This document shows positions 1-64,000 of a stretch of 64,000 bases of DNA, piece by piece; the stretch's first letter is position 1; every line of letters starts with the position of its first letter. This DNA comes from Calditrichota bacterium. GTDB taxonomy: Bacteria > Zhuqueibacterota > Zhuqueibacteria > Zhuqueibacterales > Geothermadaptataceae. The notes beneath the pieces were generated by a model that was given only the letters and a program-made list of their open reading frames with translations, was not told the origin of the DNA and made no database searches. The stretch spans positions 556,336 through 620,335 of the forward strand of contig QQUE01000002.1 of the NCBI GenBank assembly GCA_008501765.1. The letters are read 5' to 3'. Made by a program: the position numbers and the translations under genes.

Positions 1-206
1 ATTTTCTTTCCATCCCGGGAAAGTAAAAAATCAAAATAGCCTGTGCCGCAACCAATATCGATGAGCGTTTTGAATTCACCGGATTTAAGCAGCAATTCTC
101 GCAGCTGATGATGCCGAAGCAATTCGTTCCGGAATAGTCGTTTGCTGCGGTCAGCTTGCCAAATATTATATATAAAATCATCGCCATCCTGAATATAATC
201 ATTCAT
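1..206 (-). CDS. SAM-dependent methyltransferase, N-terminal fragment
   Basis: The first 68 codons of a gene that runs off the left edge. The ATG at 206 overlaps the TGA of the upstream glycosyltransferase (ATGA), so the two are probably translationally coupled. Residues 48-61 read LIDIGCGTGYFDFL, the glycine-rich motif I of class I SAM-dependent methyltransferases. It sits behind two glycosyltransferases, so it may modify a sugar or lipid-linked intermediate, but the substrate cannot be told from this fragment. Confidence 0.8.
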   Translation of the reverse strand, partial: MNDYIQDGDDFIYNIWQADRSKRLFRNELLRHHQLRELLLKSGEFKTLIDIGCGTGYFDFLLSRDGKK

Positions 207-1438
207 TTCGAATTCCCCATACTGCGCTCCATGATGTGGAATAATTTCTTTGCCTGTGCTTCACGGCTGAACTGATTTACAAATGAATCATCCGCAGGTT
301 TCACCCGTTTATTCGATTTGCATTCTTCGTATAACTCCACAAATTTCTCCCGTATTTCCTCAATTATTGATTCCCGCGCCAGATAAGATTTGCCATAATC
401 ATCCATAACCTGCCACAATTCTCCCGGCTGAGATAGAATGGCCAGAATGTATTTATTTAATTTAAAATACTCGAACACTTTCGCCGGGAAAAATTCGGTA
501 TTATTCATGCCAGTTGCAAACAGGAGAAGTGCATCAGCCGCAGCGAGTCGCTTCAGCATTTCCGGATGGGGTTGATAGCGAATAAAATTCACAATCCCGT
601 CTAACCGGGGAAAATCATTCAACCACTTCCGGTTTTCCACACTGCCAATTATCTCAACACAAAATTTTTCAGTATCGATATTCCCTTGATTTATTGCCAA
701 GTTTAAGGCAGAAAAAAACGGCACCGGATTGTGCAATTCATTCAATCGTCCGGCGTATGCAAAGGTTATTTTGTTCTTTTTTACCGTACCATTCTCTGCA
801 TCGAGATGGAGAAAATCCTCCTGATCAAAACCATTGCGGATTAAGGAAACATTGTTGGTCCCGGCCAATTCTTCAAAATTATTTTGGCCTTTTTCTGTGA
901 CAGCTATGATGTGAGAACAAGATTTAAGTACTCGTTTTTCTAACAGTTTATGTTGTAGTTGACTGGCGTATTTATAAAAAGATGGATTATTCGACCATTC
1001 GTCACGAAAATCAACAACCCAGGGGATGCCGGTTTTTTTTGCAATTTTTTCGGCAACAATGTGGCTCGAATGCGGTGGTGAAGTGGAAAAGATCAAGTCG
1101 ATATTTTCTCGCTCTACAAGTCGGATTCCCTTTTTTACGGCGGTTAAGCGCCATAGCGCTGCTGTATCGGGAGGAAAATATGAACGCAACACCTTCTTTA
1201 AATCCCCCCGAAATAACACGCCGATATCACGAGTTTTACTAACTTTAATATTTTCCAAATTTTCAAGAAGACTCGGATCGGTTATTTTGGCTCTTTTTGT
1301 CGCTGTTAATACAAATACTTCCAGGCCGTTACGGCGCAAATATTTGCAAAATTTTGCTACACGTTGAACTGCGGGACCGCCTTCCGGTGGAAAATTATAA
1401 CTGATAACCAGTATTTTTTTCAGTTTCCGTTTCTCCAC
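203..1438 (-). CDS. Glycosyltransferase, GT4-like
   Basis: A 411-residue GT-B fold glycosyltransferase. The N terminus (ILVISYNFPPEGGPAVQRV) is the usual acceptor-side Rossmann start of GT4 enzymes, with the FPPEGG loop near residues 16-21. The C-terminal half carries the E-x7-E nucleotide-sugar motif (EFFPAKVFEYF). No signal peptide or membrane segment is visible, so it is probably cytoplasmic or membrane-peripheral. The start is GTG at 1438, 8 bases after the stop of the GT2 gene; its own stop overlaps the methyltransferase start. The order GT2-GT4-methyltransferase indicates one operon, probably for surface polysaccharide synthesis. The sugar and acceptor are unknown. Confidence 0.85.
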   Translation of the reverse strand: MEKRKLKKILVISYNFPPEGGPAVQRVAKFCKYLRRNGLEVFVLTATKRAKITDPSLLENLENIKVSKTRDIGVLFRGDLKKVLRSYFPPDTAALWRLTAVKKGIRLVERENIDLIFSTSPPHSSHIVAEKIAKKTGIPWVVDFRDEWSNNPSFYKYASQLQHKLLEKRVLKSCSHIIAVTEKGQNNFEELAGTNNVSLIRNGFDQEDFLHLDAENGTVKKNKITFAYAGRLNELHNPVPFFSALNLAINQGNIDTEKFCVEIIGSVENRKWLNDFPRLDGIVNFIRYQPHPEMLKRLAAADALLLFATGMNNTEFFPAKVFEYFKLNKYILAILSQPGELWQVMDDYGKSYLARESIIEEIREKFVELYEECKSNKRVKPADDSFVNQFSREAQAKKLFHIMERSMGNSK

Positions 1439-1446
1439 GTTCGAAG

Positions 1447-2412
1447 CTATACCCTGCGTACCAAATTATAGTTTTTGAAGCCGCCGATTTCTTTGCCCCC
1501 GGCCACGTGCTGCTCAAGGAATGAGATAAATTTATCCCGAAATGTCTCGTGTTTGTGTTTTTGCCGCAATGGATTAATCTTGCCGCTGTGTTGCAAACTC
1601 TCCTGCCAATTAAGTTTATCTATCCACTCGGCCATCACAGCTGGATGGGTGTCCTCAAATCGAGCTACTCGGTCCAGGGGGCCGTAATCGAACTCTTTTG
1701 GAATTGCTTTATCCATTTCAAGCGCTCTCTCAACACCTTTGTGGTTCGTGTTGATATGCCGAATTTTCGTTTTCATCAACTTTGGTGGGCGCACCCAGCC
1801 GTAGTGAAAAATACGCGCATCAATGGTCGCTACATTGAGCTTGAAGGTGCCTTCTTTTTGTCGATAACTGAGACCATCAAAATCAGGGATGCGGCGGAAA
1901 GATTGTGCTGATTGCCAGGAATGAATTTCAGGATCATTGCGAATGATACGAATTTCTTTTTTATACCACCCGTGCGATTTGTGAAAATGATCGTAATCAC
2001 CCCAAAAATGGTGGTAGTTAAATATAAAACCTTCAATTCGGGAATCGTCTACCAGTGCGTCACAGCGTTTTTGAATGACTGGCAAATCATCTTCATGCAC
2101 GACTTCGTCTGCCTGAAGATAAAAGAGCCAATCCCCTGAGCACGCATTTTTTGCGATATCAGTCTGATGCGCATGTTCCATTCCGCGTGGATATTTTTCC
2201 AGATCCCATTTTGTATCGATAATTTTAACTTTATCTGAGTTAATTTGTTCGATTTCTTCCCGCGTCCGGTCGCCTTCTTCCGAATCGCCCAGTGCAAAGT
2301 AAAATTCATCGACGATTGGTAAAATGGACTCGATAGATTGCCGCACCGGGTAATAAAGTTTTGATACATTTCGCCCCATGGAGAAGCCGCTAATTTTTGA
2401 GTTTCCCAACAT
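1447..2412 (-). CDS. Glycosyltransferase family 2-like protein
   Basis: A 321-residue protein with GT2-like features. The early part places a strand and turn around VDEFYFALGDSEEGD, followed by the acidic metal-site-like motif FYLQADEVVHEDD near residues 96-108. It resembles glycosyltransferases that read a short acceptor phrase and lack C-terminal membrane helices. It is the first gene of a minus-strand operon leading into the GT4 gene and the methyltransferase. The ATG start at 2412 lies 247 bases from the divergent ABC exporter gene, so that gap should hold both promoters. Donor and acceptor cannot be assigned. Confidence 0.75.
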   Translation of the reverse strand: MLGNSKISGFSMGRNVSKLYYPVRQSIESILPIVDEFYFALGDSEEGDRTREEIEQINSDKVKIIDTKWDLEKYPRGMEHAHQTDIAKNACSGDWLFYLQADEVVHEDDLPVIQKRCDALVDDSRIEGFIFNYHHFWGDYDHFHKSHGWYKKEIRIIRNDPEIHSWQSAQSFRRIPDFDGLSYRQKEGTFKLNVATIDARIFHYGWVRPPKLMKTKIRHINTNHKGVERALEMDKAIPKEFDYGPLDRVARFEDTHPAVMAEWIDKLNWQESLQHSGKINPLRQKHKHETFRDKFISFLEQHVAGGKEIGGFKNYNLVRRV

Positions 2413-2659
2413 CGTTCAAGCCTAAATTAAATTTACAGATTCTTCCTGTGCCGCTTCAATTATAACAAAGGCGCTAAGTTAAGGGAATACATTCTCTAAA
2501 AAAAGTACTTTTTAGACTATAAATAAAATAATATATGCTTGCTTCAGGCAGCTATTTCTTTTATTTTCAAGCACCTTTTTATGGTCGTTCCTGTAAGGCA
2601 CGGTAATACAGTCTTCTTTTCTATAAATCGCAATTCGCCCGATTGGATAAACAGCATCA

Positions 2660-4552
2660 ATGAAAAATTATTTTCGCTTTCTCGCATTTCTCAAACCCCA
2701 AAAATATTGGATTTTCAGCGCTTTTATTTTAACGGTGCTGTACATTTTATTCAATAGCTCAGCCTTATATATCACCGGAACATTTGTTAAAACGATATTT
2801 ACGCCAGCTCCAGTCGCACAAACCGAGGCACAGATCCCGGAGGGAACAAGTGCTCAAGCCGAACAAAGCCCTGTTTCAGTAGATGACCTTATCCCCAAAT
2901 TGTCGTTGAAAGATAAAGTTAAAAATGTGGTTGCCTCCTACGTTGAAAGCGACGATAAAACCGAAACATTGAAAAGAATTTGTATAATTTTACTGGTTAC
3001 TTTCACTTTAAAAAATTTCATGGCCTATGGAAAACGGGTCATTACCGGACTGATTGAGTTTCGTGTTGTCAACGATATTCGAGAAACCGTGTACAACCAT
3101 ATCCACCAGCTTTCTATGAGTTTTTTTGACAATACGAAATCCGGTGAAATAACTTCGATTACCTTTAATGACGTCGGTTCGATTAAAAATATGTTGCGCA
3201 TGAGTTTCGAGAAAATCTTTCTGGTCCCACTCGAGATAATAGCCTATCTCAGTTGGCTGGTCATTCTCAGCTGGAAATTAACCCTCTACATTTTTATTAT
3301 CATCCCGCTGATTGCTATCGTCATCACGCAAATCGGCTCCAGTATTCGGCGCAAGAGCAAGCGTATTTTTGCGCAAGTGGCGGAAGTTCTCAACTTGCTG
3401 ACTGAAAACCTGAGTGCGATTCGTATCGTAAAAGCTTTTGCCACAGAAAATTACGAGATTGCCCGTTTCAAAAAAGAAAATGAAAAGTACTACAAACTCT
3501 CGCTGCGGCAGCGCAAATTAAGTTCCTTGACTTCGCCGTTGAACGAAGCAATCGGGGCTTACATCGCGGTTCTGCTACTCTGGTTTGGCGGCAGGGAAGT
3601 GGTACAGGGTCAGGGCCTCGAAGCTGACGATTTTATGCAATATATTATTTTTCTTTTTATGATGTTCGCCCCATTGCGTGAGCTCTCAGGTTTAAATAAT
3701 ACCATCCAGATTGGACTCGGTGCCGGTGACCGGATTATCAAACTGCTTGATACCAAACCCCAAATTTTCGATAAACCAGATGCACGAGAAATCACTACAT
3801 TTGAGGATGGCATCGCGCTCAAAAACATGGTATTCACCTACAAAAAAGATTTGGCACCGGCATTGGACAACATTAATCTATCTATTCAAAAAGGGCAAAT
3901 GGTTGCATTTGTCGGCCACAGCGGTGCCGGAAAAACCACGTTAGTAAATCTCATTCCTCGGTTTTATGATGTAACTTCAGGCTCGATTTCAATAGATGGG
4001 ATTGATTTACGGGACCTGAAAATGCAATCGCTGCGTCGAATGATGGGCATTGTTACCCAGGAATCGATTTTATTTAACGATACCGTCCGGGTTAATATTA
4101 GCTATGGTGTTGAAAATGCCAGCGAAGGTGCGATTATCAAAGCCGCCAAAATAGCCAATGCCTGGGAGTTTATCGAAACACTGGAAAATGGGCTCGATAC
4201 CGTCGTTGGCGAGCGCGGTGTGATGCTATCCGGCGGCCAACGTCAGCGGCTTTCCATCGCCAGAGCCATTTTGAAAAACCCACCCATTTTAATTTTAGAC
4301 GAAGCTACCTCTGCACTCGACACCGAGTCTGAAAAACTGGTGCAGGCCGCGCTCAATTCTCTGATGGAAAATCGGACAGTACTCGTTATTGCGCACAGAT
4401 TGTCAACTATTATTAAAGCCGATAAAATCATCGTTTTAAAAGATGGTAGAATAGTTGAGACTGGAAAACATGATGAACTTTTGGCCAAAGGCGGCGTTTA
4501 CAGCCGGCTTTATGAATTGCAATTTGCCGGTGAAATCGAAATGAATGAGTAA
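2660..4552 (+). CDS. MsbA-like ABC lipid exporter (TM-NBD half transporter)
   Basis: A 630-residue type IV ABC exporter half-molecule that would work as a homodimer in the inner membrane, flipping a lipid such as the lipid A core or a glycolipid. About six membrane helices fill residues 8-320. The ATPase domain has Walker A GHSGAGKTT from about residue 419, signature LSGGQRQR from about 523, Walker B ILILDEATSALD and the H-loop IAHRLST. Between the first two helices (about residues 48-100) is an Ala/Pro/Glu/Gln-rich insert not typical of E. coli MsbA, predicted periplasmic. Its TAA directly abuts the ATG of the next gene. MsbA function is inferred from fold and from lptFG elsewhere in the window; a multidrug exporter is the alternative. 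Confidence 0.88.
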   Translation: MKNYFRFLAFLKPQKYWIFSAFILTVLYILFNSSALYITGTFVKTIFTPAPVAQTEAQIPEGTSAQAEQSPVSVDDLIPKLSLKDKVKNVVASYVESDDKTETLKRICIILLVTFTLKNFMAYGKRVITGLIEFRVVNDIRETVYNHIHQLSMSFFDNTKSGEITSITFNDVGSIKNMLRMSFEKIFLVPLEIIAYLSWLVILSWKLTLYIFIIIPLIAIVITQIGSSIRRKSKRIFAQVAEVLNLLTENLSAIRIVKAFATENYEIARFKKENEKYYKLSLRQRKLSSLTSPLNEAIGAYIAVLLLWFGGREVVQGQGLEADDFMQYIIFLFMMFAPLRELSGLNNTIQIGLGAGDRIIKLLDTKPQIFDKPDAREITTFEDGIALKNMVFTYKKDLAPALDNINLSIQKGQMVAFVGHSGAGKTTLVNLIPRFYDVTSGSISIDGIDLRDLKMQSLRRMMGIVTQESILFNDTVRVNISYGVENASEGAIIKAAKIANAWEFIETLENGLDTVVGERGVMLSGGQRQRLSIARAILKNPPILILDEATSALDTESEKLVQAALNSLMENRTVLVIAHRLSTIIKADKIIVLKDGRIVETGKHDELLAKGGVYSRLYELQFAGEIEMNE

Positions 4553-5188
4553 ATGCCACAAATTATAGATATTTCTTCCGAGCTGAGCGCGAGCTCAATC
4601 ACGCTGGCAGCGAAAATTTTGCAAGCCGGGGAGGTCATTATTGGCCCCACCGATACGCTGTATGGAATTATCGCCAATGCGAACGATGATGCAGCCATTC
4701 ATAAAATATTCGCCATGAAAAAGCGGCGCCCGGACCATGCGCTACCGCTAATCGCTGCCAGCCTGAAACAAGTCCGGCAATTTGCAGTCATGTCAAAACT
4801 CGAGCAGCAAATTGCAGAACACTTTTGGCCGGGGCCACTTACACTCATTTTAGAAGTTCGAAAAGGTATTCAATTTAATAAATCGTGCAAGGAGAAAGGT
4901 ACAATTGCCGTACGTGTCCCTGCCAATGAATTTAACAAAAAACTGGCAGCCGCATCAAACGGTTTGATCACTGCAACAAGCACCAATATTTCCGGGGAAC
5001 AACCTGCCGATCATATAAATAATATCGATCCAGATATTGCCAAAGCTGTTGTCGCCATTTTTGACGCAGGCCCAAGTAAATCGAAGCAACCATCTACAAT
5101 TATTCGGGTCAAGAATGGAAAAATCGACTTAATTCGCCAGGGGCCGGTTGCCGTTGAAGATATAAAAAAATGTATCGGAAATAATTAG
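4553..5188 (+). CDS. L-threonylcarbamoyladenylate synthase (TsaC/Sua5/YwlC family)
   Basis: A 211-residue YrdC-fold protein that makes threonylcarbamoyl-AMP from threonine, bicarbonate and ATP for the t6A37 modification of ANN-decoding tRNAs. Typical motifs are GEVIIGPTDTLYGI near residue 23, the KKRRPDHALPL nucleotide/threonine site, WPGPLTLIL and the TSTNISGE segment. It lacks the C-terminal Sua5 domain, so it is the short TsaC type. The ATG follows the exporter stop without a gap, and its TAG overlaps the GTG of the phosphatase gene (TAGTG). The pairing with a low-molecular-weight phosphatase matches the ywlC-ywlE order of Bacillus. Confidence 0.92.
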   Translation: MPQIIDISSELSASSITLAAKILQAGEVIIGPTDTLYGIIANANDDAAIHKIFAMKKRRPDHALPLIAASLKQVRQFAVMSKLEQQIAEHFWPGPLTLILEVRKGIQFNKSCKEKGTIAVRVPANEFNKKLAAASNGLITATSTNISGEQPADHINNIDPDIAKAVVAIFDAGPSKSKQPSTIIRVKNGKIDLIRQGPVAVEDIKKCIGNN

Positions 5189-5682
5189 TGAAAAAAAAAT
5201 ACGGTGTTTTATTTGTCTGTACCGGCAACACGTGTCGCAGCCCAATGGCCGAAGGCCTTTTGAAAATAAAACTACTTGGAGAATTCAATCGAAGAATTTC
5301 TGTTAAATCTGCCGGTATATTGGGTATAAGTGGATCTTCAGCAACTGCACATGCTATCGATGCCGTGTTTGACTATGGTGCCGATATCACCAAACACGTG
5401 GCATGTGGCATTTCCGAAGCATTATTAAAGGAATCTAATCTCGTTTTGTGCATGGCAAGAAATCACCGGGAATATCTCATCGAAAGATTCCCCCATTTTC
5501 AAGATAATTATTTTCTGCTGAAAGATTTTGCCGCTGCAAGCAAATCTGCCGCCCCGGATATAATTGATCCAATCGGTGCAACTCTCGCGGGTTATCGTGA
5601 ATGTTGTCAAATTATCGATGAAGAAATTGAACGGATATTGCCGGTCATTCTTCGCTTCGTTGATGACAAATTTTCAAATTAA
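5188..5682 (+). CDS. Low-molecular-weight phosphatase, protein-arginine-phosphatase-like (YwlE type)
   Basis: A 164-residue phosphatase of the LMW-PTP family. The P-loop is C11-TGNTC-R17-S with nucleophile Cys11, and the general-acid loop is IIDPIG near residue 130. In the family, Thr in the position of Thr15 (CTGNTCR) distinguishes the arginine phosphatase YwlE from tyrosine phosphatases, which carry CxGNICR; this protein has the YwlE form. It starts at GTG overlapping the tsaC-like stop, so the two are co-translated. Predicted role: removing phosphate from phospho-arginine, or possibly phospho-tyrosine, on cytoplasmic proteins. No McsB-type arginine kinase is in the window, so specificity is inferred from the loop alone. 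Confidence 0.85.
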   Translation: MKKKYGVLFVCTGNTCRSPMAEGLLKIKLLGEFNRRISVKSAGILGISGSSATAHAIDAVFDYGADITKHVACGISEALLKESNLVLCMARNHREYLIERFPHFQDNYFLLKDFAAASKSAAPDIIDPIGATLAGYRECCQIIDEEIERILPVILRFVDDKFSN

Positions 5683-6031
5683 ACTGCAAAATATTACACA
5701 AATTTGACGATTAAAAAACCCGGGAATTTTGTTTTTAATTGGCAGCATGCCTAATTCAAGAATTTTTGAACGGCATTTTCAGAGGAGGTTGAAACTCCAA
5801 ATTAATTTCCCGCGTTCAATTTAGTGATCAGGTAATACATTCATGATTGCACTTTTATTAATATTGAAAATATAATTAAAAAAACGTGACATCTCCCTAC
5901 ATCAAAATCAATACAAATAATAAGTTAAGCGTTCTAATCCAAAATTCAGCACAAAATCTTTCTATAAAGATTCTCGATTTTCGACCAATATCTGTAATGT
6001 ACCCTCTTACAGATTCTGAAAGGCCTAACAC
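5683..6031 (+). other. Intergenic region without a recognised gene
   Basis: 349 bases of AT-rich sequence between two plus-strand genes. There is a small CCCGGG palindrome near 5720 and a purine-rich GAGGAGGTTG stretch near 5783, but no open frame follows at a proper distance. No convincing terminator, tRNA or repeat is visible. The promoter of the DUF3108 gene probably lies here. Confidence 0.5.
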
Positions 6032-6895
6032 ATGATTTTTTTTGCATCCCGATTCGTATTTTTCAGCCTATTTTTATTCCTGCCTTCTGCGCTCTCCAGC
6101 GCGCAAAGTATTGATAACGAAAATCAGAATACCATTTTTGCTACCAACGAAACGACCAAAGTTGCCTCGGACAGCAATGAAGGGGTAATCCCCCCACTGC
6201 GCATCATCGATAACAAAGCTTTTGAAGTTGGCGAACATTTGTTGTTTAACATTCGGTACGGCCCGATTGTCGCAGGAAAATCGAGCATGTCGATTCCTGA
6301 GCTGGTGGACATGAATGGTCATCCGTCTTATCATATTCAAACAAAAGCCTGGTCCAATAAATTTTTTAGCCGTTTTTTCAAAGTTGAAGATCAAGCAGAT
6401 TCCTATATTGATCAGCGCGGCATATTCAGCTGGAAGTTTGAAAAACGTATACGCGAGGGGCACTATAAAAAAGACACAAAATTTATCTACGATCAGTACA
6501 AAAATCTTGCCTACACACCCAAAGACACCCTCGAAGTGCAGCCATTTGTGCAGGATGTGCTTTCGGCGCTCTATTTTATTCGCACCCAGGATTTTGAGCC
6601 CGGTGACACTTTGAAAGTTGAAAACCAGTCTGACAGCAAAGTTTATCCACTCAATGTGATAATTCACAAAAGGGAAACGGTCAAAGTTAAAGCCGGAAAA
6701 TTTAAATGCATCGTCGTCGAACCCGTTCTGCGTGGAGAAGGACTTTTTAAGGCAAAAGGCCGCATCATCGTGCACATGACGGATGATGAAAAAAAAGTAC
6801 CGGTATTGATGACCACGAAAATTTATATCAAAGCGTTCAGCCTGGGTGAAATTGTCGCGGAACTGGAAAAAATTGAGGGAGTTCCAGGCTATTAA
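6032..6895 (+). CDS. DUF3108 domain-containing exported protein
   Basis: A 287-residue protein with an N-terminal signal peptide (hydrophobic stretch about residues 5-22, likely cleaved after ALSSAQS). The remainder fits DUF3108: FEVGEHLLFNIRYGPIVAG near residue 65, then beta-rich segments with YIDQRGIFSWKFEK and KAGKFKCIVVEP. DUF3108 proteins are periplasmic or outer-membrane-associated beta proteins of unknown function, common in FCB bacteria and Proteobacteria. An AAGG Shine-Dalgarno lies 8 bases before the ATG. It appears monocistronic: long gaps flank both sides and an intrinsic terminator follows. Confidence 0.8.
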   Translation: MIFFASRFVFFSLFLFLPSALSSAQSIDNENQNTIFATNETTKVASDSNEGVIPPLRIIDNKAFEVGEHLLFNIRYGPIVAGKSSMSIPELVDMNGHPSYHIQTKAWSNKFFSRFFKVEDQADSYIDQRGIFSWKFEKRIREGHYKKDTKFIYDQYKNLAYTPKDTLEVQPFVQDVLSALYFIRTQDFEPGDTLKVENQSDSKVYPLNVIIHKRETVKVKAGKFKCIVVEPVLRGEGLFKAKGRIIVHMTDDEKKVPVLMTTKIYIKAFSLGEIVAELEKIEGVPGY

Positions 6896-6979
6896 TTACT
6901 CACAAAACTATTATCCCTGCTTCTGCCCCGACTTAATCTTCTCTATTTCAACTGTGATACTTCAATCATAAATATTTTA

Positions 6980-7007
6980 AAAGCCTGTTTGCAGGCTTTA
7001 TTTTTTT
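6980..7007 (+). terminator. Intrinsic terminator after the DUF3108 gene
   Basis: An 8-bp perfect stem (AAAGCCTG at 6980-6987 with CAGGCTTT at 6992-6999), a 4-base loop, and then a run of seven T after one A. It lies 85 bases after the stop of the DUF3108 gene and separates it from addB. Confidence 0.85.
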
Positions 7008-7141
7008 AATTAATTCTTCTATCAGGTTTTGTTAAATTTTAAATGTTGCGGCGCACGTTTTTTCTCTCTATTTTACAGAGGGTTAACAGCTAATCACAAA
7101 TAAAATTATCCCTTTCCATCTAATTTCACGATGAATAGCCT

Positions 7142-10100
7142 ATGCCAGCCAGGTTTAAAATAATCGCCCGGAACAGATCACTTGTTAAAGAATTGGCAAC
7201 TGAACTGGCATCCAATAATCATAACAATTTTGAAAATCAGGCGATCGTCGTACCCAACAGGCGGTTACTGAATTATGTGCAACTCGAATTGGCCCAAAGA
7301 CTCGGCGCCTGTATTCCCCCGAAAATTTTAACTATTGAATCACTGGCAAAAGTACTGCCACATACATCCAAACGACCAATTTCAACCACGACGCAGCGCA
7401 TTATTCTCAACGCGATTATCACAGAAAAAAATATCGCTTTTACCCAAAGCGGCATGGAACCGGACATAATCCGTTTTTTCAGCGAGATTTCTGATGCCGG
7501 TCACGGAGTCGAAATATTTGACCAGATTACTGCGCTCTTACATGAAAATCCATTCTACGATGAACGCCATGTCGAACAACTTGTTTCGCAGACCCAAGCC
7601 TGGAAAAATCTCTATTCAGCGTATTCCTCTTTTCTGCAAGATCACAATATAATCGACCGGTCCCGCGATATTTTCGAACGTGTTGCCGCGTATGAGCAAA
7701 CAGGCGGCAGCCATTTCAGCCAATTTGCAGACCGCTATTTTGTCATCGGATTTGCCGATGCCTCTGCAATCCAAATCCGTCTTTTGAATATTCTGCAAAA
7801 CGAAAGCCCGTGCGAAATCTGGTTCCACTGCGACGCCAAAGCACTATTACATTCGCTGGCACCGCGACATGACAATTCGCCGTACCAACCTTTAGCCAGC
7901 CTGGTCAGGCAGCTCAATTTTAAACCCGGCGATGATAGCGCGGCAAGCGATTCGCCGCATGTGCACGTTGCCCGCCGACTCTTTCGAATTTCCAACAAAA
8001 AAACGGCGGCAATTTCAGGTGCACAAATTCACGTACACCAGGCACAATCACCTTTCCAGGAAGCGAAAGCAGCCGTTGCAACGGCGCGCAATCTAATCTC
8101 TGCCGGTCACATTCGACTGGAAGAAATAATCATCGCCGTGCCCGACGAAAGAACGTACGGAGATTTAATCTGGGCCCTTTGTGATGCAGGCGGGATCCCT
8201 GTGAATTATGCCCTCGGCATTCCCGCAATTCGAACGCAAACGGGGCAGTGGTTACAGCTCATTCTTGACCTTTTCTCAAAGAATGCCCCCATAGCCATTG
8301 TGCTCGACCTTTTTAACAACAAAGTTATCAGCCATTGGCTGGCAACACTGCGTGAGAATATCGATAAAAATGAAGTGACGCGGCAGCTAAAATCAATCGC
8401 TCAAAAGAACAACATTACTTCTGATTTGCAGCGATTTCTGCAAATCGCACGAGAAAAAAATTATTCCGACCTGAGTTTAATTTTATCCACCCTACACACA
8501 TTGGCTCAACCATTTGTTGACTTTTCAGAACGAAAACTTGCTGAATGGGTTGAGATAATTTGGGATCTTACGGAAAAATTGCGGTTACACGAATTTGTGC
8601 ATGGTAATGCGGGAGCTTATAATATTGAAAGCCGCTTTTTAACTATCTGGATCAATGGCTTGCAGCAACTATCACTTTCAGGCGAATTATTGCAGAATAA
8701 AATATCCAGCCAAAAAATTATTCAACTAATTTTCCAGAATATTCTCTCCAGCGAAGTCCGTCCGGCAGGGCAGCCATTTATTGGAGTGCAGGTACTCGGA
8801 ATGCTTGAATTGCGTGGACTTTCCCCCAAAGTTCTCCTCGTTTTGGGCAACACCGAAGGACAATTTCCCGGCGGCCCGGGCAGGGAGCTATTTTACTCAC
8901 AGCCGATTCGGCATAAGTTAGGATTGACAACCAGCTTCAAGCTGGAAAAATTATTTGATCAACAATTTTATAATTTTCTTTGTGCTGCCCCGGAAATTCA
9001 TCTCTTTTACAGTACACAATTTAATGAAGATCCGCTCGTTCGTTCGCGTTATTTACAGCGCCTTGTTTTGTTCGATAAAATTCAAGTGCAGTCCATTCAT
9101 TTGAAGACGGCCAATTCACACCTGTTGCATAGCGATTTTCTGGCAGAAAACATCGAATCCGGAAGTCGAACAACACTTGAAGGTGAGATAAAACGAATAC
9201 ACGACCAAATTAATCAGCGTGGTGATTCGCGCGGTAATTTTAAGGGAAACCGGCAAAAAATCTTATCTCACTATAACTATTCCACACTCAAGTTTTTATT
9301 GCATTGTCCATATCGCTTTTTGTTGGCACAGCTAAAAACCGACGATGACATTTTACCTGAGGATGAGGTTAGTGCAGCCGATATTGGAATTTGGCTGCAT
9401 AATGTTTGTCAGTATTTTTTTGAAGGAATTCCAAAAAATTTATCTGCGCCGCAGTGGCCCGATTTGCTGCGCCCCTGGAACGAACCCGTAACCACGGAAA
9501 ATCGAGAAAAAGCTTATTTACGCCTGAAACGTATTGGCCTGGCATTGATTACTCAGCTTGGCGATCAAATTCAAGATCTCATATTTATGGAAGATATTGG
9601 CTGGATTAATTTTCTCAATCATGAAATAATAATGGGCACATTTACGGCTGAAAAAAATCAAGTTGAAGTTGAGTTTGATGCTTCATTACCTGAAATTAGC
9701 GCAAAAGTTGGACAAGAATGCAACGTCACCGTACGCATCGACCGTGTTGTGGAAACTGAAAATTCCGGATTCATCATCGATTATAAAAAGACTTTGCCCA
9801 AGGTCGGCAAAATTGAAAATGGTGATGAACCGCAATTACCACTTTATTTTCATCTGATAAATGGAAGACCCGAATTTGCCATCACTTCGGCATGGCAGGC
9901 ATCCTATCGGGATTTTAAATCAGATAAACCGCAAAGTTTCTCTGAAACCAGGCTTGGCGCAGCATGGGAAAATATTTGTACCCGTTGGCAAAATCAGATT
10001 AGCGATTTTTTGGAAAACAACAAAAATTACGAGGCGCAACCGTCAAAAGAGGCCTGCCAATATTGCCAGTACCATGGAATATGCCGATACGAAGAATCAA

Positions 10101-10150
10101 CTTATTTGGCCGAAAACCTTGAAGAGAATCGCAGCAATTCCATCAAATAA
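7142..10150 (+). CDS. addB: AddB-like nuclease subunit of an AddAB helicase-nuclease
   Basis: A 1002-residue protein with an inactivated UvrD-like body and a C-terminal PD-(D/E)XK nuclease. The nuclease core is IDRVV...FIIDYKK near residues 866-884. Four cysteines are placed as in the AddB iron-sulfur staple: Cys722 (HCPYRF) and Cys972-x2-Cys975-x5-Cys981. No Walker A is seen at the N terminus, as in AddB/RexB proteins of many Gram-negatives. With the next gene it should form the AddAB complex that resects double-strand DNA ends for RecA loading. The gap to addA is 39 bases, so they form one operon. Confidence 0.85.
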   Translation: MPARFKIIARNRSLVKELATELASNNHNNFENQAIVVPNRRLLNYVQLELAQRLGACIPPKILTIESLAKVLPHTSKRPISTTTQRIILNAIITEKNIAFTQSGMEPDIIRFFSEISDAGHGVEIFDQITALLHENPFYDERHVEQLVSQTQAWKNLYSAYSSFLQDHNIIDRSRDIFERVAAYEQTGGSHFSQFADRYFVIGFADASAIQIRLLNILQNESPCEIWFHCDAKALLHSLAPRHDNSPYQPLASLVRQLNFKPGDDSAASDSPHVHVARRLFRISNKKTAAISGAQIHVHQAQSPFQEAKAAVATARNLISAGHIRLEEIIIAVPDERTYGDLIWALCDAGGIPVNYALGIPAIRTQTGQWLQLILDLFSKNAPIAIVLDLFNNKVISHWLATLRENIDKNEVTRQLKSIAQKNNITSDLQRFLQIAREKNYSDLSLILSTLHTLAQPFVDFSERKLAEWVEIIWDLTEKLRLHEFVHGNAGAYNIESRFLTIWINGLQQLSLSGELLQNKISSQKIIQLIFQNILSSEVRPAGQPFIGVQVLGMLELRGLSPKVLLVLGNTEGQFPGGPGRELFYSQPIRHKLGLTTSFKLEKLFDQQFYNFLCAAPEIHLFYSTQFNEDPLVRSRYLQRLVLFDKIQVQSIHLKTANSHLLHSDFLAENIESGSRTTLEGEIKRIHDQINQRGDSRGNFKGNRQKILSHYNYSTLKFLLHCPYRFLLAQLKTDDDILPEDEVSAADIGIWLHNVCQYFFEGIPKNLSAPQWPDLLRPWNEPVTTENREKAYLRLKRIGLALITQLGDQIQDLIFMEDIGWINFLNHEIIMGTFTAEKNQVEVEFDASLPEISAKVGQECNVTVRIDRVVETENSGFIIDYKKTLPKVGKIENGDEPQLPLYFHLINGRPEFAITSAWQASYRDFKSDKPQSFSETRLGAAWENICTRWQNQISDFLENNKNYEAQPSKEACQYCQYHGICRYEESTYLAENLEENRSNSIK

Positions 10151-10189
10151 CAACAATATTACGTAAATTCGACAATTTTAAGTCAATCT

Positions 10190-13100
10190 GTGGTAAACTC
10201 GGGAATCCATTTGCAATCACAGCACAATCCACAAAATCCATACAGCTCATTCGTCGTTAAAGCTTCAGCTGGCACCGGAAAAACATACCAGCTTAGCCAG
10301 CGCTATTTACGGCTCGTCGCAGCAGGGGCGCACCCTGCGGAAATACTCGCGGTTACCTTTTCCCGCAAAGCCGCTGCGGAAATGCACGACCGCATTCTCC
10401 GTGATGCAATTGCAATTATCGCAGAGCCGCAAATTGCTGCTGAGATAGACCGGCAGTTGCAGCAATTTTATACGGCTTCAAACGGCAAAAAACAGAATAT
10501 TCGAGCGCCAATTAAAGCCGTTGAAGCGGCGGAAAAAATTGTTTCATTCTCCCAGACAGCCAAAATTCAGACAATGGACAGCTTTTTTCAAGACCTGGTC
10601 GCACGATTTCCCATAGAAGCCGGCTCACACATTCCAACGCCATTTCGTATTGCTGATAATTTCGAGAAAGAGCGTTTGCATCTGGAGGCGTTACAAAAAT
10701 TATTTATAAATGCAAATCAGCAACAGGGAACACTCCGGGAATTGATTAAATCCTACTTCAACGGCATGGACAACACACCGGATACATTAAAACAACAACT
10801 GCGGGAAGTTTATGAAAACCGGACACTCCTCTTTACGCTGCGGCAAAAACAACAATTCACGACCTGGCAGGACTTGAGTTTACCCGGCTACAGCGAATTT
10901 ACCGATTATTCAAAAGAAGAGTTGGTCGAATATGCCCGGCAAAATTTGCGCAATTATGAATCCATTCTCAACAAAGGAACCAGGGAAAAATTTGTCGAAG
11001 CCTGGTATCAATTCGAGATTGACCAGAATTTTGATTTACTTCGCAGCGGCTTTTTCTCGAAAGGGAAGTCTACTTTTTTTGCCGAGTTTACAAAAAAGCT
11101 TTCCACGGAAGAATGCGCTTTTATCCGGGAATTTTTTGGGGAAACAACCCGTCGCCGGCTCAATTTACAGGCAGATAATATTTTTCAGATATACGAATTT
11201 TACGTTGAAATTTATGAGCAATTGCGTCTTCAAAAAAACCTGGTTCACTACGACGACATCACCCTCGGCGCCTACCGGTTGTTTTATGGAGAGGACAACT
11301 TTGGCGCATTGTACAACCTTTTCCTGAAAACCAGCCATCTTTTGGTCGATGAATTTCAGGACACCAGTCATATTCAGTGGGATATATTTTCCGTAATCAG
11401 TGACGAACTTCTCGCCGGCCAGGGTCTGGCAGCGGAGCGCGGGTTGTTGCCAACTGTTTTCATCGTCGGGGACGCGAAACAGAGTATTTACGGATTTCGT
11501 GGCGGCGACTATACGCTTTTGAACCAGGCCGGGAACTATCTGCAGCAGAGGGGGGCCATTGTGGTTGGAATGGATAAAAGCTGGCGCACCAGCGATTTTA
11601 TGCTCGAGAAAGTGAATTTACTATTTTCCGCACAACAGAACTGTGATAAATTGCCTGATTATTCACCTCACTCGACGGCCACCGTGAATGGCTTTCCAAT
11701 TGTTCCCAACTATGGCAGCCTGACTCTTCTCGAGCCGCTGATGAAAGAAAACCAGGAAAACACAGAGGAGTTGCGCCAACAGGAAGCACAAAATATCGTT
11801 GCAATCATTCAAAATTGGATCGAAAGTGAATTGCCGGTTTATGATAAAACCGCAAAAAAACACCGCCCACTTCGATTGGATGATATTGGCATTTTATATC
11901 GGCGAAAAACACGCATGCTCGAGTTGGAAAAGCAGTTCATTCTAAATGGAATTCCCTATGCTCTGGAAGAACGCCGGGGCTATTTTCTTCGGCGAGAGGT
12001 GGAAGATGTGCTGCAATTCCTGCACTTTCTCGCGCAACCCGATGACGATATCGCGGTGGCAACGTTAATTCGCAGCCCTTTTTTGCGCCTGTCCGATGCC
12101 AATTTTATGGGTATACTGCAGCAGCGTCAAGAAGCCGAGAAATCATTATCATTTTTTGCAATTTTACAAATGCAGTACCCGGAAGCAGCTTCAATTCTGC
12201 ATGAATGTCGCAATAAATTGGGCAGCCTCAGCATCGCGCACATTCTGCTGTTTTTTTTCGAAAAAACAAATGCACTGGCCGCTTACAAACTCGCATTCGG
12301 CAAAGCAGAAGGAGCCCTGGCTGCAGCTAATTTGCAGCAAATTATTCAGATACTGGGCACCGGCTCCGTACCTGAAAATGGCAGTATCCGTGACTATGAA
12401 CGTTTGCTGCACCAGTATCGTGGCATTGATGAAACGGGCAATGTTCAGCTTGCCGGTCACGCTGTAAATATGATGACAATGCACAAAGCCAAAGGTTTGG
12501 AATTTCCCGTTGTTATTTTGCTCGAAGGCGAGTCTGCATTACGAATGGATGACAAAGCGCGGATGAAAAAAAACGGAACCGGTTTTGTAAAATCATTGCA
12601 CCACCCGCCGCACTTCTGTTACAAAGGACGAAAAAAAGAAGAACGCTTGCCAGAAGAGAGCGCACTCGCTCAAAAACTGGTGCAAGGGATCAATATTGAG
12701 GAAGAACGCGAGAGCATGCGCTTGCTCTATGTCACAATGACCCGAGCGCAAGAACACGTGCTCGTTTCCTGCGTCGGTACTCCCGGCACCGAAAGTTTCT
12801 ACAGTATCTTGCAATTCAATCTGTTTCCCGAGGCCAAATCGGTTGAGATTCTTCCCGGATTGAACGGATATCAAATTGCCGAACTACCGGAAAATATATC
12901 AATGAGTCAGCAAGCCATTAAATCTGCAGAAAAACCAGTCTCCACCCCGGAGTTTTCAGCGAACAAAATCAAAGAAAGTGGAATTCGTATCGTTCAACCA
13001 AGCAGCTCACGCGCATCCGAATTTGATGAGGAAAGAACCTGGGACGATGATTTGCACGACAACTTGCGCGACAAAGAAAAAAGTCGCCTTGCCGGTGTGA

Positions 13101-13573
13101 TCATTCACACTGGAATGGCTGCCACAGTTGCAAAGACGCGCTGGAATCTCGAGCACAGTTTAAAAAATGAACTCCTTTCAGCCGCGTTCCGGTTTTCAAA
13201 TGTCGAGCAAGCGGAATTGAAAAAAACAATTGCTGATCAAATTGCCAATAGCTGGAAGTGTGAAAAACTGCAATCGCTGCTGGCCGCTAGCACGAAGCCA
13301 CCTCGAGTGGAAATGCCTTTCACCCATTTGCACGGAGATTCATTGATTAATGGCGTCATCGATCTTGTTATTTTTCATGCGGACTGTTGCTGGATAATTG
13401 ATTACAAATCGCAGACAGGTGGAAACACCGGAGCTCGCGATAGCATCAAAGAGAAGGGATACCAACGCCAGCTTTCTTTCTATCGCCGGGCGGTGGCTGA
13501 ACTATTCAATTATGATAATATTCGTACGGCTGTTTTGTATTCTTCCACTGGAGATTTTGTCGAGATGAAATAA
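10190..13573 (+). CDS. addA: AddA-like UvrD-family helicase-nuclease
   Basis: An 1127-residue superfamily 1A helicase with a C-terminal RecB-type nuclease. Motif I is KASAGTGKT at residues 24-32, motif Ia VTFSRKAAAEM, motif II LLVDEFQDTS, motif III GDAKQSIYGFRGG, motif V MTMHKAKGLEFPV and motif VI LLYVTMTRAQEH. The nuclease has NGVIDLVIF, WIIDYKSQ and YQRQLSFYRRAV. It would unwind DNA 3' to 5' and cut one strand, partnering the AddB protein just upstream. The start is GTG at 10190. A less typical spacer (about residues 900-960) joins helicase and nuclease. No recD-like gene is present, so AddAB fits better than RecBCD. Confidence 0.9.
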   Translation: MVNSGIHLQSQHNPQNPYSSFVVKASAGTGKTYQLSQRYLRLVAAGAHPAEILAVTFSRKAAAEMHDRILRDAIAIIAEPQIAAEIDRQLQQFYTASNGKKQNIRAPIKAVEAAEKIVSFSQTAKIQTMDSFFQDLVARFPIEAGSHIPTPFRIADNFEKERLHLEALQKLFINANQQQGTLRELIKSYFNGMDNTPDTLKQQLREVYENRTLLFTLRQKQQFTTWQDLSLPGYSEFTDYSKEELVEYARQNLRNYESILNKGTREKFVEAWYQFEIDQNFDLLRSGFFSKGKSTFFAEFTKKLSTEECAFIREFFGETTRRRLNLQADNIFQIYEFYVEIYEQLRLQKNLVHYDDITLGAYRLFYGEDNFGALYNLFLKTSHLLVDEFQDTSHIQWDIFSVISDELLAGQGLAAERGLLPTVFIVGDAKQSIYGFRGGDYTLLNQAGNYLQQRGAIVVGMDKSWRTSDFMLEKVNLLFSAQQNCDKLPDYSPHSTATVNGFPIVPNYGSLTLLEPLMKENQENTEELRQQEAQNIVAIIQNWIESELPVYDKTAKKHRPLRLDDIGILYRRKTRMLELEKQFILNGIPYALEERRGYFLRREVEDVLQFLHFLAQPDDDIAVATLIRSPFLRLSDANFMGILQQRQEAEKSLSFFAILQMQYPEAASILHECRNKLGSLSIAHILLFFFEKTNALAAYKLAFGKAEGALAAANLQQIIQILGTGSVPENGSIRDYERLLHQYRGIDETGNVQLAGHAVNMMTMHKAKGLEFPVVILLEGESALRMDDKARMKKNGTGFVKSLHHPPHFCYKGRKKEERLPEESALAQKLVQGINIEEERESMRLLYVTMTRAQEHVLVSCVGTPGTESFYSILQFNLFPEAKSVEILPGLNGYQIAELPENISMSQQAIKSAEKPVSTPEFSANKIKESGIRIVQPSSSRASEFDEERTWDDDLHDNLRDKEKSRLAGVIIHTGMAATVAKTRWNLEHSLKNELLSAAFRFSNVEQAELKKTIADQIANSWKCEKLQSLLAASTKPPRVEMPFTHLHGDSLINGVIDLVIFHADCCWIIDYKSQTGGNTGARDSIKEKGYQRQLSFYRRAVAELFNYDNIRTAVLYSSTGDFVEMK

Positions 13574-13645
13574 ATGGCCCACAATCTAATTATCCTTCAA
13601 ATTTAATAATGAGGATGGTTCATTTTTAATATTTAGACCCCAAGC

Positions 13646-13707
13646 TCGTAGTCCAGAGCGTGCTCTGTCTGCAAATGTGTGTTTTCAGAGCACGCTCTGA
13701 ACTACGA
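13646..13707. repeat. Nested palindromic (REP-like) element
   Basis: Two 22-base arms (13646-13667 and 13686-13707) are reverse complements with one mismatch, around an 18-base loop. Within each arm the core CAGAGC-2-GCTCTG is itself palindromic, so the element can fold as one long hairpin or two small ones. It lies between addA and a small membrane-protein gene. No T-run follows, so it is not a normal terminator. I saw no second copy in this window. Confidence 0.7.
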
Positions 13708-13840
13708 ACTTTTTCGCCCAATTAAAAAGTGAATCCATCACAAAGCAACTCACAAAATTAAGATTGCAGCTCCACTATTAGCAGTATCAAAACATGAAAA
13801 TTCCAGGTAGCTTTTCAACAACTACCACAGTTCAGATAAA

Positions 13841-14278
13841 ATGAGGGTATTTGAAATGAATCCAATTCTTCGAAACGGTCTGGCAATCCTCGCCGGCGTA
13901 ATCTTTGGCAGTATCGTGAACATGGGGATAATTATGATGAGCGGCAGTATCACTCCCCCGCCTCCCGGCGTCGATGTCACAGACATGGAAAGCCTCAAGG
14001 CCTCGATGCATTTGTTTGAAGCGAAGCACTTCATTTTTCCATTTTTAGCCCACGCTCTGGGCACATTGGCTGGTGCTTTTCTAACGGCAAAAATTGCAGT
14101 AAGTCATAAAATGAAATTTGCACTGGGTATCGGTGCTTTCTTTCTGCTCGGAGGAATTGTCAATGTTTACATGCTCCCCTCACCAGTCTGGTTCGCCATT
14201 CTGGATTTGGTAGGCGCTTATATACCCATGGGTTGGATTGGTGGTAAATTTGCCGGTGAGAGCAGCAACGATAGTTGA
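13841..14278 (+). CDS. Small integral membrane protein, function unknown
   Basis: 145 residues with about four membrane helices: residues 8-30, 62-85, 90-112 and 118-138. The first loop is Pro-rich (SGSITPPPPGVDV), and the C-terminal helix is followed by GWIGGKFAG. The composition and the repeated small-residue helices resemble uncharacterised membrane proteins common in Bacteroidota and relatives. I assign no function. ATG at 13841 or the in-frame ATG at 13856 could be the start. Flanks are a palindromic repeat upstream and a terminator hairpin of the convergent gene downstream. Confidence 0.65.
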   Translation: MRVFEMNPILRNGLAILAGVIFGSIVNMGIIMMSGSITPPPPGVDVTDMESLKASMHLFEAKHFIFPFLAHALGTLAGAFLTAKIAVSHKMKFALGIGAFFLLGGIVNVYMLPSPVWFAILDLVGAYIPMGWIGGKFAGESSNDS

Positions 14279-14297
14279 ATTCCCAGCATTTTTACAT

Positions 14298-14333
14298 AAA
14301 AAAAGCGGGATGGCCAACATCGCCCATCCCGCT
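14298..14333 (-). terminator. Intrinsic terminator of the propeller-protein gene
   Basis: A 10-bp GC-rich stem (14304-14313 with 14324-14333) around a 10-base loop. On the minus strand it is followed by a run of seven T (A-run at 14298-14304 on the plus strand). It lies 26 bases after the stop of the minus-strand gene. The plus-strand side has no T-run, so it mainly serves the minus transcript. Confidence 0.85.
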
Positions 14334-14359
14334 AATCGCTTCAGCAGACCCAAAGAAAA

Positions 14360-16900
14360 TTATTCGAGAACCAACATTCGTCTTACCTGGGTTTGCGTTC
14401 CGGCCTTAACTTGAAAAAAATACATGCCCGGACTGACAACCTGACCGGATTCATCGCGGCTATCCCACATAATTTTGTGAACTCCGGGTGTTGTTTGTTT
14501 ATTCCACAATGCCCGGATTTTTTGGCCCAAAATGTTATAGATAAAAACCTTAACAGACTCTGTTTTTGGTACATTAATATCCAATTGGATGTGGGATACC
14601 GATTCGGCTCTGCTATTTAATGTAAATGGATTGGGATAAGCATTTGAGAGCTGGAAATCAACATCGATAAACGATGATCTCTCTTCAATGGCGGTTTGAC
14701 CGGATTGCGTGGTGTTCATGATAAATCCCTCCGCTCCAACCGCGCCTGCAGCCCAGCCGTGATTGACATCTGTGAAACTGAGTCTAAAAATTGAATTTAA
14801 AGTCCCCGTAGGCTGGACGCTCCAATTTTCTCCGCCATCTGCGGTGTAAAGAATAGTGCCAAATGTCCCGGCAATATAGCCATGCTGCGCATCGATGAAC
14901 TCCACGTCATAAAATGTAAACGAGACTGGAGATTTTATCGAGCGCCACGATTTGCCTCCGTCATCACTTTTTCGGATTAAACCGAGGGCGCCAACAAAAA
15001 TGGCAGTATTCGTATCGAGAAATTCAACAGCGAAAATATCATCGTTGGTTTCATTAATCGCCCAATCTGCATCGATTGTCGTCCAGGAATCGCCACCATT
15101 TTCAGAGCGGGAAATTATCCCGCGCATACCGACCGCCAGCCCGACTTTATCGTTTGCAAAAGCGATATCTTCGTAATCCTGTGCATAAACCGGATCGTTA
15201 TCATCTCCGGTACCCTGAATTTTCTGCCAACTGGAGCCACCGTTTGTCGATTTCAAAATATAGCCGTTATGGCCGGCAAACCAGCCAGTATTATCATCGA
15301 TAAAGAAAACAGCCCGCCCGGAATGTTTTTCAGCATTCGTCGAGCCGGAATTCCAAGATGCGCCATTGCTGCTGTTTAAAAATACACCGTATTGACCGAC
15401 GCCTACCGAAGCGCCACCAGGCTTGTGGGTCAGCCCATAAATCCAGTCTTTCATTCCTGTTGTTTTTACTTCACTCCACGAGGAACCGCCGTTGGTTGTG
15501 CGCAGCACCCGGCCCTTGGCCGAGGCAAGTCCATTTTGAGCATCAGAAAAACTAACATCGAAAAGGGTTTCAATTCCCGCCGGAATAGCTTGTTCGCCCC
15601 AAACTGGTGTTCCCGGTACTGTGGATTTCTGGACATCTCCAGTTATACAATATACTTTGCCATCCCCAAGGGCGACGAAAATTTCGCCATCGACGAGAGC
15701 CGGAGAGCCATAGGTTTTGTAGCCATAGCGTGAAATGCCTTCCTGATCCGAGCGATAAAAATGGTATTCTAAAACCGTGTTGCCGGTTTGCAGATTATTG
15801 AAAAGTAACGCACCATATTTATCCACGCCACCAACCAGCCGGGCGCCCGCCGTTTTTCCAATAACCGGAGCACAGGCCCAGGGATCGGAGCGATTGCCGT
15901 ATTTGGTCATAAACTCACGACTAAAAGTCGCCCACCAAACCTCATCGTTTTGCGCGAAACCGTAGGCGCCACCGCGCTCTTCTTTGACACCATCACTAAG
16001 CGCTACATAAATTCCATCATCTTCCGAAACCACAATGCCGCCGCCACCCTGATTGGGTTCAATTTTTCGCGAGCCAAAACTCGACCACGCTGCGCTGCCG
16101 TCGGTGAGATTAAATGCATTCGTCCGTTCCAGCGTACCGGTGATGACATATTTTCCTGTCAATGCGATCGTCATGCGAATATCGAGTCCGGTCGTTTCCC
16201 ACAATTTTTGCCCGTTTTCTCCATTAACTGCAATGAGACGATTGGCAACAGGATCATTGGGATTGTATGATGAGCCGGTAGCATAAACAAGAGTATTTCC
16301 GTGTTTCGCAACGTGGGCCAACACTCCGGTCTCGCCGTTGGTGTATTCCCACTGTTTTTGTCCGTTATTTTTATCCAGACAAACAAGCGTTTTGCCGCCG
16401 ACATAATAGAGCTTGTTTCCATCAATAATGGCGCTCCAGGATTTTCCGCCACTCGGGCTCGAGAATTGCCATTTTACAGATTTATCCGCAGCGCTGATGG
16501 CCACCATTTTGCCGTTAGCGCCTGGAAGATAAAGCATTCCATCAGCATAGGTCATTCCCAGATCACCACCGGCCAAAGCCGAATTTTCATAATGAGACGC
16601 CCAATAATTTGAGCCATCTTCTTGATTAAAAGCATATACCCGGTCGATCCAGCGGACGAAAACGATATTATTTGCAACGATAACCTGAGAAGTTCCCAGC
16701 GTTTCTCCCCGGTGTTCATCGCCCGGTTCAGCAATTTTTACCTGCCATTTTTCATGCACATTGGCTGTCGGAATCCAGGCTTCCGTATTGCCGGTTCGCT
16801 TCAAGTCTGCTTTGAATGATTTTGATTCTGTTCCAGCGAAAACACTGGAAATCATTATTAAAACACTCAGAAGGCCTATTTGCAGTTTTTGGTAATTCAC
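14360..16900 (-). CDS. Secreted PQQ/Asp-box beta-propeller protein with T9SS-type C-terminal domain
   Basis: An 846-residue exported protein. A signal peptide occupies about residues 1-22. Residues 40-430 hold PQQ-type propeller blades (MVAISAADKSVKWQF, LVCLDKNNGQKQWEY, LIAVNGENGQKLWET). Residues 440-745 hold Ycf48/BNR-like blades with five Asp-box motifs (TTNGGSSW, STNGGSSW, SENGGDSW, SDDGGKSW, TADGGENW). The last 85 residues (NAYPNPF..., YNILGQKIRALW, PGMYFFQVKAG) form a FlgD-like/T9SS type A sorting domain. It is therefore probably exported by T9SS, for which the window encodes SprA. The start is GTG at 16900 with GAGG upstream; it is monocistronic. Ligand or enzyme activity is unknown. 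Confidence 0.85.
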   Translation of the reverse strand: MNYQKLQIGLLSVLIMISSVFAGTESKSFKADLKRTGNTEAWIPTANVHEKWQVKIAEPGDEHRGETLGTSQVIVANNIVFVRWIDRVYAFNQEDGSNYWASHYENSALAGGDLGMTYADGMLYLPGANGKMVAISAADKSVKWQFSSPSGGKSWSAIIDGNKLYYVGGKTLVCLDKNNGQKQWEYTNGETGVLAHVAKHGNTLVYATGSSYNPNDPVANRLIAVNGENGQKLWETTGLDIRMTIALTGKYVITGTLERTNAFNLTDGSAAWSSFGSRKIEPNQGGGGIVVSEDDGIYVALSDGVKEERGGAYGFAQNDEVWWATFSREFMTKYGNRSDPWACAPVIGKTAGARLVGGVDKYGALLFNNLQTGNTVLEYHFYRSDQEGISRYGYKTYGSPALVDGEIFVALGDGKVYCITGDVQKSTVPGTPVWGEQAIPAGIETLFDVSFSDAQNGLASAKGRVLRTTNGGSSWSEVKTTGMKDWIYGLTHKPGGASVGVGQYGVFLNSSNGASWNSGSTNAEKHSGRAVFFIDDNTGWFAGHNGYILKSTNGGSSWQKIQGTGDDNDPVYAQDYEDIAFANDKVGLAVGMRGIISRSENGGDSWTTIDADWAINETNDDIFAVEFLDTNTAIFVGALGLIRKSDDGGKSWRSIKSPVSFTFYDVEFIDAQHGYIAGTFGTILYTADGGENWSVQPTGTLNSIFRLSFTDVNHGWAAGAVGAEGFIMNTTQSGQTAIEERSSFIDVDFQLSNAYPNPFTLNSRAESVSHIQLDINVPKTESVKVFIYNILGQKIRALWNKQTTPGVHKIMWDSRDESGQVVSPGMYFFQVKAGTQTQVRRMLVLE

Positions 16901-17166
16901 GATGCTTGTCCTCTTCGCTGTTGTATTCTAAAACCGCTTACAATTTTTGCTTTCGTATGTGTAATTGTATTGGAAATAAAAACGGTTTTTATGCTTAATA
17001 TCGACTTTGATTCAGGAAAATATCAGTGCAACAGGCAAAAGCGATGCCGAAAAAAACCTACACTTCGATGTTCAAATAAAAACACCTCGCAGCACCAGCC
17101 AGTATTTTCAATAATTATCCCTTGCGAAGTTCCCAATTAAGAACTATAATTTTAAACAGTTTAAAC

Positions 17167-18642
17167 ATGAAAGGGGTACGCGTGCAAGATGCCACAAACA
17201 AATTCAGCCGCTTGCAGATATTTGGACTCATAGCCGGTCCATTGCTATTTATTTTCATTTTGATTTTACCGGCACCAGAGGGAATGAATCCGCAAGCCTG
17301 GAAAACAACCGCAATCGCTTTATTTATGGCTATCTGGTGGATGACTGAACCTATTCCTATTCCAGCAACTGCACTATTGCCACTGGTATTGCTGCCATTA
17401 TTTGGCATCCGAACGATGAAATTGGCAGCGCAACCCTATGCGCACCCGTTAATTTATCTTTTTATGGGTGGATTTATTCTCGCCCTGGGAATGCGCAAAT
17501 GGAATCTGCACAAACGGATCGCCCTGCAGATAATTAAAAAAATGGGCACCGGCTCGAAACAAATAATTGCCGGATTTATGATTGCGGCAGCATTTTTGAG
17601 CATGTGGGTGAGCAATACGGCCACCACAATGATGATGTTGCCCATTGCGTTGCCCATCATCGAATTGGCCGGCCGTTCCGGTAGAAGGAAATCCGATGAA
17701 AATTTTGCCATCGCTCTCTTGCTTGGCATAGCCTATGCCTGTAGTATTGGCGGCATGGGTACACTCATCGGTACGCCACCCAATGCATTGCTCGCCGGTT
17801 TTATGGCTGATTCTTACGGATTACAGATTGGATTTGGCCAATGGATGCTCATGGGAGTGCCGCTGGTAATCCTGGGACTGCCCCTCATTTTTGTAATTCT
17901 TACCCGTTTTATTTTTAAAATTGGGACAGAAAATTTGCAAATGGGGGGATCTGTAATTGAGGAAGAACTCAAAAGACTCGGACCAATTACCCGCGAAGAA
18001 AAACTGGTCGCCCTGGTATTCTCACTCGTTGCAATGGCCTGGATTTTTCGTCCGGCAATAAATCTTGCTCTGCCGGGAGTGACAGACACCGGCATCGCCA
18101 TGTTTGGAGCACTCATCCTTTTTATCATTCCCGTGAATCTGAAAAAAGGCGAGTTTCTGCTGGATTGGCAGGCGATGCGCGACTTGCCCTGGGGCGTGTT
18201 GATTTTATTTGGTGGTGGTTTATCCCTCGCCGGGGCGATAAAAGATACCGGCCTGGCACAGTGGATAGGCATGCAGCTTGAGTTCCTTCATTTTCTGCCA
18301 ATTCTGCTTTTCATTCTTATAATTGCTGCTGTAATCATATTTTTGACCGAATTAACCAGCAACACCGCGACAACAGCGGCCTTTTTACCAATTATGGCAT
18401 CTGTTGCGATTGGATTATCACAAGATCCTCTGCTTTTGGCAATTCCCGCCGCTCTCTCTGCCAGTTGCGCTTTCATGTTGCCGGTGGCAACGCCGCCAAA
18501 CGCAATAATTTATGCCAGCGGCCTGGTCAAAATCAACCAGATGATACGCGCGGGAATTTGGTTGAATATTTTGTTCATATTTTTAGTCACGGCCGTGGTT
18601 TACCTGTTGGCGCCGTCCATTTTTAACTTTATAATCCGGTAA
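17167..18642 (+). CDS. SLC13/DASS-family sodium:anion symporter
   Basis: About 491 residues and 11-12 membrane helices. The two SNT signatures of the divalent anion:sodium symporter family are clear: VSNTATTMMMLP in the first half and LTSNTATTAAFLP in the second, each with its helical-hairpin partner (TLIGTPPNALLAGF and ATPPNAIIYASG). WWMTEPIPIPATALLPL near the N terminus is also diagnostic. It should import dicarboxylates such as succinate, malate or related anions with sodium. ATG 17167 is preferred; an in-frame TTG at 17122 would add 15 residues. It stands alone, so the substrate cannot be inferred from neighbours. Confidence 0.88.
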   Translation: MKGVRVQDATNKFSRLQIFGLIAGPLLFIFILILPAPEGMNPQAWKTTAIALFMAIWWMTEPIPIPATALLPLVLLPLFGIRTMKLAAQPYAHPLIYLFMGGFILALGMRKWNLHKRIALQIIKKMGTGSKQIIAGFMIAAAFLSMWVSNTATTMMMLPIALPIIELAGRSGRRKSDENFAIALLLGIAYACSIGGMGTLIGTPPNALLAGFMADSYGLQIGFGQWMLMGVPLVILGLPLIFVILTRFIFKIGTENLQMGGSVIEEELKRLGPITREEKLVALVFSLVAMAWIFRPAINLALPGVTDTGIAMFGALILFIIPVNLKKGEFLLDWQAMRDLPWGVLILFGGGLSLAGAIKDTGLAQWIGMQLEFLHFLPILLFILIIAAVIIFLTELTSNTATTAAFLPIMASVAIGLSQDPLLLAIPAALSASCAFMLPVATPPNAIIYASGLVKINQMIRAGIWLNILFIFLVTAVVYLLAPSIFNFIIR

Positions 18643-19013
18643 AATGAACTCACAAAATATAACTACAAAAATTGAAATTGAATTACACTGGCTGTCTTTT
18701 TATTTTTCATTTCACTACTCAAAGTTGCCGTGCGCAACAAATTGAGACATGCTCATACAAGAGCGTAACTCCGTATTTTTAAATTAGAAAATAAGAGAAA
18801 AATAATTCTGATCAAAACCAGGACAAGTTTCTGAAAATAAAACATTAAGCTACTCTTGATACTGTTTTAAATTTCGATTAAACGGGTTCATTGTTAAATT
18901 AAAACTCCATTTTATTTTGGCATTTTAATTGCTTAATTACACCGCACTGTAAATCTACCACCAATTAATCCAGCATCATTTGCACATACATCATTTTAGA
19001 GCGGATTCACACC
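18643..19013 (+). other. Intergenic region without a recognised gene
   Basis: 371 AT-rich bases between two plus-strand genes. A weak GTTGC...GCAAC hairpin lies near 18723-18737 but lacks a T-run. I see no terminator, tRNA, repeat or small gene. It probably holds the promoter of the TPR protein. Confidence 0.5.
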
Positions 19014-19841
19014 ATGACTCAATCACAAAAACAACTCAGCCGCCTGATTCTCAGTCTGAGTTTTCTTTCAATAACAATATTTCCAATGTGTGGGCTGCAT
19101 TTAACCCGCAATTCCTATTTAGTCGAGAGAGAAAAGCGGACAGAAAACCAGCAAGAAGAAGCCTATAAATTATCGGACATCAACGATTACGAGCTCATGC
19201 CGGTTGAAGACAATGCAGCCATGTCTCGCTTGCAGGAAATCATTAAAAATGAAATCAACAAAACTCCCGATGCAAATACGTCAAGCAAAGCGGTGCAGAT
19301 TCAAGGCGCCCATTCAACCTCGTTGGCAAGCAGTACGAGAATTGTTCCGGAGAGAATTAAACAGCGGAAATCCATTTTTAGCGCCACCAAGCGACAAAAA
19401 CAAGCGCAACAAGTGACCAAATCTGCGCCACGAAAACGACGCCCTTTTAAACGCCCCCCCGTGCTGGAGTTTGATCCCCTTTACAAAAAAGCTGTTGATC
19501 TCTACTATAAACAACATTATGTCGAGGCGATCAAAGAGTTTCGCACATTGCTGCAATTTAACCAGCAACACCCGCTGGCAAGCCAATGCCAACACTGGAT
19601 TGGTGATGCCTATTTTGCCATGGGCGCTTATTTTGAGGCGGTTATCGAATATGAGAAGGTTGCGATGTTTCCGGGTTCATCCAAAGCACCGGAAGCGATG
19701 CTTATGGTGGGAATTTCACTGTTCCGGACTGGCGAAACATCCCTGGCACAGCAAGAATTCAAACGGGTCCTTGAATCTCAGGAGAAAAAATCTGTTATGA
19801 TTACAGCCCAGCGCTATCTGCGAAAAATCTCACGGGCCTAA
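19014..19841 (+). CDS. TPR-repeat exported protein (YbgF/CpoB-like C-terminal part)
   Basis: 275 residues. A hydrophobic N-terminal segment (about residues 9-28, ending FPMCGL) suggests a signal peptide or possibly a lipoprotein, though the lipobox is poor. The middle (residues 60-150) is polar and basic with a KRRPFKRPP stretch. Residues 155-275 contain three TPR-like units (YKKAVDLYYKQHYVEAIKEF, IGDAYFAMGAYFEAVIEYEK, VGISLFRTGETSLAQQEFKR), arranged as in the C-terminal domain of Tol-Pal-associated YbgF/CpoB. No tol or pal genes are nearby, so a Tol-Pal link is only a family resemblance. Its stop directly abuts that of the convergent WbqC-like gene. Confidence 0.75.
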   Translation: MTQSQKQLSRLILSLSFLSITIFPMCGLHLTRNSYLVEREKRTENQQEEAYKLSDINDYELMPVEDNAAMSRLQEIIKNEINKTPDANTSSKAVQIQGAHSTSLASSTRIVPERIKQRKSIFSATKRQKQAQQVTKSAPRKRRPFKRPPVLEFDPLYKKAVDLYYKQHYVEAIKEFRTLLQFNQQHPLASQCQHWIGDAYFAMGAYFEAVIEYEKVAMFPGSSKAPEAMLMVGISLFRTGETSLAQQEFKRVLESQEKKSVMITAQRYLRKISRA

Positions 19842-20534
19842 TTAAATTTTCCCCATTTCCCGAAGTATGGATTGGGCTTCATCACCCTCATTAAAAAGCA
19901 GGTCAATCACCGACAATCCGGGAGTAAAATTTTCAAATTGCTGAAAATAGGATTGGATCTGTAAATTAATATATTGCACTTTTAAATCTTGAATCAAGGC
20001 CGCGTTTTCTGTAAGATATTTCTGGAATGTGCCTTCCACCACATAAGTTTCAGCTTCGAGTTTCTTCGCCCAGGCAGCAATTAAAGCAGCTCCTTTTTCA
20101 TGCGCGTCTATCGCTGATGTCCATTTGAGCTTGCTTTCGATACCCAATTCCTGTTTCACAAACTGGATTAATTCAAAATTAAAATCGATGAGAAAAGTCC
20201 ATTTTTTAGCATAAACAGACTTGAGATACAGGTCATACTTTTCAAAATAAGCCGCATTTTTGTAGTTAACCAGCAGTGTTTTCCAGTGTTTTTGTCGCCA
20301 CTTGGTATCATTATTTATGCGCACGTCTTTGATTTTTTGCTCACCAAAACCTTTTGCTAGTATGGGAACAGTCAACCACTGCGCTCCGGCAACCGTTTTA
20401 ATCAAACACCGATTTATCGTCGATTTGGAAATGAATTGCAAATCATCGGCTAGCAACAAAGCGTCACTATTGATCATTTTAGCCCAAAACATCAGTCCGG
20501 GAAAAAAGTCGGGGCGGTTTGCGGCGAAAATCAT
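19842..20534 (-). CDS. WbqC-like family protein
   Basis: 230 residues matching the WbqC-like family found in polysaccharide clusters. The N terminus PDFFPGLMFWAKMINSDALL corresponds to the family's 'QPxYFPWxGxxxKI' opening, and QWLTVPI, WRQKHWKTLLVNYKNAAYF and the later LKVQYIN segment fit too. The molecular role is unresolved; proposed roles are in sugar nucleotide or glycolipid modification. It is encoded 24 bases after the HAD gene in the same direction. It has no membrane segment. Its stop codon abuts the stop of the convergent TPR gene, so there is no room for a terminator. Confidence 0.8.
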   Translation of the reverse strand: MIFAANRPDFFPGLMFWAKMINSDALLLADDLQFISKSTINRCLIKTVAGAQWLTVPILAKGFGEQKIKDVRINNDTKWRQKHWKTLLVNYKNAAYFEKYDLYLKSVYAKKWTFLIDFNFELIQFVKQELGIESKLKWTSAIDAHEKGAALIAAWAKKLEAETYVVEGTFQKYLTENAALIQDLKVQYINLQIQSYFQQFENFTPGLSVIDLLFNEGDEAQSILREMGKI

Positions 20535-20558
20535 CGTTCCTCGATTTTAGGATTTAAC

Positions 20559-21206
20559 TTACAATTCACTATTTTTCAACTGGATGATTCGTGCATTCGT
20601 GCGCCGCAATCGCTGCATAGAAATATTACCGCTGGTGACAAGAAAACAATCAATTCCCATCGCCTGAGCCACTTCCCAGTCGTGCAGGGTATCGCCAATC
20701 ATGGCAATTTTTGAATCTGGCAGGTCAATAGCATGCATTAACTTTTTCCCGATCGCCACTTTGCTATCTCCATGATGATTTTCGGCACCAACTACAATTT
20801 GAAAGTGCTGGTGAATCTGAAAATATTCCAACGCTTTTTGCAAAAGTAACTGTGGATAGGCTGATAGCACGGATTGTTTTTTTCCGGCTTTACTCCGCGC
20901 CAGCAAAAAATCGTGACATTCAGGGTGCAAGCTGCATTGATGTTTTCGCTGCTCATACATTTCGATGAATTCTAAACTCACGCTTTCGTATTCTTTTGCG
21001 CTTACATCAAACCCGAGCTGTTCGTAGTAACCGCGCAACGGGAAGCCAAAAATTTCCCGGTGGCGTTCAGCTGTCAATTCAGGCAAATTTTTGTTGGCCA
21101 ATTGCTCATTCATTATTCGCAGATTCATGGCGACATCGTTAATTAATGTGCCGTTCCAATCCCAAATAATGTGTTCATATTTTTTAAACTCATTTGTGTT
21201 AAACAT
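20559..21206 (-). CDS. HAD-family phosphatase-like hydrolase
   Basis: About 215 residues of a HAD subclass I enzyme of the phosphoglycolate-phosphatase type. Motif I is IIWDWNGTL near residue 16, where the usual DxDGT is DxNGT. Motif II is VLSAYP, and motif IV IAMIGDTLHDWEVAQAMG with the paired Asp. The cap (AMNLRIMNEQL...REIFGFPLRGYYEQLGFD) is helical. The +2 Asp-to-Asn change occurs in a known HAD subset and may alter catalysis. ATG 21206 is chosen; an upstream TTG at 21224 would add six residues. It probably shares a transcript with the WbqC-like gene. Substrate unknown. Confidence 0.8.
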   Translation of the reverse strand: MFNTNEFKKYEHIIWDWNGTLINDVAMNLRIMNEQLANKNLPELTAERHREIFGFPLRGYYEQLGFDVSAKEYESVSLEFIEMYEQRKHQCSLHPECHDFLLARSKAGKKQSVLSAYPQLLLQKALEYFQIHQHFQIVVGAENHHGDSKVAIGKKLMHAIDLPDSKIAMIGDTLHDWEVAQAMGIDCFLVTSGNISMQRLRRTNARIIQLKNSEL

Positions 21207-21249
21207 ACAGACAGAAATTTCCAACCTTTATAATTAAAAAATTAAGGCT

Positions 21250-21415
21250 CTGTTTAAATAACAAGTTGATTTATAGCCTGATAAATTTCTCTCGCAGAGA
21301 ATGACTTAAAGATATTAAAAATAAAACTCTGTGGGCTTCGTGACTTTATGAGAGTTGTTGCCTGAATAATACTTCATTCCAAGCTGTTGGATAATTCATA
21401 CCGTTTTTTAAACAG
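21250..21415 (-). repeat. MITE-like intergenic repeat, copy A
   Basis: A 166-base element bounded by 13-base terminal inverted repeats with one mismatch (CTGTTTAAATAAC at 21250-21262 and GTTTTTTAAACAG at 21403-21415). Read on the minus strand, its interior aligns closely with the plus strand at 41341-41486, including CGGTATG, CTCTCAyAAAGyCACGAAG and CACAGAGTTTT. It lies just upstream of the HAD gene. No coding capacity is seen. Confidence 0.75.
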
Positions 21416-21470
21416 CGCGAAAATTAAAGTATTTGAGCACAATTTCATTTGCATGGTATCGCAGCTATCT

Positions 21471-21941
21471 TTAAAAAGTATTTCGCAGCACCTGGGGAAA
21501 TAGCGCAAGCACAGCGAAGCGAATGTAACGACCTACCATTCCCGAGGCAAAAAACCGGTAAAAATTAAGCTTGACAACTCCGGCCAGAATACTCACAACA
21601 TAAAAAGGGGGGAAGCCCACCGAGGCGCTTAAAAAAACAAAAGCATCCGATTTTCCCTGCCATTTTTCGAACTTCTTTTCAGCTTCGGCGAGCTTGGCTT
21701 CATACTTACCCATCGGGATATTCAGCGCGCCACGGCCGGCAAAATAAAGAATACCTTTTGCCAGCATTTGGCCGAAAGCAGAAACAAAAGCAATCAGCCA
21801 GATTGCCTCATCGCCGGACATGGCCGCAACACCAATTACAATTGCTTCAGCGTTTACAATCGGAATAAATCCACTGACAAAGCAAAGTATAAATGTAGAA
21901 ATATATAAATTCTCGGGAGTTATATAGTTTTCAAAATTCAT
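21471..21941 (-). CDS. VTT-domain (SNARE-associated/DedA-like) small membrane protein
   Basis: 156 residues with about four membrane helices. The VTT signature region covers CFVSGFIPIVNAEAIVIGVAAM, then FGQMLAKGILYFAGRGAL, a charged helix (KYEAKLAEAEKKFEKWQGKSD) and SASVGFPPFYVVSILAGVVKLNFYRF. This short form resembles YqaA-type proteins rather than full DedA. VTT proteins are linked to lipid scrambling and undecaprenyl phosphate recycling; that role here is inference. The ATG overlaps the maf stop by ATGA, so GT2, Maf and VTT form one operon. Confidence 0.8.
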   Translation of the reverse strand: MNFENYITPENLYISTFILCFVSGFIPIVNAEAIVIGVAAMSGDEAIWLIAFVSAFGQMLAKGILYFAGRGALNIPMGKYEAKLAEAEKKFEKWQGKSDAFVFLSASVGFPPFYVVSILAGVVKLNFYRFFASGMVGRYIRFAVLALFPQVLRNTF

Positions 21942-22531
21942 TGTTTTCCAAAAATTTGATAGTCCATTTCATGCAATATTTTGCCCAATTCGAGCAGCGG
22001 CAAACCGATAATCGCTGTCCAATCATTGCATTCAATTTTATCAAAAAGCGCAATACCCGCGCCTTCGAGTTTGTATGATCCGGCGCAATTTAAAGGCTTC
22101 TCTGTTAACACATAGTGCTCAATTTGTTGGTCGGAAACGTCTTTTCGCAGCCATAAATTGGCTTGATTGATAACGGTTCTCGAAATATCTTTTTCTGTAT
22201 CGATCACGTGCATCGCCGTGAAAAGTTGGTGGTGCACACAACGCATTCGCGCCAATTGCTCACAGGCGCGCTCAACAGTTCCCGGCTTTCGTAATATTTT
22301 ATTGTCCAAAACGGCAACCTGATCGGAGCCAATTATTATAGCGTTGGGAAATTCATCTACCACGGATTCTGCTTTTAAGATGGCCAGTCTTTTCGCCATA
22401 TCCTGCGGTTTTTCGCCGGTGATTTCCGCTTCATCACATCGTGGTGAAACGGTAGAAAAAGGGATCGCCAAACGTCTGAGTAACTCTGCTCGAAATGCAG
22501 AGGTCGACGCCAAAACCAGTTGTTTTTTCAA
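21938..22531 (-). CDS. maf: Maf-family nucleoside triphosphate pyrophosphatase
   Basis: 197 residues. LVLASTSAFRAELLRRLAI is the Maf signature start, followed by the substrate-binding CDEAEI and IIGSDQVAVLDNKILRKPG. Members hydrolyse dTTP, UTP or modified pyrimidine nucleotides to monophosphates, sanitising the pool, and some affect septum formation. Middle gene of an overlapping operon: the ATG overlaps the GT2 stop and the stop overlaps the VTT start, each by four bases. Cytoplasmic. Confidence 0.9.
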   Translation of the reverse strand: MKKQLVLASTSAFRAELLRRLAIPFSTVSPRCDEAEITGEKPQDMAKRLAILKAESVVDEFPNAIIIGSDQVAVLDNKILRKPGTVERACEQLARMRCVHHQLFTAMHVIDTEKDISRTVINQANLWLRKDVSDQQIEHYVLTEKPLNCAGSYKLEGAGIALFDKIECNDWTAIIGLPLLELGKILHEMDYQIFGKQ

Positions 22532-23454
22532 TCGGCCGTCCTTCTCAACCGGTGATATTTTTGCATGCCCTCAGCAAAACCGGCGAACAGCGCTTTTACA
22601 ACACCCCAATTGCCTTTCACTGCTTCCCGTACTACAAAAACAAGCGTTCCTGCAAGAATAAACAATGGCATCGTCAACCAGTGGTACCACTGTGCGTAGC
22701 GGCTAAAAAACAACAAACTATGCGCAGTTTTTAAGCGGGTTTTCAGGGGCGTCAGCCCACCGCCGCTGTAAGAAGACACTTTATGCCATAATTTGCCCCG
22801 GGGAACGTACATCAATTTATACCCCGCATTTCGGATGCGCAGGGAAAGGTCGGCGTCTTCCACATAACTTGGGAAAAACGCGTCGTCGAACAAGCCGACT
22901 TTTTCAAGCACTGTGGCGCGAACAAGAAATGCACAGCCCGTGATATAATCCGATTCGCGAATTTCCTCAAATTGACCGCGATCTATTTTTCTGAGATTAC
23001 GGTGGTAGGCAACGCCAGTAAAAAAATTGACACCGCCACCGCCAAACCAAATCTTATCCGGTTCATCGTGATAATAAATTTTTGCCCCGAGCACCCCAAT
23101 CGAAGTTGATGATATTCCTACATTCATAAGTTCCGTAAGAAGATTTTCGTGAACAACGATATCGTTATTAAGTAAAAACACCCACTCGGCGCCGTTTTTG
23201 AGCGCGTGCTGCATCCCCACATTGTTGCCACCACCAAAGCCAAGATTCTCGCTCAATTCGATAACTTCAATTTCGCTGTAGCCGGATTTTACCCGCTCAA
23301 GTGAGCCGTCGGTGGAGCCATTATCGACGACGAGAACGCGGAAGTTGGCATAGTCCATTTTCAGGATCGAATCCAGCGCTTCGTCAATGACTTCGTTGCC
23401 GTTTAAATTTAGCACCAGGCAATACACCAAGGGTGCTGTGTTTTGCGGGTTCAT
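22528..23454 (-). CDS. Glycosyltransferase family 2 (rhamnosyltransferase-like)
   Basis: 308 residues. A GT-A domain fills residues 8-235, with VLNLNGNEVIDEALDSIL, VVDNGSTDGS and the metal-binding FLLNNDIVV, followed by the ED-type acceptor motif FFPSYVEDADLSLRIRNAGY. This arrangement is typical of the WcaA/rhamnosyltransferase branch of GT2. A hydrophobic helix near residues 258-282 (WLTMPLFILAGTLVFVV) probably anchors it to the inner membrane. First gene of the GT2-maf-VTT operon, starting 185 bases from the divergent phospholipase-D gene. The transferred sugar is unknown. Confidence 0.85.
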   Translation of the reverse strand: MNPQNTAPLVYCLVLNLNGNEVIDEALDSILKMDYANFRVLVVDNGSTDGSLERVKSGYSEIEVIELSENLGFGGGNNVGMQHALKNGAEWVFLLNNDIVVHENLLTELMNVGISSTSIGVLGAKIYYHDEPDKIWFGGGGVNFFTGVAYHRNLRKIDRGQFEEIRESDYITGCAFLVRATVLEKVGLFDDAFFPSYVEDADLSLRIRNAGYKLMYVPRGKLWHKVSSYSGGGLTPLKTRLKTAHSLLFFSRYAQWYHWLTMPLFILAGTLVFVVREAVKGNWGVVKALFAGFAEGMQKYHRLRRTAD

Positions 23455-23638
23455 ATCAATTGTTTTTCGAAAAAACTTCTACGATAATTGCGATGATTCA
23501 AAGGGCAACAAAATAGTGAGAAATTAGACAATTCACAATATCATATTCAATTCCACAATTTAATGGCAAGAAATATTGCATTTCCTCTGCAAATTTGATA
23601 TACTCAGCGATATTTTTATTAACCGAAAAAGGCATTTT

Positions 23639-24727
23639 ATGAAAATTGAAATTCTGGTCGATTCCGATTTATTCTGGGCTGATTTGCAAAAAGAAATTCT
23701 GGCAGCACAAGACTGTGTTTATGGCCAAACCATGTCGTTTGAAGGAGATAAAGTGGGAATAATGTTTTCCGAAACCATTCGGCGGTCTCCTGCAAAGGAC
23801 AAAAGGCTGCTCCTCGACTCCTACATTCGTGCGATAATTAACGATAAATTTCTTTATAGTTTCAAAAATCGCCGCGACAAAGAATTGATGGCTGAAGTCC
23901 GCGCCACCGAATTGCTTATTCAGGAAAATGAAGCTGCCGGAATAAAAAGTAAATTCACCAGTCCGCTGGGTTTTCTTTTTCATAAAATTTCCATGCGAAA
24001 CCATAAAAAACTGGTCATTATCGATGACCGTATCGCCTATATCGGTGGCATAAATTTTTGTGACCACAATTTTTTCTGGCATGACATGATGGTGCGCATC
24101 GATGAACCGGAAATTGTCGCCTATCTAAAAGAAGATTTTCAAAAAACCTGGGACGGCGAAAATGTTGGTGCAATAAAAACTTTTGGGGATTTTACCTTAG
24201 TTACATTGGATAAACGCAACAATGAGAAACTATTTCAACCGGTTTTTGAACTTATCGACTCTGCTAAGAAAAATATATTCGTAGAAAGCCCCTATTTGAC
24301 ATTTCCATTTTGCGACAGTCTGCGGCAGGCCGTGCAGCGGGGCATCGAAGTTACTATTTGCAGCCCGGATGCCAATAATTGGGGATTGATGCGCAATTAC
24401 ATGCTATGGGAGGCAAAGCGTTCCGGCTTCAATTTGCAGCTTTATCAGGGAAAAATGTCCCACCTCAAAGGGATGCTCATCGACGAATCAACGCTGATAA
24501 TTGGCTCGACAAACTACGATTTTCTCAGTTACCGGGCACACATCGAAAACATCGCCATTATCCGCGATGCCGGAGTTGTGCAGCAATTTCAAAAACGGGT
24601 CATCGAACCAGATCTTAAAAACTCGCGGCCGGCAACAAGGGTGGAACTCGAAACTGATGGCCGGATGGCAAAAAGAAGCATGCAAGTGCTTGATTTTATT
24701 TGCAAGTATCTAAAATATCTCCCATAA
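23639..24727 (+). CDS. Phospholipase-D-superfamily protein (cardiolipin-synthase-like)
   Basis: 362 residues with two complete HKD catalytic motifs: H122-KK-LVIID129 with GGINF after it, and H275-LK-GMLID282 with GSTNYD. Two HKDs in one chain are typical of cardiolipin synthases and related transphosphatidylases. The usual N-terminal membrane helices of ClsA are missing, so it more resembles the ClsB/YwiE-lite forms or a soluble PLD-like enzyme. ATG 23639 follows an AAAAAGG Shine-Dalgarno; an upstream in-frame ATG at 23576 is less likely. Phospholipid synthesis is the best guess; a nuclease is less likely. Confidence 0.8.
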   Translation: MKIEILVDSDLFWADLQKEILAAQDCVYGQTMSFEGDKVGIMFSETIRRSPAKDKRLLLDSYIRAIINDKFLYSFKNRRDKELMAEVRATELLIQENEAAGIKSKFTSPLGFLFHKISMRNHKKLVIIDDRIAYIGGINFCDHNFFWHDMMVRIDEPEIVAYLKEDFQKTWDGENVGAIKTFGDFTLVTLDKRNNEKLFQPVFELIDSAKKNIFVESPYLTFPFCDSLRQAVQRGIEVTICSPDANNWGLMRNYMLWEAKRSGFNLQLYQGKMSHLKGMLIDESTLIIGSTNYDFLSYRAHIENIAIIRDAGVVQQFQKRVIEPDLKNSRPATRVELETDGRMAKRSMQVLDFICKYLKYLP

Positions 24728-25060
24728 CTTGATTACCGCTGGCGTGAGTTGTGGGAGAATTTAGCTACACTTCAGATTAGCGTATCATCCCCTCAGCATT
24801 TCTTCAACCAAGTTTGATTTCAGAAATTAGTCAAAATATTTTAAAAAAATTAATGCGCACTTTTTTTTCGATGTTCGTACTTTTTCTTCGAAAATTCAAC
24901 AATAGACCGATTGCGAATTTAAAATCATTCCAGAATAGATAAAAGCCTATTAATTTTACGGCACTTCTAATCCTGATCCAAAAATTTTATATTGGAATAC
25001 CGGGACTACCTGGAAGAAAAACGAGACATCCCTTTATATTTCTTTTTTTTGACCGAAATC
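24728..25060 (+). other. Intergenic spacer between convergent genes
   Basis: About 330 bases of AT-rich DNA between the end of the phospholipase-D-family gene and the structured 3' region of proA. No clear terminator follows the plus-strand gene. An open frame crossing from 24992 into proA antisense shows no recognisable protein and is not called. Confidence 0.45.
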
Positions 25061-25110
25061 AAAAAGGCAAGTACTGCGCTGCACCCTATGCTTTCAACTC
25101 GTTACTTGCC
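25061..25110 (-). terminator. Probable terminator of the proBA operon
   Basis: On the minus strand an 8-bp perfect stem (GGCAAGTA/TACTTGCC, plus coordinates 25066-25073 and 25103-25110) with a 29-base loop is followed by five T. It lies 76 bases after the proA stop. The long loop makes this a moderate call; part of the loop can pair instead with the adjacent hairpin. Confidence 0.5.
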
Positions 25111-25118
25111 ATTTTATA

Positions 25119-25182
25119 TTGGAGAAATTCCGCCCTGTATTGATTTCCATCCCGCACTACAGCGCAGGGCGGTTTGCTCCAA
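25119..25182 (-). repeat. Long imperfect hairpin directly after proA
   Basis: Outer TTGGAG/CTCCAA and inner CCGCCCTG/CAGGGCGG stems (25119-25137 with 25165-25182) give an about 18-bp imperfect helix with a 27-base loop. It begins four bases after the proA stop on the minus strand. There is no T-run, so it may stabilise the 3' end of the mRNA rather than terminate. Confidence 0.55.
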
Positions 25183-25185
25183 AAT

Positions 25186-26439
25186 TCAACTCCTGATTTG
25201 CCCATTTCCCCGAACAATATATTTTGAACTGGTTAAAGCTTGCAATCCCATTGGGCCGCGAGCATGCAATTTTTGCGTGGAAATGCCAATCTCCGCACCA
25301 AATCCGAACTCAAATCCATCCGTAAACCGCGTGCTGGCATTTACGTAAACTGCTGCGGCATCAATTTCTGCCAGAAATTTTTCCGCCGATGTTACGTTTT
25401 GCGTGACAATCGCTTCGGTATGTTTCGACGAGTAGGTACGAATATGGTCGATTGCCGCCTCCAGGGATGGGACGATTTTTACCGCAAGAATCAGGCTGAG
25501 AAATTCTTCCCCCCAATCACTTTCCTGCGCCATTTTCGCCTTTGGAAATAAAGCACATGTTTTCTCACAACCGCGAATTTCAACACCTTTTTTAACCATG
25601 GATTCCAATATTTCAGGTAACAATGATTCAGCTCGAGCTTCGTGAACGAGCAACGATTCAATTGCATTACAAACACCGGGTCTTTGCGTTTTGGCATTCA
25701 CAGCAATGTCCTGGGCCATATTGCCATCTGCAGTTTCATCGATGTAGACATGACAATTTCCCACCCCGGTTTCGATGACCGGGACCGTCGCATTTTTCAC
25801 AACACTTTGAATTAACGCCGCGCCACCACGGGGAATTAATACATCGATGAGGCCATTGGCTTTCATCATTTCTTCGGCGAGCGCACGGTCTGTGTTTTCT
25901 ACAAGTTGAATTGAATGTACCGGTAGCCCTGATTCTTCCACAGCTTTGGCCAGCACTTCAACCAGCTTCATGTTGGAATGAAATGCTGATTTTCCACCCC
26001 GCAATAATGCGGCATTGCCAGCTTTCAGGCATAGCGCTGCCGCGTCCACGGTCACATTGGGGCGGGCTTCGTAAATTATGCCGATCACACCTAAAGGAAC
26101 CTGTACCTTGCTAATCTGCAATCCATTGGGACGGGTTTGACCGTTCAAAATGACGCCCACCGGATCTTGCAATGTAATAATTTGCTCAACAGCAGCAGCA
26201 ATCGCTTCGATACGATCTTCGGTCAATAAAAGGCGATCAAACAACGACTCTTTCAAACCATCCCGTTTGCCGGCTTCCAAATCCAAAGCGTTGGCGGCAA
26301 TAATTTCATTTTTATGCTGGCGCAATGCGCTTGCCATCCTATGTAAAGCTTTATTTTTTATAGATGTCGTCGCCGTTGCTAAAATCGTGGCCGCAGAACG
26401 CGCTTTTTCACCTTTAATTTGTATTTCATTCACTTTCAT
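25186..26439 (-). CDS. proA: Gamma-glutamyl phosphate reductase (ProA)
   Basis: 417 residues. Reduces gamma-glutamyl phosphate with NADPH to glutamate semialdehyde, the second step of proline synthesis. The catalytic cysteine is Cys257 in AKTQRPGVCNAIE. Other family hallmarks are LGVIGIIYEARPNVTVDAAAL, LKAGNAALLRGGKSA, and the C-terminal RFTDGFEFGFGAEIGISTQKLHARGPMG segment that is almost invariant in ProA. Length is typical. A strong AAGGAGGG lies five bases before the ATG. It overlaps the end of proB by 14 bases, so the pathway's two steps are co-translated. Confidence 0.97.
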   Translation of the reverse strand: MKVNEIQIKGEKARSAATILATATTSIKNKALHRMASALRQHKNEIIAANALDLEAGKRDGLKESLFDRLLLTEDRIEAIAAAVEQIITLQDPVGVILNGQTRPNGLQISKVQVPLGVIGIIYEARPNVTVDAAALCLKAGNAALLRGGKSAFHSNMKLVEVLAKAVEESGLPVHSIQLVENTDRALAEEMMKANGLIDVLIPRGGAALIQSVVKNATVPVIETGVGNCHVYIDETADGNMAQDIAVNAKTQRPGVCNAIESLLVHEARAESLLPEILESMVKKGVEIRGCEKTCALFPKAKMAQESDWGEEFLSLILAVKIVPSLEAAIDHIRTYSSKHTEAIVTQNVTSAEKFLAEIDAAAVYVNASTRFTDGFEFGFGAEIGISTQKLHARGPMGLQALTSSKYIVRGNGQIRS

Positions 26440-27562
26440 AAACGCCCTCCTTTTTGTGGCGAAAAATGAATAGATTATCCCGGTGAACTATTTCCGGATT
26501 TCCCTGATAGCCTAAAATTTGCGGAAACAAACGGCTGTGGATGCCTTTCAACTTTTCAATTTCCTGGACATTATAATTCACCAGGCCACGTGCTATTTCT
26601 TCGCCTTGCAACGTTGTTACTGCTACGATATCGCCTGCCTGAAATTGCCCGAATGCACGTACAATCCCGGCTGCGAGCAAACTTTTTTTACTGCTCATCA
26701 GGGCATTTGACGCACCATCATCGACAACGATAGTGCCGTTCACAGCACTGCTCATGCCGATCCAGCGCTTCCGGCTGTCGCGCCAACGCGCTTGCGGAAT
26801 AAAATGCGTGCCGACGTCTTCATCTGCCAGCAACCGCGCCAAAATATTTTCTTCACGCCCATTGGCGATATAGGTGTCGGCCCCTCCTTCAGTAGCGATT
26901 CTGGCGCCTTCAATTTTCGTAATCATGCCGCCACGGCTGTGTGCGGAGGCCGACTTTCCAGCCAATATTTCAATCTCTGGCGTAATCGTTTCGATACAGC
27001 GAATTCTTTTGCCAAGCTTTGTGCCGTTTCGCTCGTGCAACCCATCGACATCCGAAAGAAAAACCAACGTCCCCGCATTAACCAGTCCAGTCACCTGCGC
27101 GGCGAGATTATCGTTATCGCCAAATTTTATCTCTTCTGCTGAAATGGTATCATTCTCATTTATTATCGGAATAACGTTCTTTTCAAACAAAGTAAACAAC
27201 GTATTTCTTGCGTTTAAATAGCGGCTGCGCACGCGGAAATCATCTGCAACCAACAATACCTGTGCAATCGTAATATCTTCTTTTTGAAAAAGGTTGTTAT
27301 AAATATCGATGAGCAGACCCTGCCCCACGGCAGCAGCAGCCTGAGATTCACGCAAACTCCGAACTTTTTTTATTCCCAAGCGCGCCATGCCAACGCGAAT
27401 AGCCCCGGAACTTACCAGTGTCACCTCATGCCCGGAATGTGCGAGTCGGGCAAGTTGCTGTGTAAAAACCTGCAAATAAGATTTATCCAGGAACCCGGTT
27501 TTATCTGTGAGCGTATTTGTTCCGACCTTAACGACCAGACGCTTTTTACTCCCCATTTTCAT
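26426..27562 (-). CDS. proB: Glutamate 5-kinase with PUA domain (ProB)
   Basis: About 378 residues. Phosphorylates glutamate to gamma-glutamyl phosphate, the committed step of proline synthesis. The amino-acid-kinase domain covers residues 1-255 (RLVVKVGTNTL, LVSSGAIRVGM, IINENDTISAEEIKFGDND). A C-terminal PUA domain spans about residues 275-370 (NGTIVVDDGASNAL, GIVRAFGQFQAGDIVAV, GLVNYN), as in E. coli ProB. ATG 27562 is chosen behind AAGGAG; GTG 27565 is also possible. First gene of proBA. In known ProB, proline feedback-inhibits the enzyme. Confidence 0.96.
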   Translation of the reverse strand: MKMGSKKRLVVKVGTNTLTDKTGFLDKSYLQVFTQQLARLAHSGHEVTLVSSGAIRVGMARLGIKKVRSLRESQAAAAVGQGLLIDIYNNLFQKEDITIAQVLLVADDFRVRSRYLNARNTLFTLFEKNVIPIINENDTISAEEIKFGDNDNLAAQVTGLVNAGTLVFLSDVDGLHERNGTKLGKRIRCIETITPEIEILAGKSASAHSRGGMITKIEGARIATEGGADTYIANGREENILARLLADEDVGTHFIPQARWRDSRKRWIGMSSAVNGTIVVDDGASNALMSSKKSLLAAGIVRAFGQFQAGDIVAVTTLQGEEIARGLVNYNVQEIEKLKGIHSRLFPQILGYQGNPEIVHRDNLFIFRHKKEGVYESE

Positions 27563-27594
27563 CACATGACTCCTTATGCTATTTTCGATCGAAG

Positions 27595-27623
27595 AAAATA
27601 CAAAAAATTGTATAAATATGCAA
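27595..27623 (-). promoter_or_regulatory. Candidate proBA promoter
   Basis: On the minus strand TTGCAT (27623-27618) and TATTTT (27600-27595) are 17 bases apart, about 33 bases upstream of the proB start. Spacing is ideal, matches are partial. FCB-group housekeeping sigma factors use a different consensus, so this is tentative. Confidence 0.35.
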
Positions 27624-27853
27624 AACTCTAAATTATTTATTCATTTGCAGTTTTTACGGAACCACACAAACAGGCTACAGCGAATAATACACCAAATTTA
27701 TTCCCATTTTCAGCACCATTTATAGGCAAAACGAGCCCTGTTTGTTGCTGTCAAAAATTTATAATTCCCTTGGAAGTTCAAACGCGAATCAATATATTTA
27801 CTGGCTCTTTTAACTCATAAAGCCCTTTACGAACGAAAATATTTACCAGCCCA

Positions 27854-29545
27854 ATGGCGTATCAAAATAAAATACTCTTCCTGCCAGTACTATTCGTTCT
27901 CATTGTTTCTTGTAGCACAACCAAACCGGATAAGGCCTTGCAAAGCGAGGTGCCAACTTCAGTTTTTAGCACGCAAGCGCTGAATCTGGTAATCACAGCC
28001 AGCACGGAGGAACTGCTTGACAATAATGAACAGGCATTGTTGCTCTTTCAGGAAGCGCAGCTTTATGACTCGAGTTCTGCAGGGATCGATTTGGCCATCG
28101 CAAAGCTTTATCAAAAACTTGGTCACTATGAAAGTTCAGTCAGAGTTCTCGAACAAGGCCTGCGAAAAGATTCTTCCCATTATGAAATTCTCGATAACCT
28201 CGTAATTTTAAAAGAAATTAAGCAAGAGTATAAAACGGTTATCCTCCTCTATAAAAAAATGCTGCACCTGCAGCCATTTGACCTCGCCATCAAAAACAGA
28301 CTGGCACGTGTTTTTGAAATAATCGGTGATTTCAGTTCAGCAATTGAGTTGTACGAAGAAATTGTCTTACTGGAGAATGTCCGACCGGAACTTTGGGAAA
28401 CTTTGGGGAATCTGTATCTAAAAATAGAAGACAGGGCCAACGCCGTTCGCTGTTTCAAAGAATTGCTTTCTGAATACCCCGGCGATGAGGAAACCTACCT
28501 GCGCCTTGGGAAATTACTACAGGAAATAGATGATATGCCGGCGGCAGTTGCACTTTATAATGAAGCGATTAATACCAATTCACGGTTTAACCATGTCGTC
28601 AATGAACTTGCGGAAATCTATATTGCAACACAAAAACCGGATCTGGCAATCGCACTTTACGAGACTTACTATCAAAGTGACACGACCTCATTTTTTAAAA
28701 TAACCTCGCTCGCGGAAACACATGAAAATTTCGGCGATGGGCAACGGGCACACTTTCTTTTTCATCAATTGGTGAAGATATTTCCTCAGGAATGGCGAGC
28801 GTGGGTACAAACAGGGCGCTATGAATACAGACAGAACAGGTTAACTAATTCCTTGAACCATTTTCTCAAAGCCTGCTCGTTAACCGATGATGGACTGCCA
28901 CATATTCTGTTGGCTCAAAATTACTTTCAGCTCGATAGCCTGGTTGCCGCCGAAAACACCCTGCGATTTGTGTATCCAAAAACTTCAGCCAGCCCGGACA
29001 TCAATTATTTGCTAGGATTGGTGGTTAAACGGCAAAACCGTTTTAATGAAGCTGTCCCCTATTTTCAACGGGTGTTAAAAATAAATCCGGACCACAGTCA
29101 GGCCATAAATATGCTCGCAGAAACATACGCCAATTCACGGCAATACAGCGTGTCCGATTCACTTTATGAGAAAGCGTTGGCTCATGCTCAGGGCAAAGCT
29201 TTTGTCCAAAACAATTTTAGCTTTAATCTTGCTGAGCGGGGAGTAAACCTTGAATATGCACTGACGCTGATCAATGATGCCCTGCAATCCGAACCGGGGA
29301 ACGCGGCGTTTTTGGATACCAAAGGCTGGGTTCTCTTCAAAATGGGACAGCTCGAGGAATCGCTAAAATTTATTCAAAAATCTCTTGAAATCCGGCCAGA
29401 AAATGCCGAGGTTTTTGAGCATCTTGGCGACGTTTATCTTAGAATTGGGGATATCGATAATGCAGTTCGTGCGTGGAAAGAGGCTCTGCGCATCGATGAA
29501 ACACGGGAAACTTTGATATTAAAAATCAATCGGCATCAAAAATAA
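27854..29545 (+). CDS. TPR-repeat outer-membrane lipoprotein
   Basis: 563 residues. The N terminus ends in the lipobox LIVSC (lipid-modified Cys near residue 20), so it is a lipoprotein. The rest is an almost continuous TPR solenoid, with about a dozen units from residue 45 to 555 such as AIAKLYQKLGHYESSVRVLE, TLGNLYLKIEDRANAVRCFK, LLGLVVKRQNRFNEAVPYFQ and HLGDVYLRIGDIDNAVRAWK. It probably acts as a scaffold at the periplasmic face of the outer membrane. It is followed after 87 bases by the DUF4292 lipoprotein and then glycan genes. TPR lipoproteins beside DUF4292 proteins are likely functional partners, but the function is unknown. Confidence 0.85.
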   Translation: MAYQNKILFLPVLFVLIVSCSTTKPDKALQSEVPTSVFSTQALNLVITASTEELLDNNEQALLLFQEAQLYDSSSAGIDLAIAKLYQKLGHYESSVRVLEQGLRKDSSHYEILDNLVILKEIKQEYKTVILLYKKMLHLQPFDLAIKNRLARVFEIIGDFSSAIELYEEIVLLENVRPELWETLGNLYLKIEDRANAVRCFKELLSEYPGDEETYLRLGKLLQEIDDMPAAVALYNEAINTNSRFNHVVNELAEIYIATQKPDLAIALYETYYQSDTTSFFKITSLAETHENFGDGQRAHFLFHQLVKIFPQEWRAWVQTGRYEYRQNRLTNSLNHFLKACSLTDDGLPHILLAQNYFQLDSLVAAENTLRFVYPKTSASPDINYLLGLVVKRQNRFNEAVPYFQRVLKINPDHSQAINMLAETYANSRQYSVSDSLYEKALAHAQGKAFVQNNFSFNLAERGVNLEYALTLINDALQSEPGNAAFLDTKGWVLFKMGQLEESLKFIQKSLEIRPENAEVFEHLGDVYLRIGDIDNAVRAWKEALRIDETRETLILKINRHQK

Positions 29546-29632
29546 TTTACAGCCGATTCCAGGTTGTCTCCAGCACCCTGATTTAGAATCATTCAATCGA
29601 TAATTTCAACTTTATTATTTCAGGAAAAAATT

Positions 29633-30418
29633 TTGCCAAAATCAGTTCTTTCATTACTCTCAGCGCTATTCTTATTACAACTCGTGACAGGTTGTGCGTT
29701 TTTCAAGCCGAAGATTATTGCCGATCTAACCAAAAACGAACCCGGTGAAATACTTGCCCGGGTATCTCAAAATCATGACCGCATTCATGCTTTAAGCGGC
29801 AAAGGATTGATCGTGGTGGAAATGCCGGGCAATGCATTTCAGGGAAATGCCACCATCGAGGTTTTGCGCCGGGACTCGTTATTCATTAAAGCCGAAGCTG
29901 CCTTTGGCATTGATGTGGGGTACTTTTTTGCAAACCGGAAAATGTTTGCCCACTACTCTCCCTTTGAAAACGCCCTATACCGCGGCCCGATTGAAAAGGT
30001 TAACAAGCTCATTTTATTTCAAATGAAAATTACCTATGACGAGTTGCTCAGCGCCGTATTGGGAACACTCGATTTCAAATTTACCCAGGAAACAAGTGTA
30101 AGTATTGAAAATAATCATTATATTTTCAGACAGAAACGCGACAGCCACTGGCTTTCGGTTGCAGTCGATCCGGCGAAATACGTGATTACCAAAGCTGAAT
30201 TGGCAACGGATGCCGGAAAAATCATTGCCCGGCAGGAGTTTAAATTTTTCCATAAAATAAACGGAATCTGGTTTCCGAAGTCTGTTCAGTTGCGTAAACT
30301 CGATTCGCGTGAACGTTTAACAATTAAGTATTCAAAAGTCGAACTCAACAAAGCAATTCCCCCGAACAAATTTGATTTTAAAGTGCCTGGAGACGCAAGG
30401 CGTTATCGATTGAAATAA
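29633..30418 (+). CDS. DUF4292-type lipoprotein (LolB-like fold proposed)
   Basis: 261 residues with a signal peptide ending in lipobox LVTGC (Cys near residue 22). The mature part matches DUF4292: HALSGKGLIVVEMPGNAFQGNATIEVLRRDSLFIKAE opening, FGIDVGYFFANRKMFAHYSP and the late KFFHKINGIWFPKSVQL. The pattern of repeated beta-strands and a lipid-attached N terminus resembles LolA/LolB lipoprotein carriers. That similarity is inference. The start is TTG at 29633 with AGGA about eight bases upstream. It lies between the TPR lipoprotein and glycosyltransferases, two bases before the next gene. Confidence 0.78.
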   Translation: MPKSVLSLLSALFLLQLVTGCAFFKPKIIADLTKNEPGEILARVSQNHDRIHALSGKGLIVVEMPGNAFQGNATIEVLRRDSLFIKAEAAFGIDVGYFFANRKMFAHYSPFENALYRGPIEKVNKLILFQMKITYDELLSAVLGTLDFKFTQETSVSIENNHYIFRQKRDSHWLSVAVDPAKYVITKAELATDAGKIIARQEFKFFHKINGIWFPKSVQLRKLDSRERLTIKYSKVELNKAIPPNKFDFKVPGDARRYRLK

Positions 30419-30420
30419 TT

Positions 30421-31389
30421 ATGCGTAAAGATTTTCTGGAAAATAATATGATCGATGTTTCTGTTGTCATTCCCGTTTATAACGAAGCTGATTCACTACC
30501 CGAGTTGCATGAACGACTGGTTGCCGTAGTAGATGAAAATAACTACAGCGCCGAGTTCGTTTTCATCGATGACGGGTCAACTGACAGCTCGTTTCAGGTT
30601 TTGCAGCAATTGCATGAAACAGATAAGCGGGTCTGCGTTTCACAATTACGAAGAAATTATGGCAAATCCGCAGCACTGGCCGAAGGATTCAATTTGGCAC
30701 GGGGACGCTATGTCGTAACGATGGATTCAGATTTACAGGATGATCCTGCAGAAATTCCCCACCTGATCGCAAAACTGCTGGAGGGATTTGACGTTGTTTC
30801 CGGTTGGAAAAAGAAACGTTATGATCCTTTTATCAAGCGCTTCACTTCAAAAATATTTAACAAAGTGACCGGTAAAATAACCGGTGTCCATTTGAATGAT
30901 ATGAATTGTGGTTTAAAAATATATCGCAATGAAGTGATAAAGCTCGTCCGGCTTTATGGCCAGCGTCACCGATTCATTCCTGTTCTGGCAGCCCAAAACG
31001 GCTTTCGTATTGGTGAGCTCGTTGTGAAACACGCCCCGCGAAAACACGGCGTGACAAAATTTGGGCCCTCGCGCTTTTTAGTCGGCGCCCTGGATTTGCT
31101 GACTCTCGTCTTTTTATCCCGCTATGTGAAACGGCCCTTGCACTTTTTTGGCGGGCTCGGAATGATGAGTTTCAGTCTCGGATTTCTCGTCAATTTATAT
31201 TTGAGTATCGAACGCATTCTCTACAATAAATTTCTTTCCAACCGACCACTTTTATTTTTAGGTGTCTTGCTAATCATCGTCGGTGTTCAGTTTATTTCAA
31301 TCGGCCTGATCGGGGAAATGCTGGTCGAGTCCCGTTCTGATGTAAACTCATACAAAGTCAAAAAAACAATCGGCTTTGAGCAGGAATGA
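30421..31389 (+). CDS. Polyprenyl-phosphate glycosyltransferase (GtrB/ArnC-like GT2)
   Basis: 322 residues. The GT2 domain (residues 10-230) has VSVVIPVYNEADSLPEL, VFIDDGSTDSS and the metal-binding VTMDSDLQDDP, followed by GWKKKRYDPFIKRFTSKIFN, typical of dolichyl/undecaprenyl-phosphate glycosyltransferases such as GtrB, DPMS and ArnC. Two C-terminal membrane helices (about 240-265 and 275-300) match that family. It would move a sugar from a nucleotide donor to undecaprenyl phosphate at the cytoplasmic side of the inner membrane. The gene ends inside the leader of the GT4 gene. An internal ATG at 30448 is an alternative start. Confidence 0.88.
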   Translation: MRKDFLENNMIDVSVVIPVYNEADSLPELHERLVAVVDENNYSAEFVFIDDGSTDSSFQVLQQLHETDKRVCVSQLRRNYGKSAALAEGFNLARGRYVVTMDSDLQDDPAEIPHLIAKLLEGFDVVSGWKKKRYDPFIKRFTSKIFNKVTGKITGVHLNDMNCGLKIYRNEVIKLVRLYGQRHRFIPVLAAQNGFRIGELVVKHAPRKHGVTKFGPSRFLVGALDLLTLVFLSRYVKRPLHFFGGLGMMSFSLGFLVNLYLSIERILYNKFLSNRPLLFLGVLLIIVGVQFISIGLIGEMLVESRSDVNSYKVKKTIGFEQE

Positions 31390-31396
31390 CACAGCA

Positions 31397-32518
31397 ATGA
31401 AAATCGGATTTCTTTCTGTTTTTTACCCCTTTCGCGGCGGGATCGCCCAATTTAACGCCAACCTATTCCGGGAATTTGAGAAAAAACACGAAATAAAAGC
31501 GTGGAATTTTACCCGGCAATACCCGGAAATTCTTTTTCCGGGAAAGTCGCAATTCGTCGCTGAAAATGATACGGCGGACGCCATTCCATCGCAGCGCACT
31601 TTAGACACAATTAATCCGCTAACCTGGTATAAAACTGCAACTGCTGTAAAAAAATTTGCACCGGATGTTTTATTCACCCGTCTGTGGATGCCCTTTTTTT
31701 CACCTTCATTAGGGACTGTCGCTGCATCAGTGCGAAAGAAGGGCACGAAAACAATAGCCCTGCTCGACAATGTATTGCCACACGAACGCCGGCCTGGAGA
31801 TCACGCGTTAATCCGCTATTATTTAAAGCGCCACGATGGATTTATTGTCATGACGGAATCGGTAAAATCTGACTTGCAAACCTTTCTTCCCAATGCGAAA
31901 ATCCTGCTTAAACCACATCCAATATATTCCCACTTCGGCGAATCTGTACCAATTGCAAAAGCCCGCACTGCTCTCGGGTTGCCAACTGATAAAAAAATAA
32001 TCCTCTTTTTTGGATTTATTCGTGGCTACAAAGGTCTCGATATTCTCATCGAAGCGATGAAGAACCTGCCCGAAGATTACCATTTGCTCATCGCTGGAGA
32101 AGTTTACGGTGACTACAGCCCTTATGAAAACCTCATCGAAAAATTTAAGCTGAATTCCCGTGTGCACCAGTTCGTCGAATATATTGAAGATGAAAAAGTC
32201 CCACTCCTTTTTTCTGCCGCAGACTTGTGTGTTTTGCCATACCGTTCGGCAACACAAAGTGGCATCGCACAGATTGCCTGGCACTACCACTTGCCACTGC
32301 TTGTTTCCCAAGTTGGCGGGCTCGCAGAGATGGTGGATGAGGGCGAAACAGGCTTGATATTAGATGAATTAAATGCGACTGCCCTCGCTAAAAAAATTAT
32401 GCTTTATTATGAGAATAATCTAAAAGATCAATTTTCCATAAACATGGAAAAGCAGCGAGACCAATATTCCTGGCCTGGATTTACCGACGCAATGATCGAT
32501 TTTGTGAAAAAAATATAA
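31397..32518 (+). CDS. Glycosyltransferase, GT4-like
   Basis: About 373 residues of GT-B fold. The N-terminal domain opens IGFLSVFYPFRGGIAQFN, the GGIAQ loop being common in GT4 enzymes. The donor-side domain has ILFFGFIRGYKGLDILIEAM, LIAGEVYGDY, DEKVPLLFSAADLCVLPYRSATQSGI and a late GLAEMVDEGETGLI. The classic E-x7-E is replaced by SATQSGIAQIAW, as in several GT4 subgroups. ATG 31397 follows AGGA; an in-frame TTG at 31376 overlaps the previous gene. It probably extends the lipid-linked sugar made by the neighbouring GT2. No signal peptide. Confidence 0.85.
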   Translation: MKIGFLSVFYPFRGGIAQFNANLFREFEKKHEIKAWNFTRQYPEILFPGKSQFVAENDTADAIPSQRTLDTINPLTWYKTATAVKKFAPDVLFTRLWMPFFSPSLGTVAASVRKKGTKTIALLDNVLPHERRPGDHALIRYYLKRHDGFIVMTESVKSDLQTFLPNAKILLKPHPIYSHFGESVPIAKARTALGLPTDKKIILFFGFIRGYKGLDILIEAMKNLPEDYHLLIAGEVYGDYSPYENLIEKFKLNSRVHQFVEYIEDEKVPLLFSAADLCVLPYRSATQSGIAQIAWHYHLPLLVSQVGGLAEMVDEGETGLILDELNATALAKKIMLYYENNLKDQFSINMEKQRDQYSWPGFTDAMIDFVKKI

Positions 32519-32581
32519 AGTAGCCATCTATAATTTAAGGCTGCCAAAGTAGAGTTGTGCGCGCAAAGGGAGGTGTATCAG

Positions 32582-35170
32582 ATGGAGAAGCACGATAACC
32601 AAAAACCGGAACTCGCCACCGAAACACAGGAAACCGTCATTCAGAAGCCACTAAACCAGTTATTGGCCGAGCACCCGGACTGGTCTGCCTTCGGCCTATT
32701 TTTCTTTTTCACGGTTTTATTTTTTTTCGACGTCATCTTTACCAATAAAGTATTCATCCCCGCCGTCCAGAATCCTGTTTTTGCACTGGCTGCACCGCTC
32801 AAAGATGCATTTTTTAATCAAGGTATATTCCCGCAATGGAGCCCATTCATTTTTGCCGGCATGCCTAGCTTCGCCAGCCTGATTTATGCACCGCTGGCCT
32901 ATTTCCCAAACGTGCCCTTCTTGCTCGCCGACGCAATTATCGGGCTGCCACCGTTGCTTTTTCACGTAATTCACTATCCCATTGCAGGCATCGGCGTCTA
33001 TCTTTTTCTCCGTGACCGGCAGGTTGCGTTTGTACCCGCCATGCTTGGGGGAATGGCATTTATGTTTTCACCCCATCTCGTTGCCATGGAGACGGCGGGT
33101 CACAGTTTGCAACTAATGACTTCAGCCTGGTTACCTCTCGCACTTTGGTCTTTTTCACGGCTCTTGCGTTGCGGGGGTTGGTTTAATTTCGCGTTGGCAT
33201 CTTTAATCCTTGGTTTTCAATTTCAATCAGCTCACATACAAATAATTTATTATTCCTGGATTGTATTTACCCTGTATTTTCTATTTTTCAGCTATACACT
33301 TCTCCGGGAAAAAAAATACAAACGCGTGGGCATTTTAATCCTCTTTTTTGTTGGCACATTCACCCTGGGGTTCAGCCTCGCAGCGATGAAACTTCTGCCA
33401 ATTTATGAATATTTGCCGCACTCGATCCGAGGGTCAGCCTCAATTTTGGCGCCGCCAATAAACGAAAATGGTTTTGAATTGGCAACAAACTGGTCGTTTT
33501 CCGCAAAGGATATGTTAACTTTTTTAATCCCATCATTTCTCGGATTTGGCGGTTCCCCAAATTATTGGGGCGCGATGCCTTCAGCCGAACACCCCAATTA
33601 TGCCGGGATTCTCATTCTGGTTCTTGCATTTATTGCTCTCATTTTTCGCCGCAAAGAAACGATCGTTATCTTTTTAGGAACCTCCCTGTTTTTAGCGCTT
33701 ATTTTCGCTTTTGGGAGAAATTTATCTTTCATTTATAAATTAGCCTACGACTACTTGCCTTTTTATGATACTTTTCGCCACCCAATTATGATCATGGTCA
33801 TCGTGCACTTTTGTCTGGCCATTCTTGCCGGGCTCGGTTTGCAATATCTGATGGATAAATTAAAATTTTTCAAAACAACGGGTACAAGTACGGCTGCTTT
33901 TGCAAGGAGAATTTATATTGCAATGGCTGAAATTGTTAGCATAGCCTTGCTTCTGACCGTGTTTAAAAATGCTTTTTTCGACTTGATGCAAAACTGGTAT
34001 CCCGACCAATTCTCAATCACGCAGCAATTGAAATTGGACCGGATCCGCTTTGCCATGCTTTTCAAAGATTGGTGGCTCGTAACCCTGTGGATTTGTGGTG
34101 GTCTTTTTTTTATGGTGCTCGCCTTAAAAAAGAAAAGCAGTCGCAATGGATTTGCACTGGGAATTTTGATCATCACGCTTGCCGATATTTGGATTGTTGA
34201 CTTCAAATTAAATAAAGCTGTTGGTTCAGTCGAAGCGATCAAACAACTCGAAACGGACGAAATTACCGCCTTTTTAAAGTCGGACACTACGCTTTTTCGC
34301 ATTTTACCAACGGCACGCCTGTTTGGTGATTTGCAAGCGAGTGCACACGGCATTCAGTCACTGGGCGGTACGCATCCCGCTCGTTTGCGGCTCTTTCAGG
34401 ATTTCATCACAGCCGCCCGGTTAGATTCAGGTTATGCGAAAAAATATTACCAAGCCATTGAACAAGCCGATGGAACCTATTTACAGCCAATCCCGCTTGA
34501 TTTGGTTGACGGTGAATTACGCATGGTTCACCAAAACCTGGTTGATTTTTTAAACGTAAAATACATCCTTTCGCAATATCCCATATCTGAAAGCGGCGTC
34601 ATTCTACGAAAACACGGCAATAAAATAATCGACCGACAACAGTTTCCCGTACTCATTTATGAAAATCTGGCTGTCTTGCCGCGCGCATTTCTCGTTGGCC
34701 AATTTGCGGTCGGTGAATCACCCGAGGCCATTTTAAAACACGTTCTTTCACCCGGATTTGATCCCCGACAAAAAGTAGTTTTAACCCAAATTCCACCCGG
34801 AAAAATAGAGCCGGACTCGACCTCCACTTGTGAGATTCTCAGCTACAATCTCAACAAAATTCAAATAAAAACAAGCGCTCAAAACGACCAGCTTTTGATC
34901 TTGTCGGATAGCTATTACAAACCGGGCTGGCATGCACGGATTGACGGAAAGCCTGCAAAAATATTAGCCGCGAACTATGCTTTTCGAGCGGTTCCTGTGC
35001 CTGCGGGAAATCACCTCGTAGATTTCACTTATTCAAGCCGCGCCTTCAATGCCGGTGTTGGAATTACATGCATGGGAACTCTAATCGTTTTTGGCTGTTT
35101 TTTCTATAATTATCGTCGAAAAATGCCGGCTGAAACACAAAAACTCGAAGAGGAAAACCCAAATACCTGA
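32582..35170 (+). CDS. YfhO-like multi-pass membrane protein
   Basis: About 862 residues with some 12-14 membrane helices over residues 35-560 and a soluble C-terminal domain up to residue 830, ending in one more helix. The phrase FPQWSPFIFAGMPSFASLIYAPLAYFPN fits the 'P.W.P....G.P' loop of YfhO-family proteins, which resemble GT-C enzymes and in Bacillus and Listeria glycosylate teichoic or lipoteichoic acids. The late ILSDSYYKPGWHARIDGKPAKIL is also a YfhO hallmark. ATG 32582 has a strong GGGAGGTG seven bases upstream. As last gene of the TPR-DUF4292-GT2-GT4 cluster, it probably uses the polyprenyl-phosphate sugar made by the GT2. Confidence 0.82.
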   Translation: MEKHDNQKPELATETQETVIQKPLNQLLAEHPDWSAFGLFFFFTVLFFFDVIFTNKVFIPAVQNPVFALAAPLKDAFFNQGIFPQWSPFIFAGMPSFASLIYAPLAYFPNVPFLLADAIIGLPPLLFHVIHYPIAGIGVYLFLRDRQVAFVPAMLGGMAFMFSPHLVAMETAGHSLQLMTSAWLPLALWSFSRLLRCGGWFNFALASLILGFQFQSAHIQIIYYSWIVFTLYFLFFSYTLLREKKYKRVGILILFFVGTFTLGFSLAAMKLLPIYEYLPHSIRGSASILAPPINENGFELATNWSFSAKDMLTFLIPSFLGFGGSPNYWGAMPSAEHPNYAGILILVLAFIALIFRRKETIVIFLGTSLFLALIFAFGRNLSFIYKLAYDYLPFYDTFRHPIMIMVIVHFCLAILAGLGLQYLMDKLKFFKTTGTSTAAFARRIYIAMAEIVSIALLLTVFKNAFFDLMQNWYPDQFSITQQLKLDRIRFAMLFKDWWLVTLWICGGLFFMVLALKKKSSRNGFALGILIITLADIWIVDFKLNKAVGSVEAIKQLETDEITAFLKSDTTLFRILPTARLFGDLQASAHGIQSLGGTHPARLRLFQDFITAARLDSGYAKKYYQAIEQADGTYLQPIPLDLVDGELRMVHQNLVDFLNVKYILSQYPISESGVILRKHGNKIIDRQQFPVLIYENLAVLPRAFLVGQFAVGESPEAILKHVLSPGFDPRQKVVLTQIPPGKIEPDSTSTCEILSYNLNKIQIKTSAQNDQLLILSDSYYKPGWHARIDGKPAKILAANYAFRAVPVPAGNHLVDFTYSSRAFNAGVGITCMGTLIVFGCFFYNYRRKMPAETQKLEEENPNT

Positions 35171-35396
35171 GAAGTTTTCAGTTTTGTACAGAGAATCAAT
35201 TATTGATTTTGTGCGATGTAAATGCGTTCTTTCCCGGTTCACCGAATTTAATTTTAGAGAACAAACAAATGGGCGAAATTTAATACTAAAGAAGTTTGGT
35301 TTATTATTCTGTGATAATGCCCGCTTTCACAAATAAGTCACCCGGTTAAAACAATTGACTGAGTCTAAATGAGTTGCGGAACTATCACGAATTTAA

Positions 35397-35424
35397 TTGC
35401 ATAGCAATCTGATAAGTCTATATT
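35397..35424 (+). promoter_or_regulatory. Candidate promoter of the EIIA gene
   Basis: TTGCAT (35397-35402) and TATATT (35419-35424) are 16 bases apart, with a GGAG ribosome site at 35451 and the ATG at 35465. It lies in the 294-base gap after the YfhO-like gene. Tentative, since FCB promoters deviate from this consensus. Confidence 0.35.
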
Positions 35425-35464
35425 AGCAGATTGAGTTTTTTTTTTGAATTGGAGATACAAGCAC

Positions 35465-35929
35465 ATGTTAGCCGATATATTATCGAGCGAGACCATAGTT
35501 GTTCCGCTGCAAAATACAGACAAAAATTCTGTCATCGAGGAACTTGTCAGCAAACTCGATGAAACAAAAAAAATCACCAACCGTCGCGATGTACTGCAAG
35601 CTATTCTCGACCGGGAAGCTGTGATGAGCACCGGCGTCGGGGATGGCGTCGCGATTCCGCACGGAAAATGTGACGCAGTAAATGAACTAGTTGCCGCTCT
35701 CGGAGTCACAAAGGATCCGCTGAATTTTGATTCAATTGATCAACAGCCGGTCCGTCTCGTTTGGTTGCTCGTCGGACCATCGGGCAAAACGGGACCGCAT
35801 TTGAAAGCCTTAAGCCGTATATCCAGATTGATGCACAACAGCCATTTCAGGGACAGCGTCATCTCAGCGCCAACGCCACAGAACGTGTTGGATTTTATTA
35901 AAGAGGAAGAAAATAGATATTTTGAATAA
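35465..35929 (+). CDS. PTS EIIA domain protein (fructose/nitrogen-regulatory type, PtsN-like)
   Basis: 154 residues forming one EIIA-fructose/EIIA-Ntr domain. The phosphorylated histidine is His66 in GVAIPHGK, and LVWLLVGPSGKTGPHLKALSRISRLM is the matching C-terminal half. Stand-alone EIIA-Ntr proteins receive phosphate from a NPr/HPr-like protein and regulate metabolism or potassium uptake rather than carry sugar. No EIIB, EIIC or HPr gene is nearby, which supports a regulatory role. ATG 35465 is chosen behind GGAG; an in-frame TTG at 35444 is less likely. Specificity is not provable here. Confidence 0.85.
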   Translation: MLADILSSETIVVPLQNTDKNSVIEELVSKLDETKKITNRRDVLQAILDREAVMSTGVGDGVAIPHGKCDAVNELVAALGVTKDPLNFDSIDQQPVRLVWLLVGPSGKTGPHLKALSRISRLMHNSHFRDSVISAPTPQNVLDFIKEEENRYFE

Positions 35930-36041
35930 TTGGTAATCATCGCTTGCAATATGCCCGCAATTTCTCAAATGTTTTTTATTAGATAGATGGTTTCAGCGAT
36001 ATTCGAATTACCCTTCCGCTCGCATACACAGGTTTTATTTT

Positions 36042-37310
36042 ATGAAAAGAATTAAGCGCATCAAAGGAACCCAGGACATTCTCCCGGAAACTTCCTTTAA
36101 ATGGCAATATATTGAAAATACGGTTCGAAAAATAATGGTGCGCTACGGGTATCATGAAATTCGCACCCCAATGTTCGAAATGACAGAACTTTTTGCCCGC
36201 GGAATCGGCCAGCTAACCGATATCGTTTCCAAAGAAATGTACACATTTACCGACCGCAGCAAAAAATCGATTACCTTGCGCCCGGAATGCACGGCGCCCG
36301 TTATGCGAGCCTACCTGGAAAACAACCTCGGTGAAGCGCGTCCGGTGCAAAAATTATATTACATTTCCCCCATGTTCCGCCAGGAAAATCCGCAAGCGGG
36401 CAGATTGCGGCAGTTCCATCAATTCGGCGTGGAATGCATCGGGCCTTCGGCGCCGGAAGCGGATGTGGAAACAATTTTGCTCGGGCTTGATATCTATCAG
36501 GAACTGGGGCTGACGAATTTTACTGTCAAAATTAATAGCGTTGGCGATGCCGAAAGCCGAATCAATTACAAAGCCCGGCTTAAAGAATTTCTCGAACCCC
36601 ATCTGACACGTATGTGCCACACATGTCAGGAACGCTACGACTCAAATCCGATGCGGATTCTTGATTGCAAAAACGAATCCTGCAACAGTATTCTATCCGA
36701 TGCACCGCAAATCATCGATAGCCTGACAACCGACGCCCGGGAACATTTTAACAAAGTTTTATCGCTGCTCGATCAAAACGAAGTAGAATACCAGATCGAT
36801 CACCGGCTAGTTCGCGGGCTTGATTATTACACATTCACCGCTTATGAATTTATCGGTGGCGGGCTTGGCGCCCAAAACGCGCTTGGAGGTGGCGGCCGCT
36901 ACGATTTGCTCGCAGAAGAAATCGGCAGCAAAAAACAAACTTGTGCGGTCGGTTTTGCCGCCGGCATCGAGAGATTGATTATGGCCATGGAAGAGGAAAA
37001 TCTCCTCCCGCAAATCAATTCCGGTATCGATGTATTCATTGCAACTTTTGGCGGAGAAACCCAGGACGCAGGATTTAAACTGGCGCGCACATTGCGAAAA
37101 AATGACATTAGTGTGCACACTGAACTGATGGGACGCAGCCTGAAAGCCCAAATGCGTGAGGCCAATCGCTCCGGCGCCCGCTTTGCATTAATTCTCGGTG
37201 AAGAAGAAATAAAAACCGGCCGCGCTGCACTTAAAGATTTGCTGCAAAGCGAACAAAAAGAAATTGCGCTTTCTGATTTGGTAGATGAGATTTTAAAAAC
37301 CCGGGAATAG
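36042..37310 (+). CDS. hisS: Histidyl-tRNA synthetase
   Basis: 422 residues, class II synthetase that charges tRNA-His. It opens with KGTQDILPET, then class II motif 2 (YYISPMFRQENPQAGRLRQFHQ, quoted in parts: FRQENPQAGRLRQFHQ), the histidine-A signature LVRGLDYYTFTAYEF and motif 3 ALGGGGRYD with VGFAAGIERL. The C-terminal anticodon-binding domain covers about residues 330-420. Length and order are typical. AGG lies nine bases before the ATG. The TrmH-type methylase follows after 77 bases, so transcription may continue. Confidence 0.97.
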   Translation: MKRIKRIKGTQDILPETSFKWQYIENTVRKIMVRYGYHEIRTPMFEMTELFARGIGQLTDIVSKEMYTFTDRSKKSITLRPECTAPVMRAYLENNLGEARPVQKLYYISPMFRQENPQAGRLRQFHQFGVECIGPSAPEADVETILLGLDIYQELGLTNFTVKINSVGDAESRINYKARLKEFLEPHLTRMCHTCQERYDSNPMRILDCKNESCNSILSDAPQIIDSLTTDAREHFNKVLSLLDQNEVEYQIDHRLVRGLDYYTFTAYEFIGGGLGAQNALGGGGRYDLLAEEIGSKKQTCAVGFAAGIERLIMAMEEENLLPQINSGIDVFIATFGGETQDAGFKLARTLRKNDISVHTELMGRSLKAQMREANRSGARFALILGEEEIKTGRAALKDLLQSEQKEIALSDLVDEILKTRE

Positions 37311-37387
37311 CTACCGCCGCCTGAACCGGGTATTTCGAAAGAACAATACAACAAACCCATCGCTCAACTTTCTAAGCAGGCAATTCA

Positions 37388-38203
37388 TTGGACATTTCCA
37401 ATCGCCCAAAACTCACAAAATCCCAGGTTCAGGAAATACAGAAGCTGCAGCGCAAGAAAAACCGGCTGCTCTCGAAAACATTTTTTATCGAAGGTGCCCG
37501 GCTCTGCACGGAAGCGCTGAATTCGCATTGGTCGGTTCGAAATGTAATTTGTACAGAAAAGTTTTGCGAGATGGAGCAGGCTGAAAAAATATTTGAACTT
37601 GTTTGGAAGAAACAAATCCCTGTTTTCATATCGAACGAACGTGAATTTGGCAAAATATCCAATACCATGCATGCACCGGGGATTGGCGCTGTACTTGATT
37701 TTCCCATAAAAATTCACACAATGGACAGCCTGCTAAATTTAGAGAAAACCAACATCATTCTTGGCATCGGTGACTTAAACGATCCGGGTAATTTAGGCAC
37801 GATTATTCGAACGGCCGAGTGGCTCGGTATCGATGGCCTGGTGTTGGGAGAAAAAGTCGTCGCGTGGCACAACGACAAAGTTGTGCGTGCATCAATGGGG
37901 GCATTATTTCATCTGCCATTTATCCAAAGCGAAAATTTTTCTGACTTTCTACAATCGGCCATCCGGGAGGGTTTTACAATTTTTGCCGCCGATCAAAATG
38001 GCAAAGTTGAACTGAGCGAGATCACTGTACCCTCCAAATCGCTCCTTCTTTTTGGTGATGAAGCCCACGGATTGAGCAGCAGCAGTTTGCAAGCAGCTCA
38101 AACATCGATTCGAATTCCTGGTCGCGGCAAAGTCGAATCACTCAATGTTGCCAGCGCTGCCGCGATAATTATGGCCAAATTTTGTGAAAACAAACGCGGT
38201 TAA
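37388..38203 (+). CDS. TrmH/SpoU-family RNA 2'-O-methyltransferase
   Basis: 271 residues. An N-terminal substrate-binding subdomain (residues 1-100, with FFIEGARLCTEAL) precedes the SPOUT domain. SPOUT motif 1 is IGDLNDPGNLGTIIRTAEWLG, motif 2 LLLFGDEAHGL and motif 3 IRIPGRGKVESLNVASAAAI. It should methylate a ribose 2'-OH in rRNA or tRNA using SAM through a knotted dimer. The N-terminal subdomain resembles RlmB/TsnR-type enzymes. The start is TTG at 37388 behind GCAGG. Its stop is five bases from the next gene. The exact nucleotide target cannot be given. Confidence 0.9.
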   Translation: MDISNRPKLTKSQVQEIQKLQRKKNRLLSKTFFIEGARLCTEALNSHWSVRNVICTEKFCEMEQAEKIFELVWKKQIPVFISNEREFGKISNTMHAPGIGAVLDFPIKIHTMDSLLNLEKTNIILGIGDLNDPGNLGTIIRTAEWLGIDGLVLGEKVVAWHNDKVVRASMGALFHLPFIQSENFSDFLQSAIREGFTIFAADQNGKVELSEITVPSKSLLLFGDEAHGLSSSSLQAAQTSIRIPGRGKVESLNVASAAAIIMAKFCENKRG

Positions 38204-38208
38204 TTTTT

Positions 38209-39003
38209 ATGCAATCACAAAATCAGCATGATACAAACTGGCCCCCACCCAATGAAATTTTCCGCCTTTTAATAATTTCTTTTGTTTTGCTCCTCGCCAT
38301 ACCTATGACACTGGATCAACTCAACATTATTAATGTGGCTTCAAAATGGCAAATGACAATCGGCGAAAGCATCATCATTTTACCGGCCATGTTTTACATC
38401 TATAAAAAAAGGATATCGCCCCAAAGGGCATTTCGATTGCGGCCAATTTCGTCCTATCAAATTATTTTAAGCCTGGCCGTTGCGGTCCCTCTCACACTGC
38501 TTTTTGAGGAAATTAATCGAATCACCCAATTATTTATACCGATGCCGGAAGATCTTGCTCATATTTATCATGAATTGTTCACAGCCAACTCGGGAAGTGA
38601 ATGGCTTTTTCTCATCGTGAATGTCATAATTATGGCTGGTTTTTTTGAGGAAATGGTTTTTCGGGGATTGTTGCAGCAAACTCTTGAACATAACTTTGAT
38701 ATCACAAGAGCGATAATGACGACGGCCTTTATTTTTGCGCTCATGCACGGCAATCCTTTTGCCGTTATTCAAATCGTCTTTTTAGGAATAATTATAGGCG
38801 TTTTGGCTTGGCGCAACGATTCAGTTTGGCCTGCGGTTATTATCCACGTAACGCTCAATTTTCTATCGCTCATCATTGTAAATACCGATGCAGATCAGCT
38901 CGCTTTTCTTTTCTGGCATGGTCACCTCAACCCACTGTTCATTTTCTTTTCCGGGTTAATTGTGGTTTTGATAATAAAAGAATTTTACCGAACTACTGAG
39001 TAA
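38209..39003 (+). CDS. CPBP-family intramembrane glutamic protease (CAAX/Abi type)
   Basis: 264 residues with about seven membrane helices. The conserved catalytic motifs are FFEEMVFRGLLQQ (EExxxR), then ALMHGNPF (FxxxH) and HVTLNFLSL (HxxxN). The family includes Rce1-like proteases and bacterial Abi proteins for maturation or bacteriocin self-immunity. No peptide gene or prenylation partner is visible in the neighbourhood. It sits between a TrmH-type methylase and mobA with gaps of 5 and 6 bases, so it is probably cotranscribed with them. The substrate is unknown. Confidence 0.87.
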   Translation: MQSQNQHDTNWPPPNEIFRLLIISFVLLLAIPMTLDQLNIINVASKWQMTIGESIIILPAMFYIYKKRISPQRAFRLRPISSYQIILSLAVAVPLTLLFEEINRITQLFIPMPEDLAHIYHELFTANSGSEWLFLIVNVIIMAGFFEEMVFRGLLQQTLEHNFDITRAIMTTAFIFALMHGNPFAVIQIVFLGIIIGVLAWRNDSVWPAVIIHVTLNFLSLIIVNTDADQLAFLFWHGHLNPLFIFFSGLIVVLIIKEFYRTTE

Positions 39004-39009
39004 TTAAAT

Positions 39010-39609
39010 ATGCCTGTCCATCACATTAATAATATCTCTGCAGCTATTTTGGCAGGAGGAAAATCAACGCGCATGGGCCGGAACAAAGCCTTGTTGAAAA
39101 TTAACGGGAAGAGCCTCATCGCGCATGTTTATGAGGCATTAAAAAGTCTCACGAAAGAGATATGTATAATTGGTAGCTCAGCGGAAGAATACGATTTTTT
39201 AAATATTCCAGTCTTTCCGGATATGATTGCCAGCATCGGTCCACTGGCCGGTATTTACACCGCTCTTTCTCGAAGCAACAAAAGCCACTGCTTTGTTGTC
39301 GCCTGCGATATGCCTTTTATTTCGAAAAAGTTGCTAATAAAAATGGCCGAGAATATCAAACCACAGACGATTACCACAATCCGCACGACGAAGGGACTTG
39401 AGCCGCTGTGTTCAATCTATCCCGGGGAAGCTCTGGCCATCACGAAAAAACTGGTCCATAAAAAACAATTTCGCACGTCCAGGCTTTTTGATCATTTGCC
39501 AACCATCGAAATCCCTGTCACCGAAGTTCCGTTTGGCGACCACGTGCTTTTCAATATCAACACGCCAGACGATTTATCTGATGCTCTTTCTCAGGCTGGC
39601 GATTCGTAA
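39010..39609 (+). CDS. mobA: Molybdenum cofactor guanylyltransferase (MobA)
   Basis: 199 residues. ISAAILAGGKSTRMGRNKALL is the MobA nucleotide-binding start, with the later GPLAGIYTAL and the metal-binding ACDMPFIS. It would transfer GMP from GTP to Mo-molybdopterin, making the guanine dinucleotide cofactor for DMSO-reductase-type enzymes. It is short but complete; the C terminus ends LFNINTPDDLSDAL, also typical. No other molybdenum-cofactor gene is in the window. Its end overlaps that of the convergent SixA gene by 19 bases. A related nucleotidyltransferase (MocA type) is the alternative. Confidence 0.88.
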   Translation: MPVHHINNISAAILAGGKSTRMGRNKALLKINGKSLIAHVYEALKSLTKEICIIGSSAEEYDFLNIPVFPDMIASIGPLAGIYTALSRSNKSHCFVVACDMPFISKKLLIKMAENIKPQTITTIRTTKGLEPLCSIYPGEALAITKKLVHKKQFRTSRLFDHLPTIEIPVTEVPFGDHVLFNINTPDDLSDALSQAGDS

Positions 39610-40073
39610 AAGAGAAATTGGCATTGCTCAGCTGAAATTTCACTCCAGTTACCTATATTGTAGGTTAGACCAACAACGCTGGCCGTCTGCATACTTCTGC
39701 CTGGTTTTCCCGCCTGGGAATAGACAAATTGAGATAATGTTGGATTGTGACCCACAAGAAGAATGGAATCTGCCACCTCCACTTCCGCCATCATCAAATA
39801 ATCCAATAATTGGGACTCACTCGCATTGTAAATTTTATTTTCCAGTTTCACCGGTTGAGCTATCTGCAGAACGTCTGCAATAATTTGCGCCGTCATTGCT
39901 GCACGAATTGCATCGCTTGAAATGACAAGCTGTGGTGAAATACCTCTTTTTTGCAGAAAGTACCCCAACGCTGCTGCCCTTTGTTCGCCGTAAGTTGTCA
40001 ATTTTCGTTCAAAGTCACTGCCAAACCGGGGACTTTCCGCATCGGCGTGGCGAACCAGATAAAGTGATTTCAC
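39591..40073 (-). CDS. sixA: Histidine phosphatase SixA-type
   Basis: 160 residues of the phosphoglycerate-mutase-like histidine phosphatase family. The catalytic LVRHADAES (RHG-type motif with RHA) lies at residues 5-12, LTTYGEQRA follows, then SSDAIRAAMTA and the second catalytic histidine in LLVGHNPTLSQFV. SixA dephosphorylates histidine phosphotransfer proteins or EIIA/NPr-type proteins. GTG 40073 is the start because GGAG lies five bases before it and the protein then has the usual SixA length; an upstream extension of 48 codons looks noncoding. It overlaps mobA tail-to-tail. A PTS EIIA protein is encoded 4 kb away. Confidence 0.85.
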   Translation of the reverse strand: MKSLYLVRHADAESPRFGSDFERKLTTYGEQRAAALGYFLQKRGISPQLVISSDAIRAAMTAQIIADVLQIAQPVKLENKIYNASESQLLDYLMMAEVEVADSILLVGHNPTLSQFVYSQAGKPGRSMQTASVVGLTYNIGNWSEISAEQCQFLFYESPA

Positions 40074-40231
40074 GATTTCTCCAATTATTTGGCTCAATTT
40101 TCCATAAGTTTTTTTTGAATGACAACGGCCTGTTCCAAATTGTGGTCTCACTTTTATAATTGCTGGGTCAAAGAATGATTTGACGATTGAGACTTGAATA
40201 GATGCTGGAACGGCCATTTTTAGTGAATTAA

Positions 40232-41101
40232 TTAATCGGAATGCTGCACTTCAAGTAGAATCCATTCTTCCATTTGATTCTGCCTGATTACCCTAAATTC
40301 TTGTTTTTCCAAAGCCGTGTGCATGCTTTCTGCTTCTGTCGCCAGAATACCGCTGAACAAAATAGTCCCACCGGGTGCGAGAAAATTTTTAAAATCCGGC
40401 AAGATCGGAATTATGATATGGCGCTGTAAATTGGCATAAATGAGTGGATACTGGTTTGGGGGCACATCGGCAAAAGTGCCAACGAGAAAATCGACTGCAT
40501 TTATCACCTTGTTGAGCGCAGCATTTTCATGGGCATTTTCGATGGCGATCGGATCAAAATCAACCCCAAGAATTTGGCTGTCCGGCTTCAACAGGGCATG
40601 CGCTATGGCAAGAATACCGCTTCCCGTTCCCATATCCAAAACCTGCGCTGGCAGCGATTGCCGTAAACTGACAATCGCTGCCAGCATGAGTTTTGTCGTC
40701 GCGTGATTGCCGGTGCCAAATGCCTGTTTCGGCTCGATAATTAAATGGTGCTCAATTTTTTGATCTTTTTTTTCCCATGGCGGCAGCACACAGAGGGTCG
40801 TTCCAATGAAAATAGGCTTAAAATATTTCCGCCAACCAGCATGCCAATCTTCCTCAGGTACAAAGCTGATTTCAATTTTTTTGTTTAAAATTAGCGCCTT
40901 GGCAGAATGCAGCTCATCCAGGAGTTTCATAATATCAGCATGCAACGCATTCGTGTCACGATCTAAAAAATAAGCAACAAGCTGTCCCTCGCGTTCTTCA
41001 ATACCCTGCGCGCCCAGTTCGAATAAATGAAAACTCAACATTTCCAGGCTTTCTGGTAAAACTTCGATACAGCACGCAAGCCATTGTTTTTTATCATTCA
41101 T
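40232..41101 (-). CDS. prmA: Ribosomal protein L11 methyltransferase (PrmA)
   Basis: 289 residues. A class I SAM methyltransferase that trimethylates amino groups of ribosomal protein L11. The N-terminal substrate-recognition domain (about residues 1-85, with LFELGAQGIEERE) is joined by a helix to the catalytic domain. The family signature is EPKQAFGTGNHATTKLML, followed by motif I LDMGTGSGILAIAHALL and the acceptor site IYANLQRHIIIPIL. Length is normal. It is in the same direction as the SixA gene (gap 158 bases) and the upstream M28 gene, separated from the latter by a repeat region. Confidence 0.93.
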   Translation of the reverse strand: MNDKKQWLACCIEVLPESLEMLSFHLFELGAQGIEEREGQLVAYFLDRDTNALHADIMKLLDELHSAKALILNKKIEISFVPEEDWHAGWRKYFKPIFIGTTLCVLPPWEKKDQKIEHHLIIEPKQAFGTGNHATTKLMLAAIVSLRQSLPAQVLDMGTGSGILAIAHALLKPDSQILGVDFDPIAIENAHENAALNKVINAVDFLVGTFADVPPNQYPLIYANLQRHIIIPILPDFKNFLAPGGTILFSGILATEAESMHTALEKQEFRVIRQNQMEEWILLEVQHSD

Positions 41102-41170
41102 AAAATCAGTTTTGTAGTAATTAGGTGATGTGAACAGGGTGCAATTTTAAATTAAATCGTATTTGCCTTC

Positions 41171-41265
41171 TAGCCTGAATAATTCTCACGCAAAGGCACG
41201 AAGTCCGCAAAGAAAATATTTAAATACTTATAAAACTTAATTTTGAGGGCTCTGTGAGAGATAAT
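41171..41265 (+). repeat. Partial intergenic repeat, copy C
   Basis: About 95 bases starting TAGCCTGAATAATTCTCACG and running through GGCACGAAGTCC and GCTCTGTGAG. It matches parts of the other two copies in the same orientation as copy A: the CCTGAATAAT end, the CACGAAG core and the CTCTGTG segment, but lacks the CTGTTTAAA terminus. It lies between prmA and the M28 peptidase gene, some 75 bases from copy B. Confidence 0.5.
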
Positions 41266-41340
41266 TTTAATAGAAAATTTAGTTTTTCTGAACGTTTAAT
41301 TTCGAGTATCGAATTACCAATAGGTTAAAAATATTTCGCT

Positions 41341-41486
41341 CTGTTTAAAAAACGGTATGCAGTACCCAACATCTTGGCATCAAGTTTTATGCAGGAAACA
41401 ATCTCTCACAAAGCCACGAAGTCCACAGAGTTTTTTTCTTAAATTTTTAAGCCATTCTTTGTGGCTCCGTATGGGAATTATTCAGG
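41341..41486 (+). repeat. MITE-like intergenic repeat, copy B
   Basis: Begins with the terminus CTGTTTAAAAAAC (41341-41353) and then matches the reverse complement of copy A with roughly three quarters identity by eye over about 140 bases, keeping CGGTATG, CTCTCACAAAGCCACGAAG and CACAGAGTTTT. It is in the opposite orientation to copy A. The far terminus is lost or replaced, because the element runs into the stop codon of the M28 peptidase gene (41487). Confidence 0.72.
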
Positions 41487-42431
41487 TTAAATTGGTGGAT
41501 TATAAACCAATTCCAGAATTAATTTCCCGGTCTGCTCGAGACTTTCGGGGCTGCATTTGTCAGGCGTGTCATCAACCGTATGCCAGTACTTATAATCGAA
41601 ATCGATGAGATCGATGCACGGGATGCCAACTTTGAGGAGCGCCACGTGGTCGTCGGTAACAGGACCCATGTGTTCGTGAGAGAAGGCATTGAGGCCAAGT
41701 CGAGCCGCGTAATCCCAGACAATATTAACAATATCCGGGGCATATTGAACGGAATAGCCCTCTTTGAGAATGCGCAAATCTTTATCACCGATCATGTCCA
41801 GCAAAATGCCCAAAAATGGATTGTAGCGCACATCTTTATGTTTGGCAAAATATTGTGAGCCCACCGCCCAGCTTGCATCGTTGCCGTGCGTTCCAAAATC
41901 TTCCCCATCAAAAAAGATGATATCCACGCCGACGGGTGCTTTTTTATCGCGCAGATTTCGGGCAACTTCCATCAACACAGCTACTCCGGAGGCACCGTCG
42001 TTGGCACCGTCTACAGCGGTGTCATGCAGGGAAGAATCGGTTTCTGAGTCGGCCCAGGGGCGCGTGTCCCAGTGCGCAGCCAACAGCATCCGGTTTTTAT
42101 TGGCGGGATTAAAGCTGGCGATGATATTCGTGAGCTGTACTTTCTCACCCGTCTTTTCGATGTAATGTTCGAAGGACTGTAAATTTACCGTGGCGCCAAA
42201 TGCTTGCAAAGAATCTTTCAGCATAGTCATGCATTTTTTGTGGGCTGCTGTCCCGGGAACGCGTGGGCCGAAAGCCACCTGCTGCTCAAGCATGGCAAAA
42301 GCGCCCAGGGCATCAAATTCCGGTACATCGCGGATGCGTGTCGGCTTGTCATCACAGGAAACCAGCGTCAGCGTTAGCAGGAATCCAAATATCGATACTG
42401 TAAATTGCCTGATTAAAAAACGGGTTTGCAT
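41487..42431 (-). CDS. M28-family zinc peptidase / glutaminyl-cyclotransferase-like lipoprotein
   Basis: About 314 residues. The N terminus (IFGFLLTLTLVSCDD) is a lipoprotein signal with Cys near residue 25. The catalytic domain shows the M28 zinc ligands: LLAAHWDTRPW, VDGANDGASGVAVLMEVA, IFFFDGEDFG (seen as FFDGEDFG) and a late HTVDDTPDK. The arrangement and the TDSSLHDTAVDGANDGAS run resemble bacterial glutaminyl-peptide cyclotransferases, which cyclise N-terminal Gln on exported proteins. Such enzymes are frequent in T9SS-bearing bacteria. ATG 42431 is preferred because GGAG precedes it by five bases. Peptidase activity remains the alternative. Confidence 0.85.
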   Translation of the reverse strand: MQTRFLIRQFTVSIFGFLLTLTLVSCDDKPTRIRDVPEFDALGAFAMLEQQVAFGPRVPGTAAHKKCMTMLKDSLQAFGATVNLQSFEHYIEKTGEKVQLTNIIASFNPANKNRMLLAAHWDTRPWADSETDSSLHDTAVDGANDGASGVAVLMEVARNLRDKKAPVGVDIIFFDGEDFGTHGNDASWAVGSQYFAKHKDVRYNPFLGILLDMIGDKDLRILKEGYSVQYAPDIVNIVWDYAARLGLNAFSHEHMGPVTDDHVALLKVGIPCIDLIDFDYKYWHTVDDTPDKCSPESLEQTGKLILELVYNPPI

Positions 42432-42573
42432 TCGTTCTCCACCATCATGTTTTGCTATGTGCCATCGTAGCACAAGGTTTTATTTCATAAATTTTGATCC
42501 CACCAACTTCAAGTAGTCTGTTTTTATAATCCTGTACCAGACTCAAGTACAAAACAAAGCTTGTATAAAATAC

Positions 42574-45500
42574 TTAGTTACCACGAATTGAGATATTGAC
42601 ATCGATCAGAAATTCTTTGATTTTCGTTTCCCCACTGATATTCGATTTATTGACGCCCAATTCAAAATGAGCCCCACCGCGGACGCGGCTGCTAAAACTG
42701 TAGGTCATTTTTGGTTGAAAAGACCAGCGTTTTGATGAGGTAAATTCTGTCCATTTTTCATCTGATTTACTCCAGCGCTCCCCTCTGGTGCTGCTGCTGG
42801 AGTAAGTAATGCTGATATCAACACTGTTGTCCAGTTTTTTGTTTTTCAAAAATGGGAACGGCAATGAAAAACCGCTGCGCTTGCTATAAGAGGCCGAGAA
42901 ACTTATGTCATCCGTCGTATTGCGATTGCCTGTGTTCAACAAAACCACATCACCGTTTTGGGAAAACGACTGCCCTTCACCCACAGAATGGTTCATCGCA
43001 AAATTGGAGGTGATGCCATTTTTTAACGTCATCGATGCACGCACAAGCGGTCGCTGGCTGAGCTGATAATCATCTTTGGTTTTATTATCTTTATTATCCT
43101 GCCAGTATGTTGCTGTTTTAAAGGTAAAATTGGAGCTTAAATTAAATGTTTTGAAAACCCTCTTTAACGGGCCAATTTTCTCCAATCCATTCCAGGTGAT
43201 AGTAATATCCGGAAATGGAATGAAAACATCGCTGGTATCGCTGCTCTCATTTTTTATACGCAATTGTGATGATGAAAAATTACCCGTCGTCTGTGTGCTT
43301 TGAGTTGTTTGATCGCTGAGATCATATTTTAAAGAAACATCGATGGCTTTGGTGATTTTAAATCCGGTGCTCATGTTCAAGGATTTGGTGCCATTGATGC
43401 CAACCAAATTGCCGGTGGCATTTTCCGAATAAGGAATATCACGCACAAAACTTTTATCCACGAAACCAAACTTATACCGGTTTCCCGGTTCCGCAAGAAC
43501 CGCGGAGTTTGTAAAGTTATTGCGATCCGAATAGCTCACTTTGATATCTTTAACACTGCCAATATTTTTGACCAGCGATTTCAATAAATTTAGCGGATTC
43601 GGGCGTGATTTTTTCTCTCCATCCTCGCTGCCTTCTTTGCCATCTTTTTCTTTTTCAGCACCAGATTCGCCCGGTTTGCGGCGCCCCGGTCTTTTGCGTT
43701 GGGTCGTTGGTTTTCTGCCTTTTGATCCCGATGATTTACGTTGAAAGAGCTTGGAAAATTTTAGCGTACCGGAGGCGCTGACCGTGTTGTTGGTCGAGGC
43801 GCTCAACGCCCGATCGGTTTGAGCAGGATTATTGGAAAACTTATATGCCGATGAATAGCTGAAAGAATTGGTAAAAAAACTGAAAATTTCCGGTGAAAAG
43901 TCCATTTTAAAATTTTGCGATTTTGATCGATCGACATATTTGCTGGTGTCGTTGACGGCTGTAAAGGACTCCAGCCAGCCACCGCGAACATCGCCCGCCC
44001 ATGCACGGCTGAGCGTACTGGAGAGTTTATCTGTTAACTTATAACTCAAATTGGCGTTGCGGTTCAGCGTTCGCGTGCTGGTTGTCGAGTATTTTCCATC
44101 CTCACCCTGCAGCGACCGCGTTTGGCGCTCCGACCATTTCGATGCGCCACTTGCCGATGCTGAAAACGAGCGCGGTAAATAGTAAAGCTTGGTTTCACTA
44201 TATTTCCCGATAAGTGGTAATGTTTTAAGAAATTTCAGGGGATTAAAAAAAGTACTTTGCCCGAAAGTTACGCTGTAGTCGACGTTGCCCGACCAATTTT
44301 GGGCGTTGCTCAATTTTATCGTCGGCGCCGTTTGCGTGCTGCGCGTGTGACTGATTTTTCCCTTCAGCGCATCGAGCGTATATTTGATATAAAACTTGCG
44401 CGATTTTTTCGCTTTGCTGAGCGAAATATTAAATCCCTTATTTTCAGCGCGGGTGAGCTTGTCTTCGATCAGGCTTTCATCCCCGGCATTTTCCAGCACA
44501 ATATCGCCCAAGGAAGGATCGTATTTCGGCGTCGTTTTCGATTTGGAATAATTAGCGCTCACGGGAATGCTCAAACCCCAGCCCTGCGGCAAAAATTTAT
44601 CCACTTTTACACTGGTGTTGACCGAATAAGATTGCGAGGTGCTTCCTTTGCCAAAGCGCTCGCCCACATTGTGAAAATCCGCATCCTGGCGATTTATATC
44701 TGCGTTTACTGACAACAAATCTGATAAACCAAAATCGACACTGGCACGCATAGCAATGCCTTTTTCTTTTTCGATATTCGACAACCGCAGTTCGTTAAGC
44801 CAAACTTCCCCACTCCAGCTGCTGGTCGATTTATTGATAATCCCCACCCAGAAAACACGCACATTTGAAATGGATGGAATCCCCTTGAAGCGGTATTCTT
44901 TTTCACCGACATTTTTGTAATAAATCTGCTCTTTTGAATCTGCTGGATTGATAAGCTGCACACCTTCACCCAGCATTTTCATACTGGTCAGTTCAAATAA
45001 TTCCACATCGAGTTCATTGGCCTCATTCCACATGGTTGAGCTTTCGGCCACGTAGGCGTCTGGCCCGTACAGTGGTTCGCGAATTTCATAATAATTATTT
45101 TCATCGCTGCCAAAGCGCAGGAAAAATTCGATTGGACTTTCCTGCACAAGAGATGTGTCTTGCGGCAACCCGGTGCCAAAAGCAGCAACAAACATTTTTA
45201 ATCTTTTATAGTGAATATAATCCTGCTTTTCCAGCAGGGTTTTTTTCACAATGCCATTGAAACCAGACTGCAATTCTGTCACTTTCAATGCAAGAGCCTG
45301 TTCTTTCGCCCGCGCTTTGGTAATGCGGTCAACGACTCCGGAAACTCCCGGAGGTTCAATGTAGTTGTCAGGATTATCATGCGTATTCAGCACCGAAACT
45401 GAAATCGTCTTATCATCGATTGGGCCGCCATCAGTCGGAATGTACGAAGCGAACTTCTCATCATCAGCAATTCCCTGCTCCTTCCAATCGTTGCCTGTCA

Positions 45501-48500
45501 GGTTAATTTCAGCAATTTTTAGACGCACGGTTTTTAATGTATCAACACCTGTCATCCACAATCGTGCGTACTGAATATTCGAAAGGTCGGGTTTGCCTTG
45601 CACAGACCTGTAATCAGGATCGTCCGCATTGGCAAGCACATTCAAAGGAATGCGATACAAGCGGTAGCGGTTATTTAAATCCGCTACATTCGGGTTGGTA
45701 TAACCCACAAAATAGGGGTGATTTGGATCGTCAAGATCAATATTATAGGAAAAATAGCTGTTAACCAAATCGACGACATTATTGCGGTTCAAATCTTCCG
45801 TGTCCGGTATTTGGCTACCGTCATTCTTGCTGTTTTCGGTGCCATTAATACGGCTGTAATTTCCTGAACTCTGCGAATACGCCCAGTCATCGTTGCTTAA
45901 CGGTTCCCAGAGTTGCCGCTCGCCATCACCGTTTATATCCCAAAAATCAGGGTCAGTCCCGGTATCACTGCCAATCATCCCGTCAAGTCCTATATCTTCC
46001 TCATCTTCCAGAGTCCCCAATCGAACGCCGCTGATTGGAAGGTCCTCCGAATCGAGTTTGCCATTGGGTATGACATCCTCGGAAATCATGCCGAGGTCGA
46101 TATTTATCGCCCCGGTTTCACCAGCGATTGTCACCTCAAGAAATTTGCTTTCAGATTGATTAAAGAAACCAGATGACAATCCCCGCATCACGCCATGCCA
46201 GCTTTCAGAAACAGGCCGGCTTTCATATTCAGACGGGGTAAATTCCATCACCAGAATATCTGCCAGTTGCCCGGTTTGGCTGTTCGTTTCGCGTTCCGGC
46301 CAGATATCATTGATGCTCACACGCGTGTACGGATTGTACCAAATCATTTTGCCGCGCTGAGCCATAACGTGTTTATTATCATCAAAAAGTCCCTGGATCA
46401 GCACTGGCGCGGAAGCATCTGTCCAGCCTTTACGCATAATACCCAGCGGTGTCGGGCGTTCGGCGCCTTCGAAATCATCAATGTAGGCCACACCCTGGTT
46501 ATCACCCGTTGCAGAACTATTTAATGTGTTGGGATTGGGTAAAATTTGTGCGACTTCCCCTTCAAAGTTTAGACGGGAATCGGCATCGGCACGCAAAAGG
46601 GGCAAAGCATCGACCGCACGGGTGAGGAAATTGGGTTTAAATTTAAACGAACCATTGACATCCCAAATCATGTTGCGCATCGGACCTTTGCCAACACGCA
46701 CTTTTTGATCGAGCGTACGCTCGTTTAAATACATGAAAGTCGCACCGACAAATGAATTGTCGTTAATTTTATATTCCGCGCGCGCCCCGAGCATGGTTTT
46801 TTTATCGAGCTGAAAAAACTGGTTCCGCTCGTAGGTAATATCCAATTTGGCGTTGGGCGCTGTGGCTTGTTCGTCCAAAATTGTCAGGGTGCCGGACATG
46901 TATTCAATGGTGTAGCCGATCCCCCGCTGCAAGGTGCGGCCATTGGCGATGACCTTTTCCGAGTTTTCGATGACATTAAAGCCGAGCTGATAGGTGGAAC
47001 TTTTGTTTTGTGACTCCACCTCAATCAGAAATTTTGAAGCGGACCTTCTGGCTGTCGCCGTTCGTTCCAATTCATAAATCTCGGGTGTTCTCAACGCATC
47101 ATCCAAGCCGGAGGCCTGGGCAATATCACCACCCAGATCTGTCGGATTGAAGGGCTCCAGATGTGGGAAAATAAGCTCACCACGCGCCAAATTTATCAAA
47201 TATGGATCCAAATCCATCAAATCATCGGGTGTCGCACCGCCGTTTTCATCATAATTATCGAGGCCAAAAATATTTAGATAGGTTTCTCCGGTTGTGGACG
47301 CTTCTTCACTTCCCGTTGAACTTTGGTAGAGAATGCGCAGCGAAAACCCCTCTTGCGGGATATTGCGGCTGCCGAGATTGTAAACATTTTTCCAGGCCAA
47401 ATCCCAGGTAAACTCATCGTCCGGATGCGGGCTTTGCGTTTTAACTATTTTCAAAAATATTGGGTCGGGGCTGGAAGGATCATAATCCACATCCCCGACG
47501 ATGGCGCCACTCTCAAGCTCGTATGCCACGGCGAGAACTTCACCGCTCGCGACGGGCTGACTCATATAAATGTATCCCATATCCGGCTCGAGAAAATAAT
47601 CGAGCTGCGATTCCAGGGGGATAAAACTGCCGGTGAAATACTCTTTTGAACCTGAATTACTAGTATCACTTTTCACGCTCGGATTTGGCAAAGCCCAGCC
47701 CTTCACCAGGCTGGTCCGCTTCAAATCGGTCGTCGATTTATAAACAAATATACGCCGGATCGGATCATCGACAGCGTAGCGCAGCCACTTGCTGGCATAA
47801 TTTTGGAAATTGTCGCGATAAGAGCTATCGAGAAAGAAGTAGGTGAATTCTTTAAAATCAATATCTTTAATTGTCGATTTATTGCTCGCAGCGCCGCCAT
47901 TTATACTCAGCTCACTGCTTTCGCCTTTTTCCTGGCTGGCCACGATTGTCATGCCCAGATCGCCCAGCTTTATTTTCGTTTTAATGCCAAACAAGCCGGC
48001 ACTGCCACCGCTGGCGCGCACAAAACGCGTTCCCGGCAAAGCAAGGGATATGTTCCCCGCCTCGATGCTCTCAATGATTTCATCATCAAAACCGGTGTAA
48101 TTCAGTTTGAGATTGTTATCAAAATCAAAGGAACGTTCGCTATCCTGATCCACGTTCACCGTTACTTTTTCACCGATTTTTCCGGTGACGGTAAAACGCT
48201 GCGTCTGGTTCATTTTAAAATTGGTATTCGAGCCCTGCGCTAACGTCGTTTTCGCCTCACTGCGATCCTCGTTGCGGAAACCACCCTTGATACTGATATC
48301 CCCCTGCACATTAAGTCCAACTTTATCCCCGCCGAATATTTTTTGGAATGTTTTGCTTTTGATGGGTACCGGAATTGAAATATTTAACCCTCCCGGCCCC
48401 TTTCTTCTGCCTGACGGCCCCTCGATAACATTCATCACCGCAGCGGTTCGCCAGTTTTCCTGAATGCGCCGTTTGCTCTCAATCTGATTATATTCTTCGA

Positions 48501-48843
48501 TAGAGATAAAATTAGGTAAACTTACAGGGACGTCACGGATTGTCTGAGTAACTGTGATGAATTGGCCACTGCTATCCAGTTGCATCTGATGTTTGATATT
48601 GCCGGGTACATTGTATTCAAAACCACCAAGCCATCCCGACAATGACATGCCGGGATTTGAAATTTCTTTTCGAAGTGGGGTGCGCGGATCCATGGGAAAT
48701 TGTACATCAAAACGCACATAGCCGCTATCCGTCTGCTGAAATGCAGAAGGTTGTTGTGCGAAGAGACCGGAATGAGTGTACGGGGTAAATACAAAAAGGA
48801 GAGGACAGCACATTACTGCCAAAAAATAAAATCGTTTTTTCAT
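42574..48843 (-). CDS. sprA: SprA-type T9SS outer-membrane translocon protein
   Basis: A 2089-residue exported protein. A signal peptide spans about residues 1-30. The family's N-terminal part is recognisable (SGWLGGFEYNVPGNI, LPNFISIEEYNQIE, and the repeated KLNYTGFDDEIIESIEAGNISL). Beta-rich modules follow and end in an aromatic C-terminal strand. SprA is the large 36-strand outer-membrane barrel through which T9SS substrates leave the cell; Flavobacterium SprA is about 2400 residues, so this one is shorter but of the same kind. A charged low-complexity insert lies near residues 1699-1750 (SGSKGRKPTTQRKRPGR and Glu/Lys-rich). Known partners PorV, GldK-N and PorU are not in the window. Monocistronic. 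Confidence 0.9.
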   Translation of the reverse strand: MKKRFYFLAVMCCPLLFVFTPYTHSGLFAQQPSAFQQTDSGYVRFDVQFPMDPRTPLRKEISNPGMSLSGWLGGFEYNVPGNIKHQMQLDSSGQFITVTQTIRDVPVSLPNFISIEEYNQIESKRRIQENWRTAAVMNVIEGPSGRRKGPGGLNISIPVPIKSKTFQKIFGGDKVGLNVQGDISIKGGFRNEDRSEAKTTLAQGSNTNFKMNQTQRFTVTGKIGEKVTVNVDQDSERSFDFDNNLKLNYTGFDDEIIESIEAGNISLALPGTRFVRASGGSAGLFGIKTKIKLGDLGMTIVASQEKGESSELSINGGAASNKSTIKDIDFKEFTYFFLDSSYRDNFQNYASKWLRYAVDDPIRRIFVYKSTTDLKRTSLVKGWALPNPSVKSDTSNSGSKEYFTGSFIPLESQLDYFLEPDMGYIYMSQPVASGEVLAVAYELESGAIVGDVDYDPSSPDPIFLKIVKTQSPHPDDEFTWDLAWKNVYNLGSRNIPQEGFSLRILYQSSTGSEEASTTGETYLNIFGLDNYDENGGATPDDLMDLDPYLINLARGELIFPHLEPFNPTDLGGDIAQASGLDDALRTPEIYELERTATARRSASKFLIEVESQNKSSTYQLGFNVIENSEKVIANGRTLQRGIGYTIEYMSGTLTILDEQATAPNAKLDITYERNQFFQLDKKTMLGARAEYKINDNSFVGATFMYLNERTLDQKVRVGKGPMRNMIWDVNGSFKFKPNFLTRAVDALPLLRADADSRLNFEGEVAQILPNPNTLNSSATGDNQGVAYIDDFEGAERPTPLGIMRKGWTDASAPVLIQGLFDDNKHVMAQRGKMIWYNPYTRVSINDIWPERETNSQTGQLADILVMEFTPSEYESRPVSESWHGVMRGLSSGFFNQSESKFLEVTIAGETGAINIDLGMISEDVIPNGKLDSEDLPISGVRLGTLEDEEDIGLDGMIGSDTGTDPDFWDINGDGERQLWEPLSNDDWAYSQSSGNYSRINGTENSKNDGSQIPDTEDLNRNNVVDLVNSYFSYNIDLDDPNHPYFVGYTNPNVADLNNRYRLYRIPLNVLANADDPDYRSVQGKPDLSNIQYARLWMTGVDTLKTVRLKIAEINLTGNDWKEQGIADDEKFASYIPTDGGPIDDKTISVSVLNTHDNPDNYIEPPGVSGVVDRITKARAKEQALALKVTELQSGFNGIVKKTLLEKQDYIHYKRLKMFVAAFGTGLPQDTSLVQESPIEFFLRFGSDENNYYEIREPLYGPDAYVAESSTMWNEANELDVELFELTSMKMLGEGVQLINPADSKEQIYYKNVGEKEYRFKGIPSISNVRVFWVGIINKSTSSWSGEVWLNELRLSNIEKEKGIAMRASVDFGLSDLLSVNADINRQDADFHNVGERFGKGSTSQSYSVNTSVKVDKFLPQGWGLSIPVSANYSKSKTTPKYDPSLGDIVLENAGDESLIEDKLTRAENKGFNISLSKAKKSRKFYIKYTLDALKGKISHTRSTQTAPTIKLSNAQNWSGNVDYSVTFGQSTFFNPLKFLKTLPLIGKYSETKLYYLPRSFSASASGASKWSERQTRSLQGEDGKYSTTSTRTLNRNANLSYKLTDKLSSTLSRAWAGDVRGGWLESFTAVNDTSKYVDRSKSQNFKMDFSPEIFSFFTNSFSYSSAYKFSNNPAQTDRALSASTNNTVSASGTLKFSKLFQRKSSGSKGRKPTTQRKRPGRRKPGESGAEKEKDGKEGSEDGEKKSRPNPLNLLKSLVKNIGSVKDIKVSYSDRNNFTNSAVLAEPGNRYKFGFVDKSFVRDIPYSENATGNLVGINGTKSLNMSTGFKITKAIDVSLKYDLSDQTTQSTQTTGNFSSSQLRIKNESSDTSDVFIPFPDITITWNGLEKIGPLKRVFKTFNLSSNFTFKTATYWQDNKDNKTKDDYQLSQRPLVRASMTLKNGITSNFAMNHSVGEGQSFSQNGDVVLLNTGNRNTTDDISFSASYSKRSGFSLPFPFLKNKKLDNSVDISITYSSSSTRGERWSKSDEKWTEFTSSKRWSFQPKMTYSFSSRVRGGAHFELGVNKSNISGETKIKEFLIDVNISIRGN

Positions 48844-49462
48844 ATTAATGCCATGAACCCTTATTTACTAAAAATAAAACCGGAATTAATCAATCCAAAC
48901 CCAATTATCAGACATCTTTCTATTTGCATAAAACAAGACACTATACCCGGAAAATGCCGCCGTGGTTACGGTAAAAGCACGGAACGGCTGTTCAATCATC
49001 AAGGCTTGAATTCCTGCAAATAGAGAGCGAATTTTTAGGATAGATTAGAATTGTAACAAAGGTTCTATAGAACACTCCGGTTAGTAATTAAGGATACTGG
49101 CTATAAACGATCACGAAAATAATTATTTAAGGTCTGAATTTCAAGGAAAAATATTTCCATCCTCGCATGCCCATCTCATACGCTTATCGGCATTTTTCAG
49201 TTCCCCTGTTTGGCACTTTTAGAATATTTCATATTTCTAATTGGAGAGAGGGCCGTTGTTTTGTATATTCATGCGGCTAAATCTGCGCACCTTGCGATTT
49301 AAAATTTATGAAATTGTCAGATTCGTCACGACGATCTTTGAATATAACAAAAATATTTGCTAATTGAACAAAAACAACCGATTGACATTATAATTATCAA
49401 AACCATTTAGGACAAATAATTTCATCCGTAAAACAAAACTACCGCCTTAAACAAGAAATACT
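48844..49462 (+). other. Long divergent intergenic region upstream of sprA and lptF
   Basis: 619 AT-rich bases between divergent sprA (minus) and lptF (plus). A perfect 12-base palindrome GTTCTATAGAAC lies at 49062-49073 and could be an operator. TTGACA at 49382 is followed by only weak -10-like sequence at the right spacing. No tRNA, repeat copy or small gene is visible. Promoters of both genes must lie here. Confidence 0.5.
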
Positions 49463-50995
49463 ATGTCCATTCTTTCTCGATACATCTTACGACAGCATGT
49501 CGGCCCGTTCATTTTTAGTTTTTCGATAATCTCGCTTATTTGGATATTGAATCTGTTATTCAAAGAGCTGAATCGATTTTTAAGCAAAGGCCTGCCTGCC
49601 AATCTAATCATCGAATTTTTCATTCTCAGCCTCGGGTGGATCGTCGCACTTTCTGTTCCCATGGCCACGCTCACTGCCAGCCTGATGGTCTATGGCCGCA
49701 TGAGCGCTGACAATGAAATTACCGCTATGAAAGCCAACGGTATCAGTTTCTTACGAATATTGCGTCCAGCGCTGATCGCTTCAATTTTTCTCGGCCTTGG
49801 ACTGGTATGGTTCAACAACAACGTCTTGCCGCATTCCAATCACCGGCTGAGTATGCTCATGCGTTATATGGGAAATAAAAAACCCGCCATGCGTATCGAA
49901 CCGGGTGTCTGGTTCGACGACCTGAATAATATCAGCTTGCTCGTGCGTGAAAAACAGGACAGCGCCAGTGTTGCACACGTAAAAGATGTTATGATCAACG
50001 ATTACAGTGACATGCACTCCATTTCAACGATCACTGCCGAGCGGGGTCGTATCTGGGCAAATGAAATGACTGGCTTCCTTGAAATTCGGCTCTTCGACGG
50101 AGAGATGCAGCAAATCACCCTGAAAAATATGCGCGAATTCAGGCGGGTTCAGTTTAGCGAACAAGTGTTTAACTTCAATGTCTCCGAAATGTTTAACACA
50201 GAACGGCCGCAATCCAAAAGGCGCAATGACCGGGAGCTGAGCGCCGAAGAAATGTTGGTTGAGGTGAATTCCAACAAAGTTAAAAATAGTGATAAACTGA
50301 AGACAATGCAGGAGCATATTGCTGTTGAATTCAAAAAAATATTTGGAGATAATTTTGGGTTACCAATGCCCATAAAATCTGATTCCAGCGATATAAACAG
50401 TGACGTAAAAGTTCAACTGCCAAGCTCAAACCGGCAACCTATCGGTCTTCCAATCGCTGCAAAAAACTCGGATATCGCACGATTAAAAAACAAAGACCGC
50501 CCGGTCAAAAAAATATTTCAGGAACAAAAAAGCCTTCTCACAACTTTGCGTGTGAACACAAACGGTATAAAAAGCAATGACCGGCGCAATAACAAGCTCA
50601 TGGTTGAAGTTCATAAAAAATATGCTATCCCTTTTGCCTGTATTATTTTCATTCTCGTGGGCATGGCGTTGGGTACGATGTCCCGCTCGGGAGGTATTGG
50701 CAAAAGCCTGGGCATTTCTTTGTTTTTCTTTATTTTGCACTGGGCACTTATTATCGCCGGAGAGGATCTCGCCGACAGAGGCCTTCTCTCGCCTTTTCTC
50801 AGCATGTGGCTCGCCAATATTATCGTCGGCGCTGCCAGCCTGTTGCTGCTTTTTCTACTCACAAATGAAACTCCATTCTCCGAATTTGTAAAACAAAACT
50901 GGCTGAAACTCATTTTAATTGGATTTGCTATCGAATGGGTGCAAAATAAATTTATGAACAAAGATAACACGCCAACCCTGCTTGAAAGCCGATGA
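49463..50995 (+). CDS. lptF: LptF/LptG-family permease (YjgP/YjgQ) with large periplasmic insert
   Basis: 510 residues. Three helices at the N side (about 15-35, 52-75, 98-118) and three at the C side (about 390-480) frame a periplasmic beta domain, the YjgP/YjgQ architecture. The phrases LSVPMATLTASLMVYGRMSADNEITAMKANGIS and PFACIIFILVGMALG are typical. With LptG and LptB it should extract LPS from the inner membrane. The protein is about 140 residues longer than E. coli LptF; the extra is a polar insert near residues 240-385 with SDSSDINSDV and KNKDRPVKK. The stop overlaps the next ATG (ATGA). Confidence 0.85.
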   Translation: MSILSRYILRQHVGPFIFSFSIISLIWILNLLFKELNRFLSKGLPANLIIEFFILSLGWIVALSVPMATLTASLMVYGRMSADNEITAMKANGISFLRILRPALIASIFLGLGLVWFNNNVLPHSNHRLSMLMRYMGNKKPAMRIEPGVWFDDLNNISLLVREKQDSASVAHVKDVMINDYSDMHSISTITAERGRIWANEMTGFLEIRLFDGEMQQITLKNMREFRRVQFSEQVFNFNVSEMFNTERPQSKRRNDRELSAEEMLVEVNSNKVKNSDKLKTMQEHIAVEFKKIFGDNFGLPMPIKSDSSDINSDVKVQLPSSNRQPIGLPIAAKNSDIARLKNKDRPVKKIFQEQKSLLTTLRVNTNGIKSNDRRNNKLMVEVHKKYAIPFACIIFILVGMALGTMSRSGGIGKSLGISLFFFILHWALIIAGEDLADRGLLSPFLSMWLANIIVGAASLLLLFLLTNETPFSEFVKQNWLKLILIGFAIEWVQNKFMNKDNTPTLLESR

Positions 50996-52071
50996 TTAGA
51001 TTACTCGACCGCTACATAGCAAAAACATTTCTAACGAATGTTGTTTTTGGACTTACAACTTTTATTGTGATTTTCGTCGTCATCGATGCCGTGGAAAAAC
51101 TATCGATCTTTCTCGATCGTGGAGCACCGCTGGTAGTCGTCGCGAAATTCTATATTTATTACATTCCCTATATCGTCGTGTTGACTGCGCCAATTTCCAT
51201 GCTGCTGGCAGCCATGTTTTGTGTGGGTCAATTGTCAAAATACAGTGAACTGGTTGCCATGAAGGCTTCCGGCATTTCATTGTACCGTATATTCGCCCCC
51301 CTATTTTTGGTAAGTCTCATAATTAGTATATTTTTCATTTATTTCGGTGAAGTCGCCGTTCCACGTGCCAACCTGTTAAAAGCAGATATCAAAACACACT
51401 ATTTGGATAAAAAAGGACCCCGAGGCCCAAGACGGGTAACTAATCTTGCCTTGCGCGATGAAAATGGCAATCGTATTTTTATTGGCAACTACGACACAAG
51501 AGAGAAAACAGGCCGGAAAATTTCTATCATGACTCTCGATAAAAATACGATCGTCAGGAGAATTGATGCTGAAAAGATGGAATGGAAAGATAGCACATGG
51601 GTATTAAACAACGCCTTCATTCGTCAGTTCAGCGATAAAAACGAAACAGCGCGAAGTTTCGCCAGCTTTGTGCCTGAAGAGTTTAAATTCACACCAGAAG
51701 ATTTTGGCTCGGTACAAAAAAAACCGGAAGAAATGTCGTATGCTGAGTTAGAATCCTTTATTGCTGAAGTGAAAAGAAATGGTGGAGATCCTGATCGTTG
51801 GCTTGCTGATTTGTATTTGAAAATTGCATTCCCATTTGCCAACCTTATTATTGTCCTTTTTGGGGCACCACTGGCAGCGGGCCGCGCACGCTCAACTGGA
51901 GCATTAGGTATTGCGTTGAGTTTGCTCTTTTGTTTTCTTTTTTTTGGAACAATTAAAATGGGACAAACGTTGAGTCAAACTGGATTTCTCCACCCTTTAA
52001 TTGGAGCCTGGCTTGGAAATGCGATATTTACCATCTCCGGCCTGTTCCTTCTCAATCGCGCACCCAAATAA
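50992..52071 (+). CDS. lptG: LptF/LptG-family permease (YjgP/YjgQ)
   Basis: 359 residues, the usual family length. N-terminal helices (about 12-35, 55-75, 98-118), a central periplasmic domain and three C-terminal helices are visible. YIPYIVVLTAPISMLLAAMFCVGQLSKYSELVAMKASGISLYRI (quoted in parts: APISMLLAAMFCVGQLSK) and FPFANLIIVLFGAPLAAGRARSTGA are diagnostic. It starts within the stop of the first permease, so the two LPS-extraction subunits are made together as in E. coli lptFG. LptB, LptC and LptA are not in the window. Assigning F and G to the two genes rests on order only. Confidence 0.87.
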   Translation: MIRLLDRYIAKTFLTNVVFGLTTFIVIFVVIDAVEKLSIFLDRGAPLVVVAKFYIYYIPYIVVLTAPISMLLAAMFCVGQLSKYSELVAMKASGISLYRIFAPLFLVSLIISIFFIYFGEVAVPRANLLKADIKTHYLDKKGPRGPRRVTNLALRDENGNRIFIGNYDTREKTGRKISIMTLDKNTIVRRIDAEKMEWKDSTWVLNNAFIRQFSDKNETARSFASFVPEEFKFTPEDFGSVQKKPEEMSYAELESFIAEVKRNGGDPDRWLADLYLKIAFPFANLIIVLFGAPLAAGRARSTGALGIALSLLFCFLFFGTIKMGQTLSQTGFLHPLIGAWLGNAIFTISGLFLLNRAPK

Positions 52072-52087
52072 TCAGAAAAGAAAAATA

Positions 52088-52945
52088 ATGTCAGATTGGC
52101 TTCTCGTTCACCTGGAAAAACAAGCCCGCCACTTTAAAAATATAAAACTCCTTTTTAGATTTTTCTTCTTGAAGAATTTAACCAAAACACCGTTTATCGA
52201 CTTCCAGTGTAATATTTGTGGATACGACGTCTCTGCGCCTATGGCAGTTGCCAAAAACAGAGAAGCATCATCGTGTTACAGATGCGGTTCAAACAGAAGA
52301 TTTCGCACAATAATCGCAATTTTGACGAAAGAAATTACCGGCGAAACAACCACGTTGCCAAAATTAAACTACGATGGAAAAATTACTGGACTCGGCATGA
52401 GTGATGCAGAAATATACGCCCGGCCGCTTTCTAAAAAAGTTACATACACAAACACTTTTTATCACAAAGAACCCAAACTTGATATCACGACAATTAAGCA
52501 ATCACAGTTTAATTCTGCTGATTTCATTATCACCAGTGATGTGTTTGAGCATATTCCACCACCAATTGAACATTCATTTGAAAATTTATATAAAATATTA
52601 AAAAAGGGCGGGCTGTGTATTTTTTCTGTGCCCTATCATAAAAATGGAACTACCCAGGAGCACTTCCCTGAACTGTACGATTATAAAATAATTAAAAAAA
52701 ATGGCAGGCAAATCTTAGTAAATATTACAAAAAAAGGAGAGAGGCAGGAGTTCAACAATCTTCGATTTCACGGGGGTCCGGGAGCCACTTTAGAAATGCG
52801 CTTTTTTACCGAGACCTCCTTATTAGCCAATCTGCAAGATGCCGGTTTTTCGAATATTCAATTTCATAGAACAAACATACCCGAGTTTGGGATAATTGTG
52901 GAAGAGGAAAGCCCCTCGCTCATCATTTCGATGCACAAAGAATAA
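52088..52945 (+). CDS. SAM-methyltransferase-like protein with N-terminal zinc knuckles
   Basis: 285 residues. An N-terminal pair of cysteine knuckles (CNICGYDV near residue 42 and CYRCGSNRRFRT near residue 62) should bind zinc. A degenerate class I methyltransferase core follows: the expected glycine-rich motif I is changed to GKITGLGMSDAEIYARPL, while FIITSDVFEHIPPP and LYKILKKGGLCIFSVPYH are typical post-motif and motif III regions. Such proteins often lie in sugar or glycan clusters. The gene is more AT-rich than its neighbours. ATG 52088 is chosen; it follows lptG by 16 bases and may be cotranscribed. Substrate unknown. Confidence 0.75.
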   Translation: MSDWLLVHLEKQARHFKNIKLLFRFFFLKNLTKTPFIDFQCNICGYDVSAPMAVAKNREASSCYRCGSNRRFRTIIAILTKEITGETTTLPKLNYDGKITGLGMSDAEIYARPLSKKVTYTNTFYHKEPKLDITTIKQSQFNSADFIITSDVFEHIPPPIEHSFENLYKILKKGGLCIFSVPYHKNGTTQEHFPELYDYKIIKKNGRQILVNITKKGERQEFNNLRFHGGPGATLEMRFFTETSLLANLQDAGFSNIQFHRTNIPEFGIIVEEESPSLIISMHKE

Positions 52946-52952
52946 ATAGCAA

Positions 52953-53267
52953 TTACCCTTCGATTTCAACAACAAGTTGAATTTCTCGCAAGATGCCCAT
53001 CACCTTGAAACAGGCTTTAAATTTACCTGTGAAAGCAACTGCTTTCCCCTTGAAATGGGCTTCAAGTGCAATGCTCTCAGCCTCAATATCATTGCACCCG
53101 GTGGCCTTCATAAGTTGAAGAATGACTTCATCAAATGAATGGATTTCATCGTTAAACAACAAGACCTTCCATGGAGCCTGCAATTTTGTGTCTGAATCAT
53201 CTTGTATGATTGTTTTGTCGTCAACTTCCGGAGCATCACTGGCGATTATTGGCGTGTACAAACTCAT
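52953..53267 (-). CDS. clpS: ClpS adaptor of the Clp protease
   Basis: 104 residues. The core WKVLLFNDEIHSFDEVILQLMKATGC corresponds to the ClpS 'VxLxNDDxxxxxxVxxxL' opening, and EAESIALEAHFKGKAVAFTG carries the substrate-pocket His region. ClpS binds ClpA/ClpC and delivers N-degron proteins for degradation. A disordered acidic N-terminal tail of about 30 residues (PIIASDAPEVDDKTIIQDD) precedes the core. The gene begins inside the end of mutY (32-base overlap), suggesting coupling to mutY translation. No clpA or clpC is in the window. Confidence 0.88.
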   Translation of the reverse strand: MSLYTPIIASDAPEVDDKTIIQDDSDTKLQAPWKVLLFNDEIHSFDEVILQLMKATGCNDIEAESIALEAHFKGKAVAFTGKFKACFKVMGILREIQLVVEIEG

Positions 53268-54402
53268 TTTCCAACTTCTGAATTATTTTTTTATTGGCTG
53301 CAGCAAACGGGTAGAATTTTAGCTCTGCAGGTCTGGCCCAATTCCAGTCCACGGCTGCATTTAACGGTGGCTCACCGTTTTTATACAAACAATGAAATAC
53401 GTGAAAAGTCATTTTAAAATGAGAATAAGCATGGTTGATTTCCATGATAAACTCTGCCGCTTCAGCATCAAAATTATAGGTATTTTTTAGCTCGCGTTCC
53501 AACACTTTTTGTGGTGTATCCTTCTTTTCAAAACGAAAACCGGGAAAATCCCACATGCCACCCAAAACACCCCCCATTTCCCGTTTTGCGATAAATATGT
53601 GGCCTTCATCCCACAAGATACCGACAGCAACATCGTGATGTGGTACTTTTTTGGCTTTCTGTTTCATCGGCAGGCGGGCTGGATTCTCGGTATTTTGATA
53701 AGCGCTGCACTGTTTTTCAACCGGGCATAAAAGACATTTAGGCTTCTGTGGTGTGCAGAGTGTTGCCCCAAGTTCCATCACAGCCTGGTTGTAATCACCG
53801 GCTCGATCTTTAAAAAGAATTTGTCGTGCCGTGTCACTAATTTCGCGCCGCGTGGCTGCCAAATGCGTTGATTCTTCGATTTTAAATAAACGGCAAATTA
53901 CGCGTGTTACATTGCCATCAACAACAGCTCGCGGTTCATTGCTGGCAATGCTGGCTATAGCAGCAGCGGTATATTCACCAATTCCCGGGATTTCCAGCAG
54001 CTCTGCAAAGGTAGCCGGAATATCCCCTTTTTTATTTTTTACGATGAATTGGGCTGCGTTGTACAGATTTCTTGCTCGGGCATAATATCCCAAACCTTCC
54101 CAAATCTTTAATACATCATCCAGATGTGCTTCAGCAAGGTGTTTGACCGTAGGAAAGACCTTTAAAAAAGCTGAATAATAGGCTGTTACTTTTGCAACTT
54201 GCGTCTGCTGTAGCATGACTTCAGATATCCAGATTTTATAAATATCCGTCGTTTTACGCCACGGTAAGTCGCGTTTTTCAGCATCATACCAGAGTAAAAT
54301 ATTTTTATGATATAATTTGATATCAAACGATTTGATAATAGACTCCAAATATCCATTCAAATAAGCGGTTGAAATAATAGAAAAAATCAACTCAAATTTC
54401 AA
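53236..54402 (-). CDS. mutY: A/G-specific adenine glycosylase (MutY)
   Basis: Up to 388 residues. Removes adenine mispaired with 8-oxoguanine. The catalytic Glu is in ISEVMLQQTQV, the HhH motif is LLEIPGIGEYTAAAI with the catalytic Asp in AVVDGNVTRV, and the 4Fe-4S site is C-x6-C-x2-C-x5-C (CTPQKPKCLLCPVEKQC). The C-terminal third is a NUDIX-like domain that recognises 8-oxoG (GGVLGGMWDFPGFRF). There is no ATG upstream of the core; TTG 54402 or TTG 54348 could be the start, so the first 15-25 residues are uncertain. It shares a transcript with clpS. Confidence 0.93.
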   Translation of the reverse strand: MKFELIFSIISTAYLNGYLESIIKSFDIKLYHKNILLWYDAEKRDLPWRKTTDIYKIWISEVMLQQTQVAKVTAYYSAFLKVFPTVKHLAEAHLDDVLKIWEGLGYYARARNLYNAAQFIVKNKKGDIPATFAELLEIPGIGEYTAAAIASIASNEPRAVVDGNVTRVICRLFKIEESTHLAATRREISDTARQILFKDRAGDYNQAVMELGATLCTPQKPKCLLCPVEKQCSAYQNTENPARLPMKQKAKKVPHHDVAVGILWDEGHIFIAKREMGGVLGGMWDFPGFRFEKKDTPQKVLERELKNTYNFDAEAAEFIMEINHAYSHFKMTFHVFHCLYKNGEPPLNAAVDWNWARPAELKFYPFAAANKKIIQKLENEFVHANNRQ

Positions 54403-54516
54403 TCACTTTATTAAATCGGCCGGTATTCTGATTCAAATCAAAAACACCTGGCATCATGGTTTTGAAAAATGAGGATAATCGGGATTTCGGAAAACAGGTT
54501 AAATTTCAGAATTTCC

Positions 54517-54545
54517 TTGCGAACAAAGGGCATCTTTTGTATATT
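54517..54545 (+). promoter_or_regulatory. greA leader promoter
   Basis: TTGCGA (54517-54522) and TATATT (54540-54545) with an exact 17-base spacer; the TAnnTTT-like run after it also fits the FCB sigma-factor -7 element. It points toward the terminator at 54567 and greA. No other plus-strand gene lies between. Confidence 0.6.
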
Positions 54546-54566
54546 TTTTGTACCTGAAGTAAATAT

Positions 54567-54597
54567 AAACGCGTTATTTGAAATAACGCGTTTTTTT
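54567..54597 (+). terminator. Terminator in the greA leader (attenuator candidate)
   Basis: A 12-13-bp near-perfect AT/GC stem (AACGCGTTATT with its complement) closing a tiny loop, then seven T in the plus direction. It lies about 20 bases after the promoter and 104 bases before the greA ATG, with no plus-strand gene upstream. It should therefore end a short leader RNA rather than an upstream operon. Confidence 0.75.
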
Positions 54598-54700
54598 ATT
54601 TTCAGTTTATTTAAACAGCGATATTAGGGTAACGCAAGTAAATATAAAATTCGAATAAAAAATATCAAAAGACTCTTAATTGATTAAACAGGTAAAATTA

Positions 54701-55180
54701 ATGCAAGTATACTATTTTACAAAAAATGGTTACGAGAAATTACGAAAAGAAGTTGAGGCGCTGGAAAAATACCTCAAGACAGAAATAGCTGATGAAATCG
54801 GCAAGGCCCGCGAACACGGCGACCTGAAGGAAAATGCGGAATACGAGGCGGCAAAAAACAAGCAAGCAAATACGATGGCAAAACTGGGTTCGTTACAAGA
54901 GAGATTCCAAAATGCGCGTGTTATTCGAAAAGAAGATCTGCCGGCGGATATTGTTACTTTGGGAAAAACAGTGGAAATTCAGAAAGTTTCCAGCGGTGAC
55001 AAAATCACTTATTCCATCCTTGGTGATGGCGAGACTGATATCGATAAAGGCATAATAAGTTACCAGTCCCCTCTCGCAAAAGGATTGATGAAACACAAAG
55101 CAGGGGATCAGGTTACTGTTCAACTTCCTCGTGGTCCTGAAGAATTTAAAATATTAAGTATTGAATACTACGAAGACTGA
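54701..55180 (+). CDS. greA: Transcript cleavage factor GreA
   Basis: 159 residues. Rescues backtracked RNA polymerase by stimulating transcript cleavage in the secondary channel. The N-terminal coiled coil has the acidic tip AREHGDLKENAEYEAAK with the Asp and Glu that coordinate the catalytic magnesium, and the C-terminal FKBP-like domain (about residues 85-158) binds RNA polymerase. ATG 54701 is chosen because AGG lies nine bases upstream and the length is then typical; a TTG at 54680 would add seven residues. It is preceded by a promoter and a leader terminator and convergent with the CPXCG gene. Confidence 0.96.
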   Translation: MQVYYFTKNGYEKLRKEVEALEKYLKTEIADEIGKAREHGDLKENAEYEAAKNKQANTMAKLGSLQERFQNARVIRKEDLPADIVTLGKTVEIQKVSSGDKITYSILGDGETDIDKGIISYQSPLAKGLMKHKAGDQVTVQLPRGPEEFKILSIEYYED

Positions 55181-55203
55181 CATAAAAAGTCTGGTGGGCA
55201 CCT

Positions 55204-55395
55204 TTACTCGTCAAAATCCGAAGTAACCACCGCGCGAAAATATTTTTCATCAAAATGGATGTGAATTTTATTCGGTGCGCAACAGACTTCACAATCCTCG
55301 ATATATTCCTGGTCAATTCCACCACTTAAATCAACATCAGCAACATTTTCTGCCCCACAAAAGACACAAATAAATCGCGCTTGTGTTTCAAACAT
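55204..55395 (-). CDS. CPXCG-motif small cysteine-rich protein
   Basis: 63 residues. Two CxxC-type pairs (CVFCGAEN near residue 10 and CEVCCAPN near residue 35) fit the CPXCG family of small zinc-ribbon-like proteins with unknown function. The C terminus is acidic. ATG 55395 is chosen: GGAGG lies five bases upstream. Gene ends 24 bases from the greA stop (convergent) and starts 18 bases after the SfsA stop, so it may be cotranscribed with sfsA. Confidence 0.8.
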   Translation of the reverse strand: MFETQARFICVFCGAENVADVDLSGGIDQEYIEDCEVCCAPNKIHIHFDEKYFRAVVTSDFDE

Positions 55396-55413
55396 GGCAA
55401 CCTCCATGGTTGA

Positions 55414-56115
55414 TTAGATGTTAAAAGATAGAGATTTTCCTAAAGATATACTTTGATTGTCGGCCATTGTTTGATAAACCAAAACTTCAACTCCCGTGTT
55501 TTTTGCTTCTGATAAAAGCTCGGCATAACGCGGATCGATTTGAACGGCTGCCTGAAAATTAGTGGCATCCTGCCGGTTCACAAGAAATAACATTGTTCCA
55601 CCGTGTCCTGCTTCGACAACTGTCATCAATTCTTGCAGATGTTTTTGCCCGCGTGTCGTAACAGCATCCGGAAATTTCGCAATACCATCTTCCACCAGCG
55701 ATACATTTTTTACTTCAACATATTTTTTCGCCCCATCTGCCATGGTGATTAAAAAATCAATACGGCTTTTTTCTCCATATTTTACTTCACGCTGCAATGT
55801 AATATTATCCACTAATTCCGGCACTTTTTTTTGAATTAGCGCTTCTTCAACAATTCGATTGGTTCGCATTGTATTTATGCCAACCCAATTATCATCTGCC
55901 AACTTTGTTAATTCCCAGGTAAACTTCAGTTTCCGTTTAGGATTTGCAGCCGGCGCGACGAATACCGTTGATCCCGGATCGGCGCAGCCTGTCATTCGGC
56001 CAGAATTGGGGCAATGAGCAATCACAATCTCTCCGTTATCTAGCTCAATATCAGCCAGGAACCTCTTGTATCGGCGAATAAGTTTGCCCTGAATCAGCGG
56101 TGGATCAAAAATCAT
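55414..56115 (-). CDS. sfsA: SfsA-family nuclease-like protein
   Basis: 233 residues. Typical SfsA pattern: KLIRRYKRFLADIELDNGE at the N terminus, AHCPNSGRMTGCADPG, NTMRTNRIVEEAL and the PD-(D/E)XK-like core IDFLITMADGAKKYVEVKNVSL. E. coli SfsA (sugar fermentation stimulation protein) binds DNA, and the fold is nuclease-like; the biological role is not settled. It lies 18 bases upstream of the CPXCG gene and 167 bases from the GalT-like gene. Normal length for the family. Confidence 0.92.
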   Translation of the reverse strand: MIFDPPLIQGKLIRRYKRFLADIELDNGEIVIAHCPNSGRMTGCADPGSTVFVAPAANPKRKLKFTWELTKLADDNWVGINTMRTNRIVEEALIQKKVPELVDNITLQREVKYGEKSRIDFLITMADGAKKYVEVKNVSLVEDGIAKFPDAVTTRGQKHLQELMTVVEAGHGGTMLFLVNRQDATNFQAAVQIDPRYAELLSEAKNTGVEVLVYQTMADNQSISLGKSLSFNI

Positions 56116-56282
56116 TTTCTATTTTCGGTATAAATGCAGTGCGGTTTATCGAATCAGAATAAAATGTTTGCGTCATCGGTCTCAATATCATTATGAAAGA
56201 TACTTAATTAAATCAAGTTAAATATCCTTAATCGCTTTGTCATTGACACATTTCTACTGAATCGGGTTTTTGAAGATAGGGT

Positions 56283-57299
56283 TTACTGCTGCAAAAGGCG
56301 GGTCACTTTTTCCGGTGAAACGAAGTTAATCGGGAAGCCGACATCCTCGTTTAAATTATTCTTGAACTTCAATGTAGGCAATATTTCAAGGTGCCAATGA
56401 TAATCATTAGTCAGTGTTTTCCAGTACCCTCTTCTTTTTGCTGATTCCAGATTTGGAGCGCTGTTTATTAAAATTTCATAAGCATTTTGGCCGGTAACTG
56501 TTTTAAATCTGTTCAAAACATCTTTCAAAATTTCAGCCAGCTGGTTGAGTTTTTCATTTTTCTCAAAAAATGGCTCGTGATCTTTTGGCAAAATCATCAT
56601 ATGAAAAGGAACAGTGGCTGCAAATGGCGAGATTGCAACAAACGCATCATTTTCAGTAATCAGGCGCTCTTCGCTGTCTTGTTCCTGATAAATTATATCA
56701 CAAAACAAGCACCGCTCTTTATATTTGAAGTGACGCAGACAACTTTCGAGTTTCAGTCGTATTCCTAATGGTGTAATCGGGGTGGCAACAATGTGTGAGA
56801 TCGCACGATTCCCGGAAATAGAATTAAAGCCATATTGTTTTTTATGCACCATAATATATCGGAACCGGTCATCTTTTTTCAGGTCGAGAATCCGTGCACT
56901 GTAAGCCGTCAATAATTTAGTCAGATGTGCCACATCAAATGCTTCGAAGGGGATTCCCGGTTCCCGCGATTCAATGACGATCTCGTGGGCACCAACACCA
57001 TCACACACATCATACAATCCTTTTCCGCGATTATTCAAAGCCCCGTGTATCTGCAGTACGGGGTGCTGCCCGGCAACAACTTTGAGAAGCCAGGATTTCT
57101 CATCTGTTGCACCTTCCTCCATAATCCGCAAAATCTCATCGCCGGCCCCGTATTGCTCCAGAATAATTTTTTTTTCAACCTGAACGGATGCATTATCTAT
57201 CGGTTGCAGCAATTCTTCCAGTTTGCCGGTGTTGTGAATTACTACCGTCCAACTGCCGCTTATTGGATCCCGGCGTAACTCATTTTTCTCAATCTGCAT
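56283..57299 (-). CDS. GalT-like (HIT superfamily) protein with altered active site
   Basis: 338 residues resembling galactose-1-phosphate uridylyltransferase from end to end: ELRRDPISGSWTVV start, HEIVIESREP, CLFCDIIYQE (second zinc site), SPFAATVPFHMMILPK and HWHLEILPTL near residues 301-308. In canonical GalT the nucleophile lies in HPHxQ; here the corresponding place reads RAISHIVATP (residues 165-174), so both histidines and the glutamine are replaced and only one shifted His169 is left. The first zinc site is also missing. So it is probably a nucleotidyltransferase or phosphorylase relative with other chemistry, or inactive. An AGGCGG precedes the ATG. GalT itself is unlikely. Confidence 0.72.
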   Translation of the reverse strand: MQIEKNELRRDPISGSWTVVIHNTGKLEELLQPIDNASVQVEKKIILEQYGAGDEILRIMEEGATDEKSWLLKVVAGQHPVLQIHGALNNRGKGLYDVCDGVGAHEIVIESREPGIPFEAFDVAHLTKLLTAYSARILDLKKDDRFRYIMVHKKQYGFNSISGNRAISHIVATPITPLGIRLKLESCLRHFKYKERCLFCDIIYQEQDSEERLITENDAFVAISPFAATVPFHMMILPKDHEPFFEKNEKLNQLAEILKDVLNRFKTVTGQNAYEILINSAPNLESAKRRGYWKTLTNDYHWHLEILPTLKFKNNLNEDVGFPINFVSPEKVTRLLQQ

Positions 57300-57322
57300 A
57301 AAAACCGCCTGTTTTTACTTTG

Positions 57323-58630
57323 TCATTCCTGAATTTGTGCCGGTTTATTTATTTGAACCCGAATTTGTCCGATTCGATTCCGGTCAACGCTCTCAACAAC
57401 AAATTTATAATCTTCATATTCAACAACCTGATCTTTTTCGGGGACCGCGCCTGTCAGGCTAAATATAAAACCGCCGAGGCTTTCAAAATCATCATCGGTT
57501 GGCAACTCAATCTCGAGTTCCTTATTAAGGTCGTGAATATCTATTTTAGCGTTTACAACCACTGTGTTTTCATTTATTTTGCGAATTAATGGCGGTTCGT
57601 GATCATATTCATCCTGAATTTCCCCGACTATTTCTTCTAGAATATCTTCGAGAGTGACGAGGCCGGCCGTTCCCCCATATTCGTCGACAACGATTGCCAT
57701 GTGCAATTGTTCACGTTGAAATTCGCGCAACAAATCATCGATCATTTTATATTCCGGTACAAATATCAATGGACGTGCCAGTTGGGAAAATTCAATCTTT
57801 TCGTTTTTCTTTTGCAGGAATGGCAGTAAATCCTTGGCGTGCAAAACCCCCAAAACTTTATCAATCGAATTGTCAAAAATTGGAATACGTGTATGCCCCT
57901 TCCGCTTTATCAGCTGTGTGAGTTGTTCCAGCGTCGTGTTTTTTTCAACGGCGACAATATCGATCCGGGGTATCATGATTTCTTTGACTTGTGTATCACG
58001 AAATTCAAAAATTGAGCTTATCATTTCCCGTTCTTCTTTTTCAAGCGTCCCCTTTTCTTCTCCGATTTCAACAAGAGTCAACAGCTCTTCCTTGCGAAAT
58101 GGCGTATTGCCGCCATTTAAGCCCGTAATTTTTTTGAACAAAGTGGTAAACGAATCCAAAATATATGTCAGAGGGCGAATCAAGTTGATATATACCGAGA
58201 TTGGGCCAGAGACAACACTCGCAAATCGAAGTGGATTTTTAACAGCGATTAATTTGGGTAACAACTCACTCAAAATTAATAAAATCAAAGTTACGGCAAT
58301 GACTTCGATCGCCAGGGTAATCGTCTCGTTTATTTGATAGGTTTGGGCAACCGAAGAAGCTATCAGCGCTGCGATTGTTGCGGCCGCCAGATTAGCAATC
58401 GTATTTCCAATTAAAATGGCGATCAGTATTTCCTGGATTCGCTCATTTAATTTTAAAAGACGGCTGTATTTCTTTTTCTGATCGACATCGAGTTCGGATC
58501 GTTTGAGTTGTGAGATGGTAAGAAAAGCGGTTTCAGATCCTGAAAAAAGGGCTGAGAAAAGGCAACACAATGTAAAGATTGCTAAATCAAAAATTAATTG
58601 GTCAGATTCCAAGCGATTAATGTGCTCCAC
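57323..58630 (-). CDS. CorC/HlyC-type CNNM-CBS membrane protein
   Basis: 435 residues. Residues 10-195 form a DUF21/CNNM membrane domain with about four helices (LFSGSETAFLTISQLKR is the family start). Two CBS domains follow (about 205-325, IMIPRIDIVAVEKN and FVPEYKMIDDLLREFQ) and a C-terminal CorC_HlyC domain, with YGGTAGLVTLEDILEEIVGEIQDEYD between. The family is linked to magnesium and cobalt efflux and was called hemolysin C. Start GTG 58630. It lies 24 bases after the YbeY gene in the widespread order PhoH-PgpH-YbeY-CorC, so it belongs to that operon. Confidence 0.92.
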   Translation of the reverse strand: MEHINRLESDQLIFDLAIFTLCCLFSALFSGSETAFLTISQLKRSELDVDQKKKYSRLLKLNERIQEILIAILIGNTIANLAAATIAALIASSVAQTYQINETITLAIEVIAVTLILLILSELLPKLIAVKNPLRFASVVSGPISVYINLIRPLTYILDSFTTLFKKITGLNGGNTPFRKEELLTLVEIGEEKGTLEKEEREMISSIFEFRDTQVKEIMIPRIDIVAVEKNTTLEQLTQLIKRKGHTRIPIFDNSIDKVLGVLHAKDLLPFLQKKNEKIEFSQLARPLIFVPEYKMIDDLLREFQREQLHMAIVVDEYGGTAGLVTLEDILEEIVGEIQDEYDHEPPLIRKINENTVVVNAKIDIHDLNKELEIELPTDDDFESLGGFIFSLTGAVPEKDQVVEYEDYKFVVESVDRNRIGQIRVQINKPAQIQE

Positions 58631-58654
58631 TTTTGTTCAAATTATATTTTTTTA

Positions 58655-59080
58655 TCAAATCTGTTCCGTATCTTGAGCAAGAAATTTATTTTCCAACAGG
58701 TGCATTTCCTGGCGGTCTTCCGGGCTTGCATCATCGAAACCCACAAAATGCAGCATTCCGTGTACAACCAAGCGAGCTAACTCCTCATCGACAGGACAAG
58801 AAAATTTTTGTGCATTGAGTTCAGCAACATCCGGGCATATGTAGATATCGCCGATTTCTTTTCCCTGCGGCCCCGGTCCTAAATTAAAAGTAATCACATC
58901 TGTATCCGAATTCTTTTGTAGATATTTCTTATGCAGCGCTGTCATCGAGTCATTATCCACAAAATTGATTGAAACAATACATCTGTTTTTTTTATAATTA
59001 TCCCAAACTTTTTGGGCGAGAATTCTTAAATATTTACGATTCAGATGTTTCCGTCGGCTGTGATTGAATGTTTTTATCAT
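58655..59080 (-). CDS. ybeY: Endoribonuclease YbeY
   Basis: 141 residues. Zinc-dependent single-strand endoribonuclease that matures the 3' end of 16S rRNA and takes part in ribosome quality control. The family core is TDVITF, EIGDIYIC and RLVVHGMLHFVGFDD. In the zinc-binding HGxLHxxGxDH motif the third histidine is an Asp here (H107, H111, D117), as also seen in some Bacteroidota YbeY. Its start overlaps the PgpH-type gene by 47 bases, so expression is coupled. Position between 7TM-HD and CorC-like genes matches many genomes. Confidence 0.93.
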   Translation of the reverse strand: MIKTFNHSRRKHLNRKYLRILAQKVWDNYKKNRCIVSINFVDNDSMTALHKKYLQKNSDTDVITFNLGPGPQGKEIGDIYICPDVAELNAQKFSCPVDEELARLVVHGMLHFVGFDDASPEDRQEMHLLENKFLAQDTEQI

Positions 59081-61469
59081 TATTCTGTTCGTTTTTCTTT
59101 AATGGAACAGCTTCCTTTTTCTTTGATTTTACTCCATTTTCAGAGTTTCCATTTTTCGTGGATTTCAAGGATTCCGCACCCTTGTCCTCGCGCTCAACCC
59201 TCAGGTCATTTTCTTTGTTCCCAACCTTTTCCTGATCGGGGTACTCAATCCGACCGTGGAATATACCTGTTAGGATTTGGACGAACGCCTCTTTGATCTG
59301 GTTTAACTCCCGCAGCGTGAGTGGCGATTCATCGAGCTCACAATTATTAAACCGGTCATCGATAATATTGCTGACCAGGTTTCGCAAACGACTGACCGTG
59401 GGATCCTTTAATGTCCGCGATGCTGCTTCTACGGCATCTGCAAGCATAACGATGCCTGTTTCCTTGGTTTGCGGTTTCGGCCCGGGATAACGAAAATCAA
59501 TTTTATTAACTTCTTTACCGTCACTTTTTTCCAGCGCTTTGCTATAAAAATAAGTAACCAGATTTGTGCCGTGATGCTCAGGTATAAACACCTGGATTTC
59601 CTTTGGCAATCCCTGTTCTTGCGCAATTTCAAGGCCTCGTTTAACATGGCTGACGAGAATTAAAACGCTCATGTTGGGCGAAAGCTTCTCATGCGGATTT
59701 CGCCCACCTTTTTGATTTTCAACAAAATACTCCGGTTTATCCATTTTGCCGATATCATGGTAATAAGCCCCAACACGTGCTAATAATGAATTGGCACCGA
59801 TCGCTTCAGCCGCGGCCTCGGAAAGGGAGCCAACAAGAATACTGTGATGGTAAGAGCCGGGGGCTCGCAAGGCTAATTTACGCAATATGGGTTTATTTAA
59901 ATCTGAAAGCTCAAGCAGCGTTGCGTCTGTTGTCATATCGAAAATATATTCGAAAACCACACTAAGCCCGTACGTCAAAATTGGGATTAAAAATCCATTC
60001 ATCATGCCGAGAAGCAGGTTTCGGGAGAGGGCTTCGAAGGAAGAATAACGCAGCAACTCCAAGGCACTAATTGCAATTATGTACCCCATCGTTATCCAGA
60101 TAATGGATTTAAAAAGCCACGAACGGGAACGCACTTTTTTCACCGACAAAATGCTCATCGTGCCCACAGACAGGGTCATAAAAGTTGTCGAGAAAGCATT
60201 GCCCTGTAAACCACCCAGCAATATCGCCAATGTGACCGTTCCCATAAATGCCAATGAAGGATTAAAGAAAATTGTTAATATCATTGGTGTGATTGCCAGT
60301 GGAATGAGATATTCGGATAAATAAAATTCACCAACTTGATAGGAGCTGAAAACTACCAGCAGGATAGAAATAAACACCATTAGCACCAATTTGGGATCGG
60401 CCAATATTCGAGGCTCGGCCATAAACAAATAAATGAGCAGAAAAAATACAGCAGCGCTGATGAGAATCAGTTTGCCGGACATCGGTCGCAAAAACGCCCA
60501 ACTGCTATCGGCCACCTCACGGCGCACTTTCTCTTCGGCCAATGAATTTAATTTCTGAATATGCTCTTCGGTAATTCTTTCGTTGGATCCAATGATTTTT
60601 TCTTTTTCGAGAACTGTTCCCTTCGCCCTGGGGACCCTGGAAATGGCCTGTTTTATTCGCTTATTTGTTTCGATTGCATCGTAAAAGATATTAGGCTGCA
60701 CTATCGCGTGTAAAATATCATACCCGGCATGATAACTCACCTCATCCGCAAACTGCCCTTTCAGTTTCGCAAGAATTTCATCATTTAGAGTTTTAATATT
60801 TTTAAAATACGCCATCTGCACCATTTCCACTTCCGAGCCTTTTTTCAGGGCAAGTTGGGCAGGGTTGTTGGGTAAATCTTCCGGGGCAACATTCAGGACA
60901 CCGATTGCAGCAATATCTCTTAATACAACTATCAATTTTTCCGTAAATCGGTCAAAAGTTAAACCATCTTCTTTTGGTTTCTCTTTTGTATTAAACTGCG
61001 TTATCAAAAATCCAAAGATTTCGATTGAGGTATTGATATTATTATTTGCGAAAACTTCGACGAGTTGAAAGTGTTTCGTCGAATCGGGTATATCCGATTT
61101 AATTATGCCATCAATATCCTTTAAAATTAATTTTAGTTGTGCTTCAGTTGCAAGAACAACACTATCAGAACGTGAAAAATAGGGCAAAATATTTTTTTGT
61201 GCATTTTCTTTATCCTGGTTATATTCTTCTTCCGACTTATTGATCGAAAATGTAAATGGGGCAACTATGGGTTCGCCAATGTTTATTTCCCCGATTTTCA
61301 GATTGGAATACTCGAACGATTTGCCGCGAGGAAACAGGAGTAGCACCAAAAAAATGAAGGAAAAAACGGTGATGAACTGCCATAAATAATTGCGATAAAA
61401 TTCTGTAATTTTTTGGTTTACTACATTTCTCATGCTATTTCGATTCTTGCCAATTTTCAAATCAGCCAT
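59034..61469 (-). CDS. 7TM-HD protein, c-di-AMP phosphodiesterase-like (PgpH/YqfF type)
   Basis: 811 residues. One N-terminal helix (about 31-47), an extracytoplasmic 7TMR-HDED domain (about 60-325), seven membrane helices (about 335-520) and a cytoplasmic HD domain (about 530-735), with HHSILVGSLSEAAAEAIGAN and YYHDIGKMDKPEYF as the metal-binding HD motif. PgpH-type members cleave cyclic di-AMP. The last 65 residues are Lys/Glu/Asn-rich and disordered. It lies 11 bases after phoH and overlaps ybeY, the order found in Firmicutes and FCB genomes. Whether this lineage makes c-di-AMP is not shown here. Confidence 0.9.
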   Translation of the reverse strand: MADLKIGKNRNSMRNVVNQKITEFYRNYLWQFITVFSFIFLVLLLFPRGKSFEYSNLKIGEINIGEPIVAPFTFSINKSEEEYNQDKENAQKNILPYFSRSDSVVLATEAQLKLILKDIDGIIKSDIPDSTKHFQLVEVFANNNINTSIEIFGFLITQFNTKEKPKEDGLTFDRFTEKLIVVLRDIAAIGVLNVAPEDLPNNPAQLALKKGSEVEMVQMAYFKNIKTLNDEILAKLKGQFADEVSYHAGYDILHAIVQPNIFYDAIETNKRIKQAISRVPRAKGTVLEKEKIIGSNERITEEHIQKLNSLAEEKVRREVADSSWAFLRPMSGKLILISAAVFFLLIYLFMAEPRILADPKLVLMVFISILLVVFSSYQVGEFYLSEYLIPLAITPMILTIFFNPSLAFMGTVTLAILLGGLQGNAFSTTFMTLSVGTMSILSVKKVRSRSWLFKSIIWITMGYIIAISALELLRYSSFEALSRNLLLGMMNGFLIPILTYGLSVVFEYIFDMTTDATLLELSDLNKPILRKLALRAPGSYHHSILVGSLSEAAAEAIGANSLLARVGAYYHDIGKMDKPEYFVENQKGGRNPHEKLSPNMSVLILVSHVKRGLEIAQEQGLPKEIQVFIPEHHGTNLVTYFYSKALEKSDGKEVNKIDFRYPGPKPQTKETGIVMLADAVEAASRTLKDPTVSRLRNLVSNIIDDRFNNCELDESPLTLRELNQIKEAFVQILTGIFHGRIEYPDQEKVGNKENDLRVEREDKGAESLKSTKNGNSENGVKSKKKEAVPLKKNEQNNDKNIQSQPTETSES

Positions 61470-61480
61470 TTTCCTGTATC

Positions 61481-62449
61481 CTATGATTGATTAAACGCAT
61501 CATACGCTTTTATAATTTCTCTTACAAGTCTATGCCGCACAACATCTTGATCATTTAAATATACAAAATCGACTCCGGGTACATCTTTTAAAACGGATTG
61601 TACCTGAATGAGGCCGGAATCCAGATTTTTACCCAAATCTATTTGCGTAATATCCCCCGTAACAATTGCTTTTGAATTGATTCCAAGCCGTGTCAGCAAC
61701 ATTTTCATTTGCCCTGGTGTTGTATTTTGCGCTTCATCGAGTATAAGAAAAGCATCATTTAATGTACGCCCACGCATGAAAGCCAGGGGGACGACTTCGA
61801 TAACCCGTGTTTGAATATATTTTTGTAATTTATCCTGTGGTATCATATCACCCAATGCGTCATACAATGGGCGTAAATAAGGATCAACTTTTTCCAGCAT
61901 ATCTCCGGGAAGATAACCAAGGTTTTCACCAGCTTCAACTGCCGGCCTTGTTAAAATAATTCGCGATACAAATCGATCTCGTAAATGAGCAACTGCAAGG
62001 GCAACCGCGAGGTAAGTTTTACCCGTCCCGGCGGGCCCAATTGAAAAAACCAAATCATTATTATTGACCTTCTCAACGTATTCTGTTTGCCCGATAGTTT
62101 TCGGTTTGATTGCGGCATCTTTTGTGTAAATAATGGCTGACCAATCTTTCTGCCCTTCGGCTGCATCGACATATGGAGCATCTCGCCGAATGACTGAAAT
62201 AACAGCATCGATATCGTTTTCATGCAGTTCATTATGTTTGTTAAAAAGGAGGATCAGCTCAGTAAAAACCTTTTCGACCAAATCCAGTTCGAACTTCTCA
62301 CCTTTTAAGATAATATAATGTCCGCGTACTGTAATATTGCATAAAAAATAAGACGAAATTTTTTTGATATTTTTGTCATTGGTACCCAAAAACCGTGTGT
62401 AGTCTAAGCCAGAGATTTCAATTCGTCTTTCAGCAAGGGTGTTTGGCAC
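61481..62449 (-). CDS. phoH: PhoH-family ATPase (YbeZ-like)
   Basis: 322 residues. An N-terminal RNA-binding-like part (residues 10-110, KH-like pattern VRGHYIILKGEKFEL) precedes a P-loop domain with Walker A GPAGTGKT (138-145) and Walker B AFLILDEAQNTT near 235. PhoH/YbeZ interacts with YbeY in ribosome and RNA maturation, and ybeY is two genes downstream. The start is GTG 62449 behind GGAG with a five-base spacer; an overlapping ATG two bases earlier is out of frame. First gene of the operon, directly preceded by a terminator hairpin. Confidence 0.93.
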   Translation of the reverse strand: MPNTLAERRIEISGLDYTRFLGTNDKNIKKISSYFLCNITVRGHYIILKGEKFELDLVEKVFTELILLFNKHNELHENDIDAVISVIRRDAPYVDAAEGQKDWSAIIYTKDAAIKPKTIGQTEYVEKVNNNDLVFSIGPAGTGKTYLAVALAVAHLRDRFVSRIILTRPAVEAGENLGYLPGDMLEKVDPYLRPLYDALGDMIPQDKLQKYIQTRVIEVVPLAFMRGRTLNDAFLILDEAQNTTPGQMKMLLTRLGINSKAIVTGDITQIDLGKNLDSGLIQVQSVLKDVPGVDFVYLNDQDVVRHRLVREIIKAYDAFNQS

Positions 62450-62460
62450 ATTTACTCCTT

Positions 62461-62505
62461 AAAAAAAAAAGCTCATTGCCATGAAATTTCTCATGCAAGA
62501 GCTTT
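62461..62505 (-). terminator. Terminator-like hairpin directly before phoH
   Basis: On the minus strand AAAGCTC...GAGCTTT (62499-62505 with 62468-62474), with an inner CATGA/TCATG helix, is followed by ten T (62470-62461) and immediately by the phoH Shine-Dalgarno AAGGAG. It lies downstream of another terminator. It could shield phoH from the LysM transcript or act in the phoH leader. Confidence 0.7.
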
Positions 62506-62516
62506 GGTATTATACT

Positions 62517-62559
62517 AAAAAAATAGAAAACTCGAGCTATCAAAATGCAGCCCGAGTTT
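62517..62559 (-). terminator. Intrinsic terminator of the LysM gene
   Basis: An 11-bp stem with one G-T pair (62549-62559 with 62528-62538), about 10-base loop, then seven T with an A/C interruption in the minus direction. It starts 12 bases after the LysM stop. Confidence 0.75.
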
Positions 62560-62570
62560 CAATTCAAAAC

Positions 62571-63404
62571 TTATTCAGGCAGTTTCAAAACCTGGTATGG
62601 ATAGATCATATTTGGATCATCACCAACGACATTTTTATTCTGCTCATAAAGCTGTGTCCATTTTGTCGGATCACCAAAAACATCTTCATTACCGGCTATT
62701 TTGTAAAGGAAATCGCCTTTTTTCACGAGATATTCACTTGGGCCGACACCACGTTGAATTTTAAAAATCTGCTCAGGGAAAATCATGTCAGGATTTTTAA
62801 TTTGATCACGGTTGTATGAATAGATTCTTACCCACTGGAATGGATCGCCATAAATATCCCCTTTTTTGGCAATTTTCCAGAGATAGTCGCCACCAACAAC
62901 GGTGTATTCATCATACATGGCTTCAGGCATGCTATCACGCAAACGTGCAATTTTACCTTCAATCGAGGCAACTTTATTTTGTGAGTCAGTTAACGCATAT
63001 ACCTTATTATCTTTCAGGGCATTAAGTGTTTCTTCAGCAGCATCAATTTCTTTCCGGCGCTTGAAGAGTTCCTCTGGTGAAAGAGATGCCAAACCATCAA
63101 CTTCAGCTTCGACAGCCGCGAGTTCTGCATTGTACGCATCGACAGCGTCTTTACCACCAACAAGATTGTATACTTCGTCCCAAAGATTATTAACCTGTCC
63201 GTCAAGACCGGCCATTTCTTCTTTTGTCGTGCTTGTTTCATCTTCGCACTTTGTAATCGCGGCCTTTGCATCCACTTCCCGTTGTTGCCATTCTGCAAGT
63301 TGAGCTTTATACTCATCCATTGTCATTTCTTGATCCTGGGCAACAGCAGAAGTAGCTAATGAAAAGGCGAAGATTCCTGCGAAGAGAATCTTTGTAAATT
63401 TCAT
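62571..63404 (-). CDS. Exported coiled-coil protein with two LysM domains
   Basis: 277 residues. A signal peptide ends near residue 22 (ATSAVAQ). Residues 25-165 form a charged coiled coil (AELAAVEAEVDGL, RKEIDAAEETLNALKD) and the C-terminal part has two LysM modules: YTVVGGDYLWKIAKKGDIYGDPFQW and YLVKKGDFLYKIAGNEDVFGDPTKW, each with a closing strand. LysM binds peptidoglycan, so it is probably a periplasmic cell-wall-associated protein. A strong AAGGAG precedes the ATG. It follows the small lipoprotein by 42 bases and shares its terminators. Function unknown. Confidence 0.85.
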   Translation of the reverse strand: MKFTKILFAGIFAFSLATSAVAQDQEMTMDEYKAQLAEWQQREVDAKAAITKCEDETSTTKEEMAGLDGQVNNLWDEVYNLVGGKDAVDAYNAELAAVEAEVDGLASLSPEELFKRRKEIDAAEETLNALKDNKVYALTDSQNKVASIEGKIARLRDSMPEAMYDEYTVVGGDYLWKIAKKGDIYGDPFQWVRIYSYNRDQIKNPDMIFPEQIFKIQRGVGPSEYLVKKGDFLYKIAGNEDVFGDPTKWTQLYEQNKNVVGDDPNMIYPYQVLKLPE

Positions 63405-63446
63405 GCCTAGCTCCTTAAACCTTTTTACGCTTTAATTAATCATTAA

Positions 63447-63716
63447 CTACATACCTAACCGACTTTTAACAGTTGCCATCTCATCTTGGGCTTTCTGGAG
63501 ATCGCGCTTTTTCTGCTCCAGTTGGTCGGATGCACTAGCTTTTCCACTTTCACATTGCTGTAATTTTTGCTCCGCTGAAAGAGCTGCTTGCTTAGTTTCT
63601 TCGAGAAGTTGTAGCTGCTCGGCGTTTGGACCGCCTCCACAACCTGCGAGTACCATTGACACAGCAAAACCCGCTGCGAGCACCCATTTTGATACTTTTT
63701 TGGGTGTCATTTGCAT
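63447..63716 (-). CDS. Small coiled-coil lipoprotein (Lpp-like)
   Basis: 89 residues. Signal peptide with lipobox VLAGC (Cys near residue 25, followed by GGGPNAEQ), then an alanine/glutamine-rich coiled coil (EETKQAALSAEQKLQQCE, QLEQKKRDLQKAQDEMATV). This is the shape of Braun-type lipoproteins, but it has no C-terminal lysine for covalent peptidoglycan linkage (it ends SRLGM). ATG 63716 is chosen with GGAGG ten bases upstream; the upstream in-frame extension lacks a signal peptide. It leads the LysM-protein operon. Probably a periplasmic anchor. Confidence 0.8.
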   Translation of the reverse strand: MQMTPKKVSKWVLAAGFAVSMVLAGCGGGPNAEQLQLLEETKQAALSAEQKLQQCESGKASASDQLEQKKRDLQKAQDEMATVKSRLGM

Positions 63717-63880
63717 AATAGTTACACCTCCTTCCGGTTCTTCTTCACAAAATCTATTATTTTTTTTGTATACAAGGTGAAGATTTTTTTCTAACAGATG
63801 CGGTTGTTTTTTATAGACTAACGTCAAAGAAATTTGCGATATTATAATGATTAATTAACTCTTTGTCAAGCAAAAACTTA

Positions 63881-64000
63881 TTATCTGGCTAATTTAACTC
63901 CGAGTTCTTTGAGCTGTTTTGAGCCTACAGGGCTCGGCGCACCATCCATTAGTGAAATGGCGCTACTGGTTTTCGGAAAAGCGATTACATCACGAATTGA
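63881..64000 (-). CDS. aspS: Aspartyl-tRNA synthetase, C-terminal fragment
   Basis: The last 39 residues of a gene running off the right edge. It reads [20 protein letters not shown], then [17 protein letters not shown], matching the C-terminal motif 3 neighbourhood of bacterial aspartyl-tRNA synthetase (usually [15 protein letters not shown]...DAPSPV). It charges tRNA-Asp. It lies upstream of the small lipoprotein in the same direction, with a 164-base gap. Confidence 0.88.

Follow-up and report, generated by a model that had tools for sequence, protein, structure and literature searches.

The window, a stretch of 64,000 nucleotides, carries at positions 21246 to 21419 an element that is almost certainly one copy of a family of non-autonomous DNA transposons of the MITE kind. 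The element is short and lacks a transposase gene, has terminal inverted repeats, is flanked by a target duplication, and belongs to a set of multiple dispersed copies, which together are the features that define MITEs. A MITE-like non-autonomous transposon had been proposed in the first-pass annotation, and the many dispersed copies, the conserved ends, and the 8-bp target duplications all bear this out. The family is new, yet ordinary in kind; its interesting feature is its modular build: between the same ends, the host genome has interiors of five kinds, types A to E, that are unrelated to one another, and a sister species has a sixth.

The element at the window locus and its copies

The window element, copy A, is of type A and lies between the genes for a HAD-type hydrolase (20559-21224) and a VTT-domain protein (21471-21941), both on the minus strand. 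Its parts, together with a second copy and a related hairpin in the window, are as follows.

21246..21419, plus strand: type-A MITE of 174 bp, with end 2 at the left and end 1 at the right (search and alignment of copies)
21238..21245, no strand: left 8-bp target site duplication, AAAATTAA (sequence comparison of flanks)
21420..21427, no strand: right 8-bp target site duplication, AAAATTAA (sequence comparison of flanks)
21246..21281, plus strand: end 2, GGCTCTGTTTAAATAACAAGTTGATTTATAGCCTGA, partly common to other element types
21386..21419, minus strand: end 1, CGCGCTGTTTAAAAAACGGTATGAATTATCCAAC, partly common to other element types
21289..21363, plus strand: interior, CTCTGTG hairpin type (alignment of 17 copies and interior matches elsewhere)
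about 41337..41461, minus strand: copy B, a truncated type-A copy with end 1 at 41337 (match to copy A)
41173..41260, no strand: free-standing CTCTGTG-type hairpin without MITE ends (read from the sequence; partial match)

The first-pass annotation had the location right, but its limits of 21250-21415 fall slightly inside the true ones. The 13-base inverted core that it described at the ends is present: the sequence at 21246-21261 is GGCTCTGTTTAAATAA and that of the opposite end, in reverse complement, is CGCGCTGTTTAAAAAA. The inverted ends are imperfect, the AAAATTAA duplication is perfect on both sides, and the alignment of 17 copies reveals a shortened 5′ arm in the interior of copy A. As had been stated, there is no coding capacity: no stop-to-stop frame of at least 100 aa overlaps the element at this locus. 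Frames of at least 100 aa enter the element from outside in 4 of the 17 type-A loci, which is a matter of chance or gene overlap; an element of 180 bp has no transposase inside it. The suspected second copy in opposite orientation is real, with 109 of 129 bases identical to copy A over a match at 41334-41461 (E 1e-34); in this copy B, end 2 is not recognisable and a target duplication was not found. The free-standing hairpin at 41173-41260 is situated about 80 bases from it.

Against the host genome (5.9 Mb in 21 contigs), the type-A element yields 52 BLAST matches with E no greater than 10. Among them are 17 complete copies that have both ends, in addition to nested and truncated ones, so the family is dispersed through the genome at a copy number well beyond chance. 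Pairwise identity among the 17 averages 89% (range 80-97%). Their length, 173-188 bp, and that of type B, 307 bp, are both under the size of about 500 bp usual for MITEs.

A structural RNA or a REP-like element had been named as the alternative. On this view a functional repeat would have multiplied because its structure was useful, and the 17-copy consensus does fold to -55.5 kcal/mol. Yet none of the 35 predicted pairs covaries, with both sides changed, among the 17 copies, no Rfam family was matched in the window, and the folding of copy A barely beats that of shuffled sequences (z -0.97 and -1.52). A promoter- or terminator-like site was not found at copy A either, and the size of the element does not fit REP/REPIN sequences, which are palindromes of 20-40 bp that bear a GTAG or CGTC tag and are accompanied by a RAYT transposase. 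Given in addition the presence of target duplications, this explanation is most improbable. Promoter and terminator scans, covariation, and the weak folding give no sign of a host function at copy A, and selfish spread is the simplest account of the family.

Target site duplications

Thirty-four paired-end elements were chosen on the basis of their ends alone, without regard to their flanks. Identity of the 8-bp flanks in this set is 91%; when flanks were re-paired 1000 times, identity averaged 46% and never exceeded 60%. In a scan of duplication length, only 9 and 10 bp gave high values besides, and both contain the 8-bp register. An enlarged table, which adds two later finds, comprises 39 paired-end elements (36 from the host and 3 from the sister species); it omits unpaired copies (copy B of the window, the copy L022/L072 on contig C20, and L059) and the doubtful single ends L068, L082, and L117. 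Target duplications, which the first-pass annotation had marked as a feature to look for, are found with at most 2 mismatches in 37 of the 39 elements and are perfect in 21; the worst are those of L083 (3 mismatches) and L062 (4 mismatches). The duplications are 88% A/T, compared with 57% in the window; of 78, 60 have A at position 1 and 58 have T at position 8.

Such 8-bp duplications are the mark of a staggered-cut transposase. They argue against single-strand mechanisms of the IS200/IS605 kind, in which transposition is not known to produce a target duplication. For type B, four of the seven copies (L040-L046) have one duplication mismatch, invariably at the first or last base. This pattern hints at occasional 7-bp duplications or at a base carried beside the end, and is not well accounted for by plain mutation.

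Ends, relatives, and candidate mobilisers

The two ends are related but distinguishable, each about 25-30 bp long with a common core, GCTCTGTTTAA. In most cases one of them opens with C and its counterpart with G, end 2 starting with GGCTCT and end 1 with CGCTCT.

Among 60 genomes, the type-A query matched one, the host itself, with at most the best 14 candidates per genome scored. The end pattern, allowing up to 2 mismatches, matched three of the 60: the host, the same-genus genome G001 with five sites, and G031 with one site that has no partner end. The G001 elements have the same ends, their own sixth interior, and perfect 8-bp duplications in all three cases. A sequence-only end model of 25 positions, built from 49 of the 55 distinct ends with the six ends of L061 to L063 omitted, was run over 17 genomes and detected clear ends only in the host and G001. 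The exact end-1 pattern has no match in a large genome-contig collection, from which the host is possibly left out, and the exact end-2 pattern has none in a viral contig collection; a plasmid collection holds no match to type A, type B, or the G001 type. In the portions of the open-access literature that the search covered, the sequence of the present MITE is not described.

As to mechanism, a DDE transposase supplied in trans would recognise the ends and make cuts 8 bp apart in the two strands of an A/T-rich target, and filling of the gaps would then give rise to the duplication. A transposase with matching ends, which the first-pass annotation had suggested seeking, was not found, either by ends over the 17 genomes or among five transposase families (IS1595, IS4/IS5-type, IS256, IS6, and ISL3). 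The end model places no end pair at transposase spacing in these 17 genomes, and thus neither an autonomous copy nor an intact partner transposase was recovered. IS1595 (PF12762) is absent from the host, the one genome searched, and IS6 (PF13610) from all 8 genomes searched. PF01609 has a single match in the host, an IS5-like element (L073, G000:C10:121072-121503) that has other ends, AGAGCCTATCCGAAAACCTC, as read from the sequence. Of 17 places at which one end lacks a partner, L060 and L083 turned out to be additional elements and L059 and L115 truncated or contig-end copies; inspection of frames at nine of these places (L059, L060, L064-L067, and L116-L118) disclosed no transposase. At C8:216661/218351, two inverted ends 1.7 kb apart were considered as the limits of an autonomous element; this candidate was rejected, as it sits in ordinary genes, by our reading an ABC-type ATPase and its neighbours.

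An ISL3-type transposase, once present or located outside this assembly, is the first guess for the mobiliser, owing to the GGCTCT starts and the length of the duplications, and is put forward tentatively. According to the available portions of two sources, ISL3 elements begin with GGCTCT, and one of those listed has an 8-bp repeat (ISArsp7, PMC6305408; GGCTCTAT, PMC5398504). End 2 begins in the same way, and the same-family genome G003 has a contig that starts with AGGCTCTACTGG and carries an intact ISL3 frame of 414 aa. On the other hand, no ISL3 gene (PF01610) is present in the host or in the same-genus genomes G001 and G002, the ends diverge past the first six bases, and end 1 begins with CGCTCT instead. 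The G003 element, moreover, is visible at one end only and shares just GGCTCT; the same full-length inverted repeats together with a transposase, which would identify an ISL3 partner, were thus not encountered.

A less probable mobiliser, and an unlikely one, is an IS256-type transposase that now persists only as a pseudogene. PF00872 is represented in the host solely by broken remnants, with stops and frame breaks, at two places:

G000:C15:169227-169932: IS256-type remnant, L085 (profile match PF00872)
G000:C5:61891-62085: IS256-type remnant, L087 (profile match PF00872)

IS256 elements generate duplications of 8-9 bp, a length that agrees with the present family. Matching ends are nevertheless missing near the host remnants, and IS256 is missing from G001 to G006. 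In distant genomes, IS256 elements with readable ends (shared boundaries read) have other ends, and inverted-end searches around distant IS256 genes returned nothing usable.

Unlike interiors between shared ends

Fifteen further elements of the host, belonging to types B to E, have only the two ends in common, and their middles are unrelated. Type B, reached via paired short end matches, is represented by its seven copies, which are 98.7-100% identical, and an eighth type-B sequence forms part of a type-A chimera, L053. The near identity of the type-B copies implies that movement, and hence activity of the enzyme, is recent. The type C interior occurs at L047, type D at L048 and L063, and type E at L049, L060, L061, L062, and L083. 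When one interior per type was compared with all loci (BLAST, E 0.05), it hit members of the type it came from, along with copies nested in or adjacent to these loci, and never the other types.

The type-A interior also has a life apart from the ends. A search of the large genome-contig collection for its motif AAACTCTGTGNNCTYCGTGNCTTTGTG returned nine stretches, against about 0.004 exact matches expected in 257 billion bases (two strands, composition ignored). Four of them are from Flavobacterium, Indibacter, Chitinophagaceae, and Mongoliibacter; by phylum, we take four to be Bacteroidota and five Chloroflexota. The motif lies within a strong hairpin in six of the nine (L119 to L123 and L126), the hairpin being unclear in L124, L125, and L127, and the GCTCTGTTTAA end was not seen in 200 bases around each stretch. 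Within the host, hairpins of the same kind stand without ends at L054, L055, and L057, as well as at 41173-41260 in the window. The type-A middle is therefore part of a wider repeat, the ends being the family's own mark. One may ask whether the hairpin interiors are the true mobile units and the GCTCTGTTTAA ends mere passengers, as the occurrence of the motif alone in other phyla and the end-less hairpins of the host would allow. This is highly unlikely, for the 8-bp duplications adjoin the GCTCTGTTTAA ends and not the interiors.

If, instead, the ends carry the interiors, the ends would be the sole part needed by the transposase, and the middle would consequently be replaceable. The simplest route for an exchange of interiors, for which there are few intermediates, would begin with another hairpin repeat inserting into a copy and end with recombination or deletion. 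In L050, L051, and L052, a type-A element has received another repeat; the one in L052 is of type C, and its likely duplication of 9 bp, TATAGCCTG/TATACCCTG, was recognised by eye. The chimera L053 fits a type-B insertion into the A/T-rich loop of type A and subsequent recombination between both end-2 sequences. In all four, the outer duplications have 0 to 1 mismatches. It is on these intermediates, the nesting in three copies and one chimera, that the modular reading rests. We speculate, with some reserve, that one end pair acts as an all-purpose vehicle into which hairpin repeats found across distant phyla are loaded interchangeably; in a single lineage, nested insertion and recombination would thus repeatedly give rise to new MITE families with unchanged ends and new structured interiors. 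Were this so, transposon ends could offer the intergenic hairpin repeats of several phyla, as their cargo, a route of spread in addition to any mobility of their own. The target duplications of the family are unusually clear, its copies include young, old, and nested ones, and it has a relative in a sister species.

Several known systems share some of these features, as far as the available portions of the respective papers describe them. The Chunjie MITE of Geobacter uraniireducens is 178-235 bp long, mostly intergenic, and dispersed, and resembles the present family in its conserved inverted ends, direct repeats, and many partial copies; different interiors between the same ends are not mentioned in the portion available, and the comparison is by description only (PMC10969869). 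QMITE2 of Coxiella burnetii is likewise similar, with a length of about 190 bp, inverted ends, direct repeats of 7-9 bp, truncated REP-like copies, and other elements inserted in copies, but it belongs to another organism and, in this comparison by description only, has one interior family (PMC5896051). The TIMEs, miniature elements derived from Tn3, combine constant inverted ends with differing core modules in mosaic, non-autonomous elements at A/T-rich targets; they differ in having 38-bp Tn3-type ends, duplications of 5-6 bp, and cores that are plasmid segments or modules rather than hairpin repeats (PMC4133298). BOX, RUP, and SPRITE of Streptococcus pneumoniae are, again by description only, small repeats that form clusters and are inserted in each other (PMC10969869).

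Further repeats are associated with these loci. A second end pair, CTGGTTATCCAGTTAACTCAGC, bounds other hairpin interiors at L047, L052:243-542, and L073:1101-1322, with a likely 9-bp duplication; the elements so ended constitute a second MITE-like family in the host genome. Another repeat, with ACGTGAG/CTCACG ends and a CGGCGAGACGCC-type palindrome, is located inside a type-A copy (L051:300-470) and recurs beside a free CTCTGTG hairpin at L057:395-545.

Follow-up and report, generated by a model that had tools for sequence, protein, structure and literature searches.

A candidate terminator-based attenuator upstream of greA in Zhuqueibacterota, arranged like Escherichia coli GraL

Known greA leaders and the locus in the window

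GraL, the array of greA leader RNAs of Escherichia coli, was reportedly described by Potrykus in 2010. About one third of transcripts read through this leader array (Dylewski 2019, PMC6829880; Rfam RF01769), and active GreA lowers the fraction in vivo with GraL in cis, that is, catalytically active GreA raises termination at GraL. The effect was seen in vivo and not in vitro, and a further factor is suspected (PMC6829880). On a broader scale, greA/rnk leaders were ranked seventh among attenuated gene families, with occurrences in Proteobacteria, Bacilli and Clostridia (Naville and Gautheret 2010, PMC2965389); Bacteroidetes-type lineages are not mentioned in the text of that paper.

We analysed a stretch of 64,000 nucleotides (hereafter the window) from a 5.9 Mb genome of the former candidate phylum KSB1, now named Zhuqueibacterota and a member of the FCB superphylum (PMC11683472). 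A first-pass annotation of the window had reported a promoter, a hairpin with seven T and greA at 54701, and all three are present at these places. Its remark that no plus-strand gene separates promoter and terminator was upheld as well, since no plausible one was found among the window ORFs and the nearest upstream gene, mutY, lies on the minus strand. The locus is organized as follows (f numbers denote families, f1 being that of the window).

53236-54402, minus strand: mutY, divergent neighbour, kept at every f1, f2 and f7 greA locus examined
54517-54545, plus strand: greA promoter, with -35 TTGCGA (54517-54522), 17-nt spacer and -10 TATATT (54540-54545)
54550-54566, plus strand: putative start (54550-54552, judged from the -10 position) and 5' segment of about 15 nt ahead of the hairpin
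54567-54593, plus strand: putative terminator hairpin, a 13-bp perfect inverted repeat with 1-nt centre, predicted dG -12.2 kcal/mol
54591-54602, plus strand: U-tract TTTTTTTATTTT, predicted release at about 54594-54600
54603-54700, plus strand: read-through leader and greA ribosome-binding region
54701-55180, plus strand: greA, 159 aa, with catalytic D41 and E44

The greA product contains GreA_GreB domains (5e-26 and 1e-20 in domain search), its start at ATG 54701 is supported by alignment with the MK/MQ.YYFT N-termini of relatives, and D41 and E44 are invariant throughout this alignment. Arms of the inverted repeat are AAACGCGTTATTT and AAATAACGCGTTT, separated by a single G; seven T (54591-54597) are followed by ATTTT. 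The hairpin is AU-rich, with four G-C pairs and moderate stability. If transcription starts at 54550 or 54552, a short transcript of about 43-51 nt would be expected. No sigma-70-like promoter lying wholly inside 54603-54700 was found by promoter scan.

Terminators were detected by a scanner that accepted hairpins only if they were compact, with loops of at most 10 nt and no more than -0.40 kcal/mol per nt, and were followed by at least five T in eight positions. As a positive control, it finds GraL in E. coli and in most Enterobacteria among the matches listed. None of 2000 dinucleotide shuffles of 54546-54700 yields a compact hairpin of -10 kcal/mol or lower together with at least five T of eight. 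Folding of the whole 176-nt leader is unexceptional (z -1.41), only the local hairpin being exceptional. The promoter matches the consensus in 9 of 12 positions, and because such sites occur 38 times in 10 kb, with 23 expected, it would be weak evidence if taken alone. It is made credible by relatives, where the same promoter, nearly always with 17-nt spacer, is located upstream of greA.

Two further features of the intergenic region were recorded. A 13-nt direct repeat, AAGTAAATATAAA, flanks the hairpin upstream (54557-54569) and downstream (54636-54648). On the minus strand, a promoter-like site (TTGATA-16-TATATT, 54668-54641, 10/12) reads through the palindrome towards mutY, in which direction the hairpin has a poorer T tail.

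Compared with GraL, the locus shares divergence of greA from its neighbour, an intrinsic terminator placed in the 5' UTR about 15-20 nt past the promoter (yielding short RNAs some 37-59 nt long, the window RNA being predicted), a need for read-through to greA, and catalytic GreA residues. On the contrary, the leader sequences are unrelated, the neighbour is dacB in E. coli and mutY in the window, and overlapping sigma-70/sigma-E promoters of E. coli are replaced by the one sigma-70-like promoter seen here. The RF01769 covariance model matches E. coli and other Enterobacteria at 74-127 bits, but finds nothing in the window at gathering score, nor, at E<=1, in the window locus or any of 11 relatives. 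Rfam E-value matches in one f2 leader (L015) were rejected as chance microRNA matches far from the leader. Judged by these sequences, the arrangement would work like GraL but is not homologous to it. The order of promoter, terminator and greA that the first-pass annotation had likened to GraL is conserved in this distant FCB lineage, with no homology to the E. coli leader sequence.

The greA/rnk leaders of PMC2965389 are similar in that a terminator lies between promoter and greA across phyla without shared sequence. As in that survey, the window contains a sense intrinsic terminator less than 300 nt from the gene, with the upstream gene lying farther off (the hairpin ends 107 nt before the greA ATG, while the mutY ORF begins 164 nt on the other side), and terminator-gene synteny is conserved in relatives (30 of 43 leaders). 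The survey describes antiterminators; here, folding of 54545-54720 gave the terminator stem and weak A/U extensions, and revealed no structure of similar stability that could compete with the 13-bp stem. Since greA attenuators had already been predicted (PMC2965389), what we report is a known kind of element, extended to a new lineage and by a set of leaders with covariation support. The arrangement is less surprising than the first-pass annotation suggested, given that greA/rnk leaders of several phyla already count as an attenuator family (PMC2965389, RF01769).

Conservation and divergence of the leader within the class

We determined how often compact terminator hairpins of -10 kcal/mol or lower precede greA in the class, using mostly metagenome assemblies. 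They occur in 30 of 43 greA leaders as opposed to 3 of 56 control divergent 5' regions; leaving out the window, the counts are 29/42 and 3/56 (Fisher P 1e-11, relatedness not corrected). For controls we took the divergent intergenic regions of the window itself and of 20 stretches, each 20 kb long, in 12 class genomes including its own; control genes were called by a simple ORF rule, and the palindrome of the window was set aside. The 30 leaders fall in seven of nine families. Outside family f7, 35 of 36 leaders have a hairpin at the corresponding position, and 30 of the 36 satisfy the strict hairpin and U-tract criterion. Of the six strict misses, two have hairpins with long loops (L052, L053) and two have hairpins with poor T tails (L015, L024); the stem of L050 is weak, and in L057 a co-directional upstream gene ends just before greA.

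The hairpin of relatives is downstream of a promoter of the form TTGCGA/TTGCGT/TTGCTA/TTGATA/TTGAAA-17/18-TATATT. Its T-rich tail is kept, four T columns being invariant in alignments A2 and A3, and the distance from hairpin end to greA ATG ranges from 35 to 182 nt. Outside the class but within the phylum, hairpin-T structures are present in some greA leaders (f14, f19) and absent in others. One greA of family f15 (L203, genome G064) was seen by eye directly downstream of a 5S rRNA-like gene and its terminator.

Two types of GreA, sharing about 33% identity, are encoded at the greA loci. Type I (f1, f2, f7) always has divergent mutY. All seven f1 leaders share the stem core CGCGTT..AACGCG and good U-tracts; two stem pairs are changed on both sides, slight evidence with seven sequences and weak alone. 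Stems of f2 are either AACGCC..GGCGTT or GCCATTCC..GGAATGGC, and several f2 genomes have weaker tails. In the f2 leaders L015, L017, L018 and L024 the hairpin is conserved and the U-tract eroded, which would fit termination that has become weaker or has ceased to be intrinsic; the poor U-tract makes intrinsic termination doubtful there even though the hairpin is kept. Some f2 genomes (G009-G012, loci L034-L037) have a second short ORF resembling only the C-terminal part of GreA (27-30% identity), possibly a Rnk-like protein.

In f7, no compact hairpin was found in the greA leaders of seven genomes, while promoter and mutY neighbour are kept; in six of the seven the promoter, of the same type, stands 35-54 nt before the ATG, and in the remaining one (L011) the leader is longer and includes a terminator-like structure with a long loop. 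Since this promoter feeds greA without hairpin, it belongs to greA, and since f7 lives without the hairpin, the latter is dispensable.

Type II (f5, f6, f8-f11, f13) is not found beside mutY. In f6, f8 and f10 the promoter is mostly TTGACA-17-TAG[TC]TT, and the hairpin CAAACCGAA...TTCGGTTTG, also present in f13, begins 5-8 nt past the -10, approximately at +1. Conservation in an alignment of these leaders, running from -35 to ATG, is confined to the -35, the -10 region, hairpin arms, T run and Shine-Dalgarno sequence. Covarying stem changes in relatives, which the first-pass annotation had proposed to look for, are present in this group: 7 of 13 pairs show compensatory changes, a number reached in none of 500 shuffles, and sliding the partner strand destroys pairing. 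The other six pairs are invariant in sequence. Such a half-invariant stem starting at about +1 is unexpected and exceeds what termination alone would require. It resembles rimP leaders (PMC2965389), which also have an unusually conserved terminator stem before transcription-factor genes; gene and motif (GGGc...gCCC) are different.

We also noted that PF03449, the GreA/GreB N-terminal domain, went undetected in all f3 and f4 genomes tested and in most f5 genomes. Genomes of the class lacking it include G015, G020 and G025 (f3) and G016, G021 and G026 (f4), several being more than 95% complete. GreA thus seems to have been lost in whole families (f3, f4 and most of f5).

Specificity to greA and other readings of the hairpin

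The f6/f8/f10 hairpin begins near +1, where a 5' stem-loop would protect mRNA, and it is conceivable that the structure stabilizes the greA message while transcription passes it without termination. Poor U-tracts of some f2 leaders would agree with this. Stability needs no T-rich tail, however, and one immediately follows the hairpin in nearly all f1, f6, f8 and f10 leaders; moreover, with its end 35-182 nt ahead of the ATG, the hairpin leaves the ribosome-binding site uncovered. We regard this function as unlikely.

Each f1 genome, like each of the type II genomes listed, has the fully complementary stem at a single place, greA; the stem is hence not a dispersed element. The informative search pattern was the longer CAAACCG...TCGGTTTG; AAACCG...CGGTTT was discarded as too loose, giving many background matches. 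A dispersed repeat was likewise rejected, as the sole other genome match to the leader (40 nt, 85%, at L002) is a hairpin beside an acyl-CoA hydrolase/transferase-like gene. In genome G023, a 26-bp stretch, AAACCGTTAAGAGAAGCATGCGGTTT, is present five times (contigs C2, C36, C50, C58 and C63), twice less than 60 nt from a contig end, which suggests a repeated element.

This specificity bears on whether the leader might be an independent gene for a trans-acting sRNA of about 45 nt, with greA transcribed mainly from its own downstream promoter. The transcription unit is complete, the six invariant pairs of the f6/f8/f10 stem are not needed by a plain terminator, and E. coli GraL acts in trans too (PMC6829880). 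Yet the hairpin is always before greA and nowhere else in each genome, the window has no promoter-like site wholly between hairpin and ATG, and the f7 promoter of the same type feeds greA directly. In genus g36 (L052/L053), only 35 nt separate hairpin end and ATG, leaving no room for a second promoter, so that greA must be transcribed through the hairpin. A separate sRNA gene is therefore quite improbable; a dual cis/trans role would be compatible with attenuation.

Finally, the 27-bp palindrome is very improbable as the site of a dimeric repressor in the mutY-greA intergenic region: it is a perfect DNA palindrome between two divergent promoters, the minus-strand one reading through it, but half-site spacing varies widely among relatives, pairing rather than sequence is kept between families, the sense strand of greA carries the T run, and the structure persists in families without mutY as neighbour.

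Proposed mechanism and its significance

We consider it likely that the greA leader acts as a terminator-based transcription attenuator in cis. RNA polymerase would start at the conserved promoter, and the hairpin would form once about 45 nt are made. A large share of complexes probably stop at hairpin and U-tract, giving the 43-51-nt RNA, and the remaining ones would read through to produce greA mRNA. What the sequences show is a promoter, a hairpin and a U-tract in that order, conserved, specific to greA and with compensatory changes in the stem; partial termination and the short RNA are what we infer from them. As has been reported for E. coli (PMC6829880), either GreA or the pausing state of the polymerase may determine how much transcription reads through. 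By this analogy, a response of the attenuator to GreA itself is proposed only tentatively. Altogether, expression of greA in this phylum is probably restrained where its own transcript begins.

Convergence with GraL, as the first-pass annotation supposed, is only partly shown: unrelated stems and different gene neighbourhoods speak for repeated origin, but descent from one ancestral leader whose sequence has since turned over completely is also possible. A bolder reading, on balance doubtful, is that greA attenuation in Zhuqueibacterota arose independently of GraL and more than once, and that f6, f8, f10 and f13 make an ultra-short RNA of about 45 nt, consisting of little but the terminator, whose invariant stem might be recognised as sequence by polymerase with GreA, by another factor or by trans targets.

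Unrelated leaders of the same layout in a distant phylum offer independent natural versions of the question of GraL-type control. Shared features (a hairpin within about 45 nt of the start, a U-tract, catalytic GreA) can be separated from accidents of lineage, hairpin-less f7 genomes serve as natural controls, and the invariant f6/f8/f10 stem is a testable hint of sequence recognition. If the bolder reading is true, feedback within the first 45 nt or so of the transcript would be a recurrent bacterial way to set GreA dosage.
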